DNA of 64,000 bases from Candidatus Brocadia sinica JPN1 (GTDB taxonomy: Bacteria; Planctomycetota; Brocadiia; Brocadiales; Brocadiaceae), in assembly GCF_000949635.1 (NCBI RefSeq), contig NZ_BAFN01000001.1:1240001-1304000 (forward strand), given 5' to 3'. Below, piece by piece: positions 1 through 64,000 of the stretch. The position numbers were made by a program, and so were the translations under genes. A model generated the notes under the pieces. That model worked only from the letters and a program-made list of their open reading frames with translations. It was not told where the DNA came from and searched no databases. Numbering within the stretch: position 1 is the first letter of the stretch; each line of letters opens with the position of its first letter.

Positions 1-8
1 TGGCCGAC

Positions 9-1739
9 TTGTTCCCACTCTTGGATCACAGAGACATCTTTCATCTCTATAACAATCCTCATAATATCATAAATAATCTCCACATATTCTCACCCAAAGC
101 CCTTGCTGACTTTTATAAATCCGTTGGAGACGAAGGGCTAAAATATATCGCCAGCAACCCGGAAAACTTTTTTCTTATCCGTGAAAATAAAGAGAAGGGG
201 TTCGACTTAATCAAACTTGCCAATGAAAAGGGCGATATTGTCTTCCCCCTGGCACAAAAACATGGAATCGTTTTTGCAAAACTTTACGACGAAGACGTAT
301 TAAACATCGTCATGAAGTTTCAGGAGGATGGCCTCCTGGCCTTGAAGGAATATGGGGAAAAGGCAAAGACCTTATTCAATCTTTTCATTGATGACGATAC
401 CTTTTATCAGGTAATTAAAACGTACGGACACAAACAGACCATTCCCATCATTTACCTTTTTTATAATAATAAAGATTTTAACAGCCAATTATACAACTAC
501 TTGAAGACAGCAAGCGCCTACGAATGGATAACAACCTGGTGGTATAACACAGGCACATCTACGGCAAATAGACAAGGAGATGTAACCGTACAACGTGAAA
601 ATGCCAGGAGGGCTATTAGTCTTATTTTTGAGTTGGGAAACGATTTCATGGATAGATTTGAAATCCTCGACATCAATAATGTCAAGGAAGAAGCTATAAC
701 CACCATTACGAACAAATTAAGGAATTTCTTTATTTCCGATGTCGAGAAGGTCAGCCGGAAAAGAATTCGACAGGAAGACATTACCTTACAGGACAAGTTA
801 TTTGCAGGACTGGATATCCTGGGACTTGTCCCAGTTGGCAGCGGGATATCCAGGGGAGCAAAACTTGCAGTAAAGGGGGCACGTTTTACAAAGACCACAA
901 AAGGGTTTAGTGGTCTTGTCCATTTAACCGATGATCTTGTAGCGGCCTATGGCGATGATGTCATTCAGTTTGTAGCAAAATACGGAGACGATGGAATTAA
1001 GACGTTGAAGGCAACGAACGGCAAAATCCTTAACCTCTCACAGCAATATGGAGATGATGTGGTTCGATACGTTTCTCAATATGGTAGTACTGCGGGGGAT
1101 GTAATTGAAAGATATGGTGACGATATTTTAACCCTGGCACATAAATATGGAGATGATGTTATCAAATACACTACAATCTATGGCGAAGATGGCTTCAGGG
1201 TTATCCAGAAGCATGGCAAAGATATTGTGCTTTTAGGCTCAATTTATGGCGACAATGTTATCAAATTATCCGCCCTCTACGGAGACGAAGTTATTTCGTA
1301 TGTATCCAAATATGGTACAAACGGTGTAAAAGTCATTGAAAAATATGGTAACAATGTAATTCAAATGGCAAAAAGTCACGGAGACGATGTCATTAAGTAT
1401 GTTAGTATGTACGGTGATGACGGTCTTAAGCTTGCCGGCAAAGGGAAGGCTGGCCTTCTGGTAATGCGCTTTCTGTCGCCCAGGGTATTTGCAAAATGTG
1501 TGAAGTTTATCAAATATGGCCTGGTTGCATCCATCTTGCTCATTTTTCTTACCCACCCCATTGCATTCCTATCCGGACTAATCAGCTTTCTTGCATGGCT
1601 ATTTTGTACCAGCCCCGTACTTATAATTATCATTTTATGTTTTATAGCGGTTTTTTTCCTTATAAAGTTTTTGAAGAATTTCAAGGTTTTTTTCAGACCA
1701 TTCTCGCTCATTTTACGGGTATTGAAAAGATTTGTATAA
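9..1739 (+). CDS. 11-residue-repeat protein with C-terminal membrane segments (5' end may lie outside the window)
   Basis: The frame is open to the window edge, and the first start inside the window is a TTG at base 9, so the true N-terminus may lie upstream. The protein is about 576 residues. Residues 314-478 form fifteen consecutive 11-residue units without gaps, each beginning YG, HG or NG (typical unit YGDDVIKYVSK). More degenerate copies can be traced in residues 40-130. The C-terminus (about 500-570) holds two or three hydrophobic stretches followed by basic residues, which suggests a membrane anchor. I do not recognise a catalytic domain. The next gene is a polysaccharide flippase, so a surface role is possible but is inference. 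An 11-residue period is compatible with helical hendecad packing. Confidence 0.75.
   Translation: MFPLLDHRDIFHLYNNPHNIINNLHIFSPKALADFYKSVGDEGLKYIASNPENFFLIRENKEKGFDLIKLANEKGDIVFPLAQKHGIVFAKLYDEDVLNIVMKFQEDGLLALKEYGEKAKTLFNLFIDDDTFYQVIKTYGHKQTIPIIYLFYNNKDFNSQLYNYLKTASAYEWITTWWYNTGTSTANRQGDVTVQRENARRAISLIFELGNDFMDRFEILDINNVKEEAITTITNKLRNFFISDVEKVSRKRIRQEDITLQDKLFAGLDILGLVPVGSGISRGAKLAVKGARFTKTTKGFSGLVHLTDDLVAAYGDDVIQFVAKYGDDGIKTLKATNGKILNLSQQYGDDVVRYVSQYGSTAGDVIERYGDDILTLAHKYGDDVIKYTTIYGEDGFRVIQKHGKDIVLLGSIYGDNVIKLSALYGDEVISYVSKYGTNGVKVIEKYGNNVIQMAKSHGDDVIKYVSMYGDDGLKLAGKGKAGLLVMRFLSPRVFAKCVKFIKYGLVASILLIFLTHPIAFLSGLISFLAWLFCTSPVLIIIILCFIAVFFLIKFLKNFKVFFRPFSLILRVLKRFV
948..1442 (+). repeat. Fifteen tandem 33-bp coding repeats
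   Basis: Fifteen in-register 33-bp units encode the YGDDVIKYVSK-type repeat. The YG positions keep an exact 11-codon spacing throughout, while the DNA has diverged between units. The array is therefore old or under protein-level selection rather than a fresh slippage expansion. Confidence 0.85.
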
Positions 1740-2185
1740 TTACATGAGAAGCCGTTTTTCACAATAAAGAGAATAAGCCACGGTATAAAACCCTCACAAA
1801 AAACTTTACGAGAAATATTTTTTAAATTTTGTATTGACATTTTAGCCAAAAATGTTTTGAATAATAAACGTTTAGAAAATTAAACGTTTGCCAATATAAA
1901 CAGAAATCTCTCATATCTCCCAACGAGAGACCCCGGTTCTTCCCGCAGGTTAAAACCTGCGGGAAGAATTTAATGTGCTGCACAACCGCAATCCAATTAC
2001 TTCCATTATCACCCACCTTACACTGGGAAAAAACTTGTAAATAAAATGCATGTATAGGGTATACTATGGAAAGGCAGACAGAAATAACCTTAATGGGTTA
2101 CCGTTTACAATCATTTTCATCTTAGAAAAACACACATGACACGGGTGACTTTTGATGAAAGATATGGAACCAAACCAGAAAGACT
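1740..2185. other. Intergenic region with two hairpins
   Basis: No gene is supported here. Two inverted repeats are visible. At 1866-1889, AAACGTTTA and TAAACGTTT are separated by six bases. At 1937-1968 a perfect 14-bp stem (TTCTTCCCGCAGGT with its complement) has a TAAA loop. The second resembles the palindromic intergenic repeats found elsewhere in the window. Neither is followed by a convincing T-tract. Confidence 0.6.
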
Positions 2186-3613
2186 ATGCGATGGACTGAC
2201 CTATTGGTGTCAATAATACCCGTAACCCGTAATATGACTATCTCAGACAAAATAAACCACCTCAGATATCTGTTTCAACATCTTTTGGGGAAAAAAGGAG
2301 TCACCAACCTGAAAGGCCGTCTTGCGAGAAGTGCTTCTGGCTCATTTGGGCTCAGAATAGCCTCTACAGGCCTATCATTTATCATTGGCTTATTACTCGC
2401 CCGATTATTAGGTACCGCAGGTTATGGCGCCTATACCTATGCCATAACCTGGGTGGGATTTCTTGCAGTTCCTGGGGCGTTGGGACTGGATAAACTGCTT
2501 GTTCGGGAAGTTGCCATATACGAAACCACATCTGAATGGCATTTCATGAGGGGTCTCCTCCGGTGGGCAAATCAGACGGTATTGATCGTTTCGCTAGGGC
2601 TGGCATTATTAGCCGCTTTCATCGGCAGTATCTTTGCCGGTCGCCAGGATTCTTTGGTTTTAATCTCCCTCTGGATAGCCATGGTCTCGCTCCCCCTGGT
2701 TACACTTACCAGGCTAAGACAGGCCGTACTGAAGGGGCTCAACAGGGTAATAGCCGGACAAGTACCAGAAATGCTCATCCAGCCAATACTCTTTCTCTGT
2801 TTTCTTGGCATTACCTATCTGCTTCTCGGGAAAGCTTTGACTGCGCCACGAACGTTGGGAATAAACATTGCAGCTACAGGAATTGCCTTTATTGTCGGAA
2901 CGCGGGTATTACTCAAAACGCTTCCACCATCCATCAAAGAAACTGGTCCTTCCTATAAAATTCGGGAATGGATGCGAAGCGCTTTACCCCTGATGCTCAT
3001 CACCGGTATGCAGATAATAAATGCCAAAACAGACATCATTATGCTTGGAGCAATGAAGGGCACAAAAGAGGCAGGTATCTATTCGGTTGCTAATCGTGGG
3101 GCAGAATTTATTACCTTTATCCTGCTTGCTGTCAATACAGCACTGGCACCCACTGTGGCAAGTCTCTATGCAGCAGGAGACATGAAAAAATTACAGGATG
3201 TTGTCACAAAGAGCACCCGGGTAATTCTATTATTTTCGCTACCTATCGGTCTTGCCCTTATATTATGCGGCCATTGGTTCCTGCTCCTTTTCGGAGAAGC
3301 CTTCACCCAGGGCAGAATGTCCCTTGCAATCTTATCGGCCGGTCAGCTTGTTAACGCATCAATGGGCTCTGTCGGCCCCCTGCTCGTTATGACCGGGCAT
3401 GAGCGGAATGTTGCTATTGGTGTGGGAATCAGTGCAGCATTGAACATCATTCTGAATGCGCTATTAATACCCGGATGGAGTATTGCGGGAGCGGCAATTG
3501 CTACCGCAAGCAGCATGATTACCTGGAATATTTTGCTGGCAACATGGGTATACAAAACGATTGGAATCCATTCCACCGCATTGGGAGAATTTGTTCCCTG
3601 GAGAAAAGGATGA
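2186..3613 (+). CDS. Polysaccharide flippase (MATE/Wzx-like, oligosaccharide exporter family)
   Basis: The 475-residue protein is dominated by hydrophobic segments, roughly 12-14 transmembrane helices. It has the N-terminal RLLGTAGYGAYTYA-type motif typical of Wzx-like lipid-linked oligosaccharide flippases. The expected role is moving undecaprenyl-linked repeat units across the inner membrane. The initiation codon is uncertain: ATG 2186 lacks a strong ribosome site and ATG 2234 would also preserve the whole domain. The stop overlaps the next start as ATGA, so it is translationally coupled to the sulfotransferase that follows. Confidence 0.85.
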   Translation: MRWTDLLVSIIPVTRNMTISDKINHLRYLFQHLLGKKGVTNLKGRLARSASGSFGLRIASTGLSFIIGLLLARLLGTAGYGAYTYAITWVGFLAVPGALGLDKLLVREVAIYETTSEWHFMRGLLRWANQTVLIVSLGLALLAAFIGSIFAGRQDSLVLISLWIAMVSLPLVTLTRLRQAVLKGLNRVIAGQVPEMLIQPILFLCFLGITYLLLGKALTAPRTLGINIAATGIAFIVGTRVLLKTLPPSIKETGPSYKIREWMRSALPLMLITGMQIINAKTDIIMLGAMKGTKEAGIYSVANRGAEFITFILLAVNTALAPTVASLYAAGDMKKLQDVVTKSTRVILLFSLPIGLALILCGHWFLLLFGEAFTQGRMSLAILSAGQLVNASMGSVGPLLVMTGHERNVAIGVGISAALNIILNALLIPGWSIAGAAIATASSMITWNILLATWVYKTIGIHSTALGEFVPWRKG

Positions 3614-4542
3614 CGAAACCCGAGTTCTTTATCGCAGGTGCGCCAAAGTGCGGCACTACTGCAATGCAGGAATATTTGAGGCAACATCCGGGTATATTCA
3701 TGCCGGATATGAAGGAGATAAATCATTTTGCCGATGATTTATTGAAACAAGATGACCCTTTTCTCAAGAGAGAACGGTACCTTTCGTTATTTGAAGGAGC
3801 AGGTGAAAACCAACTTGCAGGTGAAGCTTCGGTTTACTATTTATTTTCAAAAAATGCAGCACGAAACATCAAGTCCTTCTGTCCCGGTGCAAAAATTATT
3901 ATCATGTTGAGGAATCCTGTGGACGTTCTCTATTCGCGGCATGCGCAGCTCGTTTATAATGGTGCCGAGGATATTTTGGATTTTGAAGCATCTCTGGCAG
4001 CGGAAGAGAAAAGGAGAAACGGCGAACTGATTCCCCGGAATATCCGGATAGAGAAAAAACTCCTCCACCGCGAAGTGGTGAAATTTACAGAACAGGTAAG
4101 AAGATATTTTGACACCTTTGGGAGAAATCACGTTCACGTAATCATCTATGATGATTTTAAAAGGGATACCGCAATGGTATACCGTGAGACGCTCAGGTTT
4201 CTTCATGTCGATACCGGTTTTCGGCCCGATTTCAAAGTTATTAATCCGAACAAACGTGTCCGCAACAGAACCCTTCAGCGCTTCTTAAAAACCCCTCCTT
4301 CGTTGGTGCGTACAATCGGCAAATCGCTTCTACCTCAATCGTTCCGCAACGTGCTGCTGAACAGGCTCAGAAAATTAAACACCCACTATGTTTCCCGGCA
4401 GCCTATGTCCCCGGAATTACGGAGGCGTTTGCAGGAAGAATTTGCTTCAGAAGTAAAGGGTTTAAGCGAGCTTTTGGGACGGGATTTAAATCATTGGAGT
4501 ACAGACAAAAGCATAGATGCGCAGGAGACACCAGAAAACTGA
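3610..4542 (+). CDS. Sulfotransferase domain protein, copy 1
   Basis: A 310-residue PAPS-dependent sulfotransferase. The 5'-phosphosulfate loop GAPKCGTTA is near residues 10-18, and the 3'-phosphate-binding motif MLRNPVDVLYSRH follows near residue 100. The reading frame extends upstream, but ATG 3610 is chosen because it overlaps the flippase stop and puts the P-loop at the usual distance from the N-terminus. It probably transfers sulfate to a surface glycan or lipid made by this cluster; the substrate is unknown. It is a close paralogue of the gene at 5552-6448. Confidence 0.88.
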   Translation: MTKPEFFIAGAPKCGTTAMQEYLRQHPGIFMPDMKEINHFADDLLKQDDPFLKRERYLSLFEGAGENQLAGEASVYYLFSKNAARNIKSFCPGAKIIIMLRNPVDVLYSRHAQLVYNGAEDILDFEASLAAEEKRRNGELIPRNIRIEKKLLHREVVKFTEQVRRYFDTFGRNHVHVIIYDDFKRDTAMVYRETLRFLHVDTGFRPDFKVINPNKRVRNRTLQRFLKTPPSLVRTIGKSLLPQSFRNVLLNRLRKLNTHYVSRQPMSPELRRRLQEEFASEVKGLSELLGRDLNHWSTDKSIDAQETPEN

Positions 4543-4619
4543 AATACTTCCTGACGCAGCAAAACAGCAACCAAAATTCTTACCATGGAGTAATGGAGTG
4601 GTGTATTATCGATAACTAT

Positions 4620-5516
4620 ATGAATAACAAATCAAACTGGCTGGGGCCGGTTGCCATTGGCGGCGTTGGGGGGAGTGGTACAAGGGTTATTGCCGAAATT
4701 CTCATACAACTCGGTTTTTACCTGGGAAAAGATATGAACCCCGCCCGTGATAATTTATGGTTTACACTACTATTCAAGAGGCCTGATTGGTTTTTTAAAA
4801 AAGTAACCAGGAAAGAATCGCACATTATGAAAGGCCTCAGCATCTTTGAAAAGGCAATGACTGCTCATGGAAAACCCCACTCTGAAGAATTGAGTTTTAT
4901 CATGCGTGCGGTTGTTGAAATGATGTTTAAAGGGCATGATTATTCAGGATCGGGTCGCGGTTTATGGCCAATAAGGAGGGCAGTAACCATGCTCCACTCA
5001 AAAAAAATTAACCGTTTAAAATACCTGGGTTGGGGCTGGAAAGAACCGAATACCCATATTTATCTTGAGTATTTAAACAACCATTTTCACCGTTTGAAAT
5101 ACATACATCTTATGCGACATGGAATCGATATGGCATATAGCCGTAATCAATCCCAATTATACAACTGGGGAAGGATGTTTGGAATTGCAGTGAATGATTC
5201 ATCGATTCCTCTTCCCAGGCTATCGCTTCAGTACTGGAATGAGGCGAATAGAAAAGCGATAACCCTTGGCCGAAAACACCTAAAGGAAAGGTTCCTGGTT
5301 ATTAATTTCGACAAGCTGTGCACGGATCCACGACATGAAATAGAATTGTTAATACATTTTCTGGGATTAGATACCAGATGTGTAAATATGGATGAATTGG
5401 AAAGACTCCCCAGATTACCGGAATCTGCTGGCCGCTATAGAAAGTATGATTTATCCATTTTTGGCAAAGAGGAAATTGAAGCTGTAAGGGAATTAGGGTT
5501 TATTGTCGATATTTAG
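4620..5516 (+). CDS. Sulfotransferase-family protein (divergent)
   Basis: About 298 residues from the ATG at 4620; an in-frame ATG at 4593 is an alternative and neither has a clear ribosome site. The N-terminus carries a P-loop-like GGVGGSGTRV, and the middle has MRHGIDMAYSRNQSQ, which matches the position and shape of a sulfotransferase 3'-phosphate site. It is clearly different from the two flanking close paralogues. It lies between them in the same direction and probably acts on the same glycan or on a different acceptor. The family assignment is moderately sure; the substrate is unknown. Confidence 0.65.
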   Translation: MNNKSNWLGPVAIGGVGGSGTRVIAEILIQLGFYLGKDMNPARDNLWFTLLFKRPDWFFKKVTRKESHIMKGLSIFEKAMTAHGKPHSEELSFIMRAVVEMMFKGHDYSGSGRGLWPIRRAVTMLHSKKINRLKYLGWGWKEPNTHIYLEYLNNHFHRLKYIHLMRHGIDMAYSRNQSQLYNWGRMFGIAVNDSSIPLPRLSLQYWNEANRKAITLGRKHLKERFLVINFDKLCTDPRHEIELLIHFLGLDTRCVNMDELERLPRLPESAGRYRKYDLSIFGKEEIEAVRELGFIVDI

Positions 5517-5551
5517 ATATTTATACGGGCAGGATGAAATAAACAATCAAT

Positions 5552-6448
5552 ATGAGAATACCAGATTTCTTCATTGTCGGCGCGCCGAAAAGTGGGACAA
5601 CCGCTATGTGCGCGTATCTCAGGCAACATCCGGAGATTTTCATGCCGGGAAAAAAGGAGTCTCACTTTTTTGGTACCGATCTTAATTCACCGAGATTCAT
5701 CAGAGACAGAGAAATATATCTTTCTTTATTTTCCTGGGCAAAAGATGAAAAGAGGGTCGGAGAATCCTCGGTTTGGTATCTTTATTCAAAAAAGGCTGCT
5801 TCTGAAATTAAGGAATTTTCACCTTCCGCAAGCATTATTATTATGTTGAGAAATCCCGTGGACATGCTCTATTCTCAGCATAGCCAATTTCTTTATAATG
5901 GTAATGAAGATATCGCATGTTTCGAAGAGGCCATTAACGCCGAGGATGATAGAAAACGCGGCTTACGCATACCGCCTGGCGTCCATTTTATCGAAAGTCT
6001 TTTTTACCGGGAAACAGTAAAATATACTGAACAGGTTCGGAGATATTACGATGTTTTTGGAAGAGAAAATGTGCATGTCATTATTTATGATGACTTTAAA
6101 ATGGATACAGTCAACGTTTACCGGGAAAATCTGCGCTTTTTAGGTGTAAGAGGGGATTTTCAGCCGGAGTTTAGAACTATCAATCCGAATAAGCGTGTAC
6201 GCAGCAATATATTACGAAACCTTTTACAAAATCCACCGCAAATCGTCAGGGTGCTTGGTAAATTTTTTATGACTCACACGCTGCACCAGAGGTTTGTTAA
6301 AAAACTGACGTCTTTCAATATGAAATACGAGACTCGTCCACCTATGGGTACGGAGCTAAGGAAGAGACTACAAGCTGAGTTTGCATTAGAGATAGAACAA
6401 TTAAGCGAACTTTTAAGACGTGACTTGACTCATTGGTGTAAAACATAA
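5552..6448 (+). CDS. Sulfotransferase domain protein, copy 2
   Basis: A 298-residue protein closely related along its full length to the sulfotransferase at 3610-4542: shared GAPK[CS]GTTAM P-loop, shared MLRNPVD motif, and a shared VHVIIYDDFK segment. The two genes look like a tandem duplication now separated by the divergent 4620-5516 gene. The P-loop is GAPKSGTTA near residues 10-18. Likely role is sulfation of a polysaccharide unit. Confidence 0.88.
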   Translation: MRIPDFFIVGAPKSGTTAMCAYLRQHPEIFMPGKKESHFFGTDLNSPRFIRDREIYLSLFSWAKDEKRVGESSVWYLYSKKAASEIKEFSPSASIIIMLRNPVDMLYSQHSQFLYNGNEDIACFEEAINAEDDRKRGLRIPPGVHFIESLFYRETVKYTEQVRRYYDVFGRENVHVIIYDDFKMDTVNVYRENLRFLGVRGDFQPEFRTINPNKRVRSNILRNLLQNPPQIVRVLGKFFMTHTLHQRFVKKLTSFNMKYETRPPMGTELRKRLQAEFALEIEQLSELLRRDLTHWCKT

Positions 6449-6494
6449 ATTTACGGAAAAAATATTTTGATGATACTTTTCAAAAAATTAGCGT

Positions 6495-7283
6495 ATGGCT
6501 GATACTATTGAGTATCATAACCCACTCGGCAAATCAGACTATTTGTCAATTCAGCATCTGGAACGGTATAAGTTCTCCGTTTCTCGTCTTAAACCAGGCC
6601 AGCGGTTATTGGATATTGCTTGTGGTGCCGGTTACGGAACTGCCCTGCTTTTAAAACATGGTTGTAAAGCTGTAGGTGCCGATTATGATGAACAGGCGGT
6701 CGCTGATGCTCAAACCAGATACAAGTATGGAAATTTTGTAAGGGCTGATGTCTTAGACATTCCATTTAAAGACGAATCTTTTGACGTCGTGGTAAGTTTT
6801 GAAACCATAGAACACGTCCATGATGGCAACAGTTTTCTTTCCGAGGTATATCGGGTATTAAAGCCCGGCGGCACCTTCCTCTGCTCTACTCCAAACCTTC
6901 GGTACACAGCCCATCCACCGTACCATGTCAAGGAATACTGCCCCGAAGAATTTTACGGACTTGTAGAGCAGCGATTTTCTCAGGTGGAACGTTATGGTCA
7001 GTATTTCAAACCTTTAGACAGAGCATCCGACTTATATCATCGGCATTTCCATGCCTTTTTCGTTTCTCTCCTTGAGAAGACGAATATCAAAAAAACGTCA
7101 AAATGCATACTCCGTCCTGCTGTCAGGAAAGGCATAGAAAATCCTGCATGTCAATCTCCTGGAGATTTGATGATCGGGCAGGCTTTTCAAGAAAATGGTA
7201 ATTCATACTATCGGGTACGCCCATTCATCAATACGAAACGACTCAGGATAATGGTCGTTGCGGCGAAAAAGGGGACAGATTGA
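6495..7283 (+). CDS. Class I SAM-dependent methyltransferase
   Basis: A 262-residue protein with a Rossmann methyltransferase core. Motif I is LDIACGAGYGTALL (about residues 39-52), an acidic residue follows in GADYDEQ, and there is SFDVVVSFETIEHV and VLKPGGTFLCSTPN. This is the Methyltransf_11 type common in polysaccharide clusters, where it methylates sugars. The stop overlaps the TTG start of the next gene (TTGA), so it is coupled to the glycosyltransferase. Confidence 0.85.
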   Translation: MADTIEYHNPLGKSDYLSIQHLERYKFSVSRLKPGQRLLDIACGAGYGTALLLKHGCKAVGADYDEQAVADAQTRYKYGNFVRADVLDIPFKDESFDVVVSFETIEHVHDGNSFLSEVYRVLKPGGTFLCSTPNLRYTAHPPYHVKEYCPEEFYGLVEQRFSQVERYGQYFKPLDRASDLYHRHFHAFFVSLLEKTNIKKTSKCILRPAVRKGIENPACQSPGDLMIGQAFQENGNSYYRVRPFINTKRLRIMVVAAKKGTD

Positions 7284-8314
7284 AACTTGCTATTCTAACC
7301 TACCATCACGAACCTTTCAGTCACCGTATTTATCGCGAAAACATCGAGCGTGAGCTGGTTTTGCTCGGAATAGAGGTATTCCCTTTTACGGACGATAACC
7401 CTATTCCAAAAGAATGCGATCTTGTGTGGGAACCGGGGATTGCTGGCAGCCGTTCACCTCACCCAAGTTTAAAAAATACTCAACGACCTGTTGTAGTAAC
7501 TGTGCATGGAGTCGGCCCTTTTACCATGTCATGGTATGAAATCTATCCAAACCTTTTACAAGCTTTACGTGGGAAAATACAGGAACACAGAACATTGAGT
7601 GCCTGGCAGTGGTTTTGGAAAAAGATTTCTGCAGTAATTACCGTTTCTGAGTTTGCGGCACAGGAGATATCCAGTGTTTTCAGCATTCCACGGCACATGA
7701 TTTACCCTGTTTATCATGGCATTGACCATACTATTTTTTACGCAGATGGTAAAAAATCAGACATTGAATATCCTTACCTGTTGCATGTATCACAGTACAA
7801 ACCGAAAAAGAATACAGATCGCATTCTGGCAGCTTATGCAAATTTGCCAGAAGATAAGAGGCCTGCCTTCGTAGCAATCCTGCCAGGCTATAAAGAGAAA
7901 AAAATTGCCATAAAAGGCGTCAAACTCATTGCTGAGGAATGTTCTTCAGCAGAACTGGCAACATGGTACCGGAGTGGGATGGGATTTGTGTTTCCGTCGT
8001 TGCACGAAACGTTCGGCATGCCTATTCTGGAGGCTATGGCATGCGGGTGCCCGGTAATTACCTCTAATATCAGCGCCTGCCCTGAGGTAACCGGGGATGC
8101 TGCCTTATTCGTAAATCCGCGTTCTGTGGCTAGTATTACCAGCGCCATGAAACATTTGATAGAAGACAAATCACTGCGTCAATCGTTCCGCCAGAAGGGT
8201 CTGGTTCGGTCTCAGCAATTTACCTGGCGGAAAAGTGCGGAAAAGCATCTGGAAATTTTTGAAAAAGTATTGGCAGAAAATCGAGAACCCAAGATCAGAA
8301 ACGAGATAAACTAG
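7280..8314 (+). CDS. Glycosyltransferase family 4 (GT-B) protein
   Basis: 344 residues, starting at a TTG that overlaps the preceding stop. The C-terminal half has the GT4 signature FPSLHETFGMPILEAMACG followed by PVITSN and PEVTGDAALFVNP, which bind the nucleotide-sugar donor. The N-terminal half holds the acceptor domain. It probably adds a sugar to the sulfated, methylated glycan of this cluster. It is the last gene of the run of same-strand genes starting at 2186. Confidence 0.85.
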   Translation: MKLAILTYHHEPFSHRIYRENIERELVLLGIEVFPFTDDNPIPKECDLVWEPGIAGSRSPHPSLKNTQRPVVVTVHGVGPFTMSWYEIYPNLLQALRGKIQEHRTLSAWQWFWKKISAVITVSEFAAQEISSVFSIPRHMIYPVYHGIDHTIFYADGKKSDIEYPYLLHVSQYKPKKNTDRILAAYANLPEDKRPAFVAILPGYKEKKIAIKGVKLIAEECSSAELATWYRSGMGFVFPSLHETFGMPILEAMACGCPVITSNISACPEVTGDAALFVNPRSVASITSAMKHLIEDKSLRQSFRQKGLVRSQQFTWRKSAEKHLEIFEKVLAENREPKIRNEIN

Positions 8315-8575
8315 GCCTTCGGACTTGTAGTTAATTACCTCCCTCATGCACACTTCTGCTTTGATATAGCTACTAACACCGGTATCCATGAAATCTGGAT
8401 GGTTAGTATCTAATACATAATCTGTTTCTTTTATAGGTTCACTAGTTAATGATTTATTTTTGCTTGTGCCCAAAAAAGTGATTATGACTTCCTGGGATTC
8501 ATTAATATCAACTTTCTCAATGATTTTTTTAATATCAAATACCCTCTCCAAAAGATTTCTCTTGCTGCTAAGTAC
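8288..8575 (-). pseudogene. N-terminally truncated MazF/PemK-like toxin remnant
   Basis: On the minus strand, a frame opening right after a stop reads VLSSKRN, then QEVIITFLGTSKNK, then DTNHPDFMDTGVSSYIKAE and LVSDLG. That order resembles the C-terminal two-thirds of MazF/PemK ribonucleases (RPALVLS, an I(T/S) strand, DPxFxxTGLxxxSxI, GxL). The N-terminal GDIVLVxFPF part is missing, because the PLD gene ends only a few bases upstream. The 3' end overlaps the glycosyltransferase gene. No antitoxin gene is seen. Family resemblance only; not tested by profile. Confidence 0.4.
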
Positions 8576-8578
8576 TCA

Positions 8579-9169
8579 TCACTTCGGCTGGTATTTTGAA
8601 ATTGTCCCGAGCTTTTCAAGGAATGCCTCTGCCACACTCCGTGACTTTATTAGTACAGATGCCTCATGATTTTTCTTTAGTGCGCTATACGTCCAGTTCG
8701 TACTGCCTACAATGGTAATATAGTTGTCTACGATCAATATCTTATTGTGGGTAACGCGGTCGTTACTGTCGTAGTATACAGGGACGTCATTTTTTTTGAG
8801 CAATTCATACGCATCGTCGCTTTTTCTTTCTGTTTTTTTTCGCTTTTTCCCTGTTTCCCAAAACATGATATTTTGATCAAAGATAACAGTTACATTTACT
8901 CCACGTTTATGTGCGGTAATAAGGTCATTAACCAGATTATATTCCCAACCCCGATTATATTTCGGATTAATATCGGCTATGTACATGACGCACATGATGG
9001 ATTTCTTTGCAGTGGTCAATGTCTGGTGTACCTGTGGGTAATAGTCTTCATCCACGAGCGGTATGACATCGTCAGCAGGCAGACCGAAAGAAGAAGGGTT
9101 GTAAAAGATACAGGAAACGAAAATGACCGTAATGGAAAGTTTATTTATTGTGCGTTTCAGGTATTTCAT
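8579..9169 (-). CDS. Secreted phospholipase D-like nuclease with one HKD motif
   Basis: A 196-residue protein with an N-terminal hydrophobic signal segment (about residues 10-30), then a PLD-like domain. The catalytic HxK(x)4D motif is present as HNKILIVD, followed by GSTNWTYSAL. A single HKD motif and this length fit the Nuc-type endonuclease family, which works as a dimer. Export to the periplasm or paryphoplasm is inferred from the signal peptide. Confidence 0.8.
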   Translation of the reverse strand: MKYLKRTINKLSITVIFVSCIFYNPSSFGLPADDVIPLVDEDYYPQVHQTLTTAKKSIMCVMYIADINPKYNRGWEYNLVNDLITAHKRGVNVTVIFDQNIMFWETGKKRKKTERKSDDAYELLKKNDVPVYYDSNDRVTHNKILIVDNYITIVGSTNWTYSALKKNHEASVLIKSRSVAEAFLEKLGTISKYQPK

Positions 9170-9218
9170 AAATATTCTATTTGAATTTCAATGTATCATT
9201 TATTTTTAATTTTTGTAT

Positions 9219-10679
9219 TTATTGTAAAGTTCCCATCACAAGCAAAGGGGTAACCTCTTCTATCTGTACCGAAACAATTGAATTTTTGACCGTGTCTGGG
9301 CCGTCAAATAAGACCTTGATGTACCGTTCAGAGTATCCACATAATTTATTCGTTTTGGAATCCCTTTCTGCTTCTACGAGCACTTCTGCATGAGTGCCTA
9401 AAAATTGTTTTTTGTAGGAAAAGGCTAAAGTCTTTGCCGTAGCGTCTAACAGTGCTTTTCTTCGCTTAATAATTTGAGGTGGGCAATGGTCAGTCATCTT
9501 CGCCGCTGGAGTGCCTTCCCGTGCGCTGAAAGGGAATATATGCATACGGCTAAAACCAGCATTCTTACAAAGACCGATGGTATTTTCAAAATGTACATCT
9601 TTTTCTCCAGGAAAACCCACTATAACATCCGTAGTAACTGATGGTGAATCAATCTTTGAACGAATGCTACCAAGTATCTCTAAATAGTGCGATGAGGTGT
9701 ATTTCCTGTTCATCCTCTTAAGAATAAAATCATCTCCACTTTGTAATGGAATATGGAAGTGAGGACATATCTTTTTTGTATGCACAACAAGGTCGATTAA
9801 GTCGTGCGTTATTTCATTCGCTTCAATCGAGCTTAGCCGGATTCTTTCTAGTCCTGATAAATTACTGAGTATCTGAATAATATCCAATAAACGGTAGTTT
9901 TCCTGCTCGTCCTTGCCATAAGCCCCCAGATGGATACCGGTCAGTATAATCTCTTTGTAACCATTATCAATTAAACGTCTTGCTTCTTCAAAAATATCCT
10001 GTGGCCTCCGGCTCTTGATACCTCCCCGAACGTAAGGGATGATGCAATAGGAACAATACAAGTCACATCCGTCTTCGATCTTGAGGAATGCCCTTGTATG
10101 ACCTGCAAAATGGCTTATCTTAAGATTATAAATGGGGTCTTCAGTCGGTTCGGAAAGAGATTTTCCACCTGAAAATCTATTTTCACCCTCCCCCTTACCC
10201 ACCCCATGAAGGGCGGGGAGAATTGTTATTCCCCTTGTTTTTCTTCCCCCAAGCGGGAGGGGGCTAAGGGGAGGGGGATTTTTATGGTCATTTGAACTTT
10301 CTGAAGGCACGGATGTTTCTTGCGTAGGGGCACGGTGCACCGTGCCCCTGCTTACGATTTCTGCCAGGTATGCCTCTTCCGCCTTGGTAATCACATAGTC
10401 TACCCCTTCTATGTTTTTTATGGCTTCTGAATCTGCCTCGGCATAACAACCAGTAACGACAACTGTCGCACTCGGGTTTTTCCGTCTAACCCATTTAATA
10501 TATTGTCGTGATTTTTCATCACTGGCTGAGGTGACCGTGCAGGTGTTGATTACGTAAAGGTCTGCAGCCTGTTCAGGGACGATTTCTACAAATCCCTTTG
10601 AGGTAAGGGATTCCCGGAGTGCCTGGGTCTCATACTGATTAACCTTGCATCCAAGTGTAATAAAGGCGCATGTCTTCAT
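9219..10679 (-). CDS. mtaB: tRNA t6A37 methylthiotransferase MtaB with internal repeat-derived insert
   Basis: A radical SAM methylthiotransferase that converts t6A to ms2t6A at position 37 of tRNA. The N-terminal MTTase domain has conserved cysteines in TLGCKVNQ (C11), INTCTV and TGCYAE. The radical SAM cluster CDLYCSYC lies near residues 205-212, and a TRAM domain is at the C-terminus. The length of 486 exceeds the usual 430-450 residues because residues about 110-182 are a proline- and glycine-rich stretch encoded by palindromic repeat DNA between the two domains. The frame stays open through it. Catalytic motifs look intact. Confidence 0.9.
   Translation of the reverse strand: MKTCAFITLGCKVNQYETQALRESLTSKGFVEIVPEQAADLYVINTCTVTSASDEKSRQYIKWVRRKNPSATVVVTGCYAEADSEAIKNIEGVDYVITKAEEAYLAEIVSRGTVHRAPTQETSVPSESSNDHKNPPPLSPLPLGGRKTRGITILPALHGVGKGEGENRFSGGKSLSEPTEDPIYNLKISHFAGHTRAFLKIEDGCDLYCSYCIIPYVRGGIKSRRPQDIFEEARRLIDNGYKEIILTGIHLGAYGKDEQENYRLLDIIQILSNLSGLERIRLSSIEANEITHDLIDLVVHTKKICPHFHIPLQSGDDFILKRMNRKYTSSHYLEILGSIRSKIDSPSVTTDVIVGFPGEKDVHFENTIGLCKNAGFSRMHIFPFSAREGTPAAKMTDHCPPQIIKRRKALLDATAKTLAFSYKKQFLGTHAEVLVEAERDSKTNKLCGYSERYIKVLFDGPDTVKNSIVSVQIEEVTPLLVMGTLQ
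10134..10349. repeat. Palindromic repeat insertion inside mtaB
   Basis: This tract holds a perfect 22-bp palindrome at 10327-10348 (half-site GGGGCACGGTG). At about 10185-10285 there is a C-rich then G-rich inverted pair (CCCTCCCCCTTA and CTAAGGGGAGGGGG). Such palindromes are normally intergenic. Here they are read in frame as about 70 residues between the MTTase and radical SAM domains. The tract looks like an inserted MITE- or REP-type sequence. Confidence 0.75.
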
Positions 10680-10763
10680 GTTTTTGACAGGATTTACAGG
10701 ATAATATAGATAGATTTAACAGTGAGGAACTTCAAAGTTGCCAAAGACCTAATCTAATTTGGC

Positions 10764-10791
10764 TTGACAAAAATAGCTGTCAGTGTACACT
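10764..10791 (+). promoter_or_regulatory. Candidate sigma70-type promoter upstream of ald
   Basis: TTGACA at 10764-10769 and TACACT at 10786-10791 are separated by 16 bases. This would give a leader of roughly 150 bases before the alanine dehydrogenase start. It rests on consensus match only. Confidence 0.4.
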
Positions 10792-10948
10792 ACGGTTGAC
10801 AGATATGTCCCGAAGAATTCCTTAGCGAAAAACGGGCAATAATTTGCGCGAATATTGTATCCCTTTTCTGTTACTTCGTGCCCATTCGTGGCTAAAAAGT
10901 TATGTGTGATTTTATCAGACCATACCTCCTTTTTGAAGAGAAATTCAG

Positions 10949-12052
10949 ATGATTGTTGGCATACCGAAAGAAACGAAACCGGACGAATATCGGGTGGCTC
11001 TTATTCCTGCTGGCGTGGAGGAGATGCTGAGACACGGGCATACCGTACTTATAGAAAAGGGCGCTGGTTTGGGAAGTGGCATCTCTGACCAGGAATATAA
11101 GAAGGCAGGCGCTAAACTCATTGATGAACCAAAAGAAATTTATGATCAGTCACAACTCGTAATGAAGGTTAAAGAACCCCTGCCGGAGGAATACCCTTTC
11201 CTGAGGGAAGATCAGATCCTCTTTACGTTTTTTCACTTTGCCGCCTCAAAAGAATTAACGGACGCTGTAACAAAGACAAAAATAGTTGCCATTGCCTACG
11301 AAACGATCCGGGATGAACATGGCCAACACCCGATCCTGACACCCATGAGTGAGGTTGCCGGACGAATGTCTATTCAGGAGGGAGCAAAATATCTTGAGAA
11401 ACCCATGCTTGGACGTGGAATACTTTTGGGTGGAGTACCCGGAGTAGCTCCGGCTGAAGTAGTCATCATAGGCGGTGGTATTGTAGGCACTAATGCCGCA
11501 AAGGTGGCCGCTGGGCTTGGGGCACGAGTTACTATCCTCGATATCAGTGTAAATCGACTAAGATACTTGGATGACATCATGCCAAAGAACGTTGTTACAC
11601 TCATGTCCAATACCCAGAATATCCGGGAAAAAGTAACATCTGCGGACTTACTCATTGGCGCAGTGCTGGTTGAAGGAGCCCGGGCGCCGCGAGTTGTTAC
11701 AAAGGAAATGGTTCAAACAATGAAATCCGGTGCAGTGATCATTGATGTAGCCATTGACCAGGGGGGATGTGTGGAAACCAGCAAACCAACAACCCATAGT
11801 AATCCTATTTACAAGGAATATGATGTTATTCATTACTGTGTGACTAATATTCCCGGTGCCGTGGCATGCACATCAACCCATGCACTAACCAACGTGACGC
11901 TGCCATATGCCCTGGAAATTGCTGATAAGGGATACGGACGTGCAGCACGAGAAAACCAGGCCATACTGAGAGGTGTCAACATGGTAAAGGGAAGGCTTAC
12001 AAACAAGGCAGTTGCAAGCGCTTTTGATATGACATATAGTACATTTGAATAG
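10949..12052 (+). CDS. ald: Alanine dehydrogenase
   Basis: A 367-residue NAD-dependent enzyme that interconverts L-alanine and pyruvate plus ammonia. The family start MIVGIPKETKPDEYRVALIP is recognisable. Other features are the substrate-side MKVKEP and the histidine in FTFFHFAA, the NAD-binding VVIIGGGIVGTNAAKVA, and the C-terminal VTNIPGAV motif. Length is normal for Ald. It stands alone, with a candidate promoter about 160 bases upstream. Confidence 0.95.
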   Translation: MIVGIPKETKPDEYRVALIPAGVEEMLRHGHTVLIEKGAGLGSGISDQEYKKAGAKLIDEPKEIYDQSQLVMKVKEPLPEEYPFLREDQILFTFFHFAASKELTDAVTKTKIVAIAYETIRDEHGQHPILTPMSEVAGRMSIQEGAKYLEKPMLGRGILLGGVPGVAPAEVVIIGGGIVGTNAAKVAAGLGARVTILDISVNRLRYLDDIMPKNVVTLMSNTQNIREKVTSADLLIGAVLVEGARAPRVVTKEMVQTMKSGAVIIDVAIDQGGCVETSKPTTHSNPIYKEYDVIHYCVTNIPGAVACTSTHALTNVTLPYALEIADKGYGRAARENQAILRGVNMVKGRLTNKAVASAFDMTYSTFE

Positions 12053-12176
12053 TTTGAAAAATTTTAGTTGCGCATATTAGTTGAATTGCGTTGTATTTTA
12101 ACATGGATTTTATAAAATAGGATGGATTTTAAAAAGCAATTCATTCATTGTATTAACAAAAGAAAGGAAAAATAAC

Positions 12177-12374
12177 ATGAGTGAAAAAGAAATACTGGTC
12201 GTTGTGTCTAAACTCAAGAACTACATACGTTCTACCTCTGGCATGAATACGGCGAGCAATGTTGCGGAAATATTGTCTGATACCATTCGCCGTTTGTGTG
12301 ATCAGGCAATCGAGAAAGCAAAAACAGATGGCCGCAAAACAGTAATGGAGAGAGACTTTACTTCGGAAGTTTGA
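12177..12374 (+). CDS. Small bacterial histone (single histone-fold protein)
   Basis: A 65-residue basic protein with a ribosome site AAAGGA 10 bases upstream. The pattern KLKNYIRSTSGMNTASNVA, then a central helix ILSDTIRRLCDQAIEKAK, then GRKTVMERDF matches the helix-strand-helix arrangement of histone folds. In particular, GRKTVxxxD is the loop and helix 3 region seen in archaeal histones and in Bdellovibrio Bd0055. It consists of one fold without tails and so should dimerise. A nucleoid DNA-binding role is inferred from the family. It stands alone between ald and argJ. Confidence 0.75.
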   Translation: MSEKEILVVVSKLKNYIRSTSGMNTASNVAEILSDTIRRLCDQAIEKAKTDGRKTVMERDFTSEV

Positions 12375-12446
12375 AATATTTGTTGGTGCAATCTGTTGTT
12401 TTTAGTGTATCTTGGCCGGTTGAAGTGATGCTCTGCCACAAAAGAT

Positions 12447-13658
12447 TCATGTATGGTATTCTGCATTAATGGTAACGTATTCATGAGACAAGTCACACGT
12501 CCAGATAGTGTCCTTGAAATCCCCCAGCCCAAGTTCCAGGCGAATTTTGATATCTCTACCTTTCATGGAGGTACTAAGGACATTGAGGTCGCACTGTGTT
12601 GGCATCCCTTTGGCAAAGATCAGGATGTCGTTGATGTAGAGATTGGTCTTTGATTCATCCAGTTCCACACCTGCATAACCGGCGGCAGAGACGATGCGTC
12701 CCCAGTTGGGGTCTTCTCCGTTCATTGCCGTCTTTACCAGTGGAGAATCTGCAATGGATCTGGCTATCTTTGTTGCATCACTGCGTGACCATGCACCAAC
12801 CACATCAATCTGAATAAATTTTGTAGCACCCTCACCATCCATCACAATGGCCTTTGCCAGATAGCTGGTTACATAATCCAGTCCTTGTTGAAAGATTCGT
12901 AAATCGTTATTTTTCGAGGGGATGTTTACCCCGGATGCACCGTTTGCGATAATAGCGATGGTGTCGTTGGTGCTCATGTGGCCGTCAATGGTGATGCGGT
13001 TAAAGGAGGATTCTGCTGAATTTCTGAGGCATTCGTTGAGCAGTGAGGCAGGCATGGAGACGTCTGTCGTAAGAAAACACAGCATGGTTGCGAGGTTTGG
13101 TGCAATCATCCCCGCTCCCTTCGTAATACCGCCAATCGTTACATCTTTGTTGTTTATCTTTAACCTGACGGCAATGTCTTTTTGTTTTGTATCCGTCGTC
13201 ATGATGGCCCGTGCCATGGTATTGCCATGCTCCGGGGTGTTTCCCAAAGTCGCTGCAGCGGTCTTAATACCCGTAAAAATCTTATCCATGGGAAGCGGCC
13301 TGCCAATAATCCCGGTAGAGGCGACCAGTATCTCATCCTCGGGAGTTTTCAGGCATTTTGCCGCAATCTGCCCCATCGCTTCGGCATCTTTGTAACCCTG
13401 CTCTCCTGTGCACGCATTCGCGTTGCCGCTGTTGATGACGAAGGCACGCACGCGACCCTTTTGAATGATTTTTCTGCTAAGCTTTACCGGTGCGGCATAA
13501 ATCTGGTTTGTGGTAAACAAGGCGGCGCCAGTTGCAGGAAATTCTGAAAAGATAATTCCCAGATCAAAACTGTCTTTTGCTGTTTTGATTCCACAATAGG
13601 TAGCGCCTGCCTTAAAACCCGTGGGGGCAACAATACATCCTGTCGTTATTACTTCCAT
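12447..13658 (-). CDS. argJ: Bifunctional glutamate N-acetyltransferase / N-acetylglutamate synthase
   Basis: About 403 residues from ATG 13658; an in-frame upstream start adds eight residues that the family lacks. ArgJ recycles acetyl groups from N-acetylornithine to glutamate in arginine synthesis. The self-cleavage site is KGAGMIAPNLATML, where the threonine before ML becomes the nucleophile of the beta chain. NSGNANACTG and GEDPNWGRI are further family motifs. The next gene downstream on this strand is far away, so it appears monocistronic. Confidence 0.93.
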   Translation of the reverse strand: MEVITTGCIVAPTGFKAGATYCGIKTAKDSFDLGIIFSEFPATGAALFTTNQIYAAPVKLSRKIIQKGRVRAFVINSGNANACTGEQGYKDAEAMGQIAAKCLKTPEDEILVASTGIIGRPLPMDKIFTGIKTAAATLGNTPEHGNTMARAIMTTDTKQKDIAVRLKINNKDVTIGGITKGAGMIAPNLATMLCFLTTDVSMPASLLNECLRNSAESSFNRITIDGHMSTNDTIAIIANGASGVNIPSKNNDLRIFQQGLDYVTSYLAKAIVMDGEGATKFIQIDVVGAWSRSDATKIARSIADSPLVKTAMNGEDPNWGRIVSAAGYAGVELDESKTNLYINDILIFAKGMPTQCDLNVLSTSMKGRDIKIRLELGLGDFKDTIWTCDLSHEYVTINAEYHT

Positions 13659-13823
13659 GCTACCAGATATCCTTTCCTGCATTGCAGACCAAACAGCTGC
13701 ATGCTGATGAAATCAAAAAGCAACAGAGATTTGTCATATTGAAGGTATGAGGAAGGCAAATAACAAACGGTTTGAATTGTTTGAGTTGTTTACACGGCTT
13801 CTTTCGGTTAGATAAAAACATGG

Positions 13824-14369
13824 TTATAAAATAAATACAGCCGCTGCAACTACGGTAGTCCACAGGCCATTTTTGTCCCCCCGCGCTGCTTGTGTGATGT
13901 TTCTGGTTTTTACGATTTTACCACTCATCCGATACGTTTCTTTCCGTTCATCATAGTTTTTTGCAGGGTCGAATTCGATACCCAGAGTAGTGGCCAGCAT
14001 GGTGGCGGCAAGGTCTTCTGCATAATCGCCCGATTTTTCTTCGGTTTCACCATAGGCATGGTGTTCGCTGAGATATCCATAATGTTCGTGCTCTCCCGGA
14101 ACTGCCATACCGACAGAGGCGGAGATCATCCGATTAGGCTCATTGGTAGAATTCTCGCTCATTACGCAAAAAATCACCTGTCCACCCTTTAGCATTGCAG
14201 TACCTTGTTCCTTGGTAACAATCTTGCAATTCGGCGGGAAGATACTTGACACCCTCACTAAGTTGCATTTTTCAATGCCAGCTTTTCGCAGGGCGAGTTC
14301 AAAGGACTGTAACTTGTCTTTGTGTTTTCCAACACCTTTGGTAAAGAATACCAACCTCGGTATCATCAT
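13824..14369 (-). CDS. Pyruvoyl-dependent arginine decarboxylase
   Basis: About 181 residues from the ATG at 14369, which has an AGGGAG ribosome site; a start 18 bases upstream is possible. The family makes agmatine from arginine, and its pyruvoyl cofactor arises by self-cleavage between two serines. The RVSSIFPP motif contains that Ser-Ser pair. The conserved glutamate of the active site lies in the [16 protein letters not shown] region. The C-terminus ends in a hydrophobic stretch ([11 protein letters not shown]). Agmatine would feed polyamine synthesis. It lies next to argJ on the same strand, 165 bases upstream. Confidence 0.9.
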
Positions 14370-14387
14370 ATTGATTGGCTCCCTCAT

Positions 14388-14754
14388 ATAGTTTAAAAAC
14401 AGAAAACGGGATAAGTAAATTTAAGTTGCTTAGTGAAACAAATTTCTCAATGAAATTCAATAGAATTTTGAAAAATCGAGGTATATTTTTTCATTCATTT
14501 ATTCACCGTGTAGAATACCGGGATGTGACGAAATTCTTAGCGCTTAATTATCTTTATTTTTGATTTTTTCATCGCTTCGTGGTATCGTGTTCTTACAATT
14601 TTCTGGAGAGCACAAGAAATACGGTATTCTGTAAAATTTTTTGCATCACGTGTTGCTTCCAGGCCTGATTGTTTCTGTACATAACATAGTTGCGTGCTAT
14701 TTTAGGTTCTTCACGATACGAAGGACCGCACGCTGATTAAATACGAGGTATACC
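14388..14754. other. Intergenic region, no gene seen
   Basis: A+T-rich spacer between the divergent arginine decarboxylase and pyrophosphatase genes. It must hold promoters for both, but I see no strong consensus pair, hairpin or RNA gene. Confidence 0.5.
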
Positions 14755-15291
14755 ATGAACCTTGAAAAGATTCCTACCGGTTTTCGTCCACCCTGGGACG
14801 TTAACGTCATTATCGAAATTCCGCTCGGGAGCGAGCCAGTGAAGTATGAGGTCGATCCGGATTCGGGGGCTATCTTCGTGGACCGCTTCTTGCATACTGC
14901 GATGTTCTATCCGTGTAATTATGGTTTTATTCCTCATACCTTAGCAGATGATGGCGATCCTGTTGATGTTCTGGTAATTGCACCTGTTCGGGTAATACCT
15001 GGATCAGTAATCCGGTGCCGGCCAATTGGCATGTTAGTCATGCGTGACGAAGAAGGCAGGGATGAAAAGGTACTTGCCGTTCCCGTTGACAAACTTCATC
15101 CCTTCTACAAAGATGTATCTTCATACAAACAGCTTCCGGCAATTTTGCTCGACCAGATTGTCCACTTCTTCAAACATTACAAGGATCTTGAACCGGGGAA
15201 ATGGGTAGAGCTAGAAAACTGGCATGATGCGGATGAAGCCGCGAGCTATCTCAGTACGACGATTGAGAGAGCAGCTTCTCAGAAAACATAG
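14755..15291 (+). CDS. ppa: Inorganic pyrophosphatase (family I)
   Basis: A 178-residue soluble pyrophosphatase. The metal-binding signature DDGDPVDVLVI is present, with upstream YPCNYGFIPHT and the C-terminal KDLEPGKWVE motif. It hydrolyses pyrophosphate from biosynthesis. The start follows a purine-rich stretch and the length is typical. Confidence 0.95.
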   Translation: MNLEKIPTGFRPPWDVNVIIEIPLGSEPVKYEVDPDSGAIFVDRFLHTAMFYPCNYGFIPHTLADDGDPVDVLVIAPVRVIPGSVIRCRPIGMLVMRDEEGRDEKVLAVPVDKLHPFYKDVSSYKQLPAILLDQIVHFFKHYKDLEPGKWVELENWHDADEAASYLSTTIERAASQKT

Positions 15292-15387
15292 CGTGGTGTA
15301 ACCGCAACCAAAAAGAACTGCTTTGGTGACGAATAGAAAATATCGCCATTTTTAAGAAAATTCAAAATGCAAATATCGAAAAATGAA

Positions 15388-17079
15388 TTACATCTGTTTG
15401 TATCTGGGACCGCCACCACCCTCTGGCACAGTCCATCTGATATTATCAAACGGACACTTCCTTTGGCAGGTCTTGCAGTGGATACAATTCGAAGGATTTG
15501 CCGGAAGGGTATCATTCCCAATCTGCTCATAGACACCTCCGGGACAAAACGTTATGCATGCCCGGTCAAAAAAGCGATCGCACGTATTGATACAAAAATT
15601 TTGGTCTAAAATACTGAGATGCGCGGGTTGGTCTTCCCTGTGCTTCGTACCAGCTAGTGCGACAAACGTCGCCTTGTCAAATTTGCCTGGAATATCATAT
15701 TTGAACCTGGCTGAGGTCATGGCCTTAAAGTCTCTTTCCATGCCAAACCTGGGTAAGAACTTGCCAATAATCGAAAATGGGAAACCGAACGTTGAACCAA
15801 ATTTTGCGATTATTGCACGAAAATTTCTGGCTGACTTCATCTCAGTCATTACTGAATTTTGTTCTAACAGGTGAGTGTAGACTTCAGCAGCCTTGTTAGA
15901 ATCGTTGAGACACTGAATTGATGCCTTGCCAGCAAGTAATCCGGATTCAATGGCGTTGTGGAGTCCCTTGATCTTATGCATATTCACGAATCCAGCGCTG
16001 TCGCCAACTACCATCACATTCTTGTAACCGATGGTATTTATCGTATTGCTATTGGCGCTTAATTGTACGTAACGGGGCAATGCATAATAACCCCCTTCGG
16101 GGATCATTTTTACACCGGCTTCAATTATTTCGCTGCCTTCAATGAACTGACGGATAAACGCATGACGTTTAAAATCTTCCAGGGCCTTTTGCGGATTAAA
16201 GTTACAATACTTCCAGTCCGCTCCCGCAATAATGCCAACGGCAATCTGGTTATCACCATAGCTGTACGCAAATCCACCACCAAAGATATCGGGGCCAAAT
16301 AGGGGAAACCACAACGGATAACCCAGAGTATGAACCACCCGGTTATTGCCGAACGATTCATAGCGCTCTTTACTCACGCGGATGATTTCTTTCACGCCAA
16401 CCGAAAATACCTGATTGATCTGGCGTTTTAGACCAGCCTTTACAACCAGATCTTCAGTAACAAGACCATCCGCTCCTTCTGCAAGGATGATAATATCCGC
16501 GGTAATCGTCTCTCCTTTACGGTAATTGGGTTGTGGATGCCCCTTTTTGTCAAGACCCTGATCAACAAGTTTTACTCCAGTAACCTCTTTCTTGGTTTGA
16601 TCATATAATATTTCCTTCACACCAAAGCCTGTATAAACTTCAATACCCAGTGAGATGGCAATTTTCCCAAGGAATCTTGTCAACTTGCTTATGGAAACAA
16701 TATGATCACCACTGTTGTCCATTTCACCAAATGATAATCCCAATTTCTTGCCAAACTTGATGAGCAGCGAGATGTTGACGACAAATTTTTTCCCCAGGAG
16801 GAAGCACACGTCATCATCTTTCACCTCCCTTTCCATGATATGACCAGCCCCCTCCATGCTAAGCCAATCATGGCTGGCTTCGTCAAGCAAGCGCTTTAGT
16901 GCGGCCGTTTCCAGAACAGCGCCAGACAGATTGTGATCACCAAGCGACTCTCCCTTTTCCAAAATCACGACATCTGCATCCTTATGAACACTTTTAGCGG
17001 CAATCGCAGCAGCCAGGCCACCAGGTCCGGCGCCAACAACCAGGATTGAAACGTGTGTATAATCTTTTTCTTGTATCAT
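15388..17079 (-). CDS. Electron-transferring-flavoprotein:quinone oxidoreductase (ETF-QO)
   Basis: A 563-residue FAD protein. The N-terminal dinucleotide-binding motif is VVGAGPGGLAAAIAA. The C-terminus has a ferredoxin-like domain whose 4Fe-4S ligands are in CIHCKTCQRKCPF, typical of ETF-QO. A preceding TFCPGGVYE stretch is also family-typical. It passes electrons from reduced ETF to membrane quinone. Its start overlaps the end of the fused ETF gene by four bases, so the two form one operon and a single electron-transfer module. Confidence 0.92.
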   Translation of the reverse strand: MIQEKDYTHVSILVVGAGPGGLAAAIAAKSVHKDADVVILEKGESLGDHNLSGAVLETAALKRLLDEASHDWLSMEGAGHIMEREVKDDDVCFLLGKKFVVNISLLIKFGKKLGLSFGEMDNSGDHIVSISKLTRFLGKIAISLGIEVYTGFGVKEILYDQTKKEVTGVKLVDQGLDKKGHPQPNYRKGETITADIIILAEGADGLVTEDLVVKAGLKRQINQVFSVGVKEIIRVSKERYESFGNNRVVHTLGYPLWFPLFGPDIFGGGFAYSYGDNQIAVGIIAGADWKYCNFNPQKALEDFKRHAFIRQFIEGSEIIEAGVKMIPEGGYYALPRYVQLSANSNTINTIGYKNVMVVGDSAGFVNMHKIKGLHNAIESGLLAGKASIQCLNDSNKAAEVYTHLLEQNSVMTEMKSARNFRAIIAKFGSTFGFPFSIIGKFLPRFGMERDFKAMTSARFKYDIPGKFDKATFVALAGTKHREDQPAHLSILDQNFCINTCDRFFDRACITFCPGGVYEQIGNDTLPANPSNCIHCKTCQRKCPFDNIRWTVPEGGGGPRYKQM

Positions 17080-19157
17080 CTTAAGGCCTCAATGATTTTG
17101 GGTACGATCTCCTCTGCATTCCCGATGATATAGTAATCTGAGTGCTTGAATATGGGTGCCTGTGGATCGGAATTGACGGCCACAATTATGCCGGCATTTT
17201 CAATACCGATTAAGTGCTGAATGGCACCTGAAATTCCAAGAGCAATGTACAGCTTGGGACTAACAGCGGTTCCCGTTTGCCCGACCTGATGGATACGGTC
17301 AATAAATCCATGCTCTACGGCTGCCCGGGACGCCCCACGCTCGACCTGACAATGAAGTTTTTCCTGCAGCGCTATGGACAAATCACTCACAAGCTTATTA
17401 TAAGTATCTCTATTCCTCAGGCCCTTGCCACCCGACACAATTACATCCGCGGTAGTAAGTTTTGCACTTCCACCACTCAATTCTGTACTGACAATATCAA
17501 AATCAATATCCGATTCCGAAAGGGCAGCCCTGTGCTCTATAATATTCCCCTTTCTCGAAGGTTCCGGTTTCATTCTTTTCATGACCCCCGGCCTGGCTGT
17601 TGCCATTTGTATTTGTGAATTTATGGTGCATATGGTAGCCATGACGTTACCGCCCAATGCCGGACGGGTCTGCATCAATATTGCAATAGCGCCTCGCCTT
17701 GTATTATCTCTGATGTCTAATCCAGTACAATCTGCTGTCAATCCGCAACCGAGGCGATAAGCAACCATGGGCGCCAGGACTCTTCCCTGAGGAGTAGCGC
17801 CAAATAAGACAATCTGTGGATTGTGTTTTTCTATCACCTCGGCAATAACTTTTCTATACGGCACAGGCCTGAATTCCTTCAGGAGTTCATCTTCAATTAC
17901 ATGAACATCATCAGCGCCAGCGGCAACGAGTCCATCCGACATATGCCTGCATGTATGTCCCGCAATCACAGCGCCAACCTTTACCTGTAAAGATTTTGCC
18001 AGGCTATTGGCCTTACCAAGGAGTTCTGATGTAACATCAATCGTCTTTTCACCATCATGTTCCGCAATTACCCAAACATCGCCCGCGTAAGCCGGTTGCG
18101 TAATCTTGTATCCTTCAAACATTTCCAGGATCATCCGTTTGGGCGTTTTTTCGCCAAGAAGCTCTTGAATCTTATCGACCAGCGACTCATGAAGCTGATG
18201 TACATCGATTACTCCCAGCTTGGAAAGCGCTTGTGCAACTTTTTTAAATAATGTCATTTCCTTATCAGTAAATTCATAATCGCGGTTAAATGGGTCGCCC
18301 GCTCTTTTTGACGGAAGTACATAATCTGTCCCTTCTGTTTCAAAAGCACTATGGAAACCGCCTTTTTTATAATCCATCATTAATTCAGTAACAAATTCAT
18401 CAATAGTAAAAATCTGTTTATTTTTCCTGGCGCTCTTTGGCGGCGGAAAGACCCTTATCACACGTGTCTTTGAGCCATTGGCGCCGAATAAAGTGGGTTT
18501 TATATCCTCGGCAGACCAATTAGTAACGGTAAATTTGTTGGCCCATCGCGACCTCTGAAATGATGCAAACAACGGATATTCATAATTGGCAATCGTTATC
18601 ACGTAAGGGAATGTTTTAGGGATTACCCACTGATTACCACCAGCAACGATTTTCTTAATCCGGAACTTATCGTCAATGAATTCTACATCCGTGGCATATG
18701 CAATACAGGGTATCTGCAATTCCTCAGCTACCTGTGGTGGAACCTGTGCGGTATCGCCATCAACCGATTGCATTCCTGCTATCACTGCATAATCATCATT
18801 GCCGCTAAACATGTCCCTCACGATCCGTCGTATTGCATAGGCCAATGGATTAGCCGTCGCAGGGGTATCCGCCCCTCCTAGCGCCTTATCGGTAAGAAGC
18901 ACCGCAGAGTCGGCACACCTGGTCAATGAATATATCAAGATATCTTTTGCCATGGGCGGACCCATGGTGAGACAAACAATCTTTCCTGGTGAAATCTGTC
19001 TCATCTTGCTGGCAAACGCCAGTGCATCTGTATCAAGTTTGTTGATAACGCTGGGCAAAACGCCACGTTTAAGGGTGCCGGTTTCAGGATCTAAGGCATT
19101 GCCGGTAATTTGGGTTACGTCGGGAACCTGTTTGACGAGAACAATATAATTACTCAT
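17076..19157 (-). CDS. Fused electron transfer flavoprotein, EtfB-EtfA
   Basis: About 693 residues from ATG 19157. Residues 1-260 match the ETF beta subunit (LVKQVPDVTQI at the start and a GMQSVDGDTAQVP signature). A linker of roughly 110 residues follows. Residues about 365-690 match the alpha subunit, including the C-terminal FAD signature GQTGTAVSPKLYIALGISGA. Normally these are two proteins; here they are one polypeptide, immediately followed by ETF-QO. The electron donor dehydrogenase is not in the window. Confidence 0.9.
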   Translation of the reverse strand: MSNYIVLVKQVPDVTQITGNALDPETGTLKRGVLPSVINKLDTDALAFASKMRQISPGKIVCLTMGPPMAKDILIYSLTRCADSAVLLTDKALGGADTPATANPLAYAIRRIVRDMFSGNDDYAVIAGMQSVDGDTAQVPPQVAEELQIPCIAYATDVEFIDDKFRIKKIVAGGNQWVIPKTFPYVITIANYEYPLFASFQRSRWANKFTVTNWSAEDIKPTLFGANGSKTRVIRVFPPPKSARKNKQIFTIDEFVTELMMDYKKGGFHSAFETEGTDYVLPSKRAGDPFNRDYEFTDKEMTLFKKVAQALSKLGVIDVHQLHESLVDKIQELLGEKTPKRMILEMFEGYKITQPAYAGDVWVIAEHDGEKTIDVTSELLGKANSLAKSLQVKVGAVIAGHTCRHMSDGLVAAGADDVHVIEDELLKEFRPVPYRKVIAEVIEKHNPQIVLFGATPQGRVLAPMVAYRLGCGLTADCTGLDIRDNTRRGAIAILMQTRPALGGNVMATICTINSQIQMATARPGVMKRMKPEPSRKGNIIEHRAALSESDIDFDIVSTELSGGSAKLTTADVIVSGGKGLRNRDTYNKLVSDLSIALQEKLHCQVERGASRAAVEHGFIDRIHQVGQTGTAVSPKLYIALGISGAIQHLIGIENAGIIVAVNSDPQAPIFKHSDYYIIGNAEEIVPKIIEALR

Positions 19158-19263
19158 AACGTACAAAAAAATAGATTCTTCTTAAGAGATATACATACAT
19201 ACTTATTTACTGTAAAATTCTTATTAAGGATAACAAATTATTTGAAAAGGAGTCAAGTTTTAG

Positions 19264-20608
19264 GTGAAAAGATAATGAATTAGAAAAGACCCTATGGGCT
19301 GCGGCTGATAAGCTCCGCAACAATATGGACGCAGCCGAGTATAAGCATGTTGTGCTTGATTTGATTTTTTGAAATACATTTCCGATGCCTTTCATGATCT
19401 CTATGAAAAATTGAAGGCCGGAGAAGGTGAATTTGAAGGCGCTGATCCGGAAGATAAAGACGAGTACCTTGCCCATAATATCTTCTTTGTCCCTGAGAAA
19501 GCGCGCTGGCAGTATCTCCAGGATAAGGCAAAAAAACCGGAGATAGGAAAGCTCGTTGATGACGCAATGGATTCCATAGAAAGGCTTAACAGTACTTTAA
19601 AAGGGATTTTGCCAAAAATCTACGCAGACCCCGAATTGAATAAACAACGGCTGGGAGAACTTATTGATCTTATCGGCACTATTGGATTCAACCAAAGTGG
19701 GCATAAGGCAAAGGATTTACTTGGCAGGGTGTATGAATATTTTCTCGGCCAGTTTGCCGATGCCGAAGGGAAAAAAGGGGGTCAATTTTACACACCCGCC
19801 TGCATCGTAAAACTCCTTGTGGAAATGCTTGAACCGTATAAAGGCCGTGTCTATGACGGGTGCTGCGGTTCCGGCGGGATGTTTGTTCAGAGTGAAAAAT
19901 TTATTGAGGAACATGGCGGGCGTATCGGCGATATATCCATATTCGGGCAAGAGTCAAACCCAACAACACTACGCCTTGCCAAGATGAATCTCGCCATTCG
20001 CGGTATTGATGCAAAGATTGAGTCCGGAGACACGTTTCTCCATGACAAACATCCTGATTATTTGAAGGCAGATTTTATCCTCGCCAATCCTCCCTTTAAT
20101 GTGAGCGACTGGAGCGGTGAGCAGCTTCGAGATGATAAAAGGTGGAAATATGGCGTGCCGCCGGCGGGCAATGCCAATTATGCCTGGCTTCAACACTTTG
20201 TGCATAAATTAAGCCCCAACGGCACTGCCGGAATAGTTTTGGCGAACGGAAGTATGAACTCAAACTCCGGCGGTGAAGGAGAAATCCGTCAAAACATGAT
20301 TGAGGCTGGTCTTATTGACTGCATGGTCGCCCTGCCTGCCCAGCTTTTTTATAATACCATGATTCCCGCATGCCTGTGGTTTTTGGCGCGCAATAAGGCG
20401 AATGGAAAATTTCGCAATCGCTCAAATGAAATTCTCTTTATTGATGCCCGGACGATATGTAGGTACTGAGACAGAAGAAGTTGACGGCGTGCCGTTTAAA
20501 GAGAAGATGAACGCGTTGACTTCAAAATTGGCAGAACAATTTGCAAAAGGTGCCGAATTGGAAAGAGAGATAAAAAAGAATCTCAAAGGGATAGGGTATG
20601 AAATTTAA
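19264..20608 (+). pseudogene. hsdM: Broken type I restriction methyltransferase subunit HsdM
   Basis: HsdM sequence starts at [19 protein letters not shown] (about 19280) but needs a one-base shift in a T run near 19370 to join [12 protein letters not shown] possible GTG start at 19264 needs another shift in an A run. The methylase core is readable: [16 protein letters not shown] and the catalytic NPPF in [12 protein letters not shown]. After LFIDAR (20455) the frame runs into PGRYVGTE, so the roughly 60-70 residues that normally lie between those motifs are gone. Both joined segments share the bases GCCCGG, suggesting a microhomology deletion. The C-terminal LAEQFAKGAELEREIKKN remains. Confidence 0.85.
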
Positions 20609-20649
20609 TCTTAGTGGCATCTGTTTTATAGTAAGAGCAGCGCAATTAT

Positions 20650-20727
20650 CCAACAACCTGTTGGACAACTTACAGAACAGCGTGTTTCGTAATTACCAGC
20701 ACGCAAAATTAGCCAACAGCTTGTTGG
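20650..20727. repeat. Two CCAACA-N3-TGTTGG inverted repeats upstream of the toxin-antitoxin pair
   Basis: The two 15-bp palindromes lie at 20650-20664 and 20713-20727, 63 bases apart, in the spacer ahead of the DUF104 gene. A related hairpin with a perfect 10-bp stem and GGCTT loop sits after the toxin gene at 21489-21513. They could be operators, or members of a small dispersed hairpin family. Confidence 0.55.
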
Positions 20728-20847
20728 ACAAATTAAGTAAAAGGTCACTTTACGTTTTATCATAGATATTTACATTTCATCTGGTGTACAATTTAATTAA
20801 TACTCATTAGTACATAAAAGCATTAAAGGTAAAAGGAGTGTTAAGAA

Positions 20848-21078
20848 ATGACAAAAACTATCCAGGCAGTATTTGAACATGGTGTATTAAGACCATTAGA
20901 ACCAATTGAGGGAATAAGGGAAAATACAGAGGTTGAAATAACTATTGCTTTTAAGCAAAAGGAGGTGTCTCCTATCCTAAGATTTGCTGGGATATTAAGT
21001 GAAGAAGAGGCAAACAGGATGCTAAAAGTAGTGGAAGAGGAATTTGAAAGGGTAAATCCGGATGAATGGAAGGATTAG
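20848..21078 (+). CDS. DUF104 family antitoxin
   Basis: A 76-residue protein beginning MTKTIQAVFEHGVLRPLEPI, the hallmark of the DUF104 (AF2212-like) antitoxin family. It has an acidic C-terminus that likely binds the toxin. The AAAGGAG ribosome site is well placed. It overlaps the downstream PIN toxin gene by 17 bases, the standard antitoxin-first arrangement. It probably neutralises the toxin and represses its own promoter. Confidence 0.85.
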   Translation: MTKTIQAVFEHGVLRPLEPIEGIRENTEVEITIAFKQKEVSPILRFAGILSEEEANRMLKVVEEEFERVNPDEWKD

Positions 21079-21451
21079 CCTTGATACAAATATTGTAATA
21101 CGGTTATTTAAAAATGATCCTGAAATTACTAGGACGCTTGCTGTCGTATCAACCCTTTGTCTTCCGGTGCCTGTAATAGCCGAAATCCTCTTTACTACCA
21201 GAAACTCGTCCCGCCAAAAAGAAAACCTGAAAATCTACAATGAATTTATTGATGTCTGCGATGTGTTAAATATTACACGGAAAACAGCTAATCACTATAG
21301 TTCCATAAGACTAGAATTAAAGCAGAAAGGCCGTCCTATTCCTGAAAATGATTTATGGATTGCATCAATCTGTAGAGAACACAATTTACCTCTTCTTACA
21401 GGAGATGCACATTTTGATAATATAAACGATTTAAGGGTAATTAAATTATAG
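21062..21451 (+). CDS. PIN-domain ribonuclease toxin (VapC-like)
   Basis: A 129-residue PIN-domain protein. The acidic metal-binding residues are visible: D in ISLDTNIVI near residue 8, E in the VIAEIL region near residue 40, D in PENDLWIA near 100, and D in TGDAHFD near 118. All look intact, so the toxin is probably functional. It is translationally coupled to the DUF104 antitoxin. The pair sits between hsdM and hsdS, where accessory toxin-antitoxin genes are common. Confidence 0.85.
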   Translation: MNGRISLDTNIVIRLFKNDPEITRTLAVVSTLCLPVPVIAEILFTTRNSSRQKENLKIYNEFIDVCDVLNITRKTANHYSSIRLELKQKGRPIPENDLWIASICREHNLPLLTGDAHFDNINDLRVIKL

Positions 21452-21580
21452 CGAAATGACGATGAGTGATTTGACTTTTTACAGCAATTTTTTGCAACGG
21501 CTTGTTGCAAAAACTACGGACAGTACTCAAAAGAAGAAATGAATTTTGACAATACGGTGCGTATTTGAAGGGGTTTGAGT

Positions 21581-22396
21581 ATGGGTTGTGAAGGTTGGAA
21601 AAAATATATATTTTCTGAGTTTGTTCAAATAAATCCCTCTGTAAGGCTTGAGAGCACAAGAGAATATTCGTTTGTGGAAATGAGAGATTTGAATGAAAGA
21701 AGCAAATTTGTTTATCCTTCAACAAAACGGAAATTGTCTGGTGGTGCTAAATTTCAAAATGGCGATACTTTGTTTGCAAGAATTACCCCTTGCCTAGAGA
21801 ATGGAAAAATATGTCAAGTAAAAGGACTAGAAAGTGGTGTTGGATTTGGTTCTACTGAGTTTTTAGTTTTCCGTAGTAAAGAAGGTGTCTCTGATAGTGA
21901 TTTTGTTTTTTATCTATCACGATATACAGAAGTAAGGCGGTTTGCAGAACAAAATATGCTTGGTACCTCTGGAAGACAGAGAGTTACTTGGGATACTTTT
22001 GACAACTTAGAGCTTGAACTTCCACCTCTTCCTACCCAACGCCGCATTGCTTCTATCCTTTCCGCGCTTGACAACAAAATCGAACTCAACCTTCAGACGA
22101 ATCAGACGTTGGAGGCAATTGCCCAGGCGATATACAAGGAGTGGTTTGTGGATTTCCGCTTCCCCCATTCCCCTCTTGAGGGGTACCCGAAGGGTGGGGT
22201 GGATTCCTCTCTTCATCCATACATGAATGGCGAGGTAAATTCCTTGCAGACAACGCCAACCTCTCTCGCACCATGGCAAAAAAACTCACTTTTCCCGTTC
22301 TGGACTTTGCCAAAAAAACCGCACATTGCAAGAGCGGGCAAAAGAACTGAGAAAACAAGGAATTTTATCAGAAGTTGTATTTTGGAAAACTTTTAA
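21581..22396 (+). pseudogene. hsdS: N-terminal half of type I specificity subunit HsdS, interrupted
   Basis: From ATG 21581, which follows AAGGGG, residues 1-about 195 are an HsdS first target-recognition domain. It ends with the central conserved helix (LPPLPTQRRIASILSALDNKI, then AIYKEWFVDFRFP). The frame then enters an inserted element and reads about 75 residues of out-of-frame sequence to a stop at 22396. The normal linker to the second recognition domain is replaced by the element. The half-subunit could still be made and dimerise, but loss of function is more likely given the damaged hsdM. Confidence 0.8.
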
Positions 22397-22703
22397 AGAC
22401 AAAAAAAAGCTTGGTTGGGATATCGATAGACAAGTTATTATTGGCAATTTTATTGTAGATTTTTTCATTCCGGAACTTGGACTTGTATTTGAGATTGACG
22501 GCTCAAGCCATAACGATAAACAGGAATATGACCAGGAACGCGATGCCTTTTTATCTTCATTACAATTAAAAGTTGTCAGGATTTCTGGCAAAGATGTGCT
22601 TGGGAATATTGGAGGCGTTTGGAGTTTTGTGACAAGGTCGATCAAAGAGAGAGTTGAAGAGTTGAGTCCACCCCGCCCTTCGGGCACCCCTCAAGAGGGG
22701 AAT
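22167..22703. mobile_element. 537-bp element with 40-bp inverted repeats carrying a DUF559 nuclease
   Basis: The ends are 40-bp inverted repeats (22167-22206 and 22664-22703) with 37 of 40 positions identical. Each end contains a short hairpin of its own (CCCCTCTTGAGGGG). Between them lies a DUF559 gene. The element sits exactly in the linker between the two HsdS halves, where uninterrupted HsdS proteins read FxFP, a short linker, then SELGxIPKGW. No transposase is encoded. No clear target duplication was found. Confidence 0.75.
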
Positions 22704-23354
22704 AAATGCGAAATGCAGGACAGTGAACTTGGCCCTATTCCGAAGGGGTGGAGAGTTGTTACATTTGAAGACGAGTTGGAAGCAGAAAGAGGGTTGAGTT
22801 ATAAGGGCAGGGGATTGGCAACAAGTGATGCGGTGCCAATGCATAACTTGAATTCGGTTTACGAAGGTGGTGGCTACAAATTCGAGGGCATTAAGTATTA
22901 CTCGGGTGAATACAAGGAAAAGCACATTGTTCAACCAGGGGATTTGATTATTGCAAATACAGAGCAAGGGCATAAATACTTGTTGATAGGATATCCCGCA
23001 ATCGTTCCTTATGTGTTTGGAGACGTTGGGATTTATAGCCATCATATTTATCGGTTAAGACCAAAACCACATTCTTATTTAACATCGGACTTTTTGTATC
23101 AATTACTCTTGCGACTGGAAATTAGAAAGCAAGTTGTTGGCTTTGCAAACGGCACAACTGTAAATATGCTTAAGATTGAAGGATTGCAAAAGCCAAAATT
23201 CGTCTTGCCACCAAGATATCTGGTCTCGAAATTTTCTGATTTAGCTGCAAGTATTCGATTAAGGCAAGAAGAAAACATCAAACAATCCACCACCCTTTCC
23301 GCCGTCCGTGATGCGTTATTACCAAAATTGATGAGTGGCGAGATAGGAGTATGA
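22326..23354 (+). CDS. DUF559 (VSR-like) nuclease fused in frame to the C-terminal half of HsdS
   Basis: The first 115 residues are a DUF559 domain: RAKELRKQGILSEVVFWK, then IVDFFIPELGLVFEIDGSSH with the PD-(D/E)xK-type acidic residues, then a DxxRDAFL segment. The frame passes through the right inverted repeat (PPRPSGTPQEG) into SELGPIPKGWRV, the standard start of an HsdS second recognition domain. It ends with the conserved LSAVRDALLPKLMSG. The nuclease probably once began at ATG 22273 (MAKKLTFPVLDFAKK). One missing A in the A run near 22312-22318 would explain the broken link to LQERAKEL. Whether TTG 22326 is used is unknown. Confidence 0.75.
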   Translation: MQERAKELRKQGILSEVVFWKTFKDKKKLGWDIDRQVIIGNFIVDFFIPELGLVFEIDGSSHNDKQEYDQERDAFLSSLQLKVVRISGKDVLGNIGGVWSFVTRSIKERVEELSPPRPSGTPQEGNKCEMQDSELGPIPKGWRVVTFEDELEAERGLSYKGRGLATSDAVPMHNLNSVYEGGGYKFEGIKYYSGEYKEKHIVQPGDLIIANTEQGHKYLLIGYPAIVPYVFGDVGIYSHHIYRLRPKPHSYLTSDFLYQLLLRLEIRKQVVGFANGTTVNMLKIEGLQKPKFVLPPRYLVSKFSDLAASIRLRQEENIKQSTTLSAVRDALLPKLMSGEIGV

Positions 23355-23447
23355 GTAATGAAATAAAATACGAACAGAAAAAACCTTTGACCATCTGCAG
23401 ACTCGTTTTGAATTAGTGAAAGAGGAACTTATACGATTGGCGGCGCC

Positions 23448-24460
23448 ATGAATTCCAAAAATAGAAATAATGAAATTGTTCTTTATACCTCTGAAAAGGG
23501 CAATGTCTGTGTTGAAGTCCTTTTTCAGAATGAAAACTTTTGGTTAACCCAAAAGGCTATGGCAGAACTTTTCGGCGTTGAAATTCCTGCTATAAGCAAG
23601 CACCTTGCCAACATTTATGAAAGTAACGAGCTTTCTCAGGAAGCAACTCTTTCCATTTTGGAAACAGTTCGGGATGAAGGCTCCCGCAAGGTCAGACGTA
23701 AACTGGAATATTACAATCTTGATGCCATTATTGCGGTGGGTTACAGAGTTAATAGTTATCAGGCAACTCAGTTCCGTATCTGGGCAACCAAAACTCTCAA
23801 AGAATTTATAATTAAAGGTTTTGTCCTTGACGACGAAAGGCTCAAACAAGGCAACGTTTTGGGAAAGATTATTTCGATGAACTCCTGGAACGTATTCGCG
23901 AAATCCGGGCAAGTGAACGCCGATTCTATCAGAAAATTACAGATATTTACGCCCTTTCAGTTGATTACGATAAAAATTCTCCGATTACTAAAGATTTTTT
24001 TGCAACGGTTCAGAATAAACTGCATTGGGCGATAACAGGCAAAACCGCGGCGGAGATTATTTATACAAATGCGGATGCGACAAAATTGTATATGGAATTA
24101 ACCCACTGGAAGCAATCTCCTGAAGGAAAGATACTCAAATCAGATGTTAGCATTGCCAAGAATTATTTAAGCGAACAACATATTAAGGAACTCAACCGGA
24201 TTGTTTCTGCCTACTTAGATTTGGCGGAGAACCGGGCGCAGCGGCAGATAGTAATGAAGATGACGGACTGGATTCAGTTTTTACATAATTTTCTGGAATT
24301 ATCCAATTATCCGATCCTGGAAGATAAAGGCAAAATTAGTATGTTAGAAGCTAAGTTGAAAGCAGAACAAGAGTACGAAGTTTACCGAAAAATTCAGGAT
24401 AAAAATTACATCTCTGATTTTGATCGGGAAATAAAAAAGATTGAAGGGAAAAATGAGTAA
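23448..24460 (+). pseudogene. RhuM-family protein, frameshifted
   Basis: The N-terminal frame (23448-about 23855) has the RhuM start, with VLFQNENFWLTQKAMAELF and RKVRRKLEYYNLDAIIAVGY. Around 23858 one base is missing (GGCAACGTTTTGGG instead of a codon run giving NRFGKDYF), and the homology continues in another frame: DELLERIREIRASER, then HWAITGKTAAEIIYTNADA, to the stop at 24460. The family is often found inside type I restriction loci; its molecular role is unclear. No hsdR follows, only an insertion sequence. The 95-bp gap after hsdS holds only short fragments. Confidence 0.8.
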
Positions 24461-24589
24461 TTCATTTTACGAGTCAGTCATCATGCCGCTCTAGCGGCGC
24501 CCTGAAACCATGAAAATGTGTCTAGTTGAATAACCGTTTTTGTTGTATTATACTCCTTTTTTATTTTGCAGCGGAATAAAGTCGATTTT

Positions 24590-24756
24590 TCAGTGGAGCG
24601 TAGAGCCCGAGAGTGAGTCTGACTTGGACATTGCGTGGAACCAGAAACTGTAGCCAGACGTGACAGGAATTCTTTGGTAAAGCAAAGAGCACGCGAACCA
24701 GAATCAAAACGAAAGCAATGTCTTCCGTTGTGCGTAACAAAAGAAAGGAGGTTGTG
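24590..24756 (+). ncRNA. Candidate IS110 bridge RNA in the transposase leader
   Basis: About 275 noncoding bases precede the transposase start. A possible -10 (TATACT, about 24548) lies upstream, and stem-forming segments follow, for example GTCTG at 24617-24621 pairing with CAGAC at 24655-24659. IS110-group elements such as IS621 express a bridge RNA of about 180 nt from this position, which specifies target and donor. The location is a match by position; loop guides were not worked out. Confidence 0.4.
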
Positions 24757-25995
24757 ATGGATATCATTAATAAATGTTGTTGTGGGCTGGATGTCCACAA
24801 GGAAAAGGTGGTAGCGTGCCTGAGAAAGATCGGCAGTGATGGCAAGTGCCACACAGAGAAACGGACGTATTTGACCGTAACGAAGGAGTTGCTTGCGTTG
24901 TCCGACTGGATGGCCAGTGAGGGGGTAACCCATGTGGCGATGGAGTCCACCGGGGTATATTGGAAACCTATCTGGAATATCTTGGAAGGGGGATTTACTG
25001 TATTGCTGGTGAATGCAAGACACATCAAGCAGGTTCCTGGACGGAAAACAGACATGAAGGACTGCGAATGGATTGCGCAATTGCTTCAACACGGACTCTT
25101 GAATCCGAGTTTTGTGTCTTCCACGCCTATCCGGGAATTGCGTGATTTGACACGGCATCGGGCCAAAGTAATTGGAGAACGGGCTGCCGTAGCGAATCGG
25201 ATCCAAAAGACGCTGGAAGATGCCAATATTAAATTGGCATCGGTTGCGACTGACGTTATGGGGGTATCTGGCCGCACGATGTTGAAAGCGATAATATCCG
25301 GCCAGGAAGACCCGAAGGTATTGGCCAATCTTGCTCAGAGACGTTTGCGGGAAAAGATACCCCAACTGAAGCTTGCCCTCGAAGGGCGGGTGACCGGGCA
25401 TCACCGGTTTATGTTGGAAACGTTGCTTGACCAGTGGGAATACCTTGAATCTCTGGTCAAACGATTGGATGATAGAATAGAGGAAGTCATGCGCCCTTTT
25501 GAGGAATCGGTGGAGTTGTTGAAGGGCATCCCCGGTGTTGAACAACGTACCGCCGAGAATCTTATAGCCGAAATTGGCAACAATATGGCTCAGTTCCCTT
25601 CCGCTGAGCATTTGGCATCGTGGGCAGGGATGTGTCCTGGCAACAATGAAAGCGCTGGCAAAAGGAAAAGTGGCGCTACGCCAAAAGGCAACCGATGGCT
25701 TCGCAGAACCCTGAATCAATCCACCTGGGCTGCCAGCCATACCAAAAACACTTATCTCTCCGCCCAGTACCGAAGGCTTGCATCCCGACGCGGGAAGAAA
25801 CGAGCAATTGTTGCCGTTGGTCATACAATCCTTACTATAGTTTATCATATGCTGAAACACAGAGTATCATACCATGAGTTAGGAAACAATTACTTCGACC
25901 ATCTCAATTCTGAAAACTTGAAACGTTACCTTGTTAAACGTCTTGAAAAACTAGGACATAAAGTTACTTTAGAGCCTTTAAAAGAAGTCGCCTAA
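24757..25995 (+). CDS. IS110-family transposase (recombinase)
   Basis: A 412-residue protein from ATG 24757, which has an AAAGGAGG ribosome site. The N-terminal RuvC-like DEDD domain begins CCCGLDVHKEKVVACL and continues through AMESTGVYWKPI and the KTDMKDCEWIA aspartates. The C-terminal Transposase_20 region has LLKGIPGVEQRTAENLIAE, FPSAEHLASWAGMCPGNNES and SGATPKGNRWLRR with the catalytic serine region. All domains look complete, so the element may be active. It recombines circular donor and target DNA in an RNA-guided way according to recent work on the family. Confidence 0.92.
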   Translation: MDIINKCCCGLDVHKEKVVACLRKIGSDGKCHTEKRTYLTVTKELLALSDWMASEGVTHVAMESTGVYWKPIWNILEGGFTVLLVNARHIKQVPGRKTDMKDCEWIAQLLQHGLLNPSFVSSTPIRELRDLTRHRAKVIGERAAVANRIQKTLEDANIKLASVATDVMGVSGRTMLKAIISGQEDPKVLANLAQRRLREKIPQLKLALEGRVTGHHRFMLETLLDQWEYLESLVKRLDDRIEEVMRPFEESVELLKGIPGVEQRTAENLIAEIGNNMAQFPSAEHLASWAGMCPGNNESAGKRKSGATPKGNRWLRRTLNQSTWAASHTKNTYLSAQYRRLASRRGKKRAIVAVGHTILTIVYHMLKHRVSYHELGNNYFDHLNSENLKRYLVKRLEKLGHKVTLEPLKEVA

Positions 25996-26069
25996 TAATA
26001 GTCCCATCTTGTATCAACATTTATGGTTATGTAAATGTTTTATCAATAAATTTTCGAACCAGTGAAAGT

Positions 26070-26355
26070 TCATTGGTATGGGAATAACGAATTCTTAGAG
26101 CCGCTGTAACCTTGCGAAAGTTTAGATTCCGGGGACACCATACTCACGTGATTTCGCTGATAAAATGTGTCCCTTACCCATTTGATAAACGTATCGCTCC
26201 CCAGTATACTTCCTCCGACAACCTTCTCTTTTAAATCAATACCTGTCGACAAATCATTACAGGTATTCTCCCAATACAATCTTCTTCCTTCTGAAGCCCA
26301 TCGACAAAGACCTCGATAAGGCAGGCGGGCAAATATCCGGGCTGCAACGGATGTT
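26070..26355 (-). pseudogene. Possible remnant of an IS200/REP-associated transposase
   Basis: The minus strand reads ENTCNDLSTGIDLKEKVVGG, SILGSDTFIKWVRDTF and LSQGYSGSK. In a shifted frame just upstream it reads VFVDGLQKEED. This order (YREFVxxGL, xEE, GGxxLGSxxFVxxxK) is seen near the C-terminus of REP-associated tyrosine transposases. Frames are broken and the N-terminal HUH part is absent. It lies between the IS110 element and rnr. This is a resemblance only. Confidence 0.3.
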
Positions 26356-28547
26356 CATTCTCTAGCATCTTCAGCGATCTTCCGTCCCTTTCCATGTTTT
26401 GCTCTTTCCTCGTAATTGCCACAGTGTATAAAATCAATTTCTCTTTTTAAAAAATCGATCTTATAGATCTTTACCCTTACAACTTCTCCGATGCGATACA
26501 TCTTCCTTCGGCGAGCGCCAACAAGGGCCATGGTTTTTTTGTCTACCTGATAGATATCATCTGACAGGGTGCGGATGTGGACGAGTCCCTCCAGCAGGTA
26601 CCTATTTAATTGGACAAAGAAACCGAACTCCTGGACACCGGTAATGACACCATCGAAGATTTTTCCAACCTCATGTTCAAGGTGCCGAAGTAGTTTTAGT
26701 TTGGTAATTTCACGTTCTACCTCATCTGCTCTGCGTTCAGTCATAGAGCAATGTCCTGCCCAATCGAGTAAACAATTCATCCATGTATCATGCACTGAAG
26801 GAGACGACAACTCGCCTGAAAAATATTGGTCTAAAATCCTATGGACAAGCAGGTCTGGATAGCGGCGGATGGGGGAGGTAAAGTGTGTATAGTGATCCAG
26901 CGCAAGCGCAAAGTGCCTTCCTTCACCCGCTGAATAAACCGCCTGTTTCATTGATTTCAGGAGTACGAGATTTACGGTGTATGCCTCAGGCCTTCCGCGC
27001 AACTTGTCGAGTAACGACTGCAGGTGCCTGCTTTTGAAAGGGTCTATCCTGGTGTGTTCCAGTCCACGGATAAACTCCGCAAATTCCCGCATATCATCTT
27101 CTTCTGGTTCCGGATGGATACGACACAATAGCGGCATCTTTTTTTCATACATGAACGTTGCCACCATTTCATTTGCCAAAAGCATAAATTCTTCTATTAA
27201 TTTATGTGAGATATCCCTTTCGATCTTTTCGACGTCTTTAACGTAACCGTGTTCGTCTAATTTTAAGGAAATTTCAGGGAGATCCAGTTCCAGAGCGCCC
27301 CGATCCAGCCGGTTTTTAAAAAGCACTCCGGCAAGGTACGCCATGTTGCGTAGCATGCTTACCGCTTCGTCAGATATGTCTATATCTGTTTCATTATTGA
27401 GGATGGCAGTAGCCTGATTATACGTCAGACGCCTGGTAACATGAATAACAGAATGTCTAATCTCCGCTTTGACAAGATACCCTTTGCGATCAAGGGTCAT
27501 AAAAACACTCTTGGTGAGCCGGTCTTCTCCTTCTTTCAGGCTGCAGATATTGTTTGACAAAAATTCTGGCAACATAGGAATGACTTCACCGGGCAAATAG
27601 ACACTAGTACCCCGAAAACGAGCCTCTTTGTCAACCGCCGTGTCAGGTTTTACGTAGTATGAAACATCTGCTACGTGTACCCCTAGACGCCAATCTCCAT
27701 TCCCATCCTTTTCAAGGGACACTGCGTCGTCAAAATCTTTGGCATCTTCCGGGTCGATAGTAATAATGAGCTTGTTACGCAAGTCGAACCTGTCATGGAT
27801 TTCTTTTTCTGAAACAGCATGAGGTACATGCTTCATCTCTTTCATCACCCTTTGGCCAAAGACGTGAGGAAGTTTGAATTGATAAATAATGGAACGGCGA
27901 TCAACCCTGGGGTCTCCTTCCTTCCCCAAAACTTCTGTAACCTCTCCCTCCGGGTTGAGATGCCTTGATGGCCATACGGTGATTCGAGCGACCACTTTGT
28001 CACCGGGTTGTGCGCCCATTGAAACTTCTTCTGCAACGTAGATGTCCCTGAATAATCTGGGGTCGTCGGGGGCAACAAAGCGCAGCCGTTTTGTTTTTTC
28101 GAAGGTGCCCACCACGAGTTCATTTACGCGTTTTATCACGTTAACGATTTGTCCTGATGCGCTTCGCCTCTTTTCTTTCCATTTTCCGGGGATCTGGACT
28201 TTTGTGGGAAGTCGGACAACCACGAGGTCTCCGTGCATGGCGGAACCCATGTCTTCTTCGCTGACATAAATGTCTTCCCCGCTGCCTTCTTTGACCGGGA
28301 CAACGAAGCCAAATCCCCGCGGATTGCATTCCAGGGCGCCCACCAACAAGTGCACCTTTTCCGGATCAGCATACTGTTTTTGCTTGATCTTTACAATCTC
28401 ACCGGAAAACTCCAACTCCTGCAAAAGGTTACAGAACTGCCGGTATTCTGCATCACTGATCTCAAAATGCTCTGCCAGTTCAGCGGCCGTCATGGGGCTG
28501 TATTTTTTGCTGTGAATGAATCTGAGGATATCGACAGGGTTGATCAT
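26355..28547 (-). CDS. rnr: Ribonuclease R
   Basis: A 730-residue 3'-5' exoribonuclease. An N-terminal winged-helix and cold-shock region (NPRGFGFVVPV) precedes the RNB catalytic domain with DPEDAKDFDDAVSLE, whose aspartates bind magnesium. The C-terminal S1 domain reads VITGVQEFGFFVQL. It degrades structured RNA and takes part in rRNA and tmRNA quality control. The four bases before its start codon border a mobile element, which has replaced its natural ribosome site: no Shine-Dalgarno sequence is visible. A YhaM-like RNase is encoded upstream beyond that element. Confidence 0.95.
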   Translation of the reverse strand: MINPVDILRFIHSKKYSPMTAAELAEHFEISDAEYRQFCNLLQELEFSGEIVKIKQKQYADPEKVHLLVGALECNPRGFGFVVPVKEGSGEDIYVSEEDMGSAMHGDLVVVRLPTKVQIPGKWKEKRRSASGQIVNVIKRVNELVVGTFEKTKRLRFVAPDDPRLFRDIYVAEEVSMGAQPGDKVVARITVWPSRHLNPEGEVTEVLGKEGDPRVDRRSIIYQFKLPHVFGQRVMKEMKHVPHAVSEKEIHDRFDLRNKLIITIDPEDAKDFDDAVSLEKDGNGDWRLGVHVADVSYYVKPDTAVDKEARFRGTSVYLPGEVIPMLPEFLSNNICSLKEGEDRLTKSVFMTLDRKGYLVKAEIRHSVIHVTRRLTYNQATAILNNETDIDISDEAVSMLRNMAYLAGVLFKNRLDRGALELDLPEISLKLDEHGYVKDVEKIERDISHKLIEEFMLLANEMVATFMYEKKMPLLCRIHPEPEEDDMREFAEFIRGLEHTRIDPFKSRHLQSLLDKLRGRPEAYTVNLVLLKSMKQAVYSAGEGRHFALALDHYTHFTSPIRRYPDLLVHRILDQYFSGELSSPSVHDTWMNCLLDWAGHCSMTERRADEVEREITKLKLLRHLEHEVGKIFDGVITGVQEFGFFVQLNRYLLEGLVHIRTLSDDIYQVDKKTMALVGARRRKMYRIGEVVRVKIYKIDFLKREIDFIHCGNYEERAKHGKGRKIAEDARE

Positions 28548-28551
28548 GGTA

Positions 28552-28987
28552 ATTTTAGATTTACGATTTATGAATTACGATTTATAATTTGTTTTTGAAG
28601 TCTTTACTGCGGCAGTAAAGATAGCTACGAATTCGTTTGCTTCTTTAATTAACCCTTCTAATAATTTTTTATCCATAAGTTCTAAGTCTACGATAAATTC
28701 AAGCCAAAAAAGAGACTCGTCTGATTCTTCTTCCACAATTTTCAGTTTATTAATAAAATCTGCTTTTGATTTAGCTCTTCATACTGCTCTGTAATTAGCA
28801 GCAATAGAGGTAGATGCTTTTATAAATTGATTCGCAACTACTTCAATTCCTCTTGACCTAGGCAGCTTTTCGACTATTTTAAAAACCCTGATCGCGAAGT
28901 TTTTTGTTCTGTTTTGTAATTGAACTTTATCCATGCTCTTTTAATTAACGATCATAAATCGTAATTCATAAATCGTAAATCTAAAAT
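28552..28987. mobile_element. 436-bp element with perfect 34-bp inverted repeats carrying a four-helix-bundle gene
   Basis: Bases 28552-28585 and 28954-28987 are exact reverse complements over 34 bases (outer end ATTTTAGATTTACGATTTAT). Each arm contains two related ACGATTTAT blocks. The only gene inside is a broken S23-type four-helix-bundle gene whose stop codon lies within one arm. There is no transposase and no obvious target duplication. It sits between the YhaM-like gene and rnr, four bases from the rnr start codon. Confidence 0.8.
28575..28934 (-). pseudogene. Four-helix-bundle (S23/IVP-like) protein with an internal TGA
   Basis: From ATG 28934 it reads RTKNFAIRVFKIVEKLPRS, then IEVVANQFIKASTSIAANYRAV, a TGA at codon 52 (28779-28781), then RAKSKADFINKLKIVEEE and DESLFWLEFIVDLEL to TAA 28575-28577. 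Intact relatives usually have cysteine at the position of the TGA (ANYRAxCRARS), so one base change explains the stop. The family was first noticed in intervening sequences of 23S rRNA and resembles the Avd proteins of diversity-generating retroelements. Its function is unknown. Confidence 0.8.
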
Positions 28988-28993
28988 ATTCTG

Positions 28994-29938
28994 CTATTTT
29001 TTATACAGCCTCCGTTCAAACATCTTAACGTATTCAGTCCACGAGCTGGTTGTGTCTTTATGCTCGGTTATTGCCTTTGTTGCAGCATGCACCTTTGCAT
29101 CCAGATTGTCCAGGTGGTGCAGGGCAATAGCCTCGGGTGTGCCTGGCTTTACCGGAGAACCCCATTCATATTCCCCGTGATGGCTTAATATGAGGTGGAA
29201 AAGGACATTGAGCAGTTCCGGGGGAAACCCATCTATTTTTTGGACCTTTTCATAGACCATAAGGACACCCGAGATGAGGTGCCCGGTAAGTTGTCCCTCA
29301 TCGGTATATTGGAAACTACGTTCATAGGACAATTCCCGTGTTTTTCCGATATCATGTAAGATGACACCCGTAAGTAACAAATCTCTTTTTATTGTTGGAT
29401 ACTGATTTGAAAAGCTGATTGCCAACTTGGCAACGGAAAGGATATGCTCCAATAATCCCCCTAAAAAGGCATGGTGGTATTGTGTAGCAGCCGGTGCGGT
29501 GGAAAACATCTTACAAAAGGATTCATCTGCAAAAAATGCATACAGGAGTTTTGAAAGATAGGGGTCTTGAACCGTTTTGATAATCTGTTTGAGTTCATTC
29601 ATCATCACAGAAATATCTTTTTCCGTGCTCGGTATGAATTCTGCCATCTGCACTTGTGCTTCTGCGATAGGGAAAATTTCGTTAATGCGGATTTGCAGGG
29701 TGTTGTTGAAGGTCTCGACGACACCTTTTATCTTTATGAACGCATCTTTATTGAAGCTGTCGCAAAGTTGGGGTGCCGCATCCCATTTCCGTGCTTCAAT
29801 AGAGCCGGATTTGTCGGCCAGTTGCAGGTTGAGATACGGCTTTTTTTCCCTTGTTTCCTTGACTTCTTTTTTCAAGACAAGAAATACGTCTTCCACAACC
29901 TCACCGGTTTTTAAGCTGGATATATATTTTCTGGACAT
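28994..29938 (-). CDS. YhaM-like 3'-5' exoribonuclease (OB-fold plus HD domain)
   Basis: 314 residues. The N-terminal OB-fold (YLNLQLADKSGSIEARKWD) binds nucleic acid, and the HD phosphohydrolase domain follows with HHAFLGGLLEHILSV and the metal-binding GVILHDIGKTREL. LSHHGEYEWGSP closes the domain. This layout and length match YhaM/CBF1 exonucleases, which trim RNA. It shares strand with rnr; the two probably formed one RNA-decay operon before the four-helix-bundle element inserted between them. Confidence 0.85.
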   Translation of the reverse strand: MSRKYISSLKTGEVVEDVFLVLKKEVKETREKKPYLNLQLADKSGSIEARKWDAAPQLCDSFNKDAFIKIKGVVETFNNTLQIRINEIFPIAEAQVQMAEFIPSTEKDISVMMNELKQIIKTVQDPYLSKLLYAFFADESFCKMFSTAPAATQYHHAFLGGLLEHILSVAKLAISFSNQYPTIKRDLLLTGVILHDIGKTRELSYERSFQYTDEGQLTGHLISGVLMVYEKVQKIDGFPPELLNVLFHLILSHHGEYEWGSPVKPGTPEAIALHHLDNLDAKVHAATKAITEHKDTTSSWTEYVKMFERRLYKK

Positions 29939-30187
29939 TTGTACGGATTTTACGCAAGTAATGAATCAATGTCAAGGAGTATAAGTGGTTATCCTGCATT
30001 TTTTTATTGCAATACGATGTTCAACTGATTAATATTTGGTGGAATATTTGCAATCTTTTTAAAGATACTGTTTGCTGATTCATAGCTCAGCACTGCCGCA
30101 ACCAAAAGCCTCCCTCTCTTTCCCACTTTGCAAAGGGACAGAAAAAGGGTAAAAAAACTTTCCCCATAAGGGTAATACGGTAAATGC

Positions 30188-31486
30188 ATGGGTGATTTAC
30201 TAGAAAAAATTAAAACAAAGAAGGCGAAAATAGGTGTCATTGGACTCGGTTACGTAGGACTCCCCCTTGCGCTTGAATTTGTGCGAAGCGGATATTGCGT
30301 AACAGGGATCGATAAAAACAAAGAGCGTGTCGAGTCCCTTAACAAAGGCGCTTCATATGTAATCGATGTAAAAAGTGAAGATATCGCACAATTTATCGAA
30401 AAAGGTCTTTTGTGTGTAACTGACGATGTCAGTGTCTTATCAACCCTTGATGCTATGAGTATCTGTGTTCCGACACCGCTGACAAAGACAAAAGACCCCG
30501 ACATGTCGTATATCATCAATGTGGGCCAGGAAGTGAAGAATTACATGCATAAGGAACAGCTCTTCATCTTGGAAAGCACCACATATCCGGGTACGACGGA
30601 GGAACTGGTATTACCGATGTTAGAGGAAGGGGGTCTAAAGGTCGGTAAAGACTTCTATCTTGCCTTTTCTCCGGAGCGTATCGATCCCGGTAACAAGCGG
30701 TATTCAGTAAAAAACATTCCCAAGGTAATCGGGGGTGTAACCCAGCAATGTACGGAATTGGCGAGTTGTTTATATGGCCATATTATTGAGACGATCATAC
30801 CCGTTTCGTCTCCGAAGGTGGCAGAGATGGTAAAACTCCTTGAAAATACCTTCCGGAATGTCAATATTGCATTAGTCAACGAAATTGCCATCATGTCGGA
30901 AAGACTGAGTATCGATGTATGGGAAGTTATCGACGCTGCAAAGACAAAACCCTTTGGTTTTATGTCATTTTACCCGGGTCCCGGTCTGGGGGGACATTGT
31001 ATCCCCATCGATCCACTCTATCTTTCCTGGGTTGCTAAAAAGAACGGTTTTGAATTGCGATTCATTGCACTTGCAGACCAGATAAACAGCTCTATGCCTG
31101 AATTTGTTGTGGAAAAGATTACGGATGCATTAAACGATGTAGAAAAAAGCGTAAAGGGCTCCAATATCCATATCCTGGGTGTTGCGTATAAGAAGGACGT
31201 GGATGATCTTCGGGAATCACCTGCCCTTGAAATTATGAATATCTTACGGTCAAAGGGCGCCAGGATAACATATACCGACCCTTATATTCCCGAGATTAAT
31301 TACCAGAAACTCAGTATCAAGTCAAAACCCCTTTCTAAAGAGGTCTTGTCTAAGGTCGATTGTTCTGTGATCGTGACAGACCACAGCAACTTTGATTATA
31401 ACCTGATTGTGTCCAACTCTAAACTGATTGTCGATACCCGCAATGCCTTAAAAGGTATTAACAAGAAACATATCGTGCGACTCTAA
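30188..31486 (+). CDS. UDP-N-acetylglucosamine/mannosamine-type nucleotide-sugar dehydrogenase
   Basis: A 432-residue member of the UDP-glucose/GDP-mannose dehydrogenase family. The N-terminal NAD motif is IGVIGLGYVGLPLALEF. The catalytic cysteine lies in PGLGGHCIPIDP near residue 268. The SPERIDPGN and ENTFRNVNIALVNE stretches resemble the WbpA/TviB type that makes UDP-N-acetylhexosaminuronic acid. The product would be an acidic sugar for surface polysaccharide. Its stop is one base from the glyS start, so they are co-transcribed, although their functions are unrelated. Confidence 0.87.
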   Translation: MGDLLEKIKTKKAKIGVIGLGYVGLPLALEFVRSGYCVTGIDKNKERVESLNKGASYVIDVKSEDIAQFIEKGLLCVTDDVSVLSTLDAMSICVPTPLTKTKDPDMSYIINVGQEVKNYMHKEQLFILESTTYPGTTEELVLPMLEEGGLKVGKDFYLAFSPERIDPGNKRYSVKNIPKVIGGVTQQCTELASCLYGHIIETIIPVSSPKVAEMVKLLENTFRNVNIALVNEIAIMSERLSIDVWEVIDAAKTKPFGFMSFYPGPGLGGHCIPIDPLYLSWVAKKNGFELRFIALADQINSSMPEFVVEKITDALNDVEKSVKGSNIHILGVAYKKDVDDLRESPALEIMNILRSKGARITYTDPYIPEINYQKLSIKSKPLSKEVLSKVDCSVIVTDHSNFDYNLIVSNSKLIVDTRNALKGINKKHIVRL

Positions 31487-31487
31487 C

Positions 31488-33623
31488 ATGACTGACCTGC
31501 TTTTTGAAATCGGCACGGAAGAGATTCCCGCCAGCTACATTACTCCTGCACTTAACCAGATGGAAGCATTGTTTACAGAATATGCAAAAAAACACCGTTT
31601 AGAGATGCAGTCTCTTTATTGTACAGGTACGCCCAGGAGATTGACCATGTTTGTAAAGGGTCTGCCACAAAAGCAGGAAAGTGTCACGGAAGAAATCCAG
31701 GGACCTGCCGCATCAATTGCCTTTGATAAGGCTGGAAATCCCACAAAGGCAGGTCTGGGTTTTGCCAGGTCTCAGGGTGTGGATATACATAACCTCCAAA
31801 CAAAAAAGACTGCTAAAGGGGAATATTGTTTTGCGATCAAAAAGGTAGAGGGGCAAGAGACTTTACATATTTTGCCCGAGATTCTTACTGAGATTCTCAA
31901 AAACATCTCATTTCCAAAGTCGATGAAATGGAAGGGGAATAATTTGTTCTTTGCCCGTCCCATACGTTCCCTCCTTGCACTCTTTGGGGATAAGGTTGTT
32001 CCTATGGAAATCAATGGGATTAAGGCAGACAGATTTGTCTCCGGGCATCCTTTCTTATCCGGCAAAAGAATTGAAGTTTCTCAGGCAGATTGGGACTTAT
32101 ATAAGCGGTTACTAAAGCTGGAGAAGGTTGTAGTCGATATGACTGAGCGGCGTGAGGCGCTGAGGACGAAGATAACTCAACTCATGGTACCCTATGGCAC
32201 AACCATTGACGATGAAGAGTTGCTGGATGAAGTAACCAACCTGGTGGAATACCCCAATGCCATTGAATGCAATTTTGATAAAGAATTCCTGGATATCCCT
32301 GCCAATGTCATAGAAACGGCTATGAAGGAACACCAGAGATATTTCCCCATAAAGAAAAAAGATGGTAAGCTTTTCAATAAATTTATAGCGGCGCTTAACC
32401 GCGACGAAAATAATGCCGATACTGCCGTTCAGGGTAATGAACGTGTATTGAGGGCGCGACTCTCTGACGCCCGGTTTTTCTGGAAAGAGGACAGAAAAGT
32501 TCCCTTGGGAAAACGGGTGGAAGATTTAAAGAACCTTGCCTTCCTTGAAAAGTTGGGGAATTATCGTGACAGAACAGACAGGATTATTAAACTCTCCGAG
32601 TATATATCACACCGATTAATTGCTTTTAATCAGTTACCGATAGAAGCTGATGCGTTAGTGAAACGTGCTGCGCTCTTATGTAAGGCAGACCTCCTCACTC
32701 AGATGGTAGGTGAATTCCCGTCGTTACAGGGAATTATGGGAAGGGAGTATGCCGAATGGGACGGCGAAGAACCATCCGTTGCCTTAGCGATTGCCGAGCA
32801 TTATATGCCCCGCTTTGCTACTGATAATATCCCCAAATCAAAGGTTGGGGCTATTGTGGGTTTGGCCGACAAGTTTGATACGATATCCAGTTGTTTTACC
32901 CTGGAATTAACCCCGACCGGTTCACAGGACCCTTATTCCTTACGACGACATGCCTATGGTATTATCCGTATTATAGAAGAGCATGGATTTGCCCTGGAAT
33001 TCAGGGAAGTGCTTTCCAAGTCATTAAGCTTGCTTCCCATGTTTCCACAAAGAGAATCTCACTATTATCCGGAAATACTCAATAAGTTAATACCGGATAT
33101 AAAAGAGTTTTTCAGAGACCGATTATTCCACATAAACGTTGAAAGGGGACATCGCTACGACCTGGTAAATGCCGTCTTGAATGCCGATGTTGGATTTGAC
33201 GACATCTACGATTTTTTCCAAAGGTTAAAGGCCTTATCGAATGTCTCAAAAGAGGAGTGGTGGCCGGATCTGGTTACCGTTGTCGAAAGGACATTTAACA
33301 TCGGTAAAAAGGCAAATAGCAGTGGATCAGTAAATGAACGCCTGTTTACTGAAGCCGAAGAACACAAATTGTTGGAGATTTTTAAAGGGAATGAGACGGC
33401 CATCCGGAAACAGGTAGATGAAAAAAAATACGAAGAAGCCTCCCATACGTACTATGAGGTCTTTGCCAAACCCGTCCATATCTTCTTTGACCGGGTATTC
33501 GTAAACGTTGAAGATGAAGCCGTTCGGAACAACCGGTTGTTGCTTATCAAGTCGATCAACGAATTATACTCCGGAAAGATAGCTGACCTTTCTCAAATGG
33601 ACATGTCCGGAGAAAAATCTTAG
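31488..33623 (+). CDS. glyS: Glycyl-tRNA synthetase beta subunit
   Basis: 711 residues beginning LLFEIGTEEIPASYI, the diagnostic start of the bacterial GlyS beta chain. KEHQRYFP and the ALRRHAYGIIRI-like segment (SLRRHAYGIIRIIEEH) are also typical, followed by a C-terminal anticodon-binding domain. The alpha chain, glyQ, is not in this window and must be encoded elsewhere. It starts immediately after the nucleotide-sugar dehydrogenase stop. Confidence 0.95.
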   Translation: MTDLLFEIGTEEIPASYITPALNQMEALFTEYAKKHRLEMQSLYCTGTPRRLTMFVKGLPQKQESVTEEIQGPAASIAFDKAGNPTKAGLGFARSQGVDIHNLQTKKTAKGEYCFAIKKVEGQETLHILPEILTEILKNISFPKSMKWKGNNLFFARPIRSLLALFGDKVVPMEINGIKADRFVSGHPFLSGKRIEVSQADWDLYKRLLKLEKVVVDMTERREALRTKITQLMVPYGTTIDDEELLDEVTNLVEYPNAIECNFDKEFLDIPANVIETAMKEHQRYFPIKKKDGKLFNKFIAALNRDENNADTAVQGNERVLRARLSDARFFWKEDRKVPLGKRVEDLKNLAFLEKLGNYRDRTDRIIKLSEYISHRLIAFNQLPIEADALVKRAALLCKADLLTQMVGEFPSLQGIMGREYAEWDGEEPSVALAIAEHYMPRFATDNIPKSKVGAIVGLADKFDTISSCFTLELTPTGSQDPYSLRRHAYGIIRIIEEHGFALEFREVLSKSLSLLPMFPQRESHYYPEILNKLIPDIKEFFRDRLFHINVERGHRYDLVNAVLNADVGFDDIYDFFQRLKALSNVSKEEWWPDLVTVVERTFNIGKKANSSGSVNERLFTEAEEHKLLEIFKGNETAIRKQVDEKKYEEASHTYYEVFAKPVHIFFDRVFVNVEDEAVRNNRLLLIKSINELYSGKIADLSQMDMSGEKS

Positions 33624-33921
33624 GGGAGTTTGATTCCAAAGACATGTTACTGGTAAATTGATTATGACTTTTGTTCTGTTTTGATGATAAAATTTTCAGG
33701 TTAAATTTATCGTATAGGAATTTTCATTTTATTCAAACGAGTTTCAGGGTGGCACGGACAAACTTTGTTTGTCCGTGTTCGTGCCCAGCTTGACTGTCAA
33801 GAAATTTCAAAGTTGCGATTGTAGAGTAAGCGAACTGAAGTTCGCTCTACTCTGGAAAAGTAGCCGAAGGCCTATTTTATTATAAAACTATTCATTCTTT
33901 TAAGAGAGCGAGGTTTCGTAT
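33624..33921. repeat. Spacer with two palindromic repeats
   Basis: An 11-bp stem (CACGGACAAAC) with a TTT loop lies at 33753-33777. An almost identical copy occurs at 44264-44288. A second, imperfect hairpin near 33820-33850 pairs GCGAAC with GTTCGC and flanking GTAGAG with CTCTAC. These look like dispersed intergenic palindromes. No gene seen. Confidence 0.7.
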
Positions 33922-34098
33922 ATGAAAAACGTAGAATTTTCTGTAGAAGGAAACATGCTTACCATAAAGATAGACCTATCGAAAGAATTCGGCCCCTCTT
34001 CGTCCGGCAAGAACATCATTGTCGCATCAACGGAAGGAAACGTCACCATCCCTAATCGCGAAGAAAAGATCGGTCTGAACGTTTACCGCAAGAAATAG
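33922..34098 (+). CDS. 58-residue hypothetical protein
   Basis: ATG 33922 to TAG 34098. The product starts MKNVEFSVEGNMLTIKIDLS, has a short SSSGKNIIVASTEGNV middle and a basic end (VYRKK). The beta-rich pattern and the clean composition suggest a real small protein. A weak purine-rich AGAGAGCGAGG lies 8-18 bases upstream. I recall similar short proteins annotated as hypothetical, but assign no function. It stands alone between glyS and an ISL3 transposase. Confidence 0.6.
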   Translation: MKNVEFSVEGNMLTIKIDLSKEFGPSSSGKNIIVASTEGNVTIPNREEKIGLNVYRKK

Positions 34099-34160
34099 GG
34101 GAAATCTCTTGTATAACATACCGTGACGATTTCATTCATTTCAATTAATTCTATCCTTTT

Positions 34161-35518
34161 GGGTTAATTTTAGCACAAAATTAGTACAAATTATGATACA
34201 AATTTTGTGTCTTTCGTATTTAAGTTGAAAGCTTAGGGTCAAGAAGTCCGCAATGTTGATGAATCTTGAGTAAGAAGTATTTGACGTCTCGATAACCGTA
34301 TGCCATGCGCTTGAACCTCTTTATTTTGTTATTGATTCCTTCTGATATAGCGGACGTTATTTTGCAAACAAAATAGTTCAGAACATAATGCCTCTTCCGG
34401 AAAAATTTGTATCCTAGCTCTACAAATGATGCTATCCCAGACCTTATTGCTGTCCCTATCCACGCCCTCAGATTTGCATATGCTACCCTTCGATTACTTG
34501 CTACATAAAGAGAAAGAAACTGCTCCTTTAAAAGCATTGCCTTATATACCTTCTCATTGAGCGTTGAGAGTTTATCTAAAATATCCTTCTGCTTATTTGT
34601 AACCTTATTTTGCATCAATATAAACCTCTTGTTGCAATGAAGAATTCGACTCAAGTCTTCCTGGTTTTGTTGCCTGGCTTTTCTGAGTTCTTCCTTCCTT
34701 ACCGCATCTACTGCCTCATTGAGATACTTCTTTACATGAAAATGATCCAATACTATCAAGGCATTCTTCAAATGCTCTTTCGTAGACGTAAGAAAACCCT
34801 TTGCTCCATCACTTGCCACTGCCTTTATCCTCTTACAACCTTCCTTGCCTATCTTACGATAAAATTTATCCAGCGTTGTCTTGCCCCGCCCATCGTGATT
34901 CCAAATCACCTTGCGCTTTTCCACATCAACAACATTGGTAACATACTTGTGCCACTTCTGCCATGCAACCTCATCCACACTCATATGACGCGGCGCCTTC
35001 ACTTTCTCAATTCTCTCCAGTGATAACTCCTCTAACATCTCCTTATCTATCCGGTACACCGTCTCATCGTCTATTCCAAGAAACCATCCTGCTTCCTTAT
35101 TTGTCGTTATTGAGGTCAGTCGATACACCTGTTCCACAAAACGCTTCGTAAATCTCCCCCTTATCCACTCGTGCTCCTCTACCCGAATACTCCCATCTTC
35201 AAGGCACATCGATTTCCTCTTCGGTACGTGCAAATATACCCTCCTACCACTCATCGGTAGGTCTTCTACTGTTATTCTTCCCACACTATGCACTGCCGTA
35301 TTGTGCACTTTACCGCAACCTGAACATACACTCGCTCTTTCTTCCTCTTGCTCCAATAAAAACTCTATACTGCTTTCCGTGCTGGATATCATATGCGTTA
35401 CTTTAAATCCTGGAATTCGTAATAATTCTGTGATAGTATCTAACCGCATCGAATTTCTCCTCGTGTAGTATGATCTTATCTCTCATAAAACCATATTACA
35501 TACGGATGAAATTCGATG
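34161..35518 (-). mobile_element. ISL3-family insertion sequence (tentative ends)
   Basis: The direct repeat CTATCCTTTT occurs at 34151-34160 and 35519-35528, on both sides of the transposase gene, and could be the target duplication; ISL3 elements make 8-bp ones. I could not align convincing terminal inverted repeats just inside, so these ends are provisional. Confidence 0.35.
34220..35449 (-). CDS. ISL3-family transposase
   Basis: A 409-residue DDE transposase. The N-terminal zinc-binding part shows CSGCGKVH. The middle carries HMSVDEVAWQKWHKYVTNV with the first acidic residue, AVASDGAKGFLTS and LIVLDHFHVKKYLNEAVD with the second, and the C-terminus has SEGINNKIKRFKRMAYGYRD with the final glutamate. 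This arrangement is typical of ISL3. The gene looks complete and has no frameshift. Confidence 0.93.
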   Translation of the reverse strand: MRLDTITELLRIPGFKVTHMISSTESSIEFLLEQEEERASVCSGCGKVHNTAVHSVGRITVEDLPMSGRRVYLHVPKRKSMCLEDGSIRVEEHEWIRGRFTKRFVEQVYRLTSITTNKEAGWFLGIDDETVYRIDKEMLEELSLERIEKVKAPRHMSVDEVAWQKWHKYVTNVVDVEKRKVIWNHDGRGKTTLDKFYRKIGKEGCKRIKAVASDGAKGFLTSTKEHLKNALIVLDHFHVKKYLNEAVDAVRKEELRKARQQNQEDLSRILHCNKRFILMQNKVTNKQKDILDKLSTLNEKVYKAMLLKEQFLSLYVASNRRVAYANLRAWIGTAIRSGIASFVELGYKFFRKRHYVLNYFVCKITSAISEGINNKIKRFKRMAYGYRDVKYFLLKIHQHCGLLDPKLST

Positions 35519-35811
35519 CTATCCTTTTACTCTCATCTTTTACCCTATCTTCCCTACTTATATTTTCCTGTCTTCAACTTTTTTACGAATGAACCTAAAT
35601 TTTTTATTCAACTGTATGCTGTATTCAGTGAATAAAGCGGCAGGGATATTGAGCATGAATACTTATCCTGTTTTCTTGATATCACTCAATTTGTAATGTT
35701 AACAAGTTAGAATTGTAGTAGTGAGAATTTTATATGTCAATATTTATGTCAATTATTTCTTGACTTACGCTGCACTATTTGTCAAATTGAAGAAAACTTG
35801 TTAATAACTTT
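35450..35811. other. Intergenic region between ISL3 and the cassette-like genes
   Basis: No gene seen. It should contain the ISL3 end and perhaps an attachment site ahead of the first cassette-like gene. A TTGACT lies near 35760 but no good -10 is spaced from it. Confidence 0.4.
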
Positions 35812-35818
35812 GTTAGAC
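35812..35818 (+). other. Integron-type R' core site (GTTAGAC) at 5' border of cassette 1
   Basis: GTTAGAC fits the integron core GTTRRRY exactly and sits 14 bases before the restriction gene start. It is the perfect reverse complement of the GTCTAAC at 37361-37367 after the methyltransferase. In an integrated cassette, the two boundary heptamers of the same attC site should match in this way. Confidence 0.6.
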
Positions 35819-35831
35819 GAGAAGGAAGACC

Positions 35832-36413
35832 ATGACTGAAGCACAACTGCACGAACTTGAACGGGAGTATGGGCTGTTCAAGGATGAAATCCTGGATGCG
35901 ATCAACCGTCGCTTCCGAGCGAAGGTAACCCTTGAGGGTGCGGTCGCAGAAGTCCACCTTGGCAAGCATATACAGGCATTAAAGGACGCAGGCATCATCG
36001 AGCGCTTCGAGGTTCACGACCAAGACGGATACCCAGACTACTCACTCTGGCTGCCTGGGTGGACCGATGCTCTCCGGGTAGAGTGCAAGAATGTCCGGGA
36101 TTCCGAGGAGGCCTACCGTCAGGGCGGTGAAGTCACAGCCTACAAGGTCGAAACACAGAAGACACGCGCGTCGAAGGGTGACAGGAGCAGTCGTTTCTAC
36201 GGGTACGACCAGTTCGAGATACTTGCCGTCTGCATGGGCAAGAAGACCCATGATTGGCACCAGTTCATGTTCATTCAAAGCAAGCACCTGGCTCGCCACT
36301 CGAAGCACAAAAACAAGATGGCCGTCATGCACCCTGTCCCCCTTCCGGGAGGCGACGTCCGCCCCCCATGGTATCCCGATCTTGGTTCGCTCTTGGAGGG
36401 ATTAGCGCGATGA
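35832..36413 (+). CDS. Putative type II restriction endonuclease (PD-(D/E)xK)
   Basis: A 193-residue protein. Residues 68-86 carry a nuclease motif, PDYSL (D69) followed by RVECKN (E84, K86), consistent with a PD-(D/E)xK active site. It overlaps the DNA methyltransferase gene by ATGA, so it is very likely the cognate restriction enzyme. The recognition sequence is unknown. Codon use is clearly richer in G and C than neighbouring genes, which points to horizontal acquisition. The AAGGAAG ribosome site precedes ATG 35832. Confidence 0.7.
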
Positions 36414-37366
36414 AACCCGCTTACTCCACGGTTTACGGCAACGCCTACTGCGCAGATTCGCTGGCGCTGATGCGGGATATGCCGCCGAACTCCATCGACT
36501 TGGTGATCACTTCTCCACCCTATGCGCTACATTTCAAGAAGGAATACGGCAACGCTGACCAAGCGAACTACATCAACTGGTTCTCTCCCTTCGCTGAAGA
36601 GATCAGACGGGTACTCAAACCAACGGGCAGTTTCGTTCTGAACATCGGGGGAACGTGGACGCCCGGAAACCCCACTCGGTCTTTATACCACTTCCGACTT
36701 CTCCTCCATTTGTGTGACGAAATTGACTTCTCGCTCTGCCAGGAGTTCTTCTGGTACAACCCGGCGAAGATGCCGGCACCCGCCGAATGGGTGAACGTGC
36801 GTCGGATACGGGTGAAGGACAGTGTCGAGTACATCTATTGGCTGGGTAAGACGCCCAATCCTAAAGCCAACAACAGACGAGTGCTGCAAGCGTACAGCAA
36901 GGACATGCTGAGACTGATAGACCGAGGGGTGAAAGCCACTACTCGGCCTTCCGGACACAACATCAAGGAGTCTTTCGCCCAAGACAAGGGCGGATCGATT
37001 CCCGGCAACCTGATCGCCTGCGGCAACAACGAGAGCAACAGCAACTACCTTGCCCTGCTGAAAGAACACGGACGGAGGATTCACCCGGCTAGGTTCCCTG
37101 CTGAGTTGCCTAGGTTCTTCATCAACTTCCTGACGGACCCGGACGACCTTGTACTCGATCCGTTCGCTGGGTCCAACACGACAGGATTCGTCGCCGAGTC
37201 CATGAAGCGTCGCTGGATTTCGGTCGATGTGTGCCCCGAGTACGTCGAGGATTCGCGGCTGCGATTTGCGGTCACAGAAGTCTCCCCGCAAGCCGCGTAC
37301 GGCAAACCGGCCGCGAAGCCGGTTCAGGCACAGTTGCCCTTGTTTCTGAAGATCAAGGCGGTCTAA
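36410..37366 (+). CDS. Beta-class DNA methyltransferase (N4-cytosine or N6-adenine)
   Basis: A 318-residue site-specific methyltransferase starting at ATG 36410 inside the stop overlap with the restriction gene. The catalytic TSPPY is at residues 34-38, and the SAM-binding DPFAGSNTT is at about residue 250. The order catalytic motif then SAM motif defines the beta class. TSPPY favours N4-cytosine methylation, but this is not certain. Its TAA stop lies inside the attC-like site that follows, a usual feature of gene cassettes. G+C-rich like its partner. Confidence 0.88.
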
Positions 37367-37418
37367 CGAGTTGGTAGGCCGACCCTCGTACCTCGGGCGG
37401 CACATCATAGCGTTATGC
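37361..37418 (+). other. attC-like recombination site 1
   Basis: A 58-bp imperfect palindrome. It starts with GTCTAAC (RYYYAAC) and ends with GTTATGC (near GTTRRRY). The centre pairs GCCG-CCC with GGGCGGC and leaves one extra A unpaired, resembling the extrahelical bases of attC sites. TAACG at the left end pairs with CGTTA at the right end. Confidence 0.6.
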
Positions 37419-37442
37419 AAATTGAAGAAATCGGAGAGTAAA

Positions 37443-38084
37443 TTGAAAGGAAAGTATATCGCACCAAGTCTGGAAGCTGACGCTTTCAATTGTGTTAACT
37501 GCCATGTATATACAAAGCAACATTGGTATTACATGCAAGGTTCAACGCAGCCAGATGGTTTCGGAGGACAAAAGCAAGATGAGCGCTTTATGGTTTCATA
37601 TTGCGAACACTGTGGCTTTCCAACCATATGGCATGGTGAATCAATTATTTTTCCCCTCAATATGTCAGCAGAGCCTCCAAACCAAGATTTACCCGAAGAG
37701 ATAGTTGAAGATTATGAAGAAGCAAGAGCGATAGTGAATTTATCTCCAAGAGGTGCGGCTGCATTATTGAGATTAGCTATTCAAAAATTATGTGCTCATC
37801 TAGGTCAACCTGGGAAGAACATTAATTCTGATATTAAAGCCCTGGTAGCGGCGGGCTTGCCACCAAAGGTTCAGGAGGCACTTGATAGCGTCCGAGTGAT
37901 TGGTAACGAAGCCGTGCATCCTGGAACTATAGACCTAAAGGATAACCGTGATACAGCTAATCAGTTATTTCGTCTGGTTAATTTTATTGCTCAAAAGATG
38001 CTAACCGAACCACGAGAAATCGATGAAATCTATAATGGATTACCCGCTGATAAACTTAGGGGTATTGAGGAACGAGACAAATAA
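37443..38084 (+). CDS. DUF4145 domain protein with N-terminal zinc ribbon
   Basis: 213 residues from TTG 37443, which has GGAG seven bases upstream; a longer start would run into the attC-like site. The N-terminus has CVNC and CEHC pairs that would bind zinc. The C-terminal half matches DUF4145, with SPRGAAALLRLAIQKLC and VIGNEAVHPG. The domain is often found in or next to restriction enzymes; its molecular function is not established. It is A+T-richer than the restriction pair, so the two units have different origins. It forms cassette-like unit 2. Confidence 0.75.
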   Translation: MKGKYIAPSLEADAFNCVNCHVYTKQHWYYMQGSTQPDGFGGQKQDERFMVSYCEHCGFPTIWHGESIIFPLNMSAEPPNQDLPEEIVEDYEEARAIVNLSPRGAAALLRLAIQKLCAHLGQPGKNINSDIKALVAAGLPPKVQEALDSVRVIGNEAVHPGTIDLKDNRDTANQLFRLVNFIAQKMLTEPREIDEIYNGLPADKLRGIEERDK

Positions 38085-38085
38085 T

Positions 38086-38164
38086 GCACAACAGCACATC
38101 CAGCCGATCCACAAAAGCGCCGCTGCGATCTGCTTTTGCGTTCGGCTGATATGAGGCGCTAGGC
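38086..38164 (+). other. attC-like recombination site 2
   Basis: A 79-bp imperfect palindrome directly after the DUF4145 stop. It begins GCACAAC, one base off the complement of the GTTATGC that starts this unit, and ends GCTAGGC, one base off GTTRRRY. The internal stem pairs AGCCGA (38102) with TCGGCT (38142), followed by a second stem AAAAGC with GCTTTT. After it, a ribosome site and a 19-codon open frame (38187-38246) may be the start of a broken third unit. Confidence 0.55.
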
Positions 38165-38282
38165 TCTTGGTGGAACTGGAGGAAATCATGAACAAGCAAC
38201 TTATTTGGATGATGTTGTTATTAAAAAGAAAAAGAGTTATATCTTGATTTGTGATTTAGCGTGTCGTATTTATTTTTAATCT

Positions 38283-39269
38283 TTAAAAATTCTTCTTTGT
38301 GATCGTAACACTTCTTTTATTTAGTTTGTCATGAGACTTATCAATAATGCTATCCAGATACTGGATACTCACCGACCTCAATCTCTGGACTTCCATTCGT
38401 TTTCTGAATAGTTTCGGAATGTTTTTATAAATAAGCCAATTGGCAATGAAAGGAGATAAGAAAAAGCCATCTTTAAGGTCTGTCAGGACGGTCTTGATTT
38501 CGCTGAGACCGTATTTGAAATAATATTTGAACAGGTAGTAAGCCGGATAATTCTTGAATATCACCCATTGCTTGTTGCGGTAGCCTGTATAATGAAGCTT
38601 CAAACTCTTCCTGCTATGGCTGGCCGTCCCGATGTGATAAACAACGGCAATTGGAACATAGAGACACTGAAAGCCTGCCAGTTGCGCCCGGAAGCTCAGG
38701 TCGACGTCCTCGAAAAATGCCCAGAAGTCTTCGTCAAAAAGTCCGATCCTCTCAAACAGCACCTTGCGATAAATAGCTGCGCCAGCCGATGCGCCAAAGA
38801 TGAATGAAGGCTGTTTATAGTAATCAACAGCCTCTCCCTCGCCCCTTTTATAAGCCCTGCCCCAGGATGAAAAACCGATCCCGGCACAATCAACAAGGTT
38901 CCGATGGTTGTAATTAATCATGAGGGAGGCGCAAAAACCAACGTCTCTGTGACAATCCAGCGCCTGATTCAATTCCAAGAGCCAGTTTTTATCAGTCTCT
39001 GTATCGTTGTTGAGGAGGGCGATATATTGTCCTCTTGCCTGTCGTATACCTTCGTTCACGGCCGATGCAAAACCAACGTTCTTTTTTAGCGCGATTATCC
39101 TTGTCTGTGGATAATGAGTTTGAACAAAGGACAGGGAATCATCGGTTGACGCATCATCCACGAGCACCGTTTCAAAATCAGTATAGGTCTGTTTATTTAA
39201 AGAAGACAGGCAGGCTTCCAGAAACCGCCTGCCATTATAGTTGGGAATAATGACGGATATTTTTGGCAT
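38283..39269 (-). CDS. Glycosyltransferase family 2 (rhamnosyltransferase-like)
   Basis: A 328-residue GT-A fold protein. It starts PKISVIIPNYNGRRFLEACL, and the nucleotide-binding aspartates are in LVDDASTDDS and in the LLNNDTETD motif. The DEDFWAFFEDVDLSFR segment carries the ED acceptor/base motif of the family. It probably transfers a deoxysugar or hexose to a cell-surface glycan. It stands alone on this strand. Confidence 0.87.
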   Translation of the reverse strand: MPKISVIIPNYNGRRFLEACLSSLNKQTYTDFETVLVDDASTDDSLSFVQTHYPQTRIIALKKNVGFASAVNEGIRQARGQYIALLNNDTETDKNWLLELNQALDCHRDVGFCASLMINYNHRNLVDCAGIGFSSWGRAYKRGEGEAVDYYKQPSFIFGASAGAAIYRKVLFERIGLFDEDFWAFFEDVDLSFRAQLAGFQCLYVPIAVVYHIGTASHSRKSLKLHYTGYRNKQWVIFKNYPAYYLFKYYFKYGLSEIKTVLTDLKDGFFLSPFIANWLIYKNIPKLFRKRMEVQRLRSVSIQYLDSIIDKSHDKLNKRSVTITKKNF

Positions 39270-39603
39270 TTAAAAATATTATACCCTGAGAAGGTTATCT
39301 TGTTTTTCCCTCTTTTTACCTTTTCCAATAAGAAATTTTTTTTAAAAGAAGTATTTTTCTCCCCCTTTATCTCCTGGTTGCGAAGGAGGGGATTGAGGGG
39401 CGGTCAACCTTGTCCCTGTATTGAACAGGGATTGGTTGTGGTATGTAAAAGCTATTTCGTTATTATAAAAGACTATGAGAATTTAGAAAAGCGAAATAAT
39501 AACAACATTGACTTGAATCGTTTGAAATTACAGGTAAAATAAGCAATGATAAAAGAATGTAAAAACTTCTAAAAAACACATGACAACCCTTTGGGATACT
39601 CCT
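39270..39603. other. Intergenic region with a C-rich/G-rich inverted pair
   Basis: No gene. Around 39357-39405, CCCCCTTTATCTCC is followed by GGAGGGGATTGAGGGG, an imperfect inverted repeat like those inside mtaB. It would form a long hairpin. No clear promoter was identified for dapF. Confidence 0.5.
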
Positions 39604-40443
39604 ATGAAATTTACAAAAATGCACGGTATTGGCAATGACTATGTTTATATAAACTGCTTTGAAGAGGAAGTTAAAGACCCGGCAAAATTAGCCCCAATCA
39701 TAAGCGACAGACATTTTGGCGTGGGGTCTGACGGGCTTATCCTCATTTTGCCATCGAAGGTGGCGGACTGCAGGATGCGTATCTTTAATGCCGATGGCAG
39801 CGAGGCGCAGATGTGCGGTAACGGTATTCGATGCGTTGCGAAGTATGTGTATGACCACAAAATCACCCAGAAGAATCCACTCACCGTAGAGACCCTTGCA
39901 GGTACTAAGACGATTCAAGTTTTCACGGAAAATGGGAAGGTATCTAAGGCAAGGGTCAATATGGGAAAACCCAGGCTCATGCGGTCTGAAATTCCTATGC
40001 TCGGCAAAGAAACCCAGGTGATCGATGAAATCCTGGCAATTGACAAAGAAGTATCGTTTCGGATTACGTGTGTCTCGATGGGAAACCCCCATTGCGTTAT
40101 CTTTGTTGATAATCTTAATAAGATCGATATACAAAAATACGGTCCGGAAATTGAGAGACATCGGGTATTTCCAGAACGGACAAATGTCCACTTTGTCCAC
40201 GTCCATAACCCCAAAGAGGTCACCATGAAGACGTGGGAACGCGGTTCAGGAATAACGATGGCCTGCGGGACAGGTGCTTCGGCGGTTTGTGTTGCTGGTG
40301 TCCTCAATAAAAAGATCGAGCGCAAAATCCTTGCCCATCTCCCGGGCGGCGACTTAGAACTGGAATGGGCAGGAGATGACAATGTCTACATGACAGGCCC
40401 GGCAACGGAGGTGTTTACCGGGGAATGGACAATAAGTAAATAA
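39604..40443 (+). CDS. dapF: Diaminopimelate epimerase
   Basis: 279 residues from ATG 39604 (MKFTKMHGIGNDYVY), the usual family start; eight codons upstream are open but not conserved. The two catalytic cysteines lie in MCGNGIRC and in ACGTGASAVC. The enzyme converts LL- to meso-diaminopimelate for lysine and peptidoglycan. Its presence shows that the organism can make the peptidoglycan cross-linking residue. The next gene starts 40 bases downstream but belongs to a different, decayed locus. Confidence 0.94.
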   Translation: MKFTKMHGIGNDYVYINCFEEEVKDPAKLAPIISDRHFGVGSDGLILILPSKVADCRMRIFNADGSEAQMCGNGIRCVAKYVYDHKITQKNPLTVETLAGTKTIQVFTENGKVSKARVNMGKPRLMRSEIPMLGKETQVIDEILAIDKEVSFRITCVSMGNPHCVIFVDNLNKIDIQKYGPEIERHRVFPERTNVHFVHVHNPKEVTMKTWERGSGITMACGTGASAVCVAGVLNKKIERKILAHLPGGDLELEWAGDDNVYMTGPATEVFTGEWTISK

Positions 40444-40483
40444 AGGCATTGCTTTTCTCAGGTCAAATTTACTATGAATACAC

Positions 40484-43400
40484 TTGAACTTCTTATTTGG
40501 TGAGCCAAGATTTATTAAAGCTATGGATCCCAATAAAACCGATAAAAAATCCTTTAAAATCGAAGACGAAGAAATAAAACTTAGCAATAGGCTAGAGCAA
40601 AAGAGGATTGCTAAAGAATGCGCCGAATGGATCAAACAAAAGGTCAATATAAAATCAATAAACAACACAAACCTACTTCATGGTAAGTTATATCACATTG
40701 ATAATAACGGCGTAGAAGAGGCTATTATGGGGAGTTCAAACTTTACCGTAAAAGGACTTGGGTTAGCTTCAAATAATAACATAGAATTAAACCTTGAAGT
40801 AGACAGCAAACGGGATAGAAATGACCTGAAAGACTGGTTTTATGAAATCTGGAATAATGGCGAAATCGTAGAAGACGTGAAAGATGAGGTGCTGGCATAC
40901 TTAGAACAGCTTTATACAAACCACTGTCCTGAATTTATCTATTACAAGACGCTTTACCATATATTTGAAAAACTCCTTGAAGATCAGTCCAGAGAGGGAT
41001 TGTTTACTGAAAAAACCCAATTAACTGAGACAGAAATCTGGAAGACATTATTTGGGTTTCAGAAAGACGGTGTTAAGGGCGCAATTAACAAAATACTCGT
41101 ACACTATGGGTGTATCATTGCAGATAGCGTCGGTCTGGGTAAAACCTATGAGGCATTGGCTATTATCAAATATTTCGAATTGCTCAATTACAGGGTTTTA
41201 GTGCTCTGTCCTAAAAAATTACGGGAAAACTGGACTGTTTACCAGGCACATATCAACAGTGAACTGAATCCCTTTATAAACGATAGATTTAATTACACCG
41301 TGTTATGCCATACGGATTTGAGCAGGGATAGAGGCAGATCAGGAGATATTGACCTTGCTACCATAAACTGGGGCAATTATGACCTTGTGGTAATTGACGA
41401 ATCTCACAATTTCCGCAATAACACGAAGGGAAAAAGAGACGAAGATAACAATATCATCCGTAAAAGCCGTTACGAACGGTTAATGAGCGATATTATCAAA
41501 AAAGGGATACAAACAAAGGTTTTGTTAATCTCTGCAACGCCCGTCAATATAAATCTGCGCGACTTAAGAAACCAAATTTACTTTATAACGGAAGATAAAG
41601 ACGACACATTTAAACAATCCATGGGCATCCATAGCCTGAAAGAGACCATTGCGGTAGCACAGCGTGAGTTCACACACTGGGCTGACCACAGGAAAAACCC
41701 AGAAAGAAACGTAAAAGATCTGTTGGAAAGGCTTCCCTCATCATTTTTCAAACTGCTGGATGAACTGACCATTGCCCGTTCCCGCAAACATATCCAAACT
41801 TACTACAAAGAGGAAATGAACAAGATTGGGTCGTTTCCGGAGAGAGGAAAGCCTATTTCAATCTTTCCTCAGATAGACACAAAAGGCTGGTTTATGTCCT
41901 ATGACAAGCTCAATGACGAGATATCCAATTACCAGCTTTCCCTGTTCAACCCTTCAAAATATGTAAAAGCGGAGTATAAGGATTTCTACGAAGAAAAGGC
42001 TGGAACGAAAAAGACCACTCAACTTTCGCTATTTCCTTTTACGCAGTCTGAACGCAAGCATTACTTAATTGGTATGATAAAGGTAAATTTCATGAAGAGA
42101 CTCGAGAGTTCTATAAAGTCATTTGAGATAACGATGGATAGAACTATCAAAAAAATTGAATATTTGGAGGATAGAATCAGAAGATTCAAGCAGTTTCAAA
42201 GCGAAAATCCAGAACTAGACTTTGACGACTTAACTATTGACGAAATTGAAGATGAAGAATTAAAGGAGGCAATGGAAGTTGGTAAGAAGCTGATTTATAA
42301 ACTGGCGCATTTAAAATTAGACGAATGGCTTACCGATTTACAAAAAGACAAGTCACAGTTAAGCATTTTACATTCAACCGCCCAGGGTATAACCATCGAA
42401 AGAGATGTCAAGCTCAAAGAGTTAAAAAAGCTTATTGAAAATAAAGTTAAAAACCCCACCCTGACCAGAGATAGAAACCCTAACAAAAAAATCATTGTAT
42501 TTACCACCTTTGCCGATACGGCAGAATATCTCTACGATGCCTTAAAAGATTGGATTTCCGGTGAGTTAAAGGTGCATATAGCTTTAGTAACAGGCGGTAC
42601 CAGTAATTGCAGAACAACCTTTATGCCCAAGGGTTACAAAGGACAATCTGAGTTTAACCATATACTAACAAATTTCTCGCCGGTTTCCAAAAAACGCAAC
42701 AAAATTGCTTCGATGCCGCAAGATGCTGAAATTGATATTTTAATCGCCACTGATTGTATTTCAGAAGGACAGAATTTGCAGGATTGTGATTACCTTATCA
42801 ACTATGATATACACTGGAACCCTGTAAAAATAATTCAACGCTTTGGAAGGATTGACCGCATTGGCTCTATCAACGAAGCAGTCCAATTGGTCAATTTCTG
42901 GCCTACTGACGATTTAAACAAGTATATCAACCTCAAGAATCGTGTGGAAGCACGCATGGCGCTGGTGGACATTGCAGCTACCACTGAGGATAATATCCTG
43001 AACACAGAGGCAATCAAGGAATTGATCAAAGATGACTTAAAATACAGGGACAAGCAATTGCTAAGATTGAGGGACGAAGTGCTCGACCTCGAAGACCTGG
43101 GTAAGAGCGTTACCCTGAACGAATTTACTTTAGATGATTTCAGAATTGAGTTGAGTAAATACATAGAGGCAAATAGACAGGTATTAGAGGATGCCCCACT
43201 GGGGCTCTATGCTGTTGTGCCTTCGCCGTCCGGTGACAATACCCATCTGGCAGATTATTCCAAATTAGATAAAATAGCAAAAGACCTTATCAGTAGGGGG
43301 GTAATTTCTTGCTTAAGGCAAAAGGGTGATAGCTCTGGTTGTGAGAAGGTAAACCCCTTACAACCATACTTCCTGGTCTATGTGAGAGACGACGGCGTTG

Positions 43401-43699
43401 TACGGTATACATTCACCCGGCCAAAACAAATACTCGACATGTATCACCTGCTCTGCACCGGGAAAACAGTGCCTTACGAGACTTTGTGCCGTTTATTTGA
43501 CGAGCAGACTGACAATGGCAATAATATGAAGGCATACAGCAACCTGCTTGGAAAGGCTGTGGATGCTATTGTAAGCACATACAGGAAAAGAGTAATGCAC
43601 CATTTATTATCAGGAAGAAACGCCATATTACCTGATCAGCAATCACAGGTGTCAGAGACAACGGATTTTGAATTGATTACGTGGCTGGTGATAAAATAA
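40484..43699 (+). pseudogene. 5'-truncated PLD/SNF2-type helicase of a defence locus
   Basis: The frame opens at TTG 40484 after a stop and starts inside a domain (FLFGEPRFIKAM). Relatives have roughly 50 further N-terminal residues of a PLD-like fold, so the start is probably lost. A PLD-type HGKLYHI then GSSN follows at about residues 65-90. The SNF2/DEAD helicase has ADSVGLGKTYEALA (Walker A), VIDESHNFR (box II) and ISATPVN, and helicase C has IATDCISEGQNLQ and IQRFGRIDRIGS. Otherwise 1071 residues are uninterrupted. Such helicases travel with Eco57I-like methylases in antiphage loci. Confidence 0.7.
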
Positions 43700-43700
43700 A

Positions 43701-43865
43701 TGCCCTTTATGGGGGATCAAAATTTCGCAGACCAGAATATTCTATGTAGTTATTGAAAAAAACACAATGGTTCTCCTCCATGCCTATAAAAAGCAGAGCC
43801 AAAAGGCGCCGCAGCATGAAATTGAAACTGCGCTTTGTCGCATGAAAGATATACTTGAAAATTAA
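43701..43865 (+). pseudogene. C-terminal remnant of a HigB/Gp49-type toxin
   Basis: In the frame ending at TAA 43863-43865 the sequence reads PLWGIKISQTRIFYVVIE, then TMVLLHAYKKQSQKAP and ALCRMKDI. This corresponds to the second half of HigB toxins (LWELRI, RIFY, VLLHGFxKKxQKTP, ALxRMKDY). The first half is missing and sequence starts right at the helicase stop. It lies directly upstream of the antitoxin, as in higBA operons. Confidence 0.75.
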
Positions 43866-43884
43866 ATATTAGGAGGTTATTTCT

Positions 43885-44217
43885 ATGAAAACCCATACTC
43901 ACAGAAAAGATATTTATTGCCTTGAAGATGCCATTAACAAGCAGGAAAAAGACCACGAATTTAAGATCCTGCTGGACAGAGCCAGATTGAGGGTTGCAAT
44001 TGCAAGACAAATTAAAATCGCCAGAGAAGAAGCGGGACTCTCACAATCAGAACTCGCAGATGCCCTCGGCATAAGTCAGCCCATGATAGGCCGTCTTGAG
44101 GGGTTAAAAGACAATCGCCTGCCCAGTATTGAATTACTGGCAAAGATTGCCTCTATAACAAAAAAGAAGCTGGTAGTAAATCAGCCAGGATTTCATCTGG
44201 AATTGGCATGTATGTAG
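43885..44217 (+). CDS. XRE/HigA-type antitoxin
   Basis: A 110-residue protein with AGGAGG ribosome site. A helix-turn-helix is at residues about 45-75 (REEAGLSQSELADALGIS, then QPMIGRLEGL), followed by SIELLAKIASITKKKL. It is the usual DNA-binding antitoxin encoded after a HigB toxin. The toxin next to it is broken, so the antitoxin now appears orphaned and may act only as a repressor of its own region. Confidence 0.85.
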   Translation: MKTHTHRKDIYCLEDAINKQEKDHEFKILLDRARLRVAIARQIKIAREEAGLSQSELADALGISQPMIGRLEGLKDNRLPSIELLAKIASITKKKLVVNQPGFHLELACM

Positions 44218-44263
44218 GGGAGGCTATAAAATATGAAATTTAATGTAGTGGGTTTTGGGGTGG

Positions 44264-44288
44264 CACGGACAAACTCTGTTTGTCCGTG
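44264..44288. repeat. Second copy of the CACGGACAAAC palindrome
   Basis: An 11-bp stem with a TCT loop. Apart from one loop base it equals the copy at 33753-33777, including the preceding GGTGG. It marks this hairpin as a dispersed family in the genome. Confidence 0.75.
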
Positions 44289-44323
44289 CATGACTCGAAC
44301 CTGAGAAAGTTGAAGGCAAATGT

Positions 44324-44520
44324 ATGAACTTTATAGGAACATGGTATATCTACGAAATGGAAATGTGGGATGAGGACTATTTTAATATGGAAATGATGAA
44401 TGTGACCCGGTCAGTGGCAGTGGCTGGGCTAGAGTTAAGGGGAAAGACGTGCTGGAGGGTGAAATCAGATTTCACAATGGAGATAGTTCCACGTTTTTAG
44501 CACGAAGGGCAAAGAAATAA
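44324..44520 (+). pseudogene. Small hypothetical protein with internal deletion
   Basis: ATG 44324 begins MNFIGTWYIYEMEMWDEDYF. From about 44398, in a different frame, the sequence reads ECDPVSGSGWARVKGK and then EIRFHNGDSSTFLARRAKK to TAA 44520. These are the two ends of a recognisable family of about 110-120-residue hypothetical proteins. The central 50 or so residues are missing and the frames do not join. The function of the intact protein is unknown; it is often near restriction or toxin genes. Confidence 0.65.
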
Positions 44521-44584
44521 ATTTGCACCCTATGGAAAAATATTGTTTAGACATGGTAGAATCCGGCCCGATTGAACGTTAAAT

Positions 44585-45973
44585 ATGTCAAAAGAACATA
44601 AAGAAAGAATCCAACAACAAATAACTACCTTTGCCACAGGCAGCCTGGCTGAAAATGCCATTGCCTTATTCAAAGAACTTGGCTATAGCAGCAATAAAAG
44701 AATAGCCATTGGCAAAGATGAATTTGGGGGTTTATTTGCAAAACACCCAGCGGCAAATATGCAAAAGGCATTCTTCGACAACTGGCTATCCGTTGACTAT
44801 CTATTCCAATTAACCGAAGAAGAAATCACCCGTCAGAAATCACTCTTCTCAGTAAATCAATATAACCCAAATGAATATCAATCATACTCCTTCGTGGCAA
44901 TTGAATTGAAAAACAAACACTACGACAGAGGAAGACTTTCTCAAATTACTCGTGAGGTAAATAAGCTTTTCCCCATGCCGGTAATGATCCTGTTCAAGCA
45001 CGGCAACACACTAACCCTTTCAGTAATTAATAGACGCTTACACAAACGGGATAAATCAAAAGATGTCCTGGAAAAGGTCACCTTGATTAAAGATATCCGC
45101 ATATCCACCGCTGGCGGGGGTGTCCGCAGGACGGGGGTGGAAAATGAACCTGTCACCCACCAAGCACACATCGAAATCCTCTTCGACCTTTCATTTGATG
45201 GACTAAAGAACAAACACGGCTTCACCAATTTCGTAGAATTGCACAATACCTGGCAGAAGACATTAGACACTTCCGAACTCAACAAACGCTTCTTCAGGGA
45301 ACTTGCCAACTGGTATTTCTGGGCAATGGGCAATGTGGAGTTCCCCGGTGATTTGGAAAAGAAAAAAGATATCCGCAATGCTACTAACCTCATACGCTTA
45401 ATTACAAGACTGATATTCATCTGGTTTATAAAAGAGAAGGAACTTCTTCCGGACTTACTGTTCAACAAAAACTACCTGAACACCATCCTGAACGACTTCA
45501 ATAAAAACAATACCTCAAATGTATATTATCACGCTATTTTGCAAAACCTTTTCTTCGGCACACTTAATCAAAAAATGGGTGAACGCGGCTTTGCCAGAGA
45601 AGGCTCTTTTTCAGAAAACAAAAACGAATATGGCGTAAAAAATCTGTTCCGCTATGCCGACAAGTTCTCGATAAAAGAAAAGGAGGTTATCGAGCTGTTC
45701 AAAGACATCCCCTTCTTAAATGGCGGACTTTTCGATTGTCTCGACAAGCCGAATGATGAAGGGAAAGTTGTATATGTAGATGGATTTTCAAGAAACCCTA
45801 AAAAGCAGGCAAAGGTGCCCGACTTCCTGTTCTTCAGCGATGAACAGGAAGTTGATTTAAATGAAATATTTGGTACCGGAAACAAGAAGTAGACGGCAAA
45901 AGGGCTTATCAATCTGTTGGACAGCTACAAATTCACCGTTGCTGAAAACACGCCCATTGAAGAAGAAATAGCA
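44585..45973 (+). pseudogene. N-terminal fragment of an Eco57I-like restriction-modification methylase
   Basis: 435 codons are open from ATG 44585, then a TAG at 45890-45892, after which the same frame continues with GLINLLDSYKFTVAENTPIE to about 45973. In full-length Eco57I-like class enzymes that segment leads into the methylase (LDPELLGKVFENLL, then an NPPY motif), but here it ends abruptly in unrelated sequence. The fragment holds only the N-terminal nuclease-like and helical parts. So there is both a nonsense codon and a 3' deletion. It belonged with the helicase upstream. Confidence 0.75.
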
Positions 45974-46320
45974 AGCCTTTGGTTAACCATATTGAAAAAA
46001 TCTTCGCGCTTATCCGGGGCGCCGCCCTGGATTTTAAAACGGCTGTAGAGCTGATCGAGGAGCTTTTGATTGACGGCGATTTCTTCTTTGTACTGCTCTG
46101 CGTTCTGTTTATAGATGGCTTCTTTGATTTTGGCGGCGACCAGTAGAGACGCAAGATTTTGCGTCTCTACGTTCTGGATGCCGAGACCTTCGACGGCGGC
46201 ATGGGTGAATTGTTTTACCGTATCATCTGACCAATTGTTTTGTTTTGCTATATCCTGAATTTCAGAGGCATCAGCCTGAGAGAGCTTGTTGGTGTCAACG
46301 AGCTCCTTCAGGGGAGACAT
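45925..46320 (-). CDS. Hypothetical protein, possibly truncated
   Basis: 131 codons from ATG 46320. Residues 1-about 115 look protein-like and acidic (SPLKELVDTNKLSQADASEI, then IYKQNAEQYKEEI). The last 20 residues overlap the antisense of the methylase fragment, so the natural C-terminus is probably lost. A palindromic repeat at 46143-46170 is translated in frame as NVETQNLASLL. I do not recognise the family. Confidence 0.45.
   Translation of the reverse strand: MSPLKELVDTNKLSQADASEIQDIAKQNNWSDDTVKQFTHAAVEGLGIQNVETQNLASLLVAAKIKEAIYKQNAEQYKEEIAVNQKLLDQLYSRFKIQGGAPDKREDFFNMVNQRLAISSSMGVFSATVNL
46143..46170. repeat. GTAGAGACGCAA palindrome inside a coding frame
   Basis: A perfect 12-bp stem with GATT loop. 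It resembles intergenic palindromes, yet it lies within the 45925-46320 frame and adds about ten residues without shifting it. Confidence 0.7.
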
Positions 46321-46360
46321 GAGGATTTGTTGTATCTGTAGGAAAGTCCAGGGTCAGGCC

Positions 46361-46438
46361 TTCATATTTCAATTACAGGATGCAGAAGAGCTTTGTCCTC
46401 ATGTAAATGGGGATATGTCAGACCAAAAAAAATGAGTA
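46361..46438 (+). repeat. Left copy of an imperfect direct repeat
   Basis: Shares TTCATATTTCA, then GGATGCAGAAGA, then TATGTCANACCAAAA with the copy at 48877-48929; this copy carries about 25 extra bases in the middle. The two copies flank the EVE remnant and the three-gene TIGR04255 unit. Confidence 0.55.
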
Positions 46439-46489
46439 GCACGAAGAACTGAGAAATTGTTGTATAGAAAAATAATTAATTGTTGAATA

Positions 46490-46729
46490 TTGGTAACAAT
46501 GCAGGTCTCAAAACCACCCTATCAAGACCCTCCAATTAACGCTGCACATTGGCTTGCAATAGACTTTAAACCAATAAAAACCTTTAAAACTCCAGTCTCA
46601 TTAAGGCAAATCAAGGCAGAACCAACTTTGCAAAGCATTGGACTCATCAAACAACCAAGATTATCAGTAATAAGATTATCAAAGAATGAATTTGAAAAGA
46701 TCATAAATTTAGCAAATTTTAAATCATAG
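46490..46729 (+). pseudogene. C-terminal remnant of an EVE (PUA-like) domain protein
   Basis: The readable part is PPYQDPPINAAHWLAIDFKP, then TPVSLRQIKAEPTLQSIGLI and PRLSVIRLSKNEFEKII. It corresponds to the second half of EVE-domain proteins (W..IDV, PVxLxxIKAxPxLxxMxLV, RLSVxPVxxxEW). The N-terminal half with the modified-base pocket is missing. EVE domains bind modified cytosines and are frequent in restriction loci, which fits this decayed island. Confidence 0.6.
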
Positions 46730-46941
46730 AATCTGAGTTTACGATGACTGAGGAAGAGTATGATACATTTGAAGTAAGATAAAGACTAGTAATGTTAGAT
46801 GCTTGTTGACAAAATACTTGGTTTTATTATACATTTACAATATAAACTTTCGTGACAGCCGTCATATAAGAATGACGTAAAGGAATATTTTTATTATTAT
46901 ACCCTGTGTAGATTTCATAAATTATGAGATAACGTTATTTT

Positions 46942-47756
46942 ATGACTGACCCAAGCAAAAGTTCCTTTTTATCAGGCGCTCTTCCAAGTTATAAGAATCC
47001 GCCTGTTAACGAAGTTGTTTGTGGGATGCGATTTCAAGTTCCCGACAAGCTCCGTATACCCCATATCGGTTTTCTTTGGGATAAACTTCGCGCTGATTAT
47101 CCGATTATCCAACATGCACAACCGATAACATCAGTTAAAGGTGGAATTTGGTTAGATGAGGCAACAGGCCTGCCTTTACCAAGAGTCTGGTTTATAAACA
47201 AATCGGATGATCAATTGGTACAATTTCAGCTCGATCGGTTTTATTTTAATTGGCGACGCAGACAAAACAATTACCCGCGATATGACTACGTCATCAGGAA
47301 TTTTGAGAGTGTATTAAATACTATCGTAAATTTTTTTGGAGAATTTGAATTAGGTGAGCTTAAACCAATCGAATATGAACTTAGCTATATCAACCATATT
47401 CCAAAGGGGCAAGGATGGAATACGATTAATGACCTTCCAGGAATATTTCTGGATTTTGTTTGGAAACAAACAAAGGCGCGTTTTTTAACGAATCCTGAGA
47501 AAGTTGCCTGGCAGACAGAATTTCCCCTGCCGGAAAAGAAAGGGCATCTGATCGTTAATTTAAAACAATCTATACGAACTGAAGACAAAGTTCCTTTGTT
47601 TGTCTCGAATTAAAGACGAGGGCAATTGGTGAATCAGCGAGTAAAGAAGCTGTTCGTGAATGGTTTGACTTAGCACATGAATGGATAGTCCGAGGTTTTA
47701 CGGATCTAACAACCCCTGAAATTCAAAAAATTTGGGAGCGAGAAGATAATGTCTGA
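46942..47756 (+). pseudogene. TIGR04255 family protein with a late frameshift
   Basis: The 223-codon frame has the family start LPSYKNPPVNEVVCGMRFQV, followed by a long beta-rich body. It reaches a stop at 47613, but an alternative frame just upstream continues LELKTRAIGESASKEA, then EWFDLAHEWIVRGFTDLT to TGA 47754-47756, the normal C-terminus for the family (about 265 residues). One missing base near 47605 explains this. It could be a recent mutation or a sequencing error. The end overlaps the next start, which supports a single operon. Confidence 0.75.
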
Positions 47757-48429
47757 GCTGATTTTATATGAGGAGACAGTCCAAGAAGCTACCATAGCAT
47801 ATGGGAACAAATCTCTTACAGACTATTCTTCAGTCGCTGAGTCAGATGATGAAGTGTGGAATCGAGGAAATCGCTTTCCCCAAAAACATCGAAAAGTGCC
47901 TAGGAACACATATTTTTTGACAGCTGCAAGCCAAGAGGGTCGCACGGCTCCTATAAGACCTTGGCCTGAAGACCCCTTCACTCAAGTGGATTTACTTGAT
48001 AGCGAAGAAGAGCAGGTAAAAGAATTAATTTTCCGGATTAGAACATCGAAATCTATCTCCTTTCGACAAACTTTGGCAAATAGACTTCTTACATTGTTTT
48101 ATGATGCAAAGGAGGAAGATTCTGCCAGTCTTGGGATATCGGCTGGATCGCTTCGCAATTTTTATAAATTCCTTCTCTTGCACAGCAATCTAAAATACCC
48201 AACCATTTCTCTAACGCCTGACTATAATATCTATGCTTCATGGAGGGGTGAGCAGAAGCGAATTTTCAGCGTACATTTTTTGCCAACAAATGGAGATGCT
48301 CGCTTTGTTATTTTCATACCGAATGTTAGGCATCCGGAACGACAAATTAGGATTTCCGGAGCAGTAACAACTGATATTCTTATAGATACTGTGGCACTTT
48401 ATCATGTATGTGATTGGATTTCACAATGA
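47749..48429 (+). CDS. Hypothetical protein, second gene of the TIGR04255 unit
   Basis: A 226-residue acidic protein of no family I can name. Visible stretches are SISFRQTLANRLLTLFYDAK, then a beta-rich C-terminus with IYASWRGEQKRIFSVHFLP and an INVR-like FIPNVRHPERQIRISGAV. No signal peptide, membrane segment or catalytic motif is seen. It overlaps the preceding frame by eight bases and the following gene by ATGA, so all three products are made together. Confidence 0.75.
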   Translation: MSELILYEETVQEATIAYGNKSLTDYSSVAESDDEVWNRGNRFPQKHRKVPRNTYFLTAASQEGRTAPIRPWPEDPFTQVDLLDSEEEQVKELIFRIRTSKSISFRQTLANRLLTLFYDAKEEDSASLGISAGSLRNFYKFLLLHSNLKYPTISLTPDYNIYASWRGEQKRIFSVHFLPTNGDARFVIFIPNVRHPERQIRISGAVTTDILIDTVALYHVCDWISQ

Positions 48430-48857
48430 AAGGTGATAAGATACCTGACAAAAACCACATTGCCCGGTATTGCAAACCTACGCAAGTCTCAGATGGACAA
48501 ATTCAGGCTACCGCTTTCATGTTGAGAACAGATGAAGAAAGTTTATCGGTAAATTGGTTAGAATTTCTCAACTGCTCAAGCAGAGGGAGCGAAATTATTG
48601 AGATTAGAAAAATTTATTCCAAAAAAGTGAGAGTAGGAGGATTACACGCAAAGATAGCTGTCCTAAATGTTGGTGAAGTTCGTAAGAAAGTCCTAGAAGA
48701 AAGCCCCGATAGACGAAAACTTGAAGTCCTCCATGATCCCGCACCAGAAATGAATGACCCATCACACAGTGGAATATATAACTTGAAACAAGATGATGAA
48801 CTGATAGCCGAGCTGATTCTTGAGACAGTCCGTGAGGTATATTCCGCCCGTGCGTAA
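48426..48857 (+). CDS. Hypothetical protein, third gene of the TIGR04255 unit
   Basis: A 143-residue protein from ATG 48426 (MKGDKIPDKNHIARYCKPTQ). No domain is assigned. The opening IPDxxHIxRYC and the later GLHAKIAVLNVGEV look like conserved blocks. It is coupled to the upstream gene by ATGA. The three genes lie in a region otherwise full of damaged defence genes, which suggests, but does not show, a defence or toxin-antitoxin role. Confidence 0.75.
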   Translation: MKGDKIPDKNHIARYCKPTQVSDGQIQATAFMLRTDEESLSVNWLEFLNCSSRGSEIIEIRKIYSKKVRVGGLHAKIAVLNVGEVRKKVLEESPDRRKLEVLHDPAPEMNDPSHSGIYNLKQDDELIAELILETVREVYSARA

Positions 48858-48876
48858 ACAGGGACAGGAACATACT

Positions 48877-48929
48877 TTCATATTTCATTTCGGATGCAGA
48901 AGAACTATGTCATACCAAAATAATGAAAG
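48877..48929 (+). repeat. Right copy of the imperfect direct repeat
   Basis: Matches 46361-46438 over about 50 bases (TTCATATTTCA, GGATGCAGAAGA, TATGTCATACCAAAA). It lies just after the third gene of the TIGR04255 unit. Confidence 0.55.
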
Positions 48930-49174
48930 TAATAGTTCGCCGCAAAGAACGCAAAGAAAATAATGCAAAGCATAAAGAATCTTTAAAATCTTGTTTATCT
49001 CAGACTCGCACGCCCTGCAATCTTTGTGATCCCTGCGGTGTGCTGAACGGAACAAATGCAACGATTTTGTTACAGAATAGGATTATCAGTCTTTCAGAAG
49101 CACTTGTCAATTATACGACCTTTCGGTGATAAAAATTAGCATCGTGGAAGAGAAAATTATGGAGGTGGTTTTAA

Positions 49175-49294
49175 ATGAAATTGCTTGATTTGGTTCCCGA
49201 AAAGGAACTTAAAGAAGTCGTACTCAGCGAGTATGAACGGTGGCTTGTTTTATCCAAATTTACCGACAAACGGTTTAAGAAAAGTACGGAATAA
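49175..49294 (+). CDS. 39-residue small protein
   Basis: ATG 49175 to TAA 49294, with an excellent GGAGGT ribosome site. The product, starting MKLLDLVPEKELKEVVLSEY, is amphipathic, charged and ends in a basic stretch. The strong translation signal argues that it is real. It ends 25 bases before the lipoprotein gene and is probably co-transcribed with it. Function unknown. Confidence 0.55.
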   Translation: MKLLDLVPEKELKEVVLSEYERWLVLSKFTDKRFKKSTE

Positions 49295-49319
49295 ATTTTA
49301 TGGAATTTGAAATTTTCTG

Positions 49320-50162
49320 ATGAAGACATACGTAATTTGCAGTTTCATTTTGTTGGTTGTTCTCTCATCCGGTTGTGCAACCTATAAGACCCCGGCCCCG
49401 CAAAGGCCAATTTGGGAAGATACCTCAGCTATTTTGAGGAATATCCAGGGGGAGATCCAAAATCTTTCACTGCAACAGATACGAGACACTCTAACTTCCA
49501 ATACTTCTAAACTTACCACCTTTCGCGCAAACGTAGACTTAACTCTTACCACGCCGGACGTCAAAGGACCCATCCGCTGTACCGGATTGATATTATACCA
49601 GAGCCCCAGGAGTTTCCGGGCACTGGGCTCTAAGTTTGCAACAACACTCTTTGATATGTCTTCTGATGGTAACAGGTTCTGGTTACATATTCCCTTGGAA
49701 AACACGGTTTACACGGGTCCGTCCAATGCCTTTCACCGGATTGAGGCGCTTGGTATCAACATCTTTCCCGGTGATATGGCGAGCCTGTTCAATTACCGGG
49801 AAATTTTGGAAGGGAAAAAACCTACGTTAGAGACCTGGCCTGCCTATTGGCTGGTTCATATGTTAGAAGTGAATAAAGAGGATGTAAATCTGAAAGGAAA
49901 CCTGTTGATTGACAGGGTCAATGCAGAGGTTTTCCGGTGTGAATTGTTTAATTCAGACGGTTCAGTACGGTTACAAGCGGTATTTACCGATTATACAACT
50001 CTCAATGGGTGCAGGATACCTCAAAGAATTGATGTTCGCTGGCCTGCCTATAATACTACCTTAAGTGTAATGTTTTCTCAGATTACTGTGAATGGACTGC
50101 TCGATCCAAAACTGTTTACCCTTTCACTACCTAAGGAGGCACAGGTAATTACCCTGAACTAG
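49320..50162 (+). CDS. Outer-membrane-type lipoprotein (DUF4292/LolB-like)
   Basis: A 280-residue protein with signal peptide and lipobox VVLSSGC, the cysteine near residue 19 being lipidated. The body alternates beta strands (VDLTLTTPDVKGPIRCTGLI, then PRSFRALGSKFATTLFDMSS) like the lipoprotein-localisation fold of LolB/LolA and DUF4292. It may carry lipoproteins or lipids to the outer membrane. It is convergent to the minus-strand envelope genes that follow. Confidence 0.75.
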   Translation: MKTYVICSFILLVVLSSGCATYKTPAPQRPIWEDTSAILRNIQGEIQNLSLQQIRDTLTSNTSKLTTFRANVDLTLTTPDVKGPIRCTGLILYQSPRSFRALGSKFATTLFDMSSDGNRFWLHIPLENTVYTGPSNAFHRIEALGINIFPGDMASLFNYREILEGKKPTLETWPAYWLVHMLEVNKEDVNLKGNLLIDRVNAEVFRCELFNSDGSVRLQAVFTDYTTLNGCRIPQRIDVRWPAYNTTLSVMFSQITVNGLLDPKLFTLSLPKEAQVITLN

Positions 50163-50189
50163 CAAGACCTTCGCAATTCTTTAAAGCTT

Positions 50190-50636
50190 CTAACGGGGCA
50201 GACAGGCGCCAAAAATGACAAAACCCACATCATCGCCTGATGCCGTTACTACAGCCCTGCCCGTCTCCTCTGAAATTGCCGCCGTCCAGCCCACACCATC
50301 CCGGACATGCTCGATACCATCGTCCGCCCCCTGCAGGATCAACTTTCCATCAATATGTTCCAGGCGCTTGATTACGCCATCACGCCTGCCTGGAATCGGA
50401 GGGAACGGGCTAATCGTCATTTTCTTGCAATCAATGATGAGAAACTGTGGCATCTCCATCTCCTCTGCCGTTACGATATTGGATTGACCGTTTGGTGCGC
50501 ATTCAAGAACCGTTTTTACAGAAAAGAGCAGTGGTTTAGACCCATCAAAATCACCTGCACGGGAAACATGTGAAACAAGGCATGCAAATAAAAAAGTTAC
50601 CATCGCGAATTTTATCACTTTCATAGTTTTCTCCAT
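50190..50636 (-). CDS. Secreted hypothetical protein
   Basis: A 148-residue protein with a signal peptide (MKVIKFAMVTFLFACLVSHV). The mature part is beta-rich with no motif I can name (FLIIDCKKMTISPFPPIPGR). It lies three bases after the Gly-zipper gene on the same strand and so probably forms an operon with it. Confidence 0.6.
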   Translation of the reverse strand: MEKTMKVIKFAMVTFLFACLVSHVSRAGDFDGSKPLLFSVKTVLECAPNGQSNIVTAEEMEMPQFLIIDCKKMTISPFPPIPGRRDGVIKRLEHIDGKLILQGADDGIEHVRDGVGWTAAISEETGRAVVTASGDDVGFVIFGACLPR

Positions 50637-50639
50637 TCT

Positions 50640-51116
50640 CTATTTAACTGTATATCCTTTGGCCTCAAGACATGCGCTGTATGCGCGGTTATACTCGCTG
50701 ATCCTTTGATTCGTTTGGGATACCTGCTGTCTTTGTACCTGCTCTGCCTGCTTTCTCTGACTCCGGCTCCTCAAGCCACCAAAGGCGCCACCAGAAGCTG
50801 CGCCAATCGCAGCACCCTTGCCTGCATCTCCCGCAATAGCGCCAATACCAGCTCCTACCAGTGCGCCTTTAGCCGCTCCTTTTACTGCCCCACCACCAGT
50901 ACTACCCTGGCTCGCAGGTGTTTGCTGGGTGGATACGACCATAGGATCAAATCCCGTCTGTTGTTTTGCCCAGGAATAACACTCAAATTTATCCTTTTCC
51001 ATCTGCTCCTGGCTCTGGCCTTTTGCAGGGTAGATAATCAGGTTCTGGGCAGGCACCGACCCCATGGTACAAGTTGTTACGAATAGCATGCCCCATGCAT
51101 AAATCATTCTCTTCAT
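50640..51116 (-). CDS. Glycine-zipper envelope protein
   Basis: A 158-residue protein with an N-terminal signal-like segment and two glycine-zipper stretches (GAAKGALVGAGIGAIAGDAG, then GAAIGAASGGAFGG). These resemble the YmgG/OmpA-linked Gly-zipper proteins that sit in or at membranes. The C-terminus ends RAYSACLEAKGYTVK, with a cysteine typical of this family. It lies after the Mla-type operon on the same strand, 60 bases from the preceding gene. Confidence 0.75.
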   Translation of the reverse strand: MKRMIYAWGMLFVTTCTMGSVPAQNLIIYPAKGQSQEQMEKDKFECYSWAKQQTGFDPMVVSTQQTPASQGSTGGGAVKGAAKGALVGAGIGAIAGDAGKGAAIGAASGGAFGGLRSRSQRKQAEQVQRQQVSQTNQRISEYNRAYSACLEAKGYTVK

Positions 51117-51176
51117 AGCTTTTCTCCGCTAAAAAACCTTTTAAGAAGACATTCATCGACACCCATCAGGATTCAC

Positions 51177-51788
51177 CTATTTTAACTTCATAATCTCTGA
51201 TGCGATTTCGTGGCTCAATTTTTCAAATGTCCGGCTCATGGCTGCTACCATCATACCATAACTATTTTCGCTTACTTTTTCTGTAAATTCTGAGGTACGT
51301 GTTATAAATTCTTTTTTTCCATGATCGCCTAATATTGTCCAAAGCGCCTTCATGGTAACAGCATCACCAGGTATGACGTCTAAACGGATTATTTCAACAT
51401 GGATCCAGTAATTGACAGAATCATCAGGAATCCACAGATGGGCAAAAACACGATCCGTCGAAAGCAGGAGAGAGAGGTTTTCGGCGAGAACCAAAGATAT
51501 ATTTTGTTTCAGAGAGCCTGCCCACCGGTTAAATTCGTCAACCTTCAGTTCGCTGCGGCTGCTCCGGGTTACCATTTGCGACCTGTCCAAATAGTCAGGG
51601 ATTTCAATGGAACCTATTCCTATGGTAACATGCCGCATCGAATCTGAACCCTTCTGTTGTGCCTCCTGCTTTTCTATGGAATTCAGGATATAAAAGTTTG
51701 ATGGTGGAGTGCTCGCGCACCCAAAAATAACCGCAAGCGCGCCTATCAGGATGAAACGAGCAAAATATGAAACGGCATACTTTTTCAT
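51177..51788 (-). CDS. ABC transport auxiliary lipoprotein (PqiC/DUF330-like)
   Basis: A 203-residue lipoprotein with lipobox VIFGCASTPP. The domain includes IGSIEIPDYLDRSQMVTRSS and an E/FNRWAGSLKQN stretch typical of the PqiC/LptE-like auxiliary lipoprotein family of MCE transport systems. It would sit in the outer membrane and receive or hand over phospholipids from the MlaD-like MCE ring. It is encoded 111 bases after mlaD. Confidence 0.8.
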   Translation of the reverse strand: MKKYAVSYFARFILIGALAVIFGCASTPPSNFYILNSIEKQEAQQKGSDSMRHVTIGIGSIEIPDYLDRSQMVTRSSRSELKVDEFNRWAGSLKQNISLVLAENLSLLLSTDRVFAHLWIPDDSVNYWIHVEIIRLDVIPGDAVTMKALWTILGDHGKKEFITRTSEFTEKVSENSYGMMVAAMSRTFEKLSHEIASEIMKLK

Positions 51789-51899
51789 TGAGAAACGCCT
51801 CCAAATAAAACCAGTATTGTCAGAAATATAACCACAGAGGGCACAGAGAAATATTCTGTTCCACGGTAATCCGTATTACAAATTTATAAAACCCTGACA

Positions 51900-52685
51900 T
51901 TATCTTCGAGGCTTTCCTTTGATAATGGAATCGGGGTGCTGCTGGAGATACTCTGTTAAGGACTTCATAGAACGGCCTGCCTCGGAAAAAGTAGTAAGGG
52001 TTTTTTCTGTTTGCTTTAAAGTAGCTTGCATATTCTCAAGGGTGTTCTGGGTAATCTCGGACGTCATTGTGACATTCGTTATAAGTGGATCCATCTTTTT
52101 ATCGATGTGCTGGATGAGTTTTCTTACCGAATTCAGGGTAAGATTTAGTTTCGTAACAATTTCCTTAATAGGAAGATCATGGATTGTCTTTTTTAATTCC
52201 TCGAAGGGAGTGGAAACTGTTGGAATTTCGGGATATTCTTTTATGAAACTAACATATCTGGCAGGCTTATCAGGGAAAAAATCAAGCGCGATCATGAGCT
52301 GACCGGTAACCATACTCTGCATCTGAAGTTGTGCTCTTAGTCCCCTTTCTATAAACAGTTTTAAATTTTTCTCCGGATGCCGTTCAGCAATGTCAGTCCT
52401 TTCGATTTTTTCCGGTTCAAGTTCAATGATCACCGGTATCCGAAGAGAGTCGTTAGCAGCGTCGTAAATCAAACGGATTTCTTTCACAGCACCTACCTTC
52501 ACCCCTTTGAAAATAACCGGTGCGCCTTCATTGAGGCCCTTAATAGAACCCTCAAAGAACACCACTGTATGAAACGTCTTTTTCAGGAATTTGCCAGAGC
52601 CAAAAATAAGCACCGCTATAACCAGCAAGGCTATAGCCCCTATTACAAAGGCGCCAATAAGTGTTTTATTTGCCGGTTTACTCAT
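51900..52685 (-). CDS. mlaD: MCE-domain lipid-transport protein (MlaD-like)
   Basis: A 261-residue protein with an N-terminal transmembrane helix (LIGAFVIGAIALLVIAVLIF) and an MCE domain. The MCE signature is GSIKGLNEGAPVIFKGVKVG near residues 45-65. A long helical tail follows. It forms a hexameric ring in the periplasm that carries phospholipids between membranes. It overlaps the ATPase gene by four bases. Confidence 0.9.
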   Translation of the reverse strand: MSKPANKTLIGAFVIGAIALLVIAVLIFGSGKFLKKTFHTVVFFEGSIKGLNEGAPVIFKGVKVGAVKEIRLIYDAANDSLRIPVIIELEPEKIERTDIAERHPEKNLKLFIERGLRAQLQMQSMVTGQLMIALDFFPDKPARYVSFIKEYPEIPTVSTPFEELKKTIHDLPIKEIVTKLNLTLNSVRKLIQHIDKKMDPLITNVTMTSEITQNTLENMQATLKQTEKTLTTFSEAGRSMKSLTEYLQQHPDSIIKGKPRR

Positions 52686-53461
52686 TTTTCCCCCCTTGTT
52701 AAAAAACTCATTACTGTCGGATCCTTTGATTCTGCAAGCAGTCTTTTCGGGTCGCCTGATGCGATGATCGTCTTTGTATCGGGGTCGAGAAAGACCGAGT
52801 TGTTCCCGATTGCGAAGATACTTTGCAGTTCGTGGGTAACAACTACTACGGTAGCGCCAAGGCTATCACGTAGTTCAATGATAAGATCATCAAGAAGTCG
52901 GGCGCTCACCGGGTCGAGACCTGCAGAAGGTTCATCAAAAAAGAGGATATCCGGATCCAGCGCCATTGCCCGTGCAAGTCCTGCCCTCTTTCGCATTCCC
53001 CCACTTATTTCCGAGGGATAAAATTCTTCAAATCCTGCGAGTCCTACCAACGCAAGTTTTAACGATGCCAGCTCACGGATCTGGCTTTTGCTGAGGTTTG
53101 TATATTGTTCAAGCGGGAGTGCAACATTTTCAGCCAATGTCATGGAACTCCATAATGCACTGCTCTGGTAGAGGACGCCAATCTTCCTCATAATGCGGTC
53201 TTTTTGCTGAGGATCCCCTTCCCAGAAATTTTCGCCGTCATAAAATACCTGTCCGCGCAAAGGCTCCAGGAGTCCTATGAGCACCTTCATAAGCGTGCTC
53301 TTCCCGCAGCCGCTCCCGCCCATAATGATAAAAATATCACCCTTGCTCACCGTGAAGTTCATATCACGCATCAGCACAAAACTGCCGTATCCCATATCGA
53401 GGTCGCGCACCACGATCTTTGCTTCGGGTAATTTACTTTCTCCTTTTTTGTTCATGTTCAA
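52682..53461 (-). CDS. mlaF: ABC transporter ATPase (MlaF-like)
   Basis: 259 residues. Walker A GGSGCGKSTLMK, signature SGGMRKRAGLARAMA and Walker B ILFFDEPSAGLD are all intact. This exact signature is typical of MlaF, the ATPase of phospholipid MCE transporters. It overlaps both neighbours (mlaE and mlaD) by four bases, giving tight translational coupling. Confidence 0.92.
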   Translation of the reverse strand: MNMNKKGESKLPEAKIVVRDLDMGYGSFVLMRDMNFTVSKGDIFIIMGGSGCGKSTLMKVLIGLLEPLRGQVFYDGENFWEGDPQQKDRIMRKIGVLYQSSALWSSMTLAENVALPLEQYTNLSKSQIRELASLKLALVGLAGFEEFYPSEISGGMRKRAGLARAMALDPDILFFDEPSAGLDPVSARLLDDLIIELRDSLGATVVVVTHELQSIFAIGNNSVFLDPDTKTIIASGDPKRLLAESKDPTVMSFLTRGEK

Positions 53462-54603
53462 ATACCAAGCACTTCACAAACAAGGGTAATGATTGCCGTT
53501 GAGACGATGATACTCACAATGCCCGTCACCACCGCTGATGTTGTGGCAGACCCGACCGCAGACGCGCTTCTTCCGCACTGCATTCCTTTCAGACACCCGG
53601 CGAGTGCGATAAGCACGCCAAATACCGCACTGTGAAACAGTCCTACCCAGAGATGGGTCAGGGCAACTGCCGCTTTTGTCTGATTGTAGTATTCCATAAA
53701 ATTCAGATCGAGCATGAACACGCCCACAATCATCCCGCCTATGATACCCATGAGGTCTGCATACAGGCACAGGAGCGGCATCATAAGGGCAAGGGCAAGC
53801 ATGCGGGGTAATACCAGGAATTCCATCGGTGATATACCCAGTGTTTTGAGCGCATCAACTTCTTCATTCACCTGCATTGTTCCAATCTGAGCGGCAAACG
53901 AAGCGCCTGTCCGGCCTGCCATGATGATGCCGGTCATAATCGCCCCCATAACCCTGACCATGGCTATTCCCACAATATCTGCAACGTAAATCTGCGCACC
54001 AAACAGCTTCAATTGTAAGGCGCCTACAAATGCAAAAATCAAACCTACCAGGGCACTGATCAATGTAACAATGGGGAGCGCCTGTGCTCCACTCTCCTGG
54101 ATGACATTCATAAGGTCCGTGCGGCGGAAATTCGCCTTGCCACAGAATAGCTTTCCGAAGGCAAGCGCTGCCTCGCCAATGAACGCAAACATTTCCTTTG
54201 ATGTCCGTACGAACTCAAATGTTGTATCAGCCACCCTTACGAGAAAAGATTTTTTCTCTACCTTCCTGGTTATTCCTTTCCGCTGACGTTTTAGAGATGC
54301 AAGATCGAGAAGCGTCCTCACTCCCTGGGGAATGCCTTCCATCTGGATATGAATGCTGTGTTTAGCGCAGGTATCAAAGACCTTTCGTAAGAATATGAGC
54401 AGACTGCTATCCCAACTGGTAAGGTTTTTTGTGTCAAAATTGACCGTCCGGACTGTTGTCGTCGATTGTATCTCATTTTCAAGTAACTCAATGGACGGTA
54501 GCGATGTTTCCAAAAGCCAGCTTCCACCAATATGGACCATAAGGGTATCCTGTGATGGATGACTAAAACGCATCTCCGAATTGTTCTGCTGTTGTGTAAT
54601 CAT
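53458..54603 (-). CDS. mlaE: MlaE-like permease with N-terminal STAS domain
   Basis: 381 residues from ATG 54603; a longer frame runs upstream but lacks conserved sequence. The first 110 residues are a STAS domain (VRTVNFDTKNLTSWDSSLLI). The C-terminal permease carries the family motif GRTGASFAAQIGTMQVNEEVDALKT (partly quoted) and five or six membrane helices. STAS-MlaE fusions occur in several phyla and replace a separate MlaB. It heads the operon mlaE-mlaF-mlaD-pqiC-like. Confidence 0.9.
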   Translation of the reverse strand: MITQQQNNSEMRFSHPSQDTLMVHIGGSWLLETSLPSIELLENEIQSTTTVRTVNFDTKNLTSWDSSLLIFLRKVFDTCAKHSIHIQMEGIPQGVRTLLDLASLKRQRKGITRKVEKKSFLVRVADTTFEFVRTSKEMFAFIGEAALAFGKLFCGKANFRRTDLMNVIQESGAQALPIVTLISALVGLIFAFVGALQLKLFGAQIYVADIVGIAMVRVMGAIMTGIIMAGRTGASFAAQIGTMQVNEEVDALKTLGISPMEFLVLPRMLALALMMPLLCLYADLMGIIGGMIVGVFMLDLNFMEYYNQTKAAVALTHLWVGLFHSAVFGVLIALAGCLKGMQCGRSASAVGSATTSAVVTGIVSIIVSTAIITLVCEVLGI

Positions 54604-55073
54604 GAAGAACCTCGAATTTATCCAATATTTTAGACAAACTGTTCTATACTCGTGGATTTGTTTTTCTTTTAAGTCCCCTTCCAATTTCTTTATAATGATT
54701 ACGGAAAAGTCATTTCTCTCATGATTAAGCACACTTACAGAAATTCATTTGCCATAAACGCATATGCAAATCCAATGCTTATACCCGTTATATTGATTTA
54801 ATCAAGCACGGAAAATGCCAATAAAGGAAGAAATCAACTGGAGAGTATTATTGAAAAAGATAGCGGAACGGCGCGTCTTATATGCAAATCGGGATTTACC
54901 GAACCGATTCAGGGAACAGATTACAGCGGACAAGCACGGCCATGAGCCGTACCCTTGAGATGCTCGGTCAGGATAGTGCCAGGACCATTACCTCTCTTTT
55001 GGACACAAAAACATCAGAGTAAAAGCCGCAGGGGAAACATATTTTTGCTGCTATAAAAATACTTCCTTGCCAT
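54604..55073. other. Intergenic region, no convincing gene
   Basis: Holds the promoter region of the Mla operon and the end of the TPR gene. A 47-codon open frame (54815-54958) has no ribosome site and no recognisable sequence. Confidence 0.5.
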
Positions 55074-56906
55074 TTATTCACCTATAATCTTTTGAAAATC
55101 AGCGTCTCCCCTTAACTGTGCAAAATCAGGATTATTCTTTGCTATATTCTTATATCGCGGATTTAATCCAATGGCTTTCTTTAAAGAATCCAGCCCCCCG
55201 GACTTATCCGATAACAGGGCTTGTGCGCAGGCCTTGTTAAACCACGCCGCATCAAATTTAGATTCTATTTGTAAAGCCGCATCATAAGACTCGATTGCTT
55301 CTTTATGATTTCCCATTGCATCTAACAGAAGACCCTTATTATTGAAGGCCACAAAGAAATCCGGTTTATTCTGAATGGCCTTATTATACGCGTCAAGCGC
55401 TTCTTGTCTTTTTCCCATTTCCTCGAACACATACCCTTTATAATTCCATGCCTCGTGTACATTGCCATTCAGGGTCGTCGCCTTGTCAAGTGCATTCAAT
55501 GCCTCCGGATATTTTTTTAATTGCAGAAGGGAAAGTCCTTTGTTTATCCATACAACAAAGTCGTCAGACTTGATTTTTAATGCCCTGTCAAATATCTTTA
55601 TGGCCTCTTCGTAATTCTGAAGTTGTACGAGCGCAAGACCTTTATTGCTGAGGGCTTCGCTTTTAATCTTTGCCTGACGTGGTATACTTGCAGCTTCCTC
55701 ATCGGTAACTATCTGGGTCACCTTGTCAAAAGATTTCATCGCCTCCATAAACCTTCCTAACCGCAATAAGGCATTTCCTTTGTTATTCCATACCTGCGGG
55801 TAATCGGGCCTCAGCTTTATCGTACTGTCAAAAACGTTGATTGCTTCTTCATATTTTCCCAGTTTAAATAACTCACACCCTTTATTTGCCATAGTTTCAT
55901 ATGAATCAGGCTGGATCTGGAGCGCCTTTTCATAGGCGGTAACAGCCTCCGCATGTTTCCCAAGCCGGGATAAGGCCAATCCCTTATTGGTCCAGGCACC
56001 GTAAGAATCGGGTTGTATTTCAATTGTCTTCTCGTATGCAACAAGGGCTTCCTCGTACCGGCCCAAAGCATCCAGGGCAAGCCCCTTCCCGTTCCAGGCT
56101 GCGTACGAATCGGGTTTTAGTTCAATGGCCTTATTGAATGCTTTAACCGCCTCCTCATGTTTTCCCAGATCAGCAAGGGTAAATCCCTTATCAGCCCATG
56201 AAGCATGTTCAGAAGGTTTTATTTCAATTGCCCTGTCATAGGCATCAACGGCCTCTGTATACCTGCGAAGTCTGACAAAACAATTCCCTTTATTAATCCA
56301 CGCTTCATAATATTTCGGATTAATCGCAATAGCCTTATCGTATGCCTCTAATGCCTCACTTCTCCTTTCAGGCATCCTTGCCAGAGTCAGTCCTTTATTA
56401 TTCCACGCCTCATACGCATCAGGTTTTACCTGGATAATGCGGTCATAGGTCTTCGCAGCAGCATCGATATCCCCAAGATGGTCCAGCACATTCCCCTTAT
56501 TGTATAAGACCTCAAGAGAATCCGGTTTGATCTCCAATGCCTTATCAAATGCCGTAATCGCTTCATCGTATTTCCCCGCATGATCCAGAGCCCTCCCCTT
56601 CATATACCACGCTTCATAATAGTCCGGCTTGTACTGAATTGCCTTTTCAAACGACTCAACGGACTCAGCATATGTACCCAGGTAATCAAGCACAACTGCC
56701 TTATTGTACCAGGCCTCAAAGGCATCGGGTTTTAACTGAATAGCGTTCTCATAGGCGCCGAGCGCTTCCTGATACATCTGTTTCCGAACAAGGACGTTTC
56801 CTTCATGAATGGCCTTTTCATAACTTTCCGCTGCGATTACTATTTCTTTCAAGCCAACGAACACAACAAGAACAATAATCAGTATAAACATCCCTCTTTT
56901 CACCAT
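55074..56906 (-). CDS. Membrane-anchored TPR protein
   Basis: 610 residues from ATG 56906, which follows AAGGAGG. The N-terminus has a hydrophobic signal or anchor (GMFILIIVLVVFVGL). The rest is about sixteen 34-residue TPR units of the pattern AWYNKGxxLxxLGxYEEAIxxYDKAIxIKPD, which form a protein-binding superhelix. The last 40 residues (NPDFAQLRGDADFQKIIGE) are the typical cap. It is encoded 50 bases downstream of the PLD-like gene on the same strand and probably co-expressed. The partner is unknown. Confidence 0.88.
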   Translation of the reverse strand: MVKRGMFILIIVLVVFVGLKEIVIAAESYEKAIHEGNVLVRKQMYQEALGAYENAIQLKPDAFEAWYNKAVVLDYLGTYAESVESFEKAIQYKPDYYEAWYMKGRALDHAGKYDEAITAFDKALEIKPDSLEVLYNKGNVLDHLGDIDAAAKTYDRIIQVKPDAYEAWNNKGLTLARMPERRSEALEAYDKAIAINPKYYEAWINKGNCFVRLRRYTEAVDAYDRAIEIKPSEHASWADKGFTLADLGKHEEAVKAFNKAIELKPDSYAAWNGKGLALDALGRYEEALVAYEKTIEIQPDSYGAWTNKGLALSRLGKHAEAVTAYEKALQIQPDSYETMANKGCELFKLGKYEEAINVFDSTIKLRPDYPQVWNNKGNALLRLGRFMEAMKSFDKVTQIVTDEEAASIPRQAKIKSEALSNKGLALVQLQNYEEAIKIFDRALKIKSDDFVVWINKGLSLLQLKKYPEALNALDKATTLNGNVHEAWNYKGYVFEEMGKRQEALDAYNKAIQNKPDFFVAFNNKGLLLDAMGNHKEAIESYDAALQIESKFDAAWFNKACAQALLSDKSGGLDSLKKAIGLNPRYKNIAKNNPDFAQLRGDADFQKIIGE

Positions 56907-56956
56907 GACTACCTCCTTCCGCTTTCGGCGAAATATGGCGAACAAACTGCACGGCA

Positions 56957-58402
56957 TCACATACCACCTGACCCACTGTTCGATTCTTTCATCGTTATGA
57001 TATCACCGTCGTCTAAAATGTAAGGAGAAAGGATTCCCCGTCTCTCTGCCAATTTCCCCGTATAGAGTATGGTTTCACCATCCTGAAATTTCAACACCTT
57101 ATCTTTTTTTGCCATACCGATCTTTAGCTCCACATCCCCGCTTTCCTTTTGCATTATCCCTATCCGCCAACCTGCCGCAACATTTACATTTTTATACATA
57201 ATCTGTCCCATCCAGCTGACATATTTCCCCTTATATTTTTCCCATGCCGTATCCTTTTGTGCATCCGACAAATTACTCCCCTTGCCAAAAATCTTGTCCA
57301 GATCCTCAAAAGACTCTATGAGAAATATTTTTTTTGGCCCCTGAGAAACAGGCACTGTGTCTGGATTTTCCGTCAATTCATTCGGGGTTGCCTGCGCCGG
57401 AATGGTATTCCTGATTTCAAGCACGTCGCCGTCTTCCAGTTTATACGGGAATATTCTCGTCACCCGTGAATCGAGCTTTCCTGTGTAGGTCACGGTGTTT
57501 CCATATTTCACGTGAGAAAAATGCTCCTTATGGGCAGAATTTAACTTTATTTCAACACTGGTGTCGCCATGGGTCACACTCATCATCCATCCCGTTACCA
57601 GTCCCCATCCAATATAAGTTACTTTTCCATTCCACTTGACCCTTTTCCCCGTGCATCGACTCCACAAATTCTCTTTTTGCTCATCTGATAGCTCACTCGC
57701 CACTCCAAAAATATTATTAAACTCTTCAAAACCCATGTTAATATACCCATCAGGCGTCTCTGCTATGACAACACCAAAATTCGACGCTATAACATTGTTT
57801 CCAGCGCCCGGTGCCTTTGGAATGATCTCTGATGATTTACCTTCAACCTTTTCACCTTTTTTTCCTGCTGCCGGCACACCCTCTTTTACCCCGGCGGTTA
57901 CTCCCTCATGAAACAGACGGTCAAATTCCCTTTGATACTTCACCAGCACTCTCGTTTCATCGGTAAAAATGGTGTTATAACGATTGAATCTGCCTGCGTC
58001 TTCATTCCAGTAGTACGTCCCGGTTGCCAGCAGTTTAGAATCAAAAATGGCAAAATTGTTATGCATTCGCCCTTTTTGAATCAACGCCTTAATTGCAAAA
58101 TTCTTGTTTTTGGAAAGGCTTGACAACGGTCCTTTCGTCAAAGCGCTTTTTTTATCGACCACAATCCTGACATGAACTCCCCGTTCCTGCGCCTTGATAA
58201 GGGCGCTCACTATATCATTTGAGGTAATGTCCAAAACCGCAATATCAATGGATTCTTCACACCCTTCGATCGCATGTAAAATTTGTCCCTTAATCTCCTG
58301 TGACGTAAAATACGCATCTGACGAAAAGGCCTCATTATGCATAAAAAATAATGAAACCATGATTCCCATTATGAAAAATACAGACATCTTCTTCCGGCCC
58401 AT
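56957..58402 (-). CDS. Exported PLD-like protein with two C-terminal beta repeats
   Basis: 481 residues from ATG 58402, chosen because AGAGGGG lies just upstream. A signal segment (MSVFFIMGIMVSLFF) is followed by one PLD-like domain. The expected catalytic HxK is HNN (MHNNFAIFDSKLLATGTYYW), so the lysine is lost while D and the GTxxW stretch remain. A linker leads to two similar repeats of about 95 residues (SELSDEQKENLWSRCTGKRV and SNLSDAQKDTAWEKYKGKYV), each with TYTGKL or LYTGKL and LEDGD or LDDGD. The role is unknown; catalysis may be absent. Confidence 0.72.
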   Translation of the reverse strand: MGRKKMSVFFIMGIMVSLFFMHNEAFSSDAYFTSQEIKGQILHAIEGCEESIDIAVLDITSNDIVSALIKAQERGVHVRIVVDKKSALTKGPLSSLSKNKNFAIKALIQKGRMHNNFAIFDSKLLATGTYYWNEDAGRFNRYNTIFTDETRVLVKYQREFDRLFHEGVTAGVKEGVPAAGKKGEKVEGKSSEIIPKAPGAGNNVIASNFGVVIAETPDGYINMGFEEFNNIFGVASELSDEQKENLWSRCTGKRVKWNGKVTYIGWGLVTGWMMSVTHGDTSVEIKLNSAHKEHFSHVKYGNTVTYTGKLDSRVTRIFPYKLEDGDVLEIRNTIPAQATPNELTENPDTVPVSQGPKKIFLIESFEDLDKIFGKGSNLSDAQKDTAWEKYKGKYVSWMGQIMYKNVNVAAGWRIGIMQKESGDVELKIGMAKKDKVLKFQDGETILYTGKLAERRGILSPYILDDGDIITMKESNSGSGGM

Positions 58403-58514
58403 AATTCCCCTCTTCACGATGTTTCTTGGAACAAATATAGATTTGATTTTTGTTTATTTTATCAATGCCAAAGAGAGAATGCAAGCATTATAGAAGTGTT
58501 ATACAACTTTTGAT

Positions 58515-58543
58515 TTGACAAAAAGTTATATCTGGAATAAAAT
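58515..58543 (+). promoter_or_regulatory. Strong sigma70-type promoter upstream of the HtrA gene
   Basis: TTGACA (58515-58520) and TAAAAT (58538-58543) are exactly 17 bases apart. This is the best promoter match in the window. A leader of about 40 bases with AAGGAGG precedes the start codon. Confidence 0.7.
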
Positions 58544-58589
58544 TCGGGGAGGCCGTTAAGGATCTAAACTTTTTTGAAGGAGGTTCATC

Positions 58590-60140
<1,551 letters not shown>

Positions 60141-60185
60141 TTTTTACGGTTCGATCCGTAACGAAAATTATCAATTATCTCACAG

Positions 60186-60214
60186 GGGGCGATCACAAGG
60201 ATCGCCCCTTTTTT
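60186..60214 (+). terminator. Rho-independent terminator after the HtrA gene
   Basis: A perfect 9-bp stem (GGGGCGATC / GATCGCCCC) with a 5-base loop is followed by six T residues. It ends the plus-strand protease transcript. Confidence 0.9.
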
Positions 60215-60275
60215 ATTCCGGTCATACTTTGGATTTTGCGGTTCTTTAATAAAGCAGCCCCGCCCTTCACACCTA

Positions 60276-61475
60276 CTATGCCCCTGCCTGTATCCTGGTG
60301 GACTGCTCCTTTACCCTCGTTTCCCGGCCATAAGGGGATATTTCCCTTAACCTTCTGATAATTGGCGGAAGGTGTTCGATAATGAAGTCAACGTCTTCCA
60401 TTGTACTATACCGACTCAAACTCAACCTCACTGAACCATGCACCGCCGTAAAGGGAACGCCCATAGCCCTCAGTACATGCGATGGCTCTAAAGAACCTGA
60501 CGTGCAGGCAGAACCTGACGAAGCACAAATTCCTTTTTCATTCAGGAGCAACAAAATAGCCTCCCCCTCCACAAATTCAAAGCTCAAATTGGTGGTATTT
60601 GGAAGACGGTGCGTTTTATGCCCGTTCACTCTTGCATCCGGGGCATTTTTCAGTATTTCATCCTCCAGCTTATCCCTTAATTGTTTTACCCCGGTCTGTT
60701 CTTCACCCATATATTTTTTTGCCAGTTCACATGCCTTGCCAAGACCGATAATTGAGGGAACGTTCTCTGTGCCACCACGGCGATTTCTTTCCTGATGCCC
60801 GCCGACGATAAAAGGCGAGAACGTGATTCCCTTTCGGATAAAGAGGGCGCCCACTCCTTTGGGCGCATGTAATTTATGCCCTGAGAGGGTTAACAAATCT
60901 ATCGTACTTTTCTCGAGATTGAGTGGTATCTTACCGACAGCTTGCACAGCATCGGTATGGAATATAGAACCTTTCTCCTTTACAATATGGCCAATCTCCT
61001 CGATGGGGAAAATCACGCCGGTCTCGTTGTTTGCATACATAATGGACACAATTGCCGTATCCTCCCTTACAGCATCGGCCAATTCATTCAAGTCAAGCAT
61101 CCCTTTGCTATCCACCCCCAGCTCCGTCACGTGATAGCCACTTTGCGCTAAATATTTACACAAATTATAAACGGCAGGATGCTCCACCCTAGAGGTAACA
61201 ATGTGCCTCTTCTGAGGATTTGCCCGAAGTATACCCCAAATCGCAGCATTATTGCTTTCCGTACCACAACTTGTAAACAGAACTTCTGCGGGATCAGCGC
61301 CAAGAATGTCTGACACCTGTTGTCTGGCATTATCAATCTTTTTCGCTACCTGACCGCCAAAGGTATGCATACTCGAAGGATTTCCATAATATTCAGTAAA
61401 ATACGGCAGCATAACTTCCACAACTTCAGGCGCAACCTTCGTTGTTGCGTTGTTATCTGCATATACAATTCTCAT
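60276..61475 (-). CDS. nifS: Cysteine desulfurase (NifS/IscS)
   Basis: 399 residues, PLP-dependent. It starts RIVYADNNATTKVAPEV, the PLP lysine is in LSGHKLHAPKG, and the sulfur-carrying cysteine lies in ASSGSACTSGSLEPSHVL. It provides sulfur for Fe-S cluster assembly on the NifU scaffold. Its start overlaps the NifU stop by four bases. It could serve general rather than nitrogenase-specific assembly, because no nif genes are nearby. Confidence 0.93.
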   Translation of the reverse strand: MRIVYADNNATTKVAPEVVEVMLPYFTEYYGNPSSMHTFGGQVAKKIDNARQQVSDILGADPAEVLFTSCGTESNNAAIWGILRANPQKRHIVTSRVEHPAVYNLCKYLAQSGYHVTELGVDSKGMLDLNELADAVREDTAIVSIMYANNETGVIFPIEEIGHIVKEKGSIFHTDAVQAVGKIPLNLEKSTIDLLTLSGHKLHAPKGVGALFIRKGITFSPFIVGGHQERNRRGGTENVPSIIGLGKACELAKKYMGEEQTGVKQLRDKLEDEILKNAPDARVNGHKTHRLPNTTNLSFEFVEGEAILLLLNEKGICASSGSACTSGSLEPSHVLRAMGVPFTAVHGSVRLSLSRYSTMEDVDFIIEHLPPIIRRLREISPYGRETRVKEQSTRIQAGA

Positions 61476-62326
61476 GAAGCCACCTCCTCGACGATAAGCG
61501 TATCTGTCACAAACTCCCTCAGTTTCGCCTCCACCGTGGATTTCAGTGTAACCTTTGAACTAGGGCACTCCACACAACTCCCCCGAAATGAAACCATAAC
61601 CCGGTCACCATCGATGTCGATCAGTTCAATGTCACCCCCGTCTGATTGAAGGGATGGCCGAATATCTCTTTCCAGGGTCTCCTGTATCAACTTTATCTTT
61701 TGGATGTTTGTCATTTTCTTAGTGGGTTTCCTGACCTTTTCTATCATCGCCTTCTCTTTTTCTTTTTGCCATACCTCGTCTATAATGGCCTGAATTTGTG
61801 GATGACACGAGCGGCATCCACCGCCTGCCTTACAAAAATTTGTCACCTGCTCAATGGTGGTCAATTTATGCTCTCTCACCTCATGAGCGATCTTATTATC
61901 CGTTACACCAAAACACTTGCAAACGATCGTTCCCTCATCAACGGGTTTCTCTATTTTTTGCCCCCGGTAATTTGCGATAGCTGCTTCCAGCGCCTCTCGG
62001 CCCATTACAGAACAATGCATCTTCTGCTCCGGCAATCCATCGAGGTACGCTGCGATGTCGCTATCAGTGATCTTACCCGCCTCGTCCAATGTCTTTCCTT
62101 TAATCATCTCCGTCAAGGCGCTCGCAGAAGCAATGGCGCTTCCACACCCAAATGTCTTAAATTTCACATCCACAATACGGCCTGATTTATCCAGTTTCAG
62201 CATCAATTTTAAAGCATCTCCACAGGCCAAACTGCCCACCTCACCTACAGCGTCTGGATTTTGAATTTCACCCACATTCCTTGGATGAAAGAAATGGTCT
62301 TTCACTTTTTCAGAATAATCCCACAC
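61472..62326 (-). CDS. nifU: Modular Fe-S scaffold NifU
   Basis: 284 residues with all three NifU domains. The N-terminal IscU-like domain has cysteines in LACGDALK, FGCGSAIAS and MHCSVMG. The central 2Fe-2S domain has CKCFGV and CKAGGGCRSC. The C-terminal Nfu domain has the CxxC in GSCVECPSS. It builds Fe-S clusters using sulfur from the overlapping nifS gene. Anaerobic, Fe-S-rich metabolism fits. Confidence 0.93.
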   Translation of the reverse strand: MWDYSEKVKDHFFHPRNVGEIQNPDAVGEVGSLACGDALKLMLKLDKSGRIVDVKFKTFGCGSAIASASALTEMIKGKTLDEAGKITDSDIAAYLDGLPEQKMHCSVMGREALEAAIANYRGQKIEKPVDEGTIVCKCFGVTDNKIAHEVREHKLTTIEQVTNFCKAGGGCRSCHPQIQAIIDEVWQKEKEKAMIEKVRKPTKKMTNIQKIKLIQETLERDIRPSLQSDGGDIELIDIDGDRVMVSFRGSCVECPSSKVTLKSTVEAKLREFVTDTLIVEEVAS

Positions 62327-62639
62327 CCTATATTCCTTTCCAAACTAATTGTTGAAAAGCCTCAACGCCTTGATTCCTTAGTCAGTTCTTTCAGAATAAC
62401 ACGGATAATACTTGCAAAGAGTGCAATATGATTCAATATTATCATCATAAATATATTCTTTTATACCTTGAATGTCAAGCATTGCTACTGTTTGTTGATG
62501 CCTGGCATAAAAGAGAAATAGGGAGGAGATATGTGTAAAAATTTTTCAGGAATAGTGGGGAGCGATGGAAGGAAAAAGGCAATTTTCAAATAAAAAAGTA
62601 AACAAACAGACAAGAATATGACTTGCTTATTCACAGTCA
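62327..62639. other. Intergenic region upstream of nifU
   Basis: No gene seen. A hairpin with an 11-bp stem (TTATTCACAGT, 62627-62653) overlaps the stop of the next minus-strand gene. It has no T-tract on that gene's strand. No cysteine-rich regulator gene (IscR-like) was seen. Confidence 0.45.
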
Positions 62640-63182
62640 CTAACTGTGAATAATATTTTTATAGAAACCCAAAGGATAATTTAGTTTATGTGTTTCTTTT
62701 TTTAGCCATTGGATATTTCTCGTGATTTTTTCTGATACGCGCCCAAAAGCATATGCAATAATATTCAAGATGATTTCGGATTTCAAGAACGGAGTGTAAG
62801 CAAAAAAAGCGTAGAACATCGAAAAAAGAAACTTATTGTACAGTTTCTCGATCTGTTGATTCTGAGGTAATTCGAGCTTTTCAATTTCCTTGGCAGATGT
62901 TTTGAGATCCCTGAAATGTTTTAATAACTTTCTCATATCGAAAATAGCTGTTTTATATTCATTATAGTTATGAATTGTTGAATTAAGTATGGTAATTAAA
63001 TTCCTTACAGAAAAATACTCGTCTCTGCTGAGATTAAAATTTTTTTCTGCTAAAATACTAATCGCTTCCCGTCTGAGCTGACAAAATTTATATAGAACAA
63101 TATCGTGCTTTTTTAATTTACGTAAATAAATAATCATATAGAATAATAAAAGTAACAACGGAACCATAAATACATAAAACAT
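62640..63182 (-). CDS. Small membrane-anchored hypothetical protein
   Basis: 180 residues. One N-terminal transmembrane helix (VPLLLLLFYMIIYL) and a largely helical, charged remainder. I recognise no family. It is encoded just downstream of another small membrane protein on the same strand, 17 bases apart, so both are probably made together. Confidence 0.6.
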   Translation of the reverse strand: MFYVFMVPLLLLLFYMIIYLRKLKKHDIVLYKFCQLRREAISILAEKNFNLSRDEYFSVRNLITILNSTIHNYNEYKTAIFDMRKLLKHFRDLKTSAKEIEKLELPQNQQIEKLYNKFLFSMFYAFFAYTPFLKSEIILNIIAYAFGRVSEKITRNIQWLKKETHKLNYPLGFYKNIIHS

Positions 63183-63199
63183 ACCCCCCTCCTCTTTTT

Positions 63200-63469
63200 C
63201 TATCCTTTTTCTTTCTCTTTCCCGTGCTTGCTTTTTGGCGGAATATAATTAAACTTTTCGTCATAAAAAGCAAGAAATCTTTCGCGATACTCCCTATTTT
63301 CCGCTGCAAGCCGATCAATTTCTTTTTGTCTGTCTTTTATCCTTCCTTTGTACAGTAAAAATATCCAAAGGTGCATAATGAAAAAGAAAGCAAAAAATAA
63401 GCCTTTTATTAAACCCAAGGCTAAGATAATATCTTTTGTGTTATTCAGGATTTGTTTGATAAAATCCAT
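63200..63469 (-). CDS. Small membrane protein with coiled coil
   Basis: 89 residues. A transmembrane helix at about 18-40 (GLFFAFFFIMHLWIFLLY) is followed by a charged helical stretch (RQKEIDRLAAENREYRERFL) likely to form a coiled coil, and a lysine-rich tail. No family recognised. It lies between uvrA and the 180-residue membrane protein. Confidence 0.6.
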   Translation of the reverse strand: MDFIKQILNNTKDIILALGLIKGLFFAFFFIMHLWIFLLYKGRIKDRQKEIDRLAAENREYRERFLAFYDEKFNYIPPKSKHGKEKEKG

Positions 63470-63510
63470 AAATAAATTAAGGACATTTAGGATAACTATA
63501 CATTTTTTAT

Positions 63511-64000
63511 CTAGCTTATGTTTATCGGTTTTTTCTCCACGATATTTAGGACTTTTTTTAAAAACAACCCCGTGTAGGACCGTTCGACTTTTGCAACCTG
63601 TTCAGGGGTGCCTGCTGCAACGACCTCACCGCCACTCACGCCGCCTTCCGGGCCTAAGTCGATCAGGTAATCTGCCGTCTTGATAACATCCAGGTTGTGC
63701 TCTATGACCAGCACCGTATTGCCCAAATCGACTAATCTGTGTAACATCTTTAACAACTGCTGTATGTCAGCAAAATGCAGGCCGGTGGTAGGTTCATCCA
63801 GGATATACAGTGTTTTTCCTGTAGCCTGTCTGGAGAGTTCTGCGGCAAGTTTGATCCTTTGTGATTCCCCGCCGGACAGCGTGGTGCTGGACTGCCCTAA
63901 TTTAATATATCCCAGTCCGACATCGTTGAGTGTGCTTAAAATACGTTCGAGTTTTGGAACGTTTTTGAAAAACTGATGAGCCTCTTCGATGCGCATGTCA
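63511..64000 (-). CDS. uvrA: Excinuclease ABC subunit A, C-terminal part (runs off the window)
   Basis: The visible 161 residues are the C-terminal ATPase domain of Uvr[21 protein letters not shown] (signature), [16 protein letters not shown] (Walker B) and [20 protein letters not shown] with the H-loop. The start lies beyond base 64000. It detects bulky DNA lesions in nucleotide excision repair. Confidence 0.95.

Follow-up and report, generated by a model that had tools for sequence, protein, structure and literature searches.

The window (i.e., the whole stretch of DNA analysed here, 64,000 nt of Candidatus Brocadia sinica JPN1; GCF_000949635.1, NZ_BAFN01000001.1, positions 1,240,001–1,304,000 of the forward strand) carries an hsdS gene in which an element of 537 nt (22167–22703) is seated in the linker between the two recognition domains (TRD1 and TRD2) of the encoded protein (Table 1). 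The element is bounded by inverted arms of 49 nt each (22167–22215 and 22655–22703), which are 90% complementary according to a repeat search of the window; a count from the sequence gives 37 matches within their outer 40 nt. DUF559 (PF04480) is the sole gene recognised by Pfam between these arms, and neither the ORF list nor Pfam reveals any transposase in the element interior. On both points, the near-identical inverted ends and the lone nuclease gene, the initial annotation was right. The left ORF, with TRD1 (Methylase_S), extends to AIYKEWFVDFRFP, a motif of the linker. Beyond the element, HsdS picks up again in its right half at MQDSELGPIPKGW, DUF559 and TRD2 (Methylase_S) being encoded together by the ORF 22326–23354. 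With up to two mismatches, CCCCTCTTGAGGGG is matched five times in the window for 0.23 matches expected, and the 34-nt unit is found at the two element ends only across the 4.08-Mb genome, which excludes a chance origin of the end repeats. Finally, a promoter scan around the element returned one weak site for 5.1 expected, so that nothing supports a promoter of its own.

Table 1. Features of the interrupted hsdS locus (positions in the window).
Feature	Position	Strand	Evidence and remarks
hsdM remnant, N-terminus short, C-terminal part lost or frame-shifted	19369–20469	+	ORFs, Pfam, PADLOC
HsdS N-terminal half: TRD1 and conserved helix, ending ...KEWFVDFRFP	21581–22165	+	Methylase_S E 3.7e-13, translation
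ORF of the HsdS N-terminal half, entering the element	stop at 22396	+	Translation
Left palindromic unit, ATTCCCCTC-TTGA-GGGG-TACCCGAAGGGTGGGGTGGA	22167–22203	+	Inverted-repeat match reaches 22215
Segment from left unit to DUF559 domain	22204–22316	+	Open and in HsdS frame in relatives; window reads ...LQTTPTSLAPWQKNSLFPFWTLPK
A7 run, 1-nt frameshift parting TRD1 from DUF559	22312–22318	+	Comparison with relatives
DUF559 nuclease domain	22317–22673	+	PF04480 E 1.1e-20, alignment, predicted fold (pLDDT 90.7)
Right palindromic unit, ATTCCCCTCTTGAGGGGTGCCCGAAGGGCGGGGTGGA, inverted	22667–22703	-	Inverted-repeat match begins at 22655
HsdS C-terminal half (MQDSELGPIPKGW..., TRD2), in DUF559 frame	22704–23354	+	Methylase_S E 1.2e-5, PADLOC Specificity_I E 5e-72

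The surrounding R-M system has probably decayed in the window. The hsdM remnant (19369–20608) has a first ORF that ends at 20469, while its usual C-terminal motif is read in a different frame, starting around 20447, and there is no hsdR among the ORFs listed near this remnant. Genes for an AF2212-like antitoxin and a PIN toxin lie between hsdM and hsdS (20848–21451, Pfam). On the other side, a RhuM family gene is found in two ORFs (23448–24460) one of which matches the N-terminal and the other the C-terminal part of its Pfam profile (a longer RhuM-like ORF follows hsdS in the related locus L004), then a 425-aa ORF (24718–25995) that may encode an IS110-family transposase.

Regarding the insertion, the initial annotation would have been refuted by intact HsdS proteins with this domain at the same position and had suggested looking for an uninterrupted allele. 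It is not refuted in this way: intact HsdS proteins are devoid of DUF559, and one of them, an ORF of 558 aa from the same family (L164, genome G323), has an element-free linker that reads GATTTCCGCTTCCCC / GGCTCCACCGGT / GAAATGCAGGACAG (also given as CTTCCCC / GGCTCCACCGGT / GAAATGCAGGACAG) where the window has its 537-nt element. This clean empty site, from a species other than that of the window and with a 12-nt filler, and a second intact linker (L169) show that a discrete element has been inserted into the linker of HsdS. The loci compared include no pair of near-identical strains differing by the element, from which a target-site duplication could be defined.

The same linker is occupied in five Brocadiaceae copies, i.e., the window, L004, L012, L013 and L014, and in the latter four, a single open frame runs from TRD1 through the units and DUF559 to TRD2 (590 aa in L004, 593 aa in L014). 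Where the window has seven A, three of these relatives have six (L004, L012 and L014) and the last one AAAGAA (L013). Because the relatives read through and the window has one extra A in the run, whether by mutation or by assembly error, both the split of hsdS and the nuclease–TRD2 fusion are secondary. The annotated position in the linker and the in-frame right half stand, but the gene was not split by the insertion itself, and the fusion arose through a frameshift that came later in this copy, the relatives having TRD1–DUF559–TRD2 instead. Frameshifted and lying beside a damaged hsdM, the window copy of the element may be inactive. Among the five copies, the DUF559 domains are 85–94% identical, while identity is 25–28% for TRD1 proper (three copies with a full TRD1) and 31–40% for TRD2, except between the window and L004 (93%). 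As DUF559 is highly alike and the TRDs are divergent, the latter have been exchanged while the element between them stayed constant; the element may promote such exchange or may just sit in the usual crossover region.

The DUF559 domain of the window is recognised with 73.9 bits for a gathering cut-off of 20.6, and the residues E19, D48, E59, D61, H65 and D72 (numbered from 22317) are at or near invariance in an alignment of 67 sequences. This retention of catalytic-type residues predicts an active enzyme within the DUF559 family. The solved structure closest to its predicted fold is the DUF559 protein 3hrl, followed by the catalytic domain of I-Bth0305I (Foldseek E 3.4e-4, TM 0.59) and, more weakly, by Vsr; the profile match to I-Bth0305I (3r3p) has an E of 4e-4. 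I-Bth0305I represents the EDxHD homing family (PMC3943268). From this similarity of fold and from the distribution described below, we infer a putative homing role for the nuclease.

The initial annotation had described the element ends as TIRs; rather than simple transposon TIRs, they are composite, REP-like palindromic units, of which single, tandem and dispersed copies are also seen. Each follows the plan TTCCCCTC-nnnn-GAGGGG, with CCCCTC-nnnn-GAGGGG as the first hairpin, followed by a spacer that may be a second hairpin and by a further G-run (GGGGTGG); a C-arm, a G-arm and a second G-run would characterise the class of palindromes proposed as partners of DUF559. Tandem unit pairs are seen at one end of the element in relatives (right end in L004, left end in L012), with two variants of the inner hairpin, and further classes from evenly drawn genomes, e.g., CCCTCTCCC...GGGAGAGGGTTGGGGTGAGGG, have the same plan of a hairpin followed by a further G-run. 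In DNA folding, the advantage of the two window units over shuffled sequences is slight (z -0.55 and -1.77), while that of other unit classes is strong (z -3.3 and -4.6). Dispersed units reach 87 copies per genome (0 for reversed-pattern controls), this maximum occurring in G313 (the genome of L025) along with two DUF559 genes; some units are far from any DUF559, and some genomes have units but no close matching nuclease. In G313, many units are arranged as adjacent outward-facing pairs, about 30–50 nt apart and with differing inner hairpins, which resemble BIME/REPIN doublets. An exact unit scan of viral contigs and a search of plasmids with the element gave no match, and among viral DUF559 relatives, the nearest, and the only close one, is 51% identical.

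To what extent the pairing of DUF559 with palindromes is general was examined at 80 loci from many phyla retrieved by a DUF559 protein search, and end repeats, whose absence from other DUF559 loci would have refuted the initial annotation, were found at many of them. In a motif test, inward-facing units were present on both sides of 51 of 79 DUF559 loci versus none of 1459 control positions taken from these loci, on one side of 17 (versus 39 of the 1459 controls), and 11 of the 79 had no recognisable unit. An independent test, free of motif and seed, relied on an inverted-repeat alignment score of at least 36 in evenly drawn genomes. This score was reached by 10 of 11 DUF559 genes in Planctomycetota (leaving out L211, which lacks a repeat) versus 2 of 123 controls and by 15 of 22 in Pseudomonadota versus 3 of 234 controls, some loci of the latter phylum having no inverted repeat; pooled, the figures are 25/33 and 5/357. 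This points to the DUF559 family, which Pfam still lists as being of unknown function, as the partner of a class of palindromic repeats that is very common in bacteria. In the open-access literature, we found no paper linking DUF559 with palindromes, or palindromes with Vsr or other nucleases; an earlier description elsewhere is possible.

DUF559 and its units are inserted in frame in several other proteins: QueA (at two sites), HydF, Type ISP, Eco57I/MmeI-type and Mod proteins, as well as an HsdM ORF that is incomplete at the edge of its stretch. Across species, the QueA sites exist in empty, solitary-unit and full states. In the cleanest alignments of elements from the two sites (L036 with L037, L040 with L058), homology starts 3–4 nt before TTCCCC and ends 1–2 nt after GGGGAA; between L044 and L052, it ends 3 nt after GGGGAA. 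Since homology of elements at different QueA sites thus stops no more than a few bases from the palindromes, the mobile unit is palindrome–nuclease–palindrome. Moreover, one queA gene (L048) harbours two copies that are 78% identical over 443 nucleotide columns and bounded by units; together with the cross-site alignments, it provides the best evidence, as read from sequence comparison, that the three parts move as one. Another QueA sequence (L058, 3152–3300) reads CAAAGTTCCTCTTTGAAATTATCA at site 1, which may be the scar of a lost element, and the QueA of L049 (3083–4864) combines a full element with solitary in-frame units elsewhere, including at a third site (FDAIKSSPLARGVACETRRGVAHEITLH). 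An AlphaFold model of a QueA–DUF559 fusion, built from 14 sequences, was of poor quality (pLDDT 51) and left unused.

In our opinion, these observations are probably best explained by a compact homing-like element, in which a DUF559 gene lies between two inward-facing REP-like units and which inserts in frame without splicing. The comparisons show the mobile unit with its ends, its in-frame insertion, the association of units with DUF559 and the joint inheritance of unit class and nuclease lineage, while mobilisation by the nuclease is inferred. Insertion would occur into tolerant loops or linkers of protein genes, with the host frame open through both units and the nuclease, and translation would yield a host protein that includes the insert. 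The nuclease would recognise its own unit or an empty target, then nick or cut it, and repair or replication of the break would copy unit and nuclease into the new site; insertions keeping the frame would survive selection, and solitary units would be non-autonomous copies or remnants. In HsdS, the element would have entered the linker in an ancestor of the Brocadiaceae or spread among HsdS alleles and, owing to its seat between two recognition domains, would stay in place during the exchange of TRD1 and TRD2.

Alternatively, the palindromes could be MITE- or REP-like repeats moved by a trans-acting transposase or by host replication and repair, with DUF559 as a frequent cargo. This would account for the genomes in which units outnumber DUF559 genes, G313 being the extreme, and for the units far from any such gene, yet DUF559 is the gene common to unit pairs across phyla. 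The classes of units also bear on this point. On the DUF559 tree, which was computed from 113 columns and has many unresolved forks, 21 changes of unit class are needed, versus 46.6 in shuffles (minimum 40 over 300 shuffles), the classes having been defined after seeing the data. The genome of the window itself has three unit classes beside three DUF559 lineages, and three other genomes (G294, G296 and G303) likewise have differing classes beside differing lineages. Because a single genome carries different classes beside different lineages, host taxonomy does not explain the class pattern. Across 33 Brocadiaceae genomes, the median number of class-B units is 13 with a class-B nuclease (called at an identity of at least 57%) versus 3 without (p 0.0013, kinship ignored). 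By these comparisons, unit class follows the nuclease lineage rather than the host, and unit and nuclease are inherited together, which argues against a mere cargo and makes this alternative unlikely. At L008 and L009 (G000 C1, around 3620485 and 3624686), two DUF559 copies lie 4.2 kb apart, with a nucleotide identity of 87% that starts at the left unit.

A classical homing endonuclease gene, which would cut the empty hsdS or queA allele and be copied by homologous repair, the palindromes being incidental or protecting the ends, would fit the fold and profile similarity to I-Bth0305I, the repeated occupation of the same sites in related species and the high conservation of the element amid variable TRDs. 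However, the elements of one subclade occupy two different, non-homologous queA sites, and dispersed solitary units exist, so that allelic homing alone is insufficient and, as a full account, improbable. A domesticated R-M module, which selection would keep either for the nuclease that it adds to HsdS or for its role as a hub promoting TRD exchange, is very unlikely, for in spite of the open frame with conserved catalytic residues in four relatives, the frequency of R-M genes among the hosts and the exchange of TRDs around the element, the same kind of units resides in QueA and HydF, the window copy bears a frameshift and has a damaged hsdM next to it, and an intact member of the family lacks the insert (L164).

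The homing-like element that we favour shares traits with several known systems. As with RAYTs (TnpA_REP) and their REPs or REPINs, one nuclease gene is flanked by inverted palindromes, solitary repeats of matching class are dispersed, and repeat class tracks enzyme lineage. In contrast, the enzyme has a Vsr/EDxHD fold (DUF559) and is not a Y1 HUH transposase, the GTAG/CGTC tag of REPs is absent beside the hairpin of the element (TTCCCCTC...GAGGGG...GGGGTGG), and the units associated with DUF559 are often inside coding frames. In this last respect, they recall the Rickettsia palindromic elements, found in frame within unrelated protein genes (PMC10969869, PMC3733652) and compared here by description, since the DUF559-associated palindromes are in frame in HsdS, QueA, HydF, Mod, ISP and others; the DUF559 element differs in carrying its own nuclease gene and in spanning several phyla. 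With I-Bth0305I and other EDxHD homing endonucleases, it has in common the nuclease fold (by profile and structure) and the occupation of conserved sites in host genes, but it is flanked by palindromes and is expected not to be spliced, no intron or intein was seen, and Pfam detects no extra DNA-binding domain. Inteins with a homing nuclease also encode the enzyme in frame within a host protein; Pfam shows only DUF559 and host domains here, without any Hint splicing domain, and the intein reading was rejected on this ground; the insert would remain in the host protein. A reading as an IS or a transposon was likewise discarded, as there is no transposase between the inverted ends. Finally, NGO0050 (3hrl) and PRK09767 belong to the same DUF559 domain family as the nuclease of the element, but are free-standing proteins with no function assigned in the libraries used.

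We also consider, as a possibility falling somewhat short of an even chance, that DUF559 proteins are the autonomous partners of a very large class of dispersed palindromes across phyla, including the CCCTCTCCC...GGGAGAGGGTTGGGGTGAGGG type, that they spread both the units and themselves by neither HUH nor DDE chemistry, and that, inserting in frame into proteins, they represent a nuclease-driven, non-splicing, intein-like class of mobile element. The homing-like element favoured above already offers a likely role for the DUF559 family and a candidate mover for the palindromic repeats seen in many bacterial genomes. Since the element inserts in frame in QueA and HydF without a splicing domain, these hosts are expected to contain an inserted nuclease domain, and in HsdS it is the constant part around which recognition domains are exchanged. 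Solitary in-frame units are further observed in two ORFs of 659 and 574 aa (L195, G000 C1:1849133–1855253), which are presumably Type III R-M-like, and these units are of the same class as those beside a nearby DUF559 gene.
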